A stretch of DNA of 27,395 nucleotides from a virus. The stretch is from positions 1-27,395 of the IMG/VR virus record IMGVR_UViG_3300048927_000176; one strand, given 5' to 3'. The first letter of the stretch is position 1. Each line of letters opens with the position of its first letter. Position numbers and translations under genes: made by a program. The notes below the pieces were generated by a model. It was not told the origin of the DNA. It made no database searches and was given only the letters and a program-made list of their open reading frames with translations. Below, in pieces: positions 1 through 27,395 of this stretch.

Positions 1-73
1 TCGGGGCGGGGGTCAATGCAGGTAAATCATTCCTCTTGACATTATAGCATAAAGGGGAATGAGGGGAATGGCG

Positions 74-559
74 ATGGTATGGGGACAAGGGGAACTATTC
101 GCTTCAGCATCTGAGCAGGAGATCCAACGGACAAAGTTCCTGCTCAGTAAATATACACATATGATTGCACTTATGCAGGATTTTGAACGATTTGAAGAGG
201 AACTGAAGCAAGTGGCTATAGATGGGGAAACAGCTCGTCGTATCGATCAGGAAGATTTACACGCTGATAAGACAGCTAATGCTACGATTCTAATTGAAAA
301 GCAACGATGGGTCTATCAACAGTACAAGTTCTATGTTAAGCAGTTACAACGTGCTTATGCACTTATTAGGGATAATGAGGCAAGTCGTGCTGTGGAGTAT
401 AGATTCATCCAGGGATATTCGTATAAAGAGACGTTATTGTTCTTCCGCAGAAGTCTGAGCGATAGCACAATTAGGCGTAAAATGGATGAAGGTGTTGAGA
501 GTATGGCTAATAGTTTAAAATTGATGGGATTTTTTGAACAGGATAATTCTGAGTTTTAA
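74..559 (+). CDS. ArpU/RinA-like phage late transcriptional regulator
   Basis: The protein is about 161 aa and mostly helical. Its C-terminal third (YRFIQGYSYKETLLFFRRS, then a helix containing TIRRKMDEG) has the look of a sigma-70 region-4-like helix-turn-helix, as in ArpU and RinA family regulators that activate phage late operons. No membrane segment or enzyme motif is seen. It sits just before the accessory cassette and the terminase genes, the usual place for this family in phages of Gram-positive hosts. In-frame ATGs lie at 59, 68 and 74. I chose 74 because GAGGGG at 61-66 gives a 7-nt spacer; 68 with AAAGGGG at 51-57 is also possible. The gene is followed directly by a strong terminator, so it ends a transcription unit. 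The family call rests on motif shape and context, not on a search. Confidence 0.7.
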   Translation: MVWGQGELFASASEQEIQRTKFLLSKYTHMIALMQDFERFEEELKQVAIDGETARRIDQEDLHADKTANATILIEKQRWVYQQYKFYVKQLQRAYALIRDNEASRAVEYRFIQGYSYKETLLFFRRSLSDSTIRRKMDEGVESMANSLKLMGFFEQDNSEF

Positions 560-565
560 GTACAG

Positions 566-608
566 AAAAAGCGAAGGTTAGCACATAGTTATCCTTCGCT
601 TTATATAT
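566..608. terminator. Bidirectional intrinsic terminator
   Basis: AAAGCGAAGG (568-577) pairs perfectly with CCTTCGCTTT (593-602) across a 15-nt loop. An A-rich run precedes it and a T-rich run follows, so it can stop the regulator gene on the plus strand and the converging DUF4238 gene on the minus strand. Confidence 0.85.
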
Positions 609-640
609 TGCAAGGTTAAAATCCATTCATCATTTTCTTC

Positions 641-1609
641 TCACTCATCACATGGAGTTCCCTTAGCAATAATTAATTGCTTAAAGTCTAATATATTACC
701 TATGGTATCATCTTGTTTATACCACAGGAAATCACTCTCTCTAGAGAAAATAAACCGATCAGAATACATTCCCGTATAACTGTTTAAAATAGCTAAATTC
801 CTCTTTGATGAAATAACAAAATTAGGTGGAAGCTCTTCAAAGCGACCTAGTAACATAATTCTACTACTTAAAGGGACACTTACTTGTGTTTCTAGAAGTC
901 CGTATCCAGGTGAAGACCAGAATCCTCGATTTTTTTGAGTAATCCAATGTAGGCTAACTGGATTATCTGAGCAAATAAAATCACCAATTTCTGGGGGTGA
1001 ATAGGCCACGGTCCAGTTTCTAGCACCAAGAAGAGGAATAATCGCATCGACAGCATTCATAAGAGTACTGATACGTGTATTGTTGTTAATAGATAGAGTG
1101 TATTTTTCTTCGAAGACAAAATCTTTTAAACTTTCATACGAAACATTTTCATTAAATTTAATACCGTCTTTCCTCATGTTCTGTTTTGTTGCTTCAAATC
1201 TTTCAGGGGTAGAAAGCATCATCTCAGATATGATTTTGCTTTCTTCATTTATAGGCTCGGTTAAGTGATCAAGTCTTACTGGTGTTCTCACAGAAAGTAA
1301 TGCTATATAATTAATCAACCAGGTATATGCTACAGTTTCATGGGGGATCTGCTGGCTTTGGCAAATATCTTTTATTATGGGAGCAACATTTGTTTCTACA
1401 ATTGAGAAAGCATCCTCTATTACGTCAGGTTCAGTGTCGGGTAAATCAATGCTGTAAAGATGCTTTTGAAACCCCACACTTTCAGGAATTGCATCCCACT
1501 GATTTCCACTCTTTTGATCAAAGACCCATAACGAACTTCCTGCTGTTCCATTACTAGTAAATAATGAAAGATGGAATTTAGGGACATAATGATGTTTTAC
1601 TTTTGGCAT
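641..1609 (-). CDS. DUF4238 domain protein, accessory gene
   Basis: The product is 322 aa. Near the N-terminus is HHYVP (residues 6-10) and around residues 213-218 is CSDNPV; both are hallmarks of the DUF4238 family, whose members start with a KHHYVP-like motif and carry a central SDNP motif. No signal peptide or membrane helix is seen. The biochemical role of the family is not known to me. It lies on the minus strand, against the phage late genes, downstream of a HEPN-like gene in the same orientation, which suggests prophage cargo, possibly defence related. The open frame extends to a GTG at 1630, but ATG 1609 is preceded by AAAGGGAG at good spacing, so the shorter start is preferred. It ends at a shared bidirectional terminator. 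Confidence 0.75.
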   Translation of the reverse strand: MPKVKHHYVPKFHLSLFTSNGTAGSSLWVFDQKSGNQWDAIPESVGFQKHLYSIDLPDTEPDVIEDAFSIVETNVAPIIKDICQSQQIPHETVAYTWLINYIALLSVRTPVRLDHLTEPINEESKIISEMMLSTPERFEATKQNMRKDGIKFNENVSYESLKDFVFEEKYTLSINNNTRISTLMNAVDAIIPLLGARNWTVAYSPPEIGDFICSDNPVSLHWITQKNRGFWSSPGYGLLETQVSVPLSSRIMLLGRFEELPPNFVISSKRNLAILNSYTGMYSDRFIFSRESDFLWYKQDDTIGNILDFKQLIIAKGTPCDE

Positions 1610-1659
1610 AATATATCGCTCCCTTTTCACCCATTAGCTGTTTATTTTGCCCGCATAAA

Positions 1660-1694
1660 TTGACTGTATTATGAACTTAACTTGACTGTAAGTT
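1660..1694. promoter_or_regulatory. Direct repeat plus inverted repeat upstream of the DUF4238 gene
   Basis: TTGACTGTA occurs at 1660-1668 and again at 1682-1690, 22 bp apart (about two helical turns). The second copy lies inside an inverted repeat, AACTT-6-AAGTT (1679-1694). It sits about 50-85 bp upstream of the minus-strand DUF4238 start and may be a regulator binding site; no convincing -35/-10 pair was found here. Confidence 0.3.
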
Positions 1695-1743
1695 GAGCAC
1701 CATATGACAAACTTTACGTGATAGTATGTAAGCATAGAAACAG

Positions 1744-1812
1744 GCGAGAATGACACGCACAGCTACATGAATGTGGCGTATAACTGGGGTGTAACTCTTC
1801 TCGCTTTTTCTA
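1744..1812. terminator. Long-loop hairpin with T tract at the 3' end of the HEPN gene
   Basis: GCGAGAA (1744-1750) pairs with TTCTCGC (1798-1804). The 47-nt interior holds a second weaker hairpin (CGCACA with TGTGGCG, one bulge). On the plus strand TTTTTCT follows; on the minus strand the following sequence is only weakly T-rich. It could end the HEPN-like transcript or be a structured RNA remnant. Confidence 0.4.
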
Positions 1813-1815
1813 TTT

Positions 1816-2541
1816 TTATTGTTTTGCTTTAACATCTTCAATTACAGCTTGGAGTATTTCTAACAAACAATCGTGCATTTTTTTCATATTATCATGTGTT
1901 TTAGCTGCTGGAGTGTAGTCATTATTACTAACACCTAAAGATATTTTGTGTTCTTCATATTTCACACCTGATTTAATTGTGGTATGAGGATAATTATGTG
2001 TAAAGTCATTTCTAATATCTGAACTATTTTTGTATGCTTCTGATTGTAAAGCATCATCGAGAAATTGACGAAGATCAGAATTAGGAATTTTCCTTACAGC
2101 GGTTTTAAAATCTATCTTTTCTCTTTTTTCTAGTGAGAGCTTATACACTTTGAATAAAATATGCGATAGTATGTCTAGTGCGGAATAAACTTTATGAAAA
2201 AATATATCCACATAGTAGTCAAACATAAATTTTATTGTATCATGTTCATCTCTAAACAGTGGTAAATACGAGAATCCTTTATTTGTTTTTTCATAGAATG
2301 GTTCATCTGGAATACCCATTTCAAAATAAAAAGTTGCGAAAGCATAGCTTAAGCATACTTCATTTAAACGATTTGAAAGAATATCAGACCAAGAATCAAG
2401 ATCAAAATTTACAAAAAAGTCTCTCATATCATCGGATTTAATTCGAAAGGTACCTGTATCTATGTTTATTGGTTCCTTTAACTGAGAATATATACGTTCA
2501 ATGTCTTCAAGAGAAGGTTGTTTAGCAAAAAAATGTTCCAT
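1816..2541 (-). CDS. HEPN-like protein with R-X4-H motif
   Basis: The 241-aa product is helix-rich and soluble. Residues 177-182 read RNDFTH, an R-X4-H motif with a polar residue after Arg, the catalytic signature of HEPN-domain RNases. About 60 residues earlier is the helix HKVYSALDILSHILF, resembling the first core helix of HEPN proteins such as the Cthe_2314-like group. The N-terminal 100 residues are not recognised. HEPN proteins are common in abortive infection and toxin-antitoxin systems, where they cut RNA; no clear antitoxin partner is adjacent. The frame opens at a GTG (2553), but ATG 2541 follows a GAGGTG ribosome site, so I start there. A promoter-like pair lies 27-55 bp upstream. 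It is probably co-oriented cargo with the DUF4238 gene, 206 bp downstream. Confidence 0.55.
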   Translation of the reverse strand: MEHFFAKQPSLEDIERIYSQLKEPINIDTGTFRIKSDDMRDFFVNFDLDSWSDILSNRLNEVCLSYAFATFYFEMGIPDEPFYEKTNKGFSYLPLFRDEHDTIKFMFDYYVDIFFHKVYSALDILSHILFKVYKLSLEKREKIDFKTAVRKIPNSDLRQFLDDALQSEAYKNSSDIRNDFTHNYPHTTIKSGVKYEEHKISLGVSNNDYTPAAKTHDNMKKMHDCLLEILQAVIEDVKAKQ

Positions 2542-2567
2542 AGAGCACCTCACAAAGATTTTTATCC

Positions 2568-2596
2568 AGAATAAACCTTTTAACGGAAAATATCAA
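2568..2596 (-). promoter_or_regulatory. Candidate promoter for the HEPN-like gene
   Basis: Read on the minus strand: TTGATA (2596-2591), 17-bp spacer, TATTCT (2573-2568), ending 27 bp before the chosen ATG. The -35 box matches the vegetative consensus at 5 of 6 positions and the -10 box at 4 of 6. Confidence 0.5.
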
Positions 2597-2652
2597 AAAA
2601 GTTAGGAAGAAAGAGAAAAATGTTAGAAAGCTTGGTAATTGACTTAATTTTA

Positions 2653-2695
2653 GAGAGAGAAGCCCTTGACTTTATTTTCTGTCTCTCGTTAAAAT
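2653..2695 (+). promoter_or_regulatory. Candidate rightward promoter bracketed by an inverted repeat
   Basis: TTGACT (2666-2671), 18-bp spacer, TAAAAT (2690-2695). GAGAGA at 2653-2658 and TCTCTC at 2682-2687 form an inverted repeat that flanks the -35 box and ends just before the -10 box, where a bound regulator would block polymerase. It points toward the late genes and is divergent from the HEPN promoter. It might be the target of the ArpU-like regulator or of a repressor outside the window. Confidence 0.45.
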
Positions 2696-2701
2696 GGTGT
2701 T

Positions 2702-2903
2702 GTTTTTCCTCTCTAGTTACTAAGTACAAGTGCTTTTAACAAAGAGAAAAGCGATTTTGTAGCGTACTTCATGTACGCCAGAATTAAAGAAGTGTAATAA
2801 TAGCAGCAGTATTTGATGTTTTTTATTTAAAACGTTATTTATTTTGTAAATATCGTACATATATCAATCCATCTAAGTCGTTCCTATCGGATCGGCTTTT
2901 TTT
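2702..2903 (+). ncRNA. Candidate short non-coding transcript or leader
   Basis: Between the HEPN gene and 2924 there is no ORF of note, only a promoter-like pair (2666-2695), a perfect 6-bp hairpin GCGTAC-TTCAT-GTACGC (2762-2778) and a terminator-like hairpin (2875-2903). If both ends are used, a transcript of about 200 nt results. An 8-codon ORF starts inside the small hairpin (2771) but has no ribosome site. It could equally be the untranslated leader of the late operon. Confidence 0.3.
2875..2903 (+). terminator. Intrinsic terminator-like hairpin
   Basis: AAGTCG (2875-2880) pairs with CGGCTT (2893-2898) with one G-U pair, and TCC with GGA extends the stem inward. Seven T residues follow (2897-2903). 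It lies just before the first micro-gene. Confidence 0.6.
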
Positions 2904-2923
2904 ACGTTCAAAGGAGAATGCAT

Positions 2924-3010
2924 ATGAAAATTATTAAATGGCTTACTAAGGTGACATATGGCAGATCAGTAATTAACAGGAGTGATCGACGTGGCCAAAA
3001 GAAAAAATAA
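2924..3010 (+). CDS. Micro-gene, 28-aa basic peptide
   Basis: ATG 2924 has an ideal AAGGAG at 2911-2916 with a 7-nt spacer. The 28-codon frame ends at TAA 3008-3010. The peptide starts MKIIKWLTKVTYGR and ends in a basic tail (RRGQKKK). No family is recognised. Its last 20 bp overlap the next gene in another frame, so it may serve to couple translation into the cysteine peptide rather than make a functional product. Confidence 0.5.
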   Translation: MKIIKWLTKVTYGRSVINRSDRRGQKKK

Positions 3011-3137
3011 ACTAAAGCGTCCTTATGTTGAACCTAAGCAGCCTACTAAGTGTAAAGGTTGTGTATGGGGTAAATGGGATGGAGTTAAACAGTTTTGTAG
3101 TAGACAACGTTGTGTAAAGAAGGGAAATACTTCCTGA
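2991..3137 (+). CDS. Small four-cysteine (zinc-knuckle-like) phage protein
   Basis: GTG 2991 is preceded by AGGAGTG with good spacing and opens a 48-aa frame. The N-terminus is very basic (MAKRKNKLKRP) and is followed by C21-x2-C24, then C36-x4-C41, spaced like a small zinc-binding fold: CKGCVWGKWDG and FCSRQRCVK. Peptides of this look (CxGCxWGxW...C) are familiar from the accessory region before terminase in Firmicute phages. The role is unknown; DNA or RNA binding is plausible. It is too short for usual ORF cut-offs but well supported by ribosome site and composition. Confidence 0.65.
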   Translation: MAKRKNKLKRPYVEPKQPTKCKGCVWGKWDGVKQFCSRQRCVKKGNTS

Positions 3138-3171
3138 TGTCGAATTGTGATGTCGAAGGGAGGATGATCAT

Positions 3172-3480
3172 ATGGTAAAAATAAAATTTTCTGATGGAAC
3201 TTCAATCTTGATAAGAGAAGGAACTCTGGTAAATGGTTATAAAAATTCTTCAGCTGATAAAGATCAAGAGTTTTATTTAGAAAGAGTATTTTCTGATTCT
3301 ACAAATGGGATTAATAGCACTAACGGTTCTCGTTTATCAACCTCAAACCCAATGGTTGGTATAATGGGTTTTATACTTTCTGTTGATTGCTTCACAATTG
3401 ATGATGACCAGGATAAACTATTCAAATCGTCTGCTGTTGTAAGTGTAGAGAATAGTAGTAACAGTATTTCTTTTGGTTAA
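3172..3480 (+). CDS. Unknown 102-aa protein
   Basis: ATG 3172 follows AAGGGAGG with a typical spacer. The protein is Ser/Asn-rich, with an N-terminal beta-like stretch (VKIKFSDGTSILIREGTLV) and one mildly hydrophobic patch around residues 62-72 (MVGIMGFILSV). I recognise no family and see no signal peptide or catalytic motif. It follows the cysteine peptide by 34 bp, so both are probably on the same transcript, which would end at the terminator at 3562. AT-rich composition and position suggest accessory phage cargo. Confidence 0.6.
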   Translation: MVKIKFSDGTSILIREGTLVNGYKNSSADKDQEFYLERVFSDSTNGINSTNGSRLSTSNPMVGIMGFILSVDCFTIDDDQDKLFKSSAVVSVENSSNSISFG

Positions 3481-3561
3481 TTATGACGATTTAAAAGACG
3501 ATATAAGGTGCGTTCATTTCAAACGTCCAATTATGAGGATAATAGAATAGAACGTCAGGAA

Positions 3562-3598
3562 AGAGCCGTAGCTTCGTTGTACGGCTCTATTTTTATGT
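3562..3598 (+). terminator. Strong intrinsic terminator
   Basis: AGAGCCGTA (3562-3570) pairs perfectly with TACGGCTCT (3580-3588) around a 9-nt loop, followed by ATTTTTATGTTT. It shows that the open frame running through 3508-3681 is not coding and that the next gene starts at 3682. Confidence 0.9.
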
Positions 3599-3681
3599 TT
3601 GCTATAGTGAAAACCAACTCAACACAAATTAAGCAGAAAAAAATATTAATTTCTGATAGTCTTATGGGAGGAGGGATGCAT

Positions 3682-4440
3682 ATGATTAAAGTGAAAAAAT
3701 CATTAACGGCAGTGAATCAATTACCTAAAAGTGCTATTGAGGGGATTCCTTTTGTCGGGCCTATATTAGGTTATGTATATGAAGACTTTACGAATAGACA
3801 GCTTTCAAAATTTGAAAGTAAGCGAGTTGAGAGTGCAACTAATTATTGTATTAATAAGATAGAACAAAAAATTAAAGATGGATTCCGACCTAGGGACGAC
3901 GATAGATTCTTTGCAAACAATGAGAATTATCGTTCAAATGCTTCAGAAATACTCGAAGGTGTTTTATTAAAGTGTAAAACAGAACATGAACAGCGTAAAT
4001 CTAATTATATAAGTAATCTCTTTGTTAATATTGTTTTTGAAAAAGTAACTTTAGATCTGGCTAATTTGCTTCTGAAAACAGTTGGAACGATGACATATAG
4101 GCAACTTGTATTATTAAACCTGTTTAATTTAAATAAAGGCAACCCACTAGAGCTCAGCACAAAACAAGGTACCCAGCTTTCTGATAAGGTTTCAATTTAT
4201 CAGGAAATATTTGAGTTAACTCAGCTAGGACTTCTAAAAAAACGTATGGTAGAAGATGAAAGCAAAAAGGTTACTTTGAAAGATATAGGAAATATAAATT
4301 ACAATGCAATGTTTGGTTGGGATGAAGTAGTGCCTGGATACATGGAGCTAACTTCGTTAGGGAAAGAAGCTTGTAAACTTCTTAGTTTAGACGAAATAAG
4401 CCGAATAGATATAGAAAATTTAGTAAAACAGCTTAAATAA
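3682..4440 (+). CDS. Unknown 252-aa protein with winged-helix-like C-terminus
   Basis: ATG 3682 follows GGGAGGAGGG at ideal distance; the longer frame from 3508 runs through a terminator and is rejected. Residues about 20-34 (EGIPFVGPILGYVYE) form a short hydrophobic, glycine-rich segment. A long charged helical region follows, including DFTNRQLSKFESKRVE and an Asn-rich stretch ending SNYISNLFVNIVFE. The C-terminal part, with IYQEIFELTQLGLLKKRM and later YMELTSLGKEACKLL, has the helix-strand rhythm of a winged helix. This layout loosely recalls Abi-alpha/DUF4393-type proteins, but I cannot confirm that. The gene is flanked on both sides by strong terminators, so it is probably an independently expressed moron; no clear promoter was found between 3598 and 3665. 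Confidence 0.6.
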   Translation: MIKVKKSLTAVNQLPKSAIEGIPFVGPILGYVYEDFTNRQLSKFESKRVESATNYCINKIEQKIKDGFRPRDDDRFFANNENYRSNASEILEGVLLKCKTEHEQRKSNYISNLFVNIVFEKVTLDLANLLLKTVGTMTYRQLVLLNLFNLNKGNPLELSTKQGTQLSDKVSIYQEIFELTQLGLLKKRMVEDESKKVTLKDIGNINYNAMFGWDEVVPGYMELTSLGKEACKLLSLDEISRIDIENLVKQLK

Positions 4441-4456
4441 ATATTTCGTTGATTTG

Positions 4457-4488
4457 AGAGCTCTTAATTTATAAGGGCTCTATTTTGT
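4457..4488 (+). terminator. Strong intrinsic terminator
   Basis: AGAGCTCTTA (4457-4466) pairs with TAAGGGCTCT (4472-4481) with one G-U pair and a 5-nt loop, followed by ATTTTGTTG. Confidence 0.85.
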
Positions 4489-4512
4489 TGCCACAAAACA
4501 TTGGAGGTCATA

Positions 4513-5028
4513 ATGGAAATCAGAATCGTACCTATAGATCAAATCAATGCAGCAGCTTACAACCCTAGAGTTGATCTTCAACCAGGCGACGTTGAGTATG
4601 AAAAGCTTAAGCAAAGCATTGAACAATTTGGATACATAGACCCTATCGTCTGGAATGAGCGCACAGGTAATATGGTAGGCGGTCACCAGCGTTACAAAGT
4701 TATGATAAATGAGCATGGCAGTACAGAATTAATGGTTTCTGTTGTTGATTTGGATGATCAACAAGAACGCCTTTTAAACATTGCTCTTAACAAAGTATCA
4801 GGACAATGGGATGATGAAGCCCTGGCTAACTTGTTAAGCGAGTTGAAGGATGATGGAGCAGACATATCTTTATCAGGCTTCGATGATGTGGACCTGAAAC
4901 AAATGCTAGGAGATATTGAGGTACCGCTTTTTGAGGAAGGAACTGAAGATGATCAGGGCGATTTGGGCGTATTAAGTTCCAAGCTAGTTATATGCCCTCA
5001 CTGTGGAGAGGAGTTTGAAGCGGATTGA
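4513..5028 (+). CDS. ParB/Spo0J N-terminal (ParB-like nuclease) domain protein
   Basis: The 171-aa protein has the phage-type ParB N-terminal fold: IRIVPIDQI at the start, LKQSIEQFGYIDPIVW (residues 32-47), and GGHQR at 56-60, the conserved box involved in nucleotide binding. Residues 81-132 are helical. The C-terminus ends in CPHCGEEF (161-168), a single CxxC that could be half of a zinc knuckle. Stand-alone ParB-domain proteins are frequent partners of phage DNA methylases and modification enzymes. The stop overlaps the TTG start of the Mom-like gene by 4 bp, so the two are translationally coupled. The frame opens at TTG 4501, but ATG 4513 follows TTGGAGGT and is clearly preferred. It probably directs or supports DNA modification; it is not a chromosome partitioner, since no ParA or HTH is present. 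Confidence 0.85.
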   Translation: MEIRIVPIDQINAAAYNPRVDLQPGDVEYEKLKQSIEQFGYIDPIVWNERTGNMVGGHQRYKVMINEHGSTELMVSVVDLDDQQERLLNIALNKVSGQWDDEALANLLSELKDDGADISLSGFDDVDLKQMLGDIEVPLFEEGTEDDQGDLGVLSSKLVICPHCGEEFEAD

Positions 5029-5633
5029 CACACCTTAAAATTGCATGGGCAACACATGAAGCGGCTAAGTTTGCATGTGAGAACTTCCACTATAGCAAAA
5101 GCCTTCCCGCTGGTAAGCTTGTCAAAGTTGGGGCATGGGAAGATGACAAGTTTATTGGTGTGGTCATATTTAGTCGTGGGGCCAACAGCAAGATCGGTTC
5201 ACCGTATGGACTGACTCAAAAAGAATGTTGTGAGTTGACTAGAGTGGCATTAACAGATCATAAATCCTTTGTTTCTAAAATCTTGGCCAAGGCTATTAAA
5301 TTCCTGAGAGAGTCGTCACCTAATGTGCAACTCATCGTTAGTTATGCTGATGTCGAACAAGATCATCATGGAGGCATCTATCAAGCTACCAACTGGATTT
5401 ATGAGGGGAAAACGGATGGGGAGCATTACTTTATTATCAAAGGCAAGAAGACTCACCCTAAGTCCATTCATTCTAAATATGGTAAAGGTAGCCAACGTAT
5501 TGAGTGGCTAAGAGCAAATGTAGATTCACACGCTGAAACATATACGACAGTTGGTAAACACAAGTATTTGATGCCTTTGAATAAGAAAATAAGGAAAAGG
5601 ATTCTTCCACTTCATAAACCTTATCCCAAATAA
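5025..5633 (+). CDS. Mom-like GNAT-fold DNA modification protein
   Basis: The 202-aa protein matches the pattern of the Mom family: an N-terminal FHYSKSLPAGKLVKVGAWED (residues 21-40), a central strand FIGVVIFSRG, CCELTRVAL (68-76), then SYAD (106-109) and HHGGIYQATNWIYEG (114-128). In phage Mu, Mom converts adenine to N6-carbamoylmethyl-adenine and makes the DNA resistant to many restriction enzymes; relatives are common in Firmicute phages. The only usable start is TTG 5025, overlapping the parB stop (TTGA); GAGGAG lies 11 nt or so upstream, so initiation probably depends on coupling. A 9-bp perfect hairpin begins 2 nt after the stop. The exact base modification made by this homologue is not known. 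Confidence 0.8.
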   Translation: MTHLKIAWATHEAAKFACENFHYSKSLPAGKLVKVGAWEDDKFIGVVIFSRGANSKIGSPYGLTQKECCELTRVALTDHKSFVSKILAKAIKFLRESSPNVQLIVSYADVEQDHHGGIYQATNWIYEGKTDGEHYFIIKGKKTHPKSIHSKYGKGSQRIEWLRANVDSHAETYTTVGKHKYLMPLNKKIRKRILPLHKPYPK

Positions 5634-5635
5634 AA

Positions 5636-5761
5636 AGGAGGACGCGGTAACGTCCTCCTAACACCAGGGGTGCTTCCCCACGGCTGAGATAGCGGTGCGC
5701 CACGCGTGGCATTTACAGTCGTCCGCTATCTCGTATTCCATATTAACGGAAAGCCGAGGGG
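5636..5761 (+). promoter_or_regulatory. Structured RNA leader with mutually exclusive hairpins over a Shine-Dalgarno
   Basis: Within 126 nt there are: a 9-bp perfect stem with 6-nt loop (5636-5644 with 5651-5659); a GGGG-TGCTT-CCCC hairpin (5667-5679); a 10-bp perfect stem GAGATAGCGG with CCGCTATCTC (5686-5695 with 5723-5732) whose loop contains the 12-bp palindrome GCCACGCGTGGC (5699-5710); and TTCC with GGAA (5736-5751). CCCCACGGC (5676-5684) can instead pair with GCCGAGGGG (5753-5761) at 8 of 9 positions. The latter holds GAGGGG, the ribosome site of the next gene, so the two folds would open or close it. GGGGTGC and GGCTGAGAT also match the 5' half of the TPP riboswitch, but the conserved 3' half is absent. 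A packaging (cos/pac) site is an alternative. Confidence 0.55.
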
Positions 5762-5768
5762 AACAGCA

Positions 5769-5987
5769 ATGAGAACAGATGAACAACATGAATTGCTTCT
5801 ACAACATGATCTCGAAGTGGCGGAAGGAATACTTGAATCTAAAGAGCAGTACCGCAAGATCGTTAAAGCAAGTATAGCCCAATGGGTTAAAGACCTACAG
5901 GCTGGACAGATAAAGATGAATACCGTTGCAGATTTGGAGAAATTGATTGAATTAGATATAAAGCTTCAAAAGGACGATATCATCTAA
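5769..5987 (+). CDS. Unknown 72-aa helical phage protein
   Basis: ATG 5769 lies 7 nt after GAGGGG (5756-5761). The open frame extends back to GTG 5706, but that stretch is the hairpin region and is rejected as coding. The peptide (starting MRTDEQHELLLQHDLEV) is charged and almost wholly helical, without cysteines or membrane segment. Small proteins of this kind often sit before the terminase genes; the function is unknown. Its ribosome site can be sequestered by the preceding RNA structure. Its last 4 bp overlap the end of the minus-strand membrane gene. Confidence 0.65.
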   Translation: MRTDEQHELLLQHDLEVAEGILESKEQYRKIVKASIAQWVKDLQAGQIKMNTVADLEKLIELDIKLQKDDII

Positions 5988-6574
5988 AAACGAGGGAGGT
6001 TACTTTCTCGTTCTTTTTCAATTTCTTCAATTATTGTTTTGTGTTTATGAAGATTATGATTTTTTAAATTACGATTTAGTATATTTAGTATTAGTACAAG
6101 GGAAAGGGTACCGGCAAGTAAAAGAATATTTTGTAATGCATTGCTGTCAAAACTTGATAGTATCTTTTCGGTAGTAGTAAACCAAGTTAACTTATCTTTT
6201 TTGTATTCTTCATTTGAAAGCACTGTTAACAGAGAGGATTGAAGGGCAACGGAAAGTGTCATAATAGTTAATCCTGCGGTCAATATAATCTTTACAACCG
6301 CTTCAACGCTCTTTTCAATTGTATTACCTAGCATAATTGACTTTACGCCTATCTTGGCTTTTTTAAAATCTTCTAGTGAAAGAGCTTCATAAGATAATGT
6401 GAGGTTATATGTATCTTCGTAAAAGGCAGATATTTGGGTGCTTTTCTGAAGAGGTCTGTTTAATTTTTTTGAAAAATTAACTGATGATATAATTTCATAA
6501 AGGATGAACCCAATAGCTACTAATAGGCTAATCCCCGTGAAATTTTCATTTATAATGATTGATAAGTAGTCCAT
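5984..6574 (-). CDS. Unknown three-helix membrane protein, antisense moron
   Basis: The 196-aa product has three predicted membrane segments, roughly residues 13-31 (TGISLLVAIGFILYEIISS), 91-112 and 147-166, with a soluble loop between the first two and a charged C-terminal tail. The start ATG 6574 follows AAGGAG on the minus strand at good spacing. It opposes all surrounding late genes and converges on the 72-aa gene with a 4-bp overlap. A membrane protein carried in reverse between packaging genes is typical lysogenic cargo, for example superinfection exclusion, but there is no direct evidence for that. No family is recognised. Confidence 0.7.
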   Translation of the reverse strand: MDYLSIIINENFTGISLLVAIGFILYEIISSVNFSKKLNRPLQKSTQISAFYEDTYNLTLSYEALSLEDFKKAKIGVKSIMLGNTIEKSVEAVVKIILTAGLTIMTLSVALQSSLLTVLSNEEYKKDKLTWFTTTEKILSSFDSNALQNILLLAGTLSLVLILNILNRNLKNHNLHKHKTIIEEIEKERESNLPRF

Positions 6575-6654
6575 AAAAAATCGCTCCTTAATTGTTATTC
6601 AATATTTATATCGGACCAATTAATAAATTATTAAGTGGAGGTGGTGATAATGTA

Positions 6655-7545
6655 ATGGCTAGGGAACGAAGCCCTGAGCGAGACAAAGCCAAACAAATGT
6701 GGTTAGAGAGCAGTGGAGCGATGAAGCTAAAAGACATCGCTGCTGCTCTTTTTGTTGGTGAGACACAGATACGAAAATGGAAGTCCCAGGACAAGTGGGC
6801 TGACGATCTGAATAGTAACGTTACCAATGAATCGAAAGGTAACGTTACCAAACGTGGAGCACCGAAGGGTAACAAAAACGCTGTCGGTAATCGTGGGGGA
6901 GCTCCACCAGGTAATCAGAATGCTAAGGGCAATGCTGGAGGTCAAGGTGGACCATATGGGAATAAGAAGGCAGTCACCACAGGTGAGTATGAAACAATAT
7001 GGCTTGATGCGTTGGAAGAGCATGAACAAGAACTAATAGAACTAGTGGATACCGATCCTATTCAACAAGCAGATGAAGCAATACAACTCTTGACTATTCG
7101 TGAACGCCGGATGCTACAACGCATAGGGAAGCTTATGAGTGGATTAACTGAGAAGCAACGGCGGGTATTAAATGAATTGAAAGCCATTAAAGATGTTATG
7201 ACAATTCATGATGAAAAGTCAGGAGTTACCAAAACAGTTCCGATTACGAAAACTAAAATGGTTGAAGCACAAGTAGAAGAAACAGAATATCGTCCTATTG
7301 ATGACATCATTAAATTAGAAGAGGCCTTAACTAGAGTCCAGGACAAAAAACTAAAAGCAATTGAATTGAAAAATAGATTGGTTGCTGTAGATGAAGAAAA
7401 GCAAGTGAGGACTGCTATACTTCAAATTGAGTTGCAGAAGTTGCAAGGTGGTGCTGGAGCTACACAAAGTTGGACAGAAGCTCTTAAATCTATTGCAGAA
7501 CGTAGGAAAACGAAACGTACTAATGAGGTGGATGCCAATGAGTAA
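6655..7545 (+). CDS. terS: Phage terminase small subunit, PBSX type
   Basis: The 296-aa protein starts MARERSPERDKAKQMW and carries a helix-turn-helix in residues 24-45 (LKDIAAALFVGETQIRKWK), the pattern of the PBSX/XtmA small terminase N-terminal domain that binds phage DNA. Residues 67-106 are a Gly/Asn-rich linker with two 14-aa repeats (GAPKGNKNAVGNRG and GAPPGNQNAKGNAG). The rest is charged and helical, with a long coiled-coil-like C-terminal half for oligomerisation. ATG 6655 follows GGAGGTG; the longer frame from TTG 6592 lacks a ribosome site. The stop overlaps the terL start by 8 bp. The 5' coding region contains two copies of a 10-bp palindrome. Confidence 0.9.
   Translation: MARERSPERDKAKQMWLESSGAMKLKDIAAALFVGETQIRKWKSQDKWADDLNSNVTNESKGNVTKRGAPKGNKNAVGNRGGAPPGNQNAKGNAGGQGGPYGNKKAVTTGEYETIWLDALEEHEQELIELVDTDPIQQADEAIQLLTIRERRMLQRIGKLMSGLTEKQRRVLNELKAIKDVMTIHDEKSGVTKTVPITKTKMVEAQVEETEYRPIDDIIKLEEALTRVQDKKLKAIELKNRLVAVDEEKQVRTAILQIELQKLQGGAGATQSWTEALKSIAERRKTKRTNEVDANE
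6815..6849. repeat. Paired palindrome inside terS, candidate packaging site
   Basis: GTAACGTTAC occurs at 6815-6824 and again inside GGTAACGTTACC at 6838-6849; the centres are 24 bp apart. In frame they encode the short peptide repeat NVTNESKGNVTK. Small terminases of pac phages often bind repeats within their own gene. Confidence 0.35.
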
Positions 7546-8965
7546 GCCTTATAATGTGACTGCTGACATTGTGGCATTATTAGATTTATATTGGGATGAT
7601 CCAGTGTCCTTTGCTGAAGACATGCTCAGATTTGAACCGGATGATTGGCAACGTGATGCAATGATGGATGTTGCTATGTATCCACGTACTAGTGTAAGGT
7701 CTGGACAAGGAGTAGGGAAAACTGGATTTGAAGCTGCTCTTGTTATATGGTTCCTTTGTTGCAGACCTAACCCAAAAGTTGTTTGTACCGCACCAACAAA
7801 ACAACAACTTCACGATGTGCTTTGGGCCGAGGTTGCTAAATGGCTTGAAAACTCTATGGTTAAAAATTTACTTAAGTGGACAAAAACGAAGGTTTATATG
7901 GTTGGACATGAGCAAAGATGGTTTGCTACAGCTAGAACTGCTAATAAGCCAGAAAACATGCAAGGATTTCATGAAGACCATATGCTTATCATTGTTGACG
8001 AAGCTTCAGGTGTTGCTGATCCGATTATGGAAGCTATTCAAGGTACTTTATCTGGTGACGATAACAAGCTACTCATGTGTGGAAACCCTACACGTACGAG
8101 TGGCTATTTTTATGACTCTCATAATCGTGACCGTCAATTGTTTCGTACACACAAAGTAGATAGCCGAAGTAGTAAACGGACTTCTAAAGAAAATATTCGA
8201 ATGCTAATCAACAAATATGGAGCGGATAGTGATGTTGTTCGTGTTCGGGTATATGGAGATTTTCCAAAAGCTGAAGCAGATGCTTTCATTGCTTTGGAAT
8301 TAGTTGAGCTAGTTAAGGATGTAAATTTGATACCACAAGGAGACACATTGCATCTTGGTGTAGACGTTGCGCGTTTTGGAGACGACGAAACGGTGATTGC
8401 ACCACGAATTGGGATGAAGGTTTTTCCACTGCAATGTTTCAATAAACAAGATACCATGACTACCGTTGGCTGTATCGTGGCAAAAGGAAAGCAAGAACAA
8501 ACCAGGGATCCGAATTTACGATTTGTTGAAATTAAAGTAGATGATAGCGGTGTTGGCGGTGGGGTAACCGACAGATTAAAAGAAGTGATTTTGGAAGAAC
8601 AATTAACAGGTTGGCGAGTAATACCAGTCAATAATGGCAGCAAGCCCACTGATGATAGCGAAGAACATTATGAGAACCGCGGAACAGAAGCGTGGGCTAT
8701 TTTAAGAGATTTGTTACAAGAAACTTTCTCTAAACACATGCAAGGTGAGCAAGTAGATATTGAATTACCATCAGATGAACGTCTTGTAACGCAATTAACT
8801 CAACGTAAGTATCGAATGACTAGTAAAGGTAAGATAGCTCTTGAACGAAAAGAAGATATGAAAAAAAGAGGACTTGATTCTCCGGACCGCGCTGATGCAG
8901 TGATCCTTTCCTTTGTAACAGAACCTGAATTTCAGTATACGAATCAACGGCCAAGTGGCTGGTAA
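7538..8965 (+). CDS. terL: Phage terminase large subunit
   Basis: The 475-aa protein is the packaging motor ATPase/nuclease. The N-terminal ATPase has Walker A SGQGVGKT (residues 55-62) and Walker B LIIVDE (150-155, with D154 and catalytic E155), and a coupling motif around LLMCGNP. The RNase-H-like nuclease follows, with acidic residues in GVDVARFGDDE (about 275), KVDDSGVGGG (about 334) and DSPDRADAV (about 446). Length and motif spacing fit intact family members. ATG 7538 has GAGGTG 7 nt upstream and overlaps the terS stop (ATGAGTAA), so the two are coupled. A TerS-TerL pair next to the portal gene is the standard packaging block. Confidence 0.95.
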   Translation: MSKPYNVTADIVALLDLYWDDPVSFAEDMLRFEPDDWQRDAMMDVAMYPRTSVRSGQGVGKTGFEAALVIWFLCCRPNPKVVCTAPTKQQLHDVLWAEVAKWLENSMVKNLLKWTKTKVYMVGHEQRWFATARTANKPENMQGFHEDHMLIIVDEASGVADPIMEAIQGTLSGDDNKLLMCGNPTRTSGYFYDSHNRDRQLFRTHKVDSRSSKRTSKENIRMLINKYGADSDVVRVRVYGDFPKAEADAFIALELVELVKDVNLIPQGDTLHLGVDVARFGDDETVIAPRIGMKVFPLQCFNKQDTMTTVGCIVAKGKQEQTRDPNLRFVEIKVDDSGVGGGVTDRLKEVILEEQLTGWRVIPVNNGSKPTDDSEEHYENRGTEAWAILRDLLQETFSKHMQGEQVDIELPSDERLVTQLTQRKYRMTSKGKIALERKEDMKKRGLDSPDRADAVILSFVTEPEFQYTNQRPSGW

Positions 8966-8981
8966 AAAGAAGGTGATGACA

Positions 8982-10472
8982 TTGACAGTTGTCTACAATA
9001 ATAAAAGTTTTCCTCCACCGCCTTTTGATGAGAAGGTCGGAATGATGCAGTATTATCGGCTTTTATACGAAGGAGAACATGCTGAAATATTCCCACGTGC
9101 TAAAGCTGTTACCAATGTGAGAGAAACAGTTCGTAGGCGTGTTGGTAAGCGATCATGGCGGAAAGTTGAGAAGGTATTCAGTGCCGACCATCAATATATT
9201 GTTGCTAATTTTTCTAGTTTGGTTGCAGAAGTGCCTGCGGATCTGCTAAATCGGTCACTTGGAAACATATCTGCTGATACGGAAGATAACCAGGAGCTTG
9301 ATTTTGTTTCTGATGTTGTTACAGCTAGCAAGCCGACAGAAAAAATATGGGCTGCTGTGGTACAAACCCAAGTTGATGGAATGATTGCTTATCGTATACG
9401 CCGTAACGAGCTTGGAACAGTGTGGTTTGAATGGGTGCTAGGTGATAAGTATCTCCCACATACAGATGGTCAGGGTGCAGACATAGCTTGGATTGAAGAA
9501 CAAGGGGAGGATAACAAGCAAGATCGTTACCTCAGAGTAGAAAGACAACGTTTGGAGTCTTCAGGTCTATCCATCCAGCAACTTGTCTTTAAAATGAGCG
9601 GTGACAGTGTTGGAGAACAAATTGCTACCAAAGATTATTCAGAGGACTTTGAAATCGAAATACCAGAAGATCAGGAGTTACCAGGTGTTACTGAATTACT
9701 TTGTGGAATCATCACGAATGAAGACACTTTGCTTTATCCTAATGGCAGATCAGCACTAAGGAATATTGATGCTTTGCAAGAAGAGATTAATTGGACCATT
9801 ACTAGAGATAGTATTGTCTTTGAAAAGCATGGAAAGCCAAAACTTGCTATTCCCAAGGCTTTATGGGATACAGTTGCAAATCAAAACATGAGGGATTACG
9901 GTGGAAGGTTCGTGCGTAATGCAGACATCGAAGTTACTTCATTCGACGAAAAGACTGGAGCAGTACCACAATATATTACGTGGGATGCAAAGACGGAGCA
10001 ATCCTTTGCACATGTAACCAGACTTATTCATTACATGCTTTCTATTTCTAAGACATCGCTTCAAGCTGCTGGATTAAAGGATGCTAAAGGAGAGTCGGGT
10101 GTAGCATTACTATACTTGTGGATTCAGTCAGTGATTAAAGCTGATGCAATTAAGTCAAAGTTTGATGCTGGTATAAAGGCAGCAATCAGAAAGTGTATGA
10201 TTTTAGAAAATGCACTAAACAATGCGGATTTGGAAGTGAAAGACCCCTCTATAGAATGGAGGGACATGCTTCCTAAGGCTGAATCAGAACGAGATAGTGA
10301 AGAAATTGAAAAATATAGTGGTGGTGTGCAGTCCCTTGAAGCTACAGTCCGCCGCATTCATCCCGATTGGTCGGAGGATGCCATAGAAGCTGAGATTCTG
10401 AAAATACAGGATGAAAGAGCTGCTACTAGCATGAATCCGACATTCGCTCAACCTCCGAAAGTGACGCTGTGA
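8982..10472 (+). CDS. Phage portal protein, SPP1 gp6-like
   Basis: The protein of about 496 aa begins (L/M)TVVYNNKSFPPPPFD and contains EGEHAEIFPRAKAV, a conserved N-terminal stretch of SPP1-type portals, followed by the wing and crown regions and a clip/stem region with INWTITRDSIVFEKHGKPK and SISKTSLQAAGLKDAKGESG. It forms the dodecameric ring through which DNA is packaged and to which the connector binds. The frame opens at GTG 8955, inside terL. TTG 8982 has AAGGTG 6 nt upstream; ATG 8976 abuts that site and is less likely. It lies directly between terL and the minor head protein. Confidence 0.9.
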   Translation: MTVVYNNKSFPPPPFDEKVGMMQYYRLLYEGEHAEIFPRAKAVTNVRETVRRRVGKRSWRKVEKVFSADHQYIVANFSSLVAEVPADLLNRSLGNISADTEDNQELDFVSDVVTASKPTEKIWAAVVQTQVDGMIAYRIRRNELGTVWFEWVLGDKYLPHTDGQGADIAWIEEQGEDNKQDRYLRVERQRLESSGLSIQQLVFKMSGDSVGEQIATKDYSEDFEIEIPEDQELPGVTELLCGIITNEDTLLYPNGRSALRNIDALQEEINWTITRDSIVFEKHGKPKLAIPKALWDTVANQNMRDYGGRFVRNADIEVTSFDEKTGAVPQYITWDAKTEQSFAHVTRLIHYMLSISKTSLQAAGLKDAKGESGVALLYLWIQSVIKADAIKSKFDAGIKAAIRKCMILENALNNADLEVKDPSIEWRDMLPKAESERDSEEIEKYSGGVQSLEATVRRIHPDWSEDAIEAEILKIQDERAATSMNPTFAQPPKVTL

Positions 10473-10473
10473 T

Positions 10474-11529
10474 ATGAACTATGAAGAGATTGTTAAACTA
10501 TTTGCTGAAGCTGATGAACGTCTACGTTTGTTAGTCAAACAACTAGAAGATGGGAATTTAAGTGCAAGGCGAATTGAACAGATAAGCCGAGAAATTGAAA
10601 GGATTGTATCTGAGCTTGCTGAACAAGCAGGAATGAATTTGTCTACACTTATTGGCAATGAGTATCGTATAGGTGCTCAAACTGTAGTAAATCAGATTAT
10701 TACTAACGGCATAGCATCAACTATTAATTCATCGGTGAAATCATTAAACCATCGACAAGCTGCACAAGCAATTATGGATGAAGCTTTCTATTCAATCTTA
10801 GAAGCGACTGACCATATGTCCCAGGATGCAAAACAACGTATTAAACAAGCAACGCAATTGGCCAATGAGAAGTCGTTAGTACTAGGAATGGGTCGAAAAG
10901 AAGCAACCAAACAGGCCATAGTTGACGTAAATAGTAAAGGCATAACTGGCATCATTGCGAAAAACGGTGCAGAAATTCCTGCTGATAAGTATATGGCTGG
11001 AGTGGTCCATTACCATCAAAGAAAAGCTCATGTAACTGGTGGTATAAACATGGCCATCCAGAATGGTTATGATCTTGTATATGTAAACTATGTAGGGATA
11101 ACGTGTGAACACTGTGCTCGTTTACAAGGACGCGTGTATTCATTGAGTGGTAATGATCCTAGATTTCCAAAAATGCTAGATGAATATAAACCACCTTATC
11201 ATTCTCATTGCGTCCACTCAGTTTCAGTTTGGATGGAAGAGTATCAATCAGAAGACGAAGTTAGACGCATGATTGAGTTATCTAATCGGTTAGGTGAAGA
11301 AACCCGTTCAGAGCATCACATAAAGCGATATAAAGAGCTTCAAAAAAAGAAGGTCCAGGCTAATGCGACACGTAAACAATGGATGAGATATAAAGCTGTA
11401 TTGTCAAGCAGCACACCTGATCTGAGAACCTTTGCTAGTCAAAAAGCAAGAAGAACGCAAAACTATATAGATTTGCAAGATATGTACAAGGAAGCTAACA
11501 GAATAATTAAGAGCAGTGAAGTCACTTGA
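10474..11529 (+). CDS. Phage minor capsid protein (phage_min_cap2 / Mu gpF-type)
   Basis: The 351-aa protein has a helical N-terminal half (EIERIVSELAEQAG, repeated Gln/Ala-rich helices) and the recognisable MuF-type module near residue 205-245: YVGITCEHCARLQGRVYSL, then PPYHSHCVHS. This head-morphogenesis protein binds the portal and goes into the procapsid with it, possibly leaving with the DNA. The start ATG is 1 nt after the portal stop and lacks a clear ribosome site, so translation is probably coupled to the portal gene. No toxin domain is fused at the C-terminus, which ends in a basic helical tail. A terminator stem begins within the last codons. Confidence 0.85.
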   Translation: MNYEEIVKLFAEADERLRLLVKQLEDGNLSARRIEQISREIERIVSELAEQAGMNLSTLIGNEYRIGAQTVVNQIITNGIASTINSSVKSLNHRQAAQAIMDEAFYSILEATDHMSQDAKQRIKQATQLANEKSLVLGMGRKEATKQAIVDVNSKGITGIIAKNGAEIPADKYMAGVVHYHQRKAHVTGGINMAIQNGYDLVYVNYVGITCEHCARLQGRVYSLSGNDPRFPKMLDEYKPPYHSHCVHSVSVWMEEYQSEDEVRRMIELSNRLGEETRSEHHIKRYKELQKKKVQANATRKQWMRYKAVLSSSTPDLRTFASQKARRTQNYIDLQDMYKEANRIIKSSEVT

Positions 11530-11549
11530 ATTGTGGCTTTTTTATTTTG
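11519..11549 (+). terminator. Intrinsic terminator overlapping the minor capsid stop
   Basis: AAGTCAC (11519-11525) pairs with GTGGCTT (11533-11539) with one G-U pair and a 7-nt loop, followed by a run of T (11538-11543) and TATTTTG. A second small hairpin, AGTCC-ACCC-GGACT (11589-11602), lies before the scaffold gene. Confidence 0.7.
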
Positions 11550-11619
11550 TCCAAACCGTAGCACGACATAAAACTGCTAATCGAGGATAGTCCACCCGGA
11601 CTTTAAACAGGAGGTCAGT

Positions 11620-12309
11620 ATGTACGAAACAATAGCAAAGCCATTTAGACGGAGATTGAACTTGCAATTATTTGCAGGGGATGGGGGAGGTTCTGGCGGT
11701 TCAGTTGGAGACAGCGGCGATGGTGGTTCATCCGGATCAGGAAATGGAGAAAAGACTTTTACCCAGGCTGAATTAGATCAGCATGTTCAGCAACGCCTGG
11801 GGCGTGCTGAGAAAGATGCACAAACTGCATTAGCTAAGACTTTGGGATATGAATCAGTTGAGGCAATGCAAGCAGCACTTAAAAAGCCTGAGAATAATCC
11901 AGAGGATAAGAAGAATGAACCTATTGATGTAGATAAGCTGGTGGATGAAAAGCTTCAGGCTAAGCTACAAGAACAAAATCAGAAGACTTACAAACGTCTG
12001 CTTACTGCTGAAGTTAAGGTGCTAGCTAATGAACTTGGGTTCGCCGATTGGGAAGATGCTCATGCACTTGCCGATTTGACTGCGGTTAAGGAAGATGAAA
12101 AAGGGAATTTAAGTGGCGTGAAGGAAGCCTTGGAGGAATTACTAAAGAAAAAGCCACATTTAGGAAAACAGAAAGCTGGTTCAGGTACTTTTGGTGCAAC
12201 TATCGGTGGTGGAACTAATAACACTGATAAAAAAGAACGACTTGAACTAATGAAGAGACTAGCTCAGAAATCAGTAAATTCAAGCGCTACTTACGATCCA
12301 TGGAAATAA
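11620..12309 (+). CDS. Capsid assembly scaffolding protein
   Basis: The 229-aa protein starts with a basic stretch ending LNLQLFAG (residues 13-20), a very common opening of Firmicute phage scaffold and head proteins. A Gly/Ser/Asp-rich flexible segment follows (about 20-43), then TFTQAELDQHVQQRLGRAEKDA and long charged coiled-coil helices (about 45-165), and a basic C-terminal region. Scaffolds of this type form helical rods that guide capsid assembly and then leave or are cleaved. The start follows ACAGGAGGT. Position immediately before decoration and capsid genes supports the call. The LxLQxFA box is also present in the major capsid protein here. Confidence 0.85.
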   Translation: MYETIAKPFRRRLNLQLFAGDGGGSGGSVGDSGDGGSSGSGNGEKTFTQAELDQHVQQRLGRAEKDAQTALAKTLGYESVEAMQAALKKPENNPEDKKNEPIDVDKLVDEKLQAKLQEQNQKTYKRLLTAEVKVLANELGFADWEDAHALADLTAVKEDEKGNLSGVKEALEELLKKKPHLGKQKAGSGTFGATIGGGTNNTDKKERLELMKRLAQKSVNSSATYDPWK

Positions 12310-12330
12310 AAAAAAGGAGAGTGAAATTAC

Positions 12331-12705
12331 ATGCGATTACAACCAAGAAAACGATTTGAAGTTGAAAGTGATTATGAAATTTTGGCATCACTTGAAGTGG
12401 TGCGAGAAGTAACTAACGGAATCACAATTGATGCTAATGCCGTTACTGCTGATAGTAAGGGCAACAAGATTGTACTTAAAGGAATGCCATTGGCAAAACT
12501 AGCATCTGGTAAGTATGTCCCTTACAAAGCAGATGGTACTGACGGAAGTCAAAATCCTACACTGATACTGAAAAGAACAGTGAACCTTAAAGATGGTGAT
12601 CATGTTGTTGGAGCCTATGAGATTGCCAAGGTTATCGCAGCACGTATTCCTGTCACTGTAGACGATACATTGCGTCAGAAGATGCCTCATATTACTTTTG
12701 CCTAA
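12331..12705 (+). CDS. Probable head decoration protein
   Basis: The 124-aa protein is beta-rich with little helix; recognisable stretches are GNKIVLKGMPLAKLASGKYVP and VVGAYEIAKVIAARIPVTV. Small proteins with this look between scaffold and lambda-E-type major capsid genes are usually head decoration (gpD-like) or capsid stabilising proteins that coat the expanded head. AAGGAGAG precedes ATG 12331. The assignment rests on size, composition and position; a capsid fibre role is the alternative. Confidence 0.65.
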   Translation: MRLQPRKRFEVESDYEILASLEVVREVTNGITIDANAVTADSKGNKIVLKGMPLAKLASGKYVPYKADGTDGSQNPTLILKRTVNLKDGDHVVGAYEIAKVIAARIPVTVDDTLRQKMPHITFA

Positions 12706-12732
12706 TTTCAATTTGAAAGGATGAATATTTAC

Positions 12733-13866
12733 ATGCAAACAAACAAACTGCGCTATAAGTTAGATCTTCAGACATTTGCTGAAGGTGATGAAATTAGCAT
12801 GTTGGAAGATGCATTATCTGGTGAGGAATTACTAACGTATACAAGCAACATCACTGTACCCAATGATTATTGGCAGTCTGTGTTGTTTCCACCTGAACAA
12901 ACAGATGAATTGACTGTTGATGTTATTAAGGCATCTTCTCGTCTTCCAGTTATGGCTCAAATTGCTGAACTGGGCACCGAAACAGTTTATGGATCGCGCG
13001 AAGGTCTTTCTGGTCAACGAGTGGAGATTCCTAAAATTCAGCGCGGTCGTTGGATGGATGAAAAGCTCATTCGTTTGCTCTTGATGGCCAACCAAGGCGG
13101 TGGTCTACGACAACAAGAGGTAGCACGTATTGTAAGAGAGCAACTTAATGATGGTCAATATGCTGTTGATGCTATTCGCGCTCGTCGTGAATGGATTGCT
13201 ATGCAGGCTGTTGCTTTTGGTGCTGTCACATATGCAGAAGGCAATGTAAAGATAGATGTCGATTGGAGATATACAGCAGAACAGAAACCTGTTTTATCTG
13301 GTACAGATGCATGGAGTAATTTGGAAAGCTCACGACCTCTTGAAGACATGCAAACCTGGTATCAATATCAAGCGGATCGTGGAGTGCGTTTGACTCGTGC
13401 ATTCACCACGCAGAAGATTATTGCATTGTTGCTACAGAACAAGTCTGTACGAATTGCTTATCATGGCGATCCTTCAGGGAATGCTAATCCGCCTCAACTC
13501 ACCAGGGCACAACTTGATTCAGTGACTGATTCTCTTGGGTTGCCACGTATTGTGCCATATGACACACAAGCACGAACAGAAAACAATGATTTAACCGCAG
13601 GCAAGCTTGCATTTACTACAGTGCGTATGGCTCCGCAGGACAAGTTTGTCATGTTGCCAGATGGTCCACTTGGAAACTATTTATGGGCTGAGACAACGGA
13701 ATCTATGGTTGATGGTATCGATGCTGAGCTAACAGGAGATATGGGTATTTATGTATTCAGAGATTTGGTAAGCAAGCATCCTTTGCGCCTACGTACAGTG
13801 GGTGTAAACCTTGCGTTCCCTGTATTTCCTTATGCAGATAGCGTTATGTCAGCAACAGTCATTTAG
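12733..13866 (+). CDS. Major capsid protein, lambda gpE-like
   Basis: The protein of 377 aa begins MQTNKLRYKLDLQTFAEGDE and has the features of the phage_cap_E family: VPNDYWQSVLFPPEQTDEL, a central VEIPKIQRGRWM, RARREWIAMQAV, and a C-terminal region ending VFRDLVSKHPLRLRTVGVNL. It forms the icosahedral shell with the HK97 fold. Two starts are possible: ATG 12721 directly abuts GAAAGG, while ATG 12733 lies 12 nt after it; I prefer 12733 because the first would have no spacer. It follows the decoration gene by 27 nt and is closed by its own terminator, consistent with very high expression. Confidence 0.9.
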   Translation: MQTNKLRYKLDLQTFAEGDEISMLEDALSGEELLTYTSNITVPNDYWQSVLFPPEQTDELTVDVIKASSRLPVMAQIAELGTETVYGSREGLSGQRVEIPKIQRGRWMDEKLIRLLLMANQGGGLRQQEVARIVREQLNDGQYAVDAIRARREWIAMQAVAFGAVTYAEGNVKIDVDWRYTAEQKPVLSGTDAWSNLESSRPLEDMQTWYQYQADRGVRLTRAFTTQKIIALLLQNKSVRIAYHGDPSGNANPPQLTRAQLDSVTDSLGLPRIVPYDTQARTENNDLTAGKLAFTTVRMAPQDKFVMLPDGPLGNYLWAETTESMVDGIDAELTGDMGIYVFRDLVSKHPLRLRTVGVNLAFPVFPYADSVMSATVI

Positions 13867-13897
13867 GAGCGTCTATATAGGCGCTCTATTTATTTAC
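13866..13897 (+). terminator. Intrinsic terminator after the major capsid gene
   Basis: GGAGCGTCT (13866-13874) pairs with AGGCGCTCT (13879-13887) with two G-U pairs and loop ATAT, followed by ATTTATTTA. The stem starts at the last base of the capsid stop codon. Confidence 0.8.
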
Positions 13898-13921
13898 TAG
13901 TTAAGAGAAAGGGTGATTGAA

Positions 13922-14239
13922 TTGGATATTAAAGTTACTGGTGTAGTTAAACATTTAGGAAAATGGTACACCTCAGGCGATGTCATAAAAGACATTAATG
14001 AGGATGATGGAAGACGAATTATTACTATTCGAGCAGGTGAAGAGATCAAGAAGACTCCTGAAGAGATCAAAGCGGAGGAAGAAGCTAAAGCTGCTTCTGA
14101 AGCAGAAAAGGCTCGTAAGGCAGCAGAGAAGAAACTTGCTAGCTTACGTAAACAAGCTTCTGAGTTAGGCATTTCAGGCGCAGATGAAATGGATGCCGAT
14201 ACTCTTATTGTCGAAATAAAGGTTGCAAAACAAAAGTAG
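13922..14239 (+). CDS. Small head protein with charged coiled coil and SAP/HeH-like C-terminus
   Basis: The protein of about 105 aa has an N-terminal beta-like segment (VTGVVKHLGKWYTSGDVIKD), a long Ala/Glu/Lys coiled coil (about residues 42-75) and a C-terminal helix-turn-helix-like motif (LRKQASELGISGADEMDADTLI) that resembles HeH/LEM or Rho-N-type modules. Such proteins often follow the major capsid gene in Firmicute siphophages; the role is uncertain. TTG 13922 lies 6 nt after GGGTGA and is preferred over GTG 13913, which has no spacer. It is 8 bp upstream of the connector gene. Confidence 0.6.
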   Translation: MDIKVTGVVKHLGKWYTSGDVIKDINEDDGRRIITIRAGEEIKKTPEEIKAEEEAKAASEAEKARKAAEKKLASLRKQASELGISGADEMDADTLIVEIKVAKQK

Positions 14240-14247
14240 GTGAATGT

Positions 14248-14637
14248 ATGGATAGACAAGAGATTGCTGATTGGATAACTAGTAACTTACTTGACACTGA
14301 GGCATGGGAACGTGCTTCAGAACAAAAACAATCGGTTGCTGTCATTCAGGCAGAACGAAAATTATCTCAGTGGTATCCCAAAATTAATCCTATGGCAGTA
14401 TCTATCATAGCTTTTCAGGCGGTTTGGGAGTTGCAGGGAACTGATCCAGCACTCAAATATCAAAAACACAACGTTAAGACTGTTTCAGATAATGGTGAAT
14501 CTATCAGTTACAAAGATGATATACGTCCTGAAGTTGCACCTGAGGTGCGTGAATTACTTGGTGCAACTGCTCATGAACTATTAGAGTTGGAAGCAGAACA
14601 AGCAGCACAACGTCAGTATGGTGGTGCATTGATATGA
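14248..14637 (+). CDS. Head-tail connector (adaptor) protein
   Basis: The 129-aa helical protein starts MDRQEIADWITSNLLDTEAW and includes the conserved-looking KLSQWYPKINPMAVSIIAFQAVWELQ. Size, helical content and position directly after the head genes match Ad1-type adaptors (YqbG/gp6-like) that extend the portal channel. AGGTGA precedes the ATG. Its stop overlaps the next gene by 4 bp (ATGA). Confidence 0.7.
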   Translation: MDRQEIADWITSNLLDTEAWERASEQKQSVAVIQAERKLSQWYPKINPMAVSIIAFQAVWELQGTDPALKYQKHNVKTVSDNGESISYKDDIRPEVAPEVRELLGATAHELLELEAEQAAQRQYGGALI

Positions 14638-14951
14638 GTATTTTTGGATATCCAGCAATGGTCATTCATTGCCACTCTGAACTCGATGATTGGGGAAGAC
14701 CGTTACCACCTATTGAAACAAAACGAGATGCCAAAGTTGTTGAGGAACAGAAGCTCATTAAGAACAGTCGTGGGGAGGATGTTCAAATTGCATACACCAT
14801 TCACATTGAGGGAGCTGTACCAATTAGCTTTGATGATTACTTTCTTTACAAGGATCAACTAGGAAAAGAGATCCGCATTGATGTAAAGCATTACGAGGTC
14901 CGCAAATATCTTGGTACTGATGATGTTAAGAAGGTAGTTATATATGGCTAA
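14634..14951 (+). CDS. Head closure (stopper) protein
   Basis: The 105-aa protein is beta-rich and short, with HCHSELDDWGRPLPPIETK near the start and YEVRKYLGTDDVKKVVIYG at the end. This size and order (second gene after capsid, before the gp10-like protein) is that of Hc1 head-closure proteins such as YqbH, which sit under the adaptor and close the channel. Starts are coupled: ATG 14634 overlaps the previous stop, and its own stop overlaps the next gene by 8 bp. Confidence 0.65.
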   Translation: MSIFGYPAMVIHCHSELDDWGRPLPPIETKRDAKVVEEQKLIKNSRGEDVQIAYTIHIEGAVPISFDDYFLYKDQLGKEIRIDVKHYEVRKYLGTDDVKKVVIYG

Positions 14952-15381
14952 TTTTGACTTTAGCCTGGATGGACTTGAAGCTATGATTACTGCACTAGAT
15001 GCTACGTTAGATCAAATAGATGAACGCATAGACGAAGTATTAACAAAGCTGGCTATGCAAATCATATCAGACGCACGTAAGTTAGCACCCAACCTCTGTG
15101 GAGACCTTGAAAGTGCACTTATTGTGGGAGAGGTTAAACAATTAATAGGCATATCCTACATTGATTTTGGGACAAGCCCAGAAGTTAATGATTATGCTGT
15201 TGTGCAACATGAAGGTTTTCGTAAGACTAAAAAAGGCGCAATAGTGCAGATGAAGCCTGGTGAAAAGACATCCAGTAAAGGGGCACACAATGGCTACCTA
15301 CCAGGTAAAAAGTTCCTGGAAAATGCCATTAAAATGAACGAAAAGTTAATCATTGAAGAACTATCTAAGGTATTGGAGTGA
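14944..15381 (+). CDS. HK97 gp10-like neck protein
   Basis: The 145-aa protein has the HK97-gp10 pattern: an N-terminal helix pair (LDQIDERIDEVLTKLAMQII), DARKLAPNLCGDLESALIV, a YAVVQHEGF box (residues about 81-89), and GAHNGYLPGKKFLENAI near the end. The P-x-x-G-x-L-x-x-S and HxG/Y-x-x-x-x-FLxxA elements are typical. It belongs to the neck, bridging head closure and tail terminator. AAGAAGG precedes ATG 14944. Confidence 0.8.
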   Translation: MANFDFSLDGLEAMITALDATLDQIDERIDEVLTKLAMQIISDARKLAPNLCGDLESALIVGEVKQLIGISYIDFGTSPEVNDYAVVQHEGFRKTKKGAIVQMKPGEKTSSKGAHNGYLPGKKFLENAIKMNEKLIIEELSKVLE

Positions 15382-15386
15382 TGCCT

Positions 15387-15791
15387 ATGCTTGCTAACGA
15401 TTTAATTAAATACCTTACAGAAGTTGGTTTTTCTGTTTATCCAGATGAGGGTTTTATACCTTCTGACATTCCGGATAATAGATTACCGGCTCTTTTTGTG
15501 TTTGGTACAGGGGGATTTGCTCCACATGATTATATACCGCGTGAAAGACCAACTTTCCAAGTGATTGTTAAAGGGAAATCATATAAGGCTAATCCAACTA
15601 ACAAGGTGGAAGCAGAAGCAGAGGCAAAGCGACTTATTAAGTTATTGCATCGAAAGAATAATTATTCGGTCGGGGATGCTTATGTATGGTCAAGTCTTTC
15701 TCAACAATCTAATCCAATACCGCTCGGTCATGATGATCATGATAGACCAATGTATTCAACTAATTTTATTTTTCAAGTGAGAGGAGTTTAA
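15387..15791 (+). CDS. Tail terminator (tail completion) protein
   Basis: The protein of about 134 aa starts MLANDLIKYLTEVGFSVYPD, followed by LPALFVFGTGGFAPHDYIPRE and a C-terminal beta strand (YSTNFIFQVRGV). This is the usual look of Tc1-type minor capsid/tail terminator proteins that cap the tail tube, and it stands in the expected place between the gp10-like protein and the tail tube. ATG 15387 is 8 nt after TTGGAG; GTG 15378 and ATG 15381 are too close to it. Confidence 0.7.
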   Translation: MLANDLIKYLTEVGFSVYPDEGFIPSDIPDNRLPALFVFGTGGFAPHDYIPRERPTFQVIVKGKSYKANPTNKVEAEAEAKRLIKLLHRKNNYSVGDAYVWSSLSQQSNPIPLGHDDHDRPMYSTNFIFQVRGV

Positions 15792-15793
15792 CT

Positions 15794-16345
15794 ATGAGTG
15801 ATGTAGAAAAGATTTATGCTGGTCCCGGTATTTTTGTATGGGGGGTTGGCCCAGACGGAAAAGAAATGGATGGGGCTATTACTATAGACCTCACACAAGG
15901 TGGTATTCGTTTCTTTACAGAAACCACTTATTTTGAGCCAACGACAGATCAGACAGGTACTGCGCCTGTTAAATCTATAAGCACAGGTAAAACAGGAAAG
16001 ATTGAATTTACAACTCCTGACACTGACTTTGAAAAGGTAATTGCGTTTGATGCCAACGCTTCAAAGGTAACAGATGCCACTGATCCTGAAAAATTTAAGT
16101 ATCAAGTCACCGGTTTGGCAGGGAAGGAATTACCTCGTAAACGTGCAGTAATTATGCCACAGGGTATTTCTGATCCTAACCGATTTATCTATATTGAATC
16201 TTGTGGTATCAAATTTGACTTAGATGCAGGTTTTAAATTGGATGACAACCTTAAAATGACTGTAAATGGTCTAGCATATCCAGATTTAAAGGCGACACCA
16301 AGGGGGTTGCTTTACACTTGGGGTGACATTACAGCAACAGCGTAA
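15794..16345 (+). CDS. Major tail (tube) protein
   Basis: The 183-aa beta-rich protein begins MSDVEKIYAGPGIFVWG and contains repeated Thr/Gly-rich strands (STGKTGKIEFTTPDTDFEKV) and IYIESCGIKFDLDAGFKLDDN, as expected of siphovirus tail tube subunits. Its place between tail terminator and tail chaperones is diagnostic. GAGGAG gives a 7-nt spacer. A terminator begins at the stop codon, fitting a highly expressed structural gene. Confidence 0.85.
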   Translation: MSDVEKIYAGPGIFVWGVGPDGKEMDGAITIDLTQGGIRFFTETTYFEPTTDQTGTAPVKSISTGKTGKIEFTTPDTDFEKVIAFDANASKVTDATDPEKFKYQVTGLAGKELPRKRAVIMPQGISDPNRFIYIESCGIKFDLDAGFKLDDNLKMTVNGLAYPDLKATPRGLLYTWGDITATA

Positions 16346-16378
16346 GAGAGGGCAAATGCTCTCTCTTTATTTTTTTAA
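16344..16378 (+). terminator. Intrinsic terminator after the tail tube gene
   Basis: AAGAGAGGGC (16344-16353) pairs with GCTCTCTCTT (16358-16367) with one G-U pair and a 4-nt loop, followed by TTTATTTTTTT. Confidence 0.85.
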
Positions 16379-16393
16379 TAGGAGGAAAAAGTT

Positions 16394-16801
16394 ATGTTTG
16401 GATTACTAAAAAAAGATCGTGTGCAGCTCGGGGACAAACAGATTGCAGTACCTAAATTAACACGAACAAGATTGAAACGTCTCACAGATCACATTGGTAC
16501 AATTGGTGATTATTTAGTTAGATTACTACTTACAAAAGAAGATGAGCGAGCTATATTCATTGTTGCTGGAGCAGATATGTTCATCGATGAAATTTATGAG
16601 CTCACATCAATATTAAGCGAACTTGACCCAGAGTATCTGGATGACAATGCAAGTCTTGCAGAATGTACTCATTTTCTTAAATTGACATGGGAACGAAACG
16701 ACATCAACGAAGCATTAAAAAACTTGAACGGCCTGATTCCACCGACGGCACAGCAGTTCGTACAGTCCATCGTTCAAAGGATGAATCAGGCCAACAAATA
16801 A
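16394..16801 (+). CDS. Tail assembly chaperone, short form (lambda gpG analogue)
   Basis: The 135-aa acidic helical protein (starting MFGLLKKDRVQLGDKQIAVP) stands between tail tube and tape measure, the fixed place of tail chaperones. AGGAGG gives an 8-nt spacer. Near codon 109 it carries an in-frame A AAA AAC slippery heptamer and a downstream stem, and a second frame (-1) continues without stop for 125 codons. So this is the non-shifted product, made in excess over the shifted G-T form. It binds the tape measure protein during tail assembly and is not in the virion. Confidence 0.85.
   Translation: MFGLLKKDRVQLGDKQIAVPKLTRTRLKRLTDHIGTIGDYLVRLLLTKEDERAIFIVAGADMFIDEIYELTSILSELDPEYLDDNASLAECTHFLKLTWERNDINEALKNLNGLIPPTAQQFVQSIVQRMNQANK
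16717..16792 (+). promoter_or_regulatory. Programmed -1 ribosomal frameshift site
   Basis: The heptamer A AAA AAC (16717-16723) is in the zero frame of the chaperone gene. After a 6-nt spacer, GGCCTGATTC (16730-16739) pairs perfectly with GAATCAGGCC (16783-16792), a 10-bp stem with a 43-nt loop. The spacer TTGAAC (16724-16729) is complementary to GTTCAA in the loop (16772-16777), which would make a pseudoknot or a competing helix. Confidence 0.85.
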
Positions 16802-17100
16802 TGACTCAAGATGATTTTGTTTTACGTTGTTGTATCCATTTGGACAAAACACAACGTGAAATAGAAGAAGATTACTACTTCGTGGATCTCCCGGAGTTAC
16901 TTTTGCTAAAAAATCAAGCCAGGGCAAGAGAGTTGCTGGAGGGGCTTGATGTAGTATCTTACCCGCATATCATAGAAGAAAAAGCTCGTACTGCTATCAT
17001 TAAAAGGTTAACCTCAGCATTGCCTAAACCACCGTCTAAGCCGCAATTATCAGCAGAAGAGCAGTATCAAGCGCATCTGATGCGAATGAAGGGAGGTTAA
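16723..17100 (+). CDS. Tail assembly chaperone T extension (made as G-T fusion by -1 frameshift)
   Basis: After slippage at A AAA AAC, reading continues in the -1 frame as LERPDSTDGTAV and then MTQDDFVLRCCIHLDKTQRE, to the stop at 17098-17100. The full fusion from ATG 16394 would be about 235 aa (110 plus 125). The T part is mixed helical with a Pro-rich tail (LPKPPSKPQLSAEEQ). ATG 16801, overlapping the G stop (TAATG), could also start a 99-aa free T protein, but its ribosome site is poor. The fusion is the form expected to contact the tail tube subunits. It ends 4 bp before the tape measure ATG, which has its own GGGAGGT inside this gene's end. Confidence 0.85.
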   Translation, partial: LERPDSTDGTAVRTVHRSKDESGQQIMTQDDFVLRCCIHLDKTQREIEEDYYFVDLPELLLLKNQARARELLEGLDVVSYPHIIEEKARTAIIKRLTSALPKPPSKPQLSAEEQYQAHLMRMKGG

Positions 17101-17104
17101 TATA

Positions 17105-20100
17105 ATGGGAGTGGATTTAGGAGAGTTGAAAGCTAGACTTACAGCTGAAGCAACGCAAATGCGTAGTGAAGTTCAGGCTGTGAAAAAAGATTTAAGCGAA
17201 TTAGGGGAGCAAGGTAAGAAAACAGCTGAAGGAGTTAAAGGTGTAGGTACATCTTTGGATCAACTAGGAAAGACCAAATCTAAGTTACATGAGTTACCTA
17301 CTGCATTGGATAATATTAATGCAAAAATTGAAATTCAGCGTAGGAAACTTTCTGAACTAAAAACATCCTACGATAATGCATTTGATACTAGTAGAAAAAA
17401 CAAGCTCCAGGAGCAGATTGTAAATACAGAATCAAGTTTGTTGAAGTTGATAGCTTCATCTGATCGTATGGCCAAAGAAATGTGGGAAGCTGAGGATAGT
17501 CTTAATAGTGTAGCGGTAGCAGCGGAAAAATCGGAATCTAGCATTGATAAATTAGATTCAGCACTTAAAGAAATAGGGCTTAGTGCTGATCAAATTAAGT
17601 TGATTAAAAATAATCTTAATGATGTAAATCCTAAGAAATTAAAAGATCAAATTAATGATTTAACTGGCATATTGCAAAAGCTGGGGCTAAGCAGTTCGCA
17701 AATTGAAAAAATCGTCGATGAACTTAAAAATGCAGAAACGCAGTCTGGTAAGACAAAAAAAGAATTTGCTAGTTTAGCTGCAGGACTGGCCGCATTAGGT
17801 GCGGGGGCATCACTGAATAAATTAGTGAATGTCATCAAGTCACTTGTTGATGAAGCATCACAATTACAAAGTGTCTACAATGGATTGAATGAAGTATCAA
17901 AATCAGTAGGACAAAATCAAGAAGAAGTAGGACGAGCCGTTGAGACTCTTGTAGCTAAGGGGTTTATGGATGCAGCTGAAGCAGCCAATGCCTATAAAAC
18001 GGCTCTAGCCGCTGGTTATAGTTTGGAAGAGTCCACTAATCTAATTAATGCTCTTGGTGATGCCGCCGCTTATAATCGAGAAGCACATTTAGGGTGGGGC
18101 GAAGCAGTTGTACAAGCGATTCGCGGGATTAAACAACAAGAATCCTCACTTACTGATGCAGCAGGTATTACAACCAATCTCTCAGTTATGTACGATCGTT
18201 ACGCTGCATCCATTGGCAAGACAGCAGCAAAACTTAGTGATGCAGAAAAACGACAAGCTGCTTACAACGGTATGATGCAAGAGTCCTCTTTATTTGCAGG
18301 AAATGCTGAAACAGCTATGCAAGGTTATGCAGGTACTCAAGCTTATTTTAATCAAACCTTAACCACTGCACGCCAGGAGTTAGGAGAAGCTTTTTTACCT
18401 ATCATAAATCAATTGTTGCAAGAGTTAGGTCCCATCATCACAAAATTTACAGACTGGGTATCAGCAAATCAAGAAGTTGTAGTTGGTGTGGTTGCTGGTA
18501 GTGCCGCTGTATTAGCACTTATAACAGTTTTGGGAAGTTTGGTAGTAGGTATTGGGGCAGTTACTGCCGCTCTAGGCGCTATGAATATAGCAATGGGGCC
18601 AATAGGTTGGGCAATCGCTATTATTAGTACCGTTGCTGTTGGGGTAACAGCTTATTCCATGGCTGCCGATACTGCTTCTGGATCTGTGATGAAGTTGGCC
18701 AAGAATCAGGAAGAACTTAATAAAAAATTAGAACAAACAGCTAGATGGACGACAAACGATGTAACTAACGCACAGGCAGACATGGAGAATTTAAATAAGT
18801 TGCTTGAAGAACGACAAAAGCTTCAAGCAAAGATGGAAGAACTGCGTAGTAAGATGTCTGCTAATGTTACAGCTGGTACAGCGGTGAGCATTGATCCGAA
18901 TTTGGTTAATGAAATAAATAAAGTCGCACAAGGTATTAACGATATTGATAAATCATTACGTAAGATGGATTTTGATACACCTGAAAAGGCAGCTGAAGCT
19001 TTGAAAAAAATCAAAGAAGAAACTGACAAAGCGGTTCCAGCCCTTTTAGAAATGAAAAGAGCCGAATTGCAGGATGCTGCCGCTAAGAACGATAAAATTA
19101 AGTCTATGGAGAAAGCCATTGGGACATATGAAAAATTAAATTCCGTACAGAAGTTAGATGAAAATCAAAAACAACAACTCATACAAGTAACGAACACTTT
19201 AAAGGCACAATATCCTGATTTACACGCTTTAATGGATAGTGAAGGGCGTATTCGTATTGATAACATTGACACTGTTAAAGATCAAATCAGTGTAGAACGC
19301 CAACTTATGAGTGCTTCAGTGGAAAGCGCTCGTGTCCAGATAACAAATTTGAAGAATACAGCTGCAGCACAGAGAGCTTCAGTTGAGGCTCAAATAAAGA
19401 ATTATCAGAATTTAATTTCAGCGGCTAAAGCTGTAGCTGGTATAACAGAATCTAAAAGCTTTGTTAAGCCTGAAAAATCTATAATGCAACAGACTTTTGA
19501 GACTTTGAATCCTTATTTAGTGAGCCAATCTAAAGCACAGGTGGAAAAATATAATAAAGAATTAGATGAAGCCTACGAAGATCAAAATAAGTATGCGGCT
19601 GCTGAGCTAGAAGCAAAGCGAGCTTTAGCGCGTTTGGACTCGGGTGGTATAGATGCCTTTAAATATCAAGCACCTGATTATGGCACTGGTGAGGATTCAA
19701 AAAAAACAAAAAGCAAAAAAGAGAAGAAAGATAAATCCAAAACATCTGAGGAACTTAGGAAAGAAGCTTATGATCTTGCAATGGCCACAGCCAGGTATAA
19801 CGCAGAATACTATGATCAAACAGCAGCTGAACAAATAGCGGCTTATGAGAAAATACGGACGAAACATAAGCAACATTTAAAAGAATCGCTAGATGATGAA
19901 CGTGAAATGAATTTGCTCTTAAAACGTCTACATGAAGACAGTGCGAAATCTCGTTATGAAATCTCTTCATCGTGGGTAACTGCCGAAGACAAGCGAATGC
20001 AGAAATCAGGGAAAACAGAAATTGAAATCGCTCAGATGAAGGTGGATGCATGGACTCGTGTGCGTGATCGTTACTCTAAAGATAGCGAATATTACAAAGA

Positions 20101-21427
20101 CGCAGACGACAAACTTTTTGAAGCTAGAAAAGCTTTAATTTCCGCTACCGAAAAAGCATTAAAGGAACTTTATTCTACAAATACCGATTTTCTAAAACAG
20201 GAGGAAAGACGGTTAGAAGAGTCAGGAGCAAATGAAACTGAAATTGCTCAAATGAAATACACGCTATGGACTAAAATACGTGATTCCTATGCTAAAGACT
20301 CTGAGTATTACAAACAGGCAGATGATCAAGTATATCAAGCCAAAAAAGACCTCATATCCAAAATTAAAAAAGATAATGAGGATTTGCGAAAAGCAGAAAA
20401 GCAAGCAAATGAAACTGCCAAGAAAGAGGAATTGGCAGCCATTGCCGAGCGCAAAAAGGCATATACAGATGATATTGATGAGCGCATCGCTGCTATTGAC
20501 CGTTTAATCAAAGCAGAAGATAGGCTAAACTCTGCACAAGATTATGAGTCGCAATTAGCCGAGAAGAAAGCACGTCAAAAGCTGCTTGAAGATGCAGTAA
20601 GTCCAGAAGGTCGCAAGGAATATGCGGACATCACCAAAGAAATAGAGCGCATGGAACTAGAGCATAGCAGAGACATCCGTAAGCAAAACCTTGAAGATCA
20701 AAAACAGTCCTTACAAGACGAAAAGTCCGAGAGAGAAAAAGCCTTTGACAAGGAAAAAGACGATGTTGAAAAGCATTATGCAGCTTTGACTGAATCCCTT
20801 GATAACTTTCAAGATGATGTGAAGCTAATTGAAGCAGGAATACAGGATTACAGAGTTGAGGTTACTCAAACGGCTAACGCTCAAATCTTGTCCGATTTGG
20901 ACACATTTGTTGCGGACTACAACAAAAAGCTTGCATCCATTACTATGGCGTCGGCTCCCACTCAACAAGCAAATGACTTGCAGGAGTATAACGCAAATAA
21001 GGACGCTTGGGACAAGGCAAAAAAAGAAGGTAACACCGCCGAAATGAAGCGTCTAAATGAGCGTAATGAAGCTATTCGCAAGCAATATGGAATTGTTGAG
21101 GATAAAGGGAAATTGGATGAGCTACCAAGTTATGATGTAGGTGGACGTGTCAAAGCTCCATTGGGTATGCCACAACATGCTATTGTCCATGGTGGCGAAG
21201 CTATTTTCAATCCGCAGCAGTTAGACAACCTATTCAGATTTTTAGAAGTGCCAAGGTCATTCCCTGCCCAACGAGAACAGCCAAGAGAAGCTCCTGTGCA
21301 ACATGTCAGTATTGATATGTCCGTTGGGACGGTTGAAGTGAATGACTCCGCTGACGCTGAATTAATCTATGCACCAAGGGAACGTACAGCTAGACGGCTA
21401 GCCGCCGCAGGAGGTGGTACAAAATGA
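17105..21427 (+). CDS. Tail tape measure protein
   Basis: The 1440-aa protein sets tail length and is injected with DNA. Residues 1-230 are coiled coil; about 235-450 resemble the TP901-type tape measure core (VGRAVETLVAKGFMDAAEAA); about 457-520 is a long hydrophobic region (start VVGVVAGSAAVLALITVLG) likely to enter the membrane; about 530-1320 is mostly charged coiled coil. Two 72-aa-spaced repeats occur at about residues 961 and 1033 (EIEIAQMKVDAWTRVRDRY and ETEIAQMKYTLWTKIRDSY). Near 1360 is the usual C-terminal box AIVHGGEAIFNPQQL. The ATG follows GGGAGGT. A 4-kb gene implies a tail of roughly 200 nm by the usual 1.5 angstrom per residue rule. The stop overlaps dit by 4 bp. Confidence 0.95.
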   Translation: MGVDLGELKARLTAEATQMRSEVQAVKKDLSELGEQGKKTAEGVKGVGTSLDQLGKTKSKLHELPTALDNINAKIEIQRRKLSELKTSYDNAFDTSRKNKLQEQIVNTESSLLKLIASSDRMAKEMWEAEDSLNSVAVAAEKSESSIDKLDSALKEIGLSADQIKLIKNNLNDVNPKKLKDQINDLTGILQKLGLSSSQIEKIVDELKNAETQSGKTKKEFASLAAGLAALGAGASLNKLVNVIKSLVDEASQLQSVYNGLNEVSKSVGQNQEEVGRAVETLVAKGFMDAAEAANAYKTALAAGYSLEESTNLINALGDAAAYNREAHLGWGEAVVQAIRGIKQQESSLTDAAGITTNLSVMYDRYAASIGKTAAKLSDAEKRQAAYNGMMQESSLFAGNAETAMQGYAGTQAYFNQTLTTARQELGEAFLPIINQLLQELGPIITKFTDWVSANQEVVVGVVAGSAAVLALITVLGSLVVGIGAVTAALGAMNIAMGPIGWAIAIISTVAVGVTAYSMAADTASGSVMKLAKNQEELNKKLEQTARWTTNDVTNAQADMENLNKLLEERQKLQAKMEELRSKMSANVTAGTAVSIDPNLVNEINKVAQGINDIDKSLRKMDFDTPEKAAEALKKIKEETDKAVPALLEMKRAELQDAAAKNDKIKSMEKAIGTYEKLNSVQKLDENQKQQLIQVTNTLKAQYPDLHALMDSEGRIRIDNIDTVKDQISVERQLMSASVESARVQITNLKNTAAAQRASVEAQIKNYQNLISAAKAVAGITESKSFVKPEKSIMQQTFETLNPYLVSQSKAQVEKYNKELDEAYEDQNKYAAAELEAKRALARLDSGGIDAFKYQAPDYGTGEDSKKTKSKKEKKDKSKTSEELRKEAYDLAMATARYNAEYYDQTAAEQIAAYEKIRTKHKQHLKESLDDEREMNLLLKRLHEDSAKSRYEISSSWVTAEDKRMQKSGKTEIEIAQMKVDAWTRVRDRYSKDSEYYKDADDKLFEARKALISATEKALKELYSTNTDFLKQEERRLEESGANETEIAQMKYTLWTKIRDSYAKDSEYYKQADDQVYQAKKDLISKIKKDNEDLRKAEKQANETAKKEELAAIAERKKAYTDDIDERIAAIDRLIKAEDRLNSAQDYESQLAEKKARQKLLEDAVSPEGRKEYADITKEIERMELEHSRDIRKQNLEDQKQSLQDEKSEREKAFDKEKDDVEKHYAALTESLDNFQDDVKLIEAGIQDYRVEVTQTANAQILSDLDTFVADYNKKLASITMASAPTQQANDLQEYNANKDAWDKAKKEGNTAEMKRLNERNEAIRKQYGIVEDKGKLDELPSYDVGGRVKAPLGMPQHAIVHGGEAIFNPQQLDNLFRFLEVPRSFPAQREQPREAPVQHVSIDMSVGTVEVNDSADAELIYAPRERTARRLAAAGGGTK
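19985..20360 (+). repeat. Tandem 72-codon repeat in the tape measure gene
   Basis: Two units, starting about 19985 and 20201 (216 bp apart, exactly 72 codons), encode closely similar peptides: E-x-R-x-x-x-SG, then E-IAQMK, then W-T-(R/K)-(V/I)-RD-x-Y-(S/A)-KDSEYYK and later ADD. A more diverged unit may precede them. Such repeats can change tail length by whole steps. Confidence 0.7.
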
Positions 21428-21966
21428 TTGATTGGGATGTAAGCATAAACGGGGAGTGGGCTTCCGATATTGGTGCTGTACTGGTTCAACGGAATATACC
21501 GGGCTTGCCCGAAGCAAAAGAAAATACAGTAGAGATTGCTGAAAGAGATGGAGCATACGATTTTGGCAGTACCTATTCGCCCCGTCCTATTGGATTGGGC
21601 TTTTTTATTACAGGGGATTACGACACGACAGTAAGTCTGTTAATGCGAAAGTTTAATATCAAACGTGGCGTGTTGGATATTGTTTTCTCAGATCGTCCAG
21701 ATAAGCATTACTTTGCGGAGTACAGAGGGACAATGAGCTTTGATTCATCGGCGGGGAACAGAGTAATTGAAATTCCGCTCAAGATGAATGAAAAGCCATT
21801 TCCTGAATCTAAAGAGAATGTTTATGAAACTACCATCACTCAATCACCACAAATAATAAGAATCAACTCAGAAGGTGATGAGAGGGCATCCCCTGTTATT
21901 GTGATAACGAATACAGGTAATAACGTGCTACAAGGTTTTAGAATTGCAAATGAATATGAAAAATAG
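21424..21966 (+). CDS. dit: Distal tail protein, N-terminal (belt) domain only
   Basis: The 180-aa protein begins MIDWDVSINGEWASDIGAVL and has the Sipho_tail/Dit N-domain pattern: a loop with IPGLPEAKENTVEIAERDGA, YDFGSTYSPRPIGLGFFITG, FNIKRGVLDIVFSDRPDKHY and IEIPLKMNEKPFPESKENVY. Dit forms the ring at the tail tip to which fibres and Tal attach. Many Dit proteins are 250-300 aa with a C-terminal galectin-like domain; here the frame stops after GFRIANEYEK, and the C-domain-like sequence appears at the end of the 472-aa protein 3 kb downstream. Start overlaps the tape measure stop (ATGA) with a GGAGGTGG ribosome site. Confidence 0.8.
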   Translation: MIDWDVSINGEWASDIGAVLVQRNIPGLPEAKENTVEIAERDGAYDFGSTYSPRPIGLGFFITGDYDTTVSLLMRKFNIKRGVLDIVFSDRPDKHYFAEYRGTMSFDSSAGNRVIEIPLKMNEKPFPESKENVYETTITQSPQIIRINSEGDERASPVIVITNTGNNVLQGFRIANEYEK

Positions 21967-21979
21967 GAGTGATTTTATT

Positions 21980-22384
21980 ATGGCAATGCAAATTTCAAAC
22001 AAATTATCTAAGCAGCTATTAAACGCTGTTCTTCGTGGTGTACCTTTTCAGTCTCCTGAGAAAGTATACCTAGCTTTATTTACATCTGACCCAACCGCGG
22101 CAGACACAGGGCAAGAGGTAACAGGCGGCGGTTATGAACGTCAAGTCGTAATATTTGCAGAACCTTCGCTTGTAGAGGGGATGCAGACAGTCTTTGCAGC
22201 GAAGGAAGTAGAATTTCCAGTTGCAACGGCTAATTGGGGATTAATCACACACTTCGGGCTGTATTCAGCAGACACAGAAGGAGAGTTACTCTTCACTACA
22301 GCCAATCCCAAACCTAGAACTGTAGAGACTGGTGACCGTCCTAAGTTTGCAGCCGATGGGGTTAGTGTTAAATTCGTTCAATAA
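21980..22384 (+). CDS. gp80-like phage tail fibre/adaptor protein
   Basis: The 134-aa protein begins MAMQISNKLSKQLLNAVLRG and contains VYLALFTSDPTAADTGQEV followed by TGGGYERQVV, then FPVATANWGLITHFGLYSAD. The YLALFTSDPT-x-GxEVxGGGYxRQ pattern is typical of a small widespread family annotated as phage tail fibre protein (gp80-like). It probably adapts the spike to the baseplate or forms a fibre base. The frame opens upstream at 21944, but ATG 21980 follows TAGGAGTGA and is preferred. Confidence 0.7.
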   Translation: MAMQISNKLSKQLLNAVLRGVPFQSPEKVYLALFTSDPTAADTGQEVTGGGYERQVVIFAEPSLVEGMQTVFAAKEVEFPVATANWGLITHFGLYSADTEGELLFTTANPKPRTVETGDRPKFAADGVSVKFVQ

Positions 22385-22413
22385 TTTTAGATTTTTAAGG
22401 AGGGAAAGAAAAC

Positions 22414-23730
22414 ATGTCACAAGAAACAATGTACCCACCGCAAGCCAATAGCCCCGGTACTGAGCTTGCACAAGCAATAACAGCCGATGCAGTAGAACTT
22501 ACTGTACAAGATGGGGATGTACTGTTAGATGCTCCAAATACCGTAACAATCGGTTCAGATGAAACGGCAGAAACTATTCTTTACGGTAAAAAAGAAGGGA
22601 ATGTACTATCTGAGATTACTAGAGCATGGGACGGAACAGCAGCCAAAGCATGGACAACAGGTTCAAAGGTTGCGCGTTATCTTAATGCACAAGATATTTC
22701 AGCGATTCAACATAATATTAGGGATTTGAATGAACAAGTATCTGACTTGCCCGAACAGGTACAAGAAATTAAGGATGAAGTAAATAATTTAGATTGGCAG
22801 AAGTACCCATTAACAGATAATGATGGTACATCATTTATGCAAAAGGATATAGATGTCAATACATTACTACAGGCAGGACAATATGTGGTTGAGTCTCCTA
22901 TTAACGGTCCGACTCCACCAAATACATCAAGTGATATTTGGTATGTAGATGTTACGGTAAGCAAAAATGATGTTTTTGTAACTCAAATGTTCAGGAATTA
23001 CTTTACTAATGCCCTCTTTTTAAGAAACAAGAAAAATGGTGAATGGAGAGAATACAGTCGTGATCTAGTAAACACTAACCAAGCCACAAGTACAAAAAAC
23101 TATGATTTTTATGTAGATGGTACAAATGGTAGTGATAGTAATAACGGGTTAACCCTTGCAACAGCGTTTAAAACTATTGCAAAACCGTTATCCATTTTGA
23201 GAACCTTTGCAGTCTTAAATCATGGATTTACGATTAGAATAGCAGCAGGGACATATAACGAAGCAATTATTATTAGTAATCTAAATGGTAATGGGAATAT
23301 ATCAATACAATATGTAGAATCAAAAGATGCGGTACAAGATAAAATAAATATAACTAACGTTTCACTCGTTAATTGCCACATACCAATAACATTTAATGCC
23401 ATCACCGCTACCATCAATAATAATGGACAAGCCTTCTATATCTACAGATGCAGCGAAGTAACCTTTAATAATTGTTACACTACAAAAGGAGCAGGTATTG
23501 GATTTTATATTCATAATTCCTCAGTCGTGATTAGTAGTGGGGTTATATCAAACACTACATCTTATGCTGTGTATGCAATTTATCTATCAACAGTAACAAT
23601 AATTTCGGCTAATGGCACTGCTAATAATATAGGTATATATGCGGCACACTCAGTTTTTGTAGCTAAAAACAATGTATCGATTTCTGCAACAACAAGTGAA
23701 CAATATGCTGGAGGTGCAATGATTCGATGA
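22414..23730 (+). CDS. Tail spike with pyocin-knob-like and right-handed beta-helix domains
   Basis: The 438-aa protein appears modular. Residues 1-95 are an attachment domain with ILYGKKEGNVLSEITRAWDG; 96-128 a short coiled coil (trimerisation); about 135-217 a pyocin-knob-like domain (MQKDIDVNTLLQAGQYVVES, ending KNGEWREYSRDL); from 231 a pectin-lyase-like beta helix opening with DFYVDGTNGSDSNNGLTLAT (DUF1565-like) and then Ile/Asn-rich strands every 20-25 residues. No catalytic residues can be assigned. It is the likely receptor-binding or glycan-degrading protein and defines host range. AAGGAGGG precedes ATG 22414. It is unusual that it lies between dit and tal. Confidence 0.75.
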   Translation: MSQETMYPPQANSPGTELAQAITADAVELTVQDGDVLLDAPNTVTIGSDETAETILYGKKEGNVLSEITRAWDGTAAKAWTTGSKVARYLNAQDISAIQHNIRDLNEQVSDLPEQVQEIKDEVNNLDWQKYPLTDNDGTSFMQKDIDVNTLLQAGQYVVESPINGPTPPNTSSDIWYVDVTVSKNDVFVTQMFRNYFTNALFLRNKKNGEWREYSRDLVNTNQATSTKNYDFYVDGTNGSDSNNGLTLATAFKTIAKPLSILRTFAVLNHGFTIRIAAGTYNEAIIISNLNGNGNISIQYVESKDAVQDKINITNVSLVNCHIPITFNAITATINNNGQAFYIYRCSEVTFNNCYTTKGAGIGFYIHNSSVVISSGVISNTTSYAVYAIYLSTVTIISANGTANNIGIYAAHSVFVAKNNVSISATTSEQYAGGAMIR

Positions 23731-24038
23731 TGAAAAAACTTCAAGTTAAAGTGTCAGCAGAAAATATTAAAACCTTTGAAGCGGAAAGAATCATTAAAAC
23801 TGATAACAGTATAATTGCTTATATTGGTCAAAACACAGTCTTTGAAGCTCGCGGAATTTCCGACTTTAAACAGTATGAAATTTTAAATGGAGATTGGGAC
23901 GAACCTGACGATTTAAAGGAAACGTTGGGGACACTATTGCTAGAATCAGCTAATGATAAAGCAACGATAGCAGGACTTGAAGAAACGGTAGGCACACTTA
24001 TGCTAGAGATTGCAACAATGAAGGGAGGTAATGCTTAA
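23727..24038 (+). CDS. XkdW-like small tail protein
   Basis: The 103-aa protein starts with a beta-rich half (KKLQVKVSAENIKTFEAERI, SIIAYIGQNTVFEARGISDF) and ends in two heptad-like repeats, ETLGTLLLES and ETVGTLMLEI, a short coiled coil. Proteins of this layout stand between fibre and XkdX genes in many Bacillales phages. The start overlaps the spike stop (ATGA) and has GGAGGTG upstream; the stop overlaps the next start (TAATG). Function is unknown; a fibre accessory or chaperone role is plausible. Confidence 0.55.
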   Translation: MMKKLQVKVSAENIKTFEAERIIKTDNSIIAYIGQNTVFEARGISDFKQYEILNGDWDEPDDLKETLGTLLLESANDKATIAGLEETVGTLMLEIATMKGGNA

Positions 24039-24181
24039 TGTGGTATACAACAGTAAAACGCTACTATGACAACGGACATCCTGCCTATAATATTGAGTCA
24101 GTAAAAACCTTTGTGAAAGCAAAGATGATCACAGCCAAGGAATACAAACAAATTACCAATGTAGAGTATAGCGCCGAATAG
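24038..24181 (+). CDS. XkdX family protein
   Basis: The 47-aa protein reads MWYTTVKRYYDNGHPAYN at the start and then VKTFVKAKMITAKEYKQIT, the clear XkdX signature (KRYYD-x-G...V-x-x-FV-x-x-x-IT-x-x-x-Y-x-x-IT). XkdX proteins follow fibre genes near the end of the tail module; their function is unknown. AAGGGAGG gives a good ribosome site. The stop codon lies inside a terminator hairpin. It is too short for usual ORF cut-offs. Confidence 0.85.
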   Translation: MWYTTVKRYYDNGHPAYNIESVKTFVKAKMITAKEYKQITNVEYSAE

Positions 24182-24192
24182 GGCGTTTTTTT
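24170..24192 (+). terminator. Intrinsic terminator overlapping the xkdX stop
   Basis: AGCGCC (24170-24175) pairs with GGCGTT (24182-24187) with one G-U pair and a 6-nt loop, followed by a T run to 24192. It isolates the spike/xkdX cassette from the next gene. Confidence 0.75.
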
Positions 24193-24223
24193 AATCTCCT
24201 ACTAATAGAATATTAATATATAT

Positions 24224-24251
24224 TTTACAAACACAGGAAATTGTATATAAT
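24224..24251 (+). promoter_or_regulatory. Vegetative (sigma-A-type) promoter of the secreted moron
   Basis: TTTACA (24224-24229), 16-bp spacer, perfect TATAAT (24246-24251), about 46 bp before the ATG at 24298, in a very AT-rich stretch just after a terminator. This is the best promoter match I found in the window. Confidence 0.75.
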
Positions 24252-24297
24252 AGAGTTGAATCGGCCGATTCTAATATTGATCGAAGAAAGGGATAAT

Positions 24298-24792
24298 ATG
24301 AAGATTAAAAAGACGCTCACAATTCTTTTAACTTCAATGTTACTACTTACTTCATCAGCGTCAGTCCTAGCTTCTGAAAAATCAGAAACAAGACCTGAAA
24401 CAACATCTATAATAACACCTACAGTTGTAGGAATTGGAGACACAAAGGCAACTGCGATAACACTTAGTCATGGAATTAGACATAGCCTTTACCTATCGAG
24501 TAGTACAGATGAAGACTGGTTTAAGTGGACTAATGACACAGGTAGCTTTAAGTATATAGGAGCCTTTTTTTTCCCATTAGGGTATAATGCTCATTATCGT
24601 TATGGTATGGAAATTGACTATAACTCATCACGAAGTTTACCAAGAGTCTATGCTAAGGCAGATAATCCTGGGGATGGTGCACTATTTGTTAATCCAGTTA
24701 TTCCACCTGGAGCCACGGTATATTTTGTAGTAGACTCCATTCAGTTTGCTCCAATGCAGTATACTTTGGATTTCTATGTTTATAATTTTTAG
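24298..24792 (+). CDS. Secreted PPC-like domain protein, lysogenic conversion candidate
   Basis: The 164-aa protein has a clear Sec signal peptide: MKIKK, a hydrophobic core LTILLTSMLLLTSSASV and a likely cut after VLA at about residue 25. The mature part has GDTKATAITLSHGIRHSLYL and STDEDWFKWTNDTG, like the start of bacterial pre-peptidase C-terminal (PPC) domains, which are small beta-sandwiches on secreted enzymes. No catalytic domain is attached. It has its own promoter, GAAAGG ribosome site and terminator within the tail operon, and would thus be expressed in the lysogen. A virion role is unlikely because of the signal peptide. The frame upstream to 24241 includes the promoter and is rejected. 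Confidence 0.75.
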   Translation: MKIKKTLTILLTSMLLLTSSASVLASEKSETRPETTSIITPTVVGIGDTKATAITLSHGIRHSLYLSSSTDEDWFKWTNDTGSFKYIGAFFFPLGYNAHYRYGMEIDYNSSRSLPRVYAKADNPGDGALFVNPVIPPGATVYFVVDSIQFAPMQYTLDFYVYNF

Positions 24793-24801
24793 TTAACTAT
24801 A

Positions 24802-24832
24802 AAAGCATCCTATATTAGGGTGCTTTTTATTT
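24802..24832 (+). terminator. Strong intrinsic terminator
   Basis: AAAGCATCCTA (24802-24812) pairs with TAGGGTGCTTT (24816-24826) with one G-U pair and a 3-nt loop, followed by TTATTTTG. Confidence 0.9.
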
Positions 24833-24895
24833 TGCCCTCTGTTTTCAGGGGGCAATCTGTTCAGGAAACTTTTCCTGACCTAAGAAGGAGGGCAA
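24832..24895 (+). promoter_or_regulatory. Leader hairpins able to mask a Shine-Dalgarno
   Basis: TTGCCCTCTG (24832-24841) pairs locally with CAGGGGGCAA (24846-24855). TTGCCCTC can also pair with GAGGGCAA (24888-24895), which contains the ribosome site of the gene at 24897. Between them TCAGGAA and TTCCTGA (24861-24867, 24872-24878) form another hairpin. The two folds are mutually exclusive. Confidence 0.5.
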
Positions 24896-24896
24896 T

Positions 24897-25820
24897 ATGT
24901 TTAACCGAAGCCCATACAATACCTTAACCCTAAATAGGCAACGTAATAAAGATTTGTACTTTGCCGTTGCACCAAATCCTGCACCACAGTTTAATGCTCA
25001 CCTTGGCTTGGAAATGCCGTTGAACGTAGCCGCTGAATCTAGCACAGAAATAAAAGCAGGAATGATTAAAGGGGCTAGGCTAGATCGTAAAGCATTCAAC
25101 AAAACAATGCTTAACAATATGTCAGATACGTCTGATTATTTAAGAGCAGAGTTTGAGTTAGCTAGTCAAACAGATGGCACACTAAGCTTTATCATGCCTT
25201 TTGGTTTTATTAATGATATTGCAACTAAAATTGATGCCAACATGATAAAAGGTGCAAAGCTTGCTCATTACCGCTTTAATCACACCAAGCTCAATGGACA
25301 ATCAGACCTAGCGGACTACTTCACAGTAAGCTTTGAACTTGCTAATCAAGTGGATGGAACACTGAACTTTGAAATGCCTTATGTGTTCCGCGTTGAATCG
25401 GGTACAGAAAATGAAGCCACTTTGATTAAGGGAGCTAGATTAGACCGTAAAAAGTTCAATCTTGCACGCTTTAATGGCATGACTGATTTAGGTGATTACT
25501 TTAGATCGGCGTTTGATATGGCAATGGAAGCTGATATAACTTTAAACCTAACAATGCCACATATAGCCCACGTAGAAATTAAGCCTGAAATGACAGGACG
25601 GTTATCTACTGGTGGCAATGTAAATGTAAGGTTTAATCGTTCGCCGTTTAATCGTAAACTTTCACCAGTCACACACAACTTCATAGCTGAATTTGATACA
25701 ACTATTGCGTTTGATGCTGAAACAGGGTCAAGAATCGCTTTACAAGCTGCCTTTGATGCTGCTGTAGATATGAAGGCAACAATGATGAGTGGACGCAAGC
25801 GGATTACTCCTTTTAATCGT
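24897..25820 (+). repeat. Array of about five 180-bp coding repeats
   Basis: The units are visible as protein repeats (see the 472-aa gene) with exact 180-bp spacing between IKGA boxes and between FNRSP boxes. Units 2-4 share (M/L)IKGA(R/K)L and a motif ending MP; units 1, 5 and 6 share FNRSP(Y/F)N. Confidence 0.75.
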
Positions 25821-26315
25821 TCACCGTTTAACAGAGAGCTTACCAACGTCAAATACTTCAATGCTAACTTTGTTACAGGTGTGGGAGTATCGGCAAATAT
25901 GAACCTTAATATGTTGTTGTTTGCTGCTATTGAGGTAGCAAGTGAACTTCAAACAATGTTAATTCGTGAAATGCCTTTTACAGTGGATTATGAAACAGCT
26001 AGCTCAATGGATGTTGAAATGATTAGAGTACGTACCTTTGATGCCCATATCAGTACAGCAACTACATTTAAAGCAACATCTAAGTTGTATCATGTGGATT
26101 GGATTGAGTTCACAGGAGAGTTTAAAGCGGGTGATCGTATCATTATTGATTCAGGAAAATATAAAATCACAAGCAACGGGGAAAATGTTTCACACCTGTA
26201 TGACGGCGATTTCTTCAACCTTAACCTAGGCACTAACAACCTAACGTGGACAGACCCTTCCAACGGTAGGTCTATATTATTCCGTATCACCCATAGAGAT
26301 AGGTTTCTGTATTAA
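24897..26315 (+). CDS. Tail-tip protein of 60-aa repeats with Dit C-domain-like end
   Basis: The 472-aa protein consists of about five copies of a 60-residue repeat. Conserved points recur at exact 60-aa steps: IKGA at 57, 117 and 177; MP at 40, 100, 160 and 220; FNRSP at 2, 246 and 306. Later copies are more diverged. Residues about 398-472 (EFKAGDRIIIDSGKYKIT, GDFFNLNLGTNNLTW, HRDRFLY) look like the C-terminal domain found at the end of longer Dit-type distal tail proteins. It precedes tal, where dit would normally sit. AAGGAGGG precedes the ATG, and may be masked by a leader hairpin. It probably belongs to the tail tip or baseplate; the repeats may form a string of small domains. Confidence 0.65.
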   Translation: MFNRSPYNTLTLNRQRNKDLYFAVAPNPAPQFNAHLGLEMPLNVAAESSTEIKAGMIKGARLDRKAFNKTMLNNMSDTSDYLRAEFELASQTDGTLSFIMPFGFINDIATKIDANMIKGAKLAHYRFNHTKLNGQSDLADYFTVSFELANQVDGTLNFEMPYVFRVESGTENEATLIKGARLDRKKFNLARFNGMTDLGDYFRSAFDMAMEADITLNLTMPHIAHVEIKPEMTGRLSTGGNVNVRFNRSPFNRKLSPVTHNFIAEFDTTIAFDAETGSRIALQAAFDAAVDMKATMMSGRKRITPFNRSPFNRELTNVKYFNANFVTGVGVSANMNLNMLLFAAIEVASELQTMLIREMPFTVDYETASSMDVEMIRVRTFDAHISTATTFKATSKLYHVDWIEFTGEFKAGDRIIIDSGKYKITSNGENVSHLYDGDFFNLNLGTNNLTWTDPSNGRSILFRITHRDRFLY

Positions 26316-26325
26316 GGAGGTATAT

Positions 26326-27395
26326 ATGCAGCCTAATCCAACGATGCAAGTGTTTGATGAAAACTTAAAACGGGTAGGCACATTAATAGATGCCTATCAG
26401 ATCGAAAGAAGAAGAAAGCTCAATAGTGACAATGAGCTTTCTTTTTTAGTACCAATGTCCAGTGATGATTACACTGAAAAGCTACAGCTTAAAGGTCACG
26501 TAAAGGATGATCGAGGACAGTATTATGTAATCAATACACGTAATCGGCAACGAGACAAAAACAAGCTTACAGCCCTAATAACATGTACTCACATCATGTT
26601 CAAAATGGGAGATTACAAAGTACCCTACGATGACTACATTGAGGAAGCTTACGGCGTACACATATCCACATTGCTAGACAAGATCAGCGTATGGACAGGT
26701 GGACGCTTTAAGTTTGTTGTACATGATACCTTTGACCTTTGGGACATTAGAGACTTTGGACGTACCAATGCATTAGCAGCACTTACCCAAGTCGTTAATA
26801 CCTTCAAGGCAGAGATTAGAGCCGATAACTTCACCATTCACATTCATAAAAAAATAGGTGCTGATAACCGTTTTGAGTTTCGCACTAAGAAAAATATCAT
26901 CAAAGATAGTTTCAAGGACGATACAACAAACCTTGTAACTCGTATGTACGCCCACATGAAGGACGGTGTAACATTTAGAGGACTTAGCACAGATCACCTC
27001 ACAGCCGAGGAATTAAGCCTATTACAATCAGTTCCGGGTGCAATCGTAGACGGAAAGATCGCTGTCAATTATCTATTATCCCCATATGTAAACCATTGGG
27101 GGAGTGAGTCAGTACCCTTTTATGATGGCGAGAACGTGCAGCAGGATTTAACAGATCCTGTGGAGCTATTAAAGTCCACTAGAGAGGAATTACGCAAGGC
27201 TGAAATGCCACAATTAGAAATCACCGTTGAAGCCGCTGACCTACACAAGATAGATAGTGACGAACGTCCACCCGATCTTGGGGATGCTGCAACAGTCTAT
27301 GACCCAAACATGGACATGCACCGTATTGCTGTCCGAGTGGTGGAGCTAACGGAGTACCCTTATAGCAAAGACCAACATACGAAGGCGACATTATC
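26326..27395 (+). CDS. tal: Tail-associated lysin / prophage endopeptidase tail (Tal), 5' part
   Basis: The frame from ATG 26326 stays open to the window edge (356 codons plus 2 bases), so the gene is incomplete. AAGGAGG (26314-26320) gives a 5-nt spacer. The start MQPNPTMQVFDENLKRVGTL, then ERRRKLNSDNELSFLVP, is typical of the gp27-like N-terminal domain of prophage tail proteins (PF06605 type), with later TNLVTRMYAHMKDG and RIAVRVVELTEYPY. Tal forms the trimeric tip that pierces the cell envelope; many carry a peptidoglycan hydrolase at the C-terminus, which is outside the window. It directly follows the repeat protein. Confidence 0.85.
   Translation, partial: MQPNPTMQVFDENLKRVGTLIDAYQIERRRKLNSDNELSFLVPMSSDDYTEKLQLKGHVKDDRGQYYVINTRNRQRDKNKLTALITCTHIMFKMGDYKVPYDDYIEEAYGVHISTLLDKISVWTGGRFKFVVHDTFDLWDIRDFGRTNALAALTQVVNTFKAEIRADNFTIHIHKKIGADNRFEFRTKKNIIKDSFKDDTTNLVTRMYAHMKDGVTFRGLSTDHLTAEELSLLQSVPGAIVDGKIAVNYLLSPYVNHWGSESVPFYDGENVQQDLTDPVELLKSTREELRKAEMPQLEITVEAADLHKIDSDERPPDLGDAATVYDPNMDMHRIAVRVVELTEYPYSKDQHTKATL

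Follow-up and report, generated by a model that had tools for sequence, protein, structure and literature searches.

A predicted sense/antisense RNA pair upstream of terS in temperate phages of Bacilli

What do the hairpins crowded between a Mom gene and a small gene upstream of terS do in a Paenibacillus-type prophage segment? The window analyzed herein, namely the whole DNA stretch of 27,395 nt, carries the gene for a ParB-like protein (4501-5028), the Mom gene (5025-5633) directly upstream of the hairpin element, the element itself, a 72-aa gene, terS, terL, portal, and head genes in this order. A previous sequence-only reading had placed four hairpins at 5636-5761, and all of them were found: a 9-bp stem AGGAGGACG/CGTCCTCCT (5636-5659), a GGGG/CCCC hairpin (5667-5670/5676-5679), a 10-bp stem GAGATAGCGG/CCGCTATCTC (5686-5732), and a 12-nt palindrome GCCACGCGTGGC (5699-5710). 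The region 5635-5774 folded to -63.1 kcal/mol versus -42.3 +/- 3.8 kcal/mol in 200 shuffles (z = -5.4), none of which was as good. The 72-aa gene downstream (5769..5987, + strand) was assigned to phrog_1476 (hmmscan, E = 3e-28). A Pfam search with its product gave no match; an AF2 model of the protein consisted of two helices (pLDDT 85), and fold comparison of this model returned nothing significant or informative. Separately, an ORF for a 196-aa probable membrane protein lies on the minus strand between the 72-aa gene and terS (5984-6574), overlapping the stop of the former, and a similar reverse ORF occurs in the locus L207.

On the + strand, the element was predicted to form a leader with a three-way junction, P1-P2-P3, in which the ribosome site of the 72-aa gene is buried. 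The alternative pairing suggested by the sequence-only reading proved to be real, since the P1 5' arm TTCCCC-a-CGGCT (5674..5685), an anti-Shine-Dalgarno (anti-SD) sequence, pairs with the 3' arm AGCCG-a-GGGGAA (5752..5763) that holds the SD GAGGGG (5756-5761). P2 corresponds to the 10-bp stem (5686..5732) and can be drawn on both strands, as can its apical self-complementary palindrome, P2a (5699..5710), and P3 is a TTCC/GGAA hairpin (5736..5751). Comparison with relatives revealed strong conservation and covariation of the element: among 50 diverse relatives, 33 of 36 pairs had changes on both sides with the pairing kept, and the covariation score was 0.471 compared with 0.171 for shuffled sequences. 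Double changes were observed in 8/9 model pairs of P1, 8/10 pairs of P2 (99.4% paired in 49 sequences), and 4/4 pairs of P3, and the P2/P3 core was well conserved. Furthermore, the P1 arms paired with their own partners at -18.9 kcal/mol versus -11.7 kcal/mol when swapped (0/20000 permutations as good), and P1 appeared in 87 of 89 unconstrained folds. One mismatch (C-A or A-A) is kept within P1, together with numerous G-U pairs. The SD thus lies within a covarying helix, as in an SD-sequestering translational leader, and its mean unpaired probability in the folded leader alone was about 0.11-0.12. These comparative data support the prediction that translation of the 72-aa gene is off by default, with P1 hiding the SD.

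The element was closely linked to this one gene. Relatives of the 72-aa gene had the same element upstream, with compensatory changes. A DNA scan for the P2 motif, blind to the gene, retrieved 87 stretches, 10 of which gave no match to the covariance model R1; a phrog_1476-like ORF followed P2 at a near-constant distance in 72 of the 77 R1-matching loci, the other five being cut by a contig end or unparsed. When 399 sampled Bacilli genomes were searched with a second model, R2, 29 matches were obtained in 21 of them, and phrog_1476 itself gave 30 matches in 22 of the same genomes. All 27 strong R2 matches were located at a phrog_1476 gene, the two without the gene being the weakest of the 29, and a diverged copy in genome G153 was missed by R2. 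A search for phrog_1476 across the whole phylum hit 2/299 genomes, too sparse to add relatives. The prophages with the element belong to Paenibacillus, Bacillus, Listeria, Enterococcus, and lactobacilli; named carriers include the Enterococcus phages phiFL3A and phiEf11 and the Listeria phages B054 and LP041, in addition to a Latilactobacillus phage, a Parageobacillus phage, and phage-like plasmids of Bacillus altitudinis and Anoxybacillus. The gene upstream of the element varied among Mom, cytosine methyltransferase, and ParB-adenine methyltransferase while the element stayed, and this interchange marks the element as a constant module border.

Several individual loci departed from this arrangement. 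In L207 (690-3090, genome G389), one of the 27 strong matches, an IS21-type element with IstA/IstB-like ORFs interrupts phrog_1476 a few codons after its start, so that leader and gene lie ~2.4 kb apart. Two loci were devoid of the leader: in L048 (2980-3198), the ParB start (MEIRVLPIEQYN) runs straight into phrog_1476 sequence, probably through a deletion, and L018 (3001-3171) holds a broken phrog_1476 copy with stop codons. The metagenomic phages L050 and L051 carry a divergent version with P2 of GGTAAATAACAG/CTGTTATTTACC, in which the SD lies in a single long hairpin GTTCGCTAATCTC/GAGATTGGTGAAC whose loop again carries a minus-strand TATAAT, and the minus-strand terminator is retained. The gene was also found on the large plasmids L146 (Listeria), where it adjoins a DNA methyltransferase gene, and L147 (E. 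faecalis), with the leader altered or absent. On a 127-kb phage contig (L127, 8971-9014), a lone GAGATAGTGG..CCACTATCTC hairpin whose inner part is perfectly palindromic showed no leader features and is not part of the phrog_1476 leader family.

The sequence-only reading had treated the four hairpins as one switch-like RNA, whereas the wobble pattern and the minus-strand folds pointed to two RNAs on opposite strands. A G-U pair on one strand is an A-C mismatch on the other, and hence the exceptions to Watson-Crick pairing reveal the strand on which a helix forms. Read on the + strand, the exceptions in P1 comprised 29 G-U and 3 A-C, indicating that P1 forms in the + RNA, and those in the 9-bp stem, designated H1, comprised 1 G-U and 42 A-C, indicating that H1 forms in the - RNA (Fisher p 3e-16 for the contrast, a certainty that is overstated because the sequences are related). 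The complement of the GGGG/CCCC hairpin, S2, had 57 G-U and 2 A-C among its non-Watson-Crick pairs on the minus strand; the alignment (A5) was fitted to a model, and this count was scored symmetrically, neutral between the two kinds of exception. P2 showed 487 Watson-Crick cells, 3 A-C, and 0 G-U, and the lack of G-U is as expected if P2 folds on both strands. The 9-bp stem and the GGGG/CCCC hairpin accordingly belong mainly to an antisense RNA rather than to the leader, forming its terminator and its middle hairpin, respectively. More generally, as strand assignment through wobble pairs illustrates, what is predicted to be a 'riboswitch' can prove to be two RNAs that overlap.

Sequence features support the prediction that the minus strand makes an sRNA of ~101 nt (5632..5732) with three hairpins and a U-run, starting at P2 from a sigma-A promoter and ending at the H1 terminator. 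The promoter (5740..5769) comprises a -35 TTGCTG (5769-5764), beginning over the start codon of the 72-aa gene, and a -10 TAATAT (5745-5740) within the P3 loop, separated by 18 nt and followed after 7 nt by a +1 at 5732, which was inferred from the promoter and coincides with the first base of P2. The window's own promoter, TTGCTG-18-TAATAT, is of the weaker ones, its -10 matching at just 4/6 positions, and promoters close to consensus occur in some relatives, for example TTGAAA-17-TATTAT in L055. Among relatives the spacer was 16-18 nt, and 38 of 45 diverse copies had, at the fixed offset, a -10 matching at least 5/6 positions, compared with 2.9% of shuffles. At the other end, H1, also termed S3 (5632..5659, minus strand), overlaps the stop codon of the upstream gene and is followed on the minus strand by TTTTTA; double changes were found in 9/9 of its pairs, and 44 of 45 copies had an A-run of at least 4 in the 57-nt stretch holding the H1 5' edge. 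The three-hairpin fold, composed of S1 (the P2 stem at the 5' end), S2 (5663..5684), and the terminator, was obtained for the minus strand in 22/22 representatives, with a predicted sRNA length of 95-119 nt in nearly all of them, and the S2 loops were often GNRA (GUGA, GGAA, GCAA, GAGA; UUCG once). The predicted RNA would thus possess its own opposite-strand promoter and its own intrinsic terminator (H1 with the U-run), as is characteristic of a cis-antisense sRNA. A peptide encoded by the sRNA was considered and rejected, as the minus-strand ATG frame was not conserved in all relatives, and no other stretch of at least 11 nt within the window offered a second target. We found no literature report of a transcript from this locus, and the main text of the Enterococcus and B. 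licheniformis papers does not mention it.

With regard to known families, the window gave no match in Rfam 15 at the gathering score. The best sub-threshold match in 5400-6100 was to a snoRNA-type family (23.3 bits, E = 0.06), the matches at E <= 10 were at chance level, and phi29 pRNA (RF00044) was absent from all of them. The proposed resemblance to the 5' half of the TPP riboswitch did not survive, as RF00059 was matched neither at the gathering score nor at E <= 10 (5400-6100), and relatives have GGGTATC or GGTCACC where TPP requires GGGGTGC. What stood of the riboswitch or leader logic was the mutually exclusive pairing that hides the SD of the 72-aa gene and is kept by compensatory changes; TPP or another known riboswitch, lacking any Rfam match, did not. 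The RNA pair is a real, widespread element of phages of Bacilli that is uncatalogued in Rfam.

Every distinct relative tested had a perfectly palindromic P2 apex of 10-14 nt, with at least 17 different sequences (L144 being read separately), including ACGCGT, GCGCGC, GTGCAC, TGGCCA, TGCGCA, AGCGCT, and CGGCCG. A plain hairpin would need no self-complementary loop, and the simplest idea, by analogy with the HIV-1 dimer initiation site (DIS), would be the formation of kissing-loop dimers. The alternative that the palindrome is a site for the upstream DNA modification enzyme was rejected because, in an informal comparison, Mom-type neighbors co-occurred with several different palindromes.

Taken together, we lean toward the view that the small gene preceding terS is under translational control by the sense/antisense pair, with sRNA pairing most likely activating. 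The leader would fold P2, P3, and then P1, which buries the SD; the first sRNA-leader contact would probably occur at the P2/S1 loops, and pairing would then dislodge the 5' arm of P1, uncovering the SD whether or not RNase III cuts. The predicted sRNA is fully complementary to the leader 5' half including the P1 5' arm and ends ~20 nt before the SD. Since it would cover the leader 5' half and not the SD, pairing should free translation, and the modeled mean unpaired probability of the SD was 0.57 with the leader 5' half covered versus about 0.11 alone. In addition, because P1 is mismatched and G-U-rich and the sRNA is a perfect complement of its 5' arm, the sRNA should win strand displacement. 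From this geometry we infer activation as the most likely effect. Sequence, covariation, and signals establish two conserved RNAs, and transcription of the sRNA, its pairing in the cell, and the direction of control are predictions. A bolder version, in which the cis-encoded antisense RNA turns a phage gene ON by pulling away the anti-SD arm, counts genomes, and dimerizes through its palindromic loop, is rather doubtful as a whole. If it held, the sRNA would be made from every phage genome copy, so that its amount would report genome number and set when a terminase-adjacent protein is expressed, and the palindromic loop would allow sense/antisense homo- and hetero-dimers.

Known cis-antisense RNAs mostly repress, and a repressing sRNA is the possible, though somewhat unlikely, alternative that survives best: it would pair with the leader, recruit RNase III, and clear leaky late mRNA in the lysogen, with P1 as an independent second block. 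Cutting of the sRNA-leader duplex by RNase III could destroy the message, which counts against activation, and a promoter of constitutive type that opposes late transcription would fit lysogen silencing. IS200 likewise joins a 5' stem-loop sequestering the ribosome binding site with art200, which promotes transcript degradation (PMC12594629). However, the region covered by the predicted sRNA lies upstream of the SD and includes the anti-SD arm, so pairing would remove the block. It is improbable that the minus-strand RNA acts mainly in trans or structurally, as a dimer perhaps in packaging, loosely like phi29 pRNA, with the leader as a by-product; the self-complementary loop in every relative and the adjoining terminase genes would suit such a role, but the element is strictly linked to one start codon, P1, which the sRNA is unable to form, covaries on the + strand, and no Rfam family matched. 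A + strand-only translational leader binding a ligand or protein, with no antisense RNA, would explain the three-way junction with the SD in P1 and the conserved P2/P3 core, and is nonetheless very improbable in view of the minus-only wobble pairs of S2 and H1, the promoter and terminator flanking the same segment, and the lack of a known aptamer. A site acting at the DNA level (cos, pac, origin, or recombination site), suggested by the palindrome, the position just upstream of terS, and the swapping of the upstream modification gene at this border, is scarcely credible, because the linear records end downstream of the element by ~0.5 kb in Listeria B054 and ~1.2 kb in Enterococcus phiEf11 (assuming, for cos, that these linear records begin and end there), strand-specific wobble pairs require RNA, and the spacing to the start codon is constant.

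The sense/antisense pair would be an uncatalogued regulatory device, widespread among temperate phages of Bacilli, at the junction of late gene expression and DNA packaging. Were the sRNA an activator, the usual cis-antisense logic would be reversed, and the universal self-complementary loop makes RNA dimerization in a phage sRNA directly testable. The covariance model also serves as an annotation tool for this border in many prophages.

Among the known systems, CopA/CopT of R1 and Inc RNA/RepZ of ColIb-P9 are plasmid copy-number antisense pairs that inhibit a replication protein. The phrog_1476 pair resembles them in its predicted structured cis-antisense RNA over the leader, the expected loop-loop first contact, and the occlusion of the target SD, but is found ahead of a terminase operon in phages, where the SD should become accessible upon pairing. 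The short phage antisense RNAs sar of P22 and OOP of lambda target ant and cII, respectively; here, too, a short phage RNA is predicted to be transcribed against phage mRNA, whereas the covarying SD-locking leader, the target, and the hosts differ. The HIV-1 DIS is a hairpin with a self-complementary hexamer, and two P2-apex hexamers, GCGCGC and GUGCAC, are DIS hexamers; the loop context of P2 differs, the biology is unrelated, and P2 dimerization is putative. In IS200 tnpA, a 5'-UTR stem-loop hides the ribosome site and the antisense art200 promotes decay (PMC12594629), and the combination of an SD-hiding leader stem with a predicted antisense transcript over the same region is shared. IS200 differs in concerning an enterobacterial transposase gene that both elements repress, the opposite of what the geometry of the phrog_1476 sRNA predicts, as this RNA would stop short of the SD, pair with the anti-SD arm, and bear a palindromic loop; the two have no known sequence relation. 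The phrog_1476 RNA pair is a variant of known antisense control, for which the riboswitch reading was partly right and its TPP assignment wrong.
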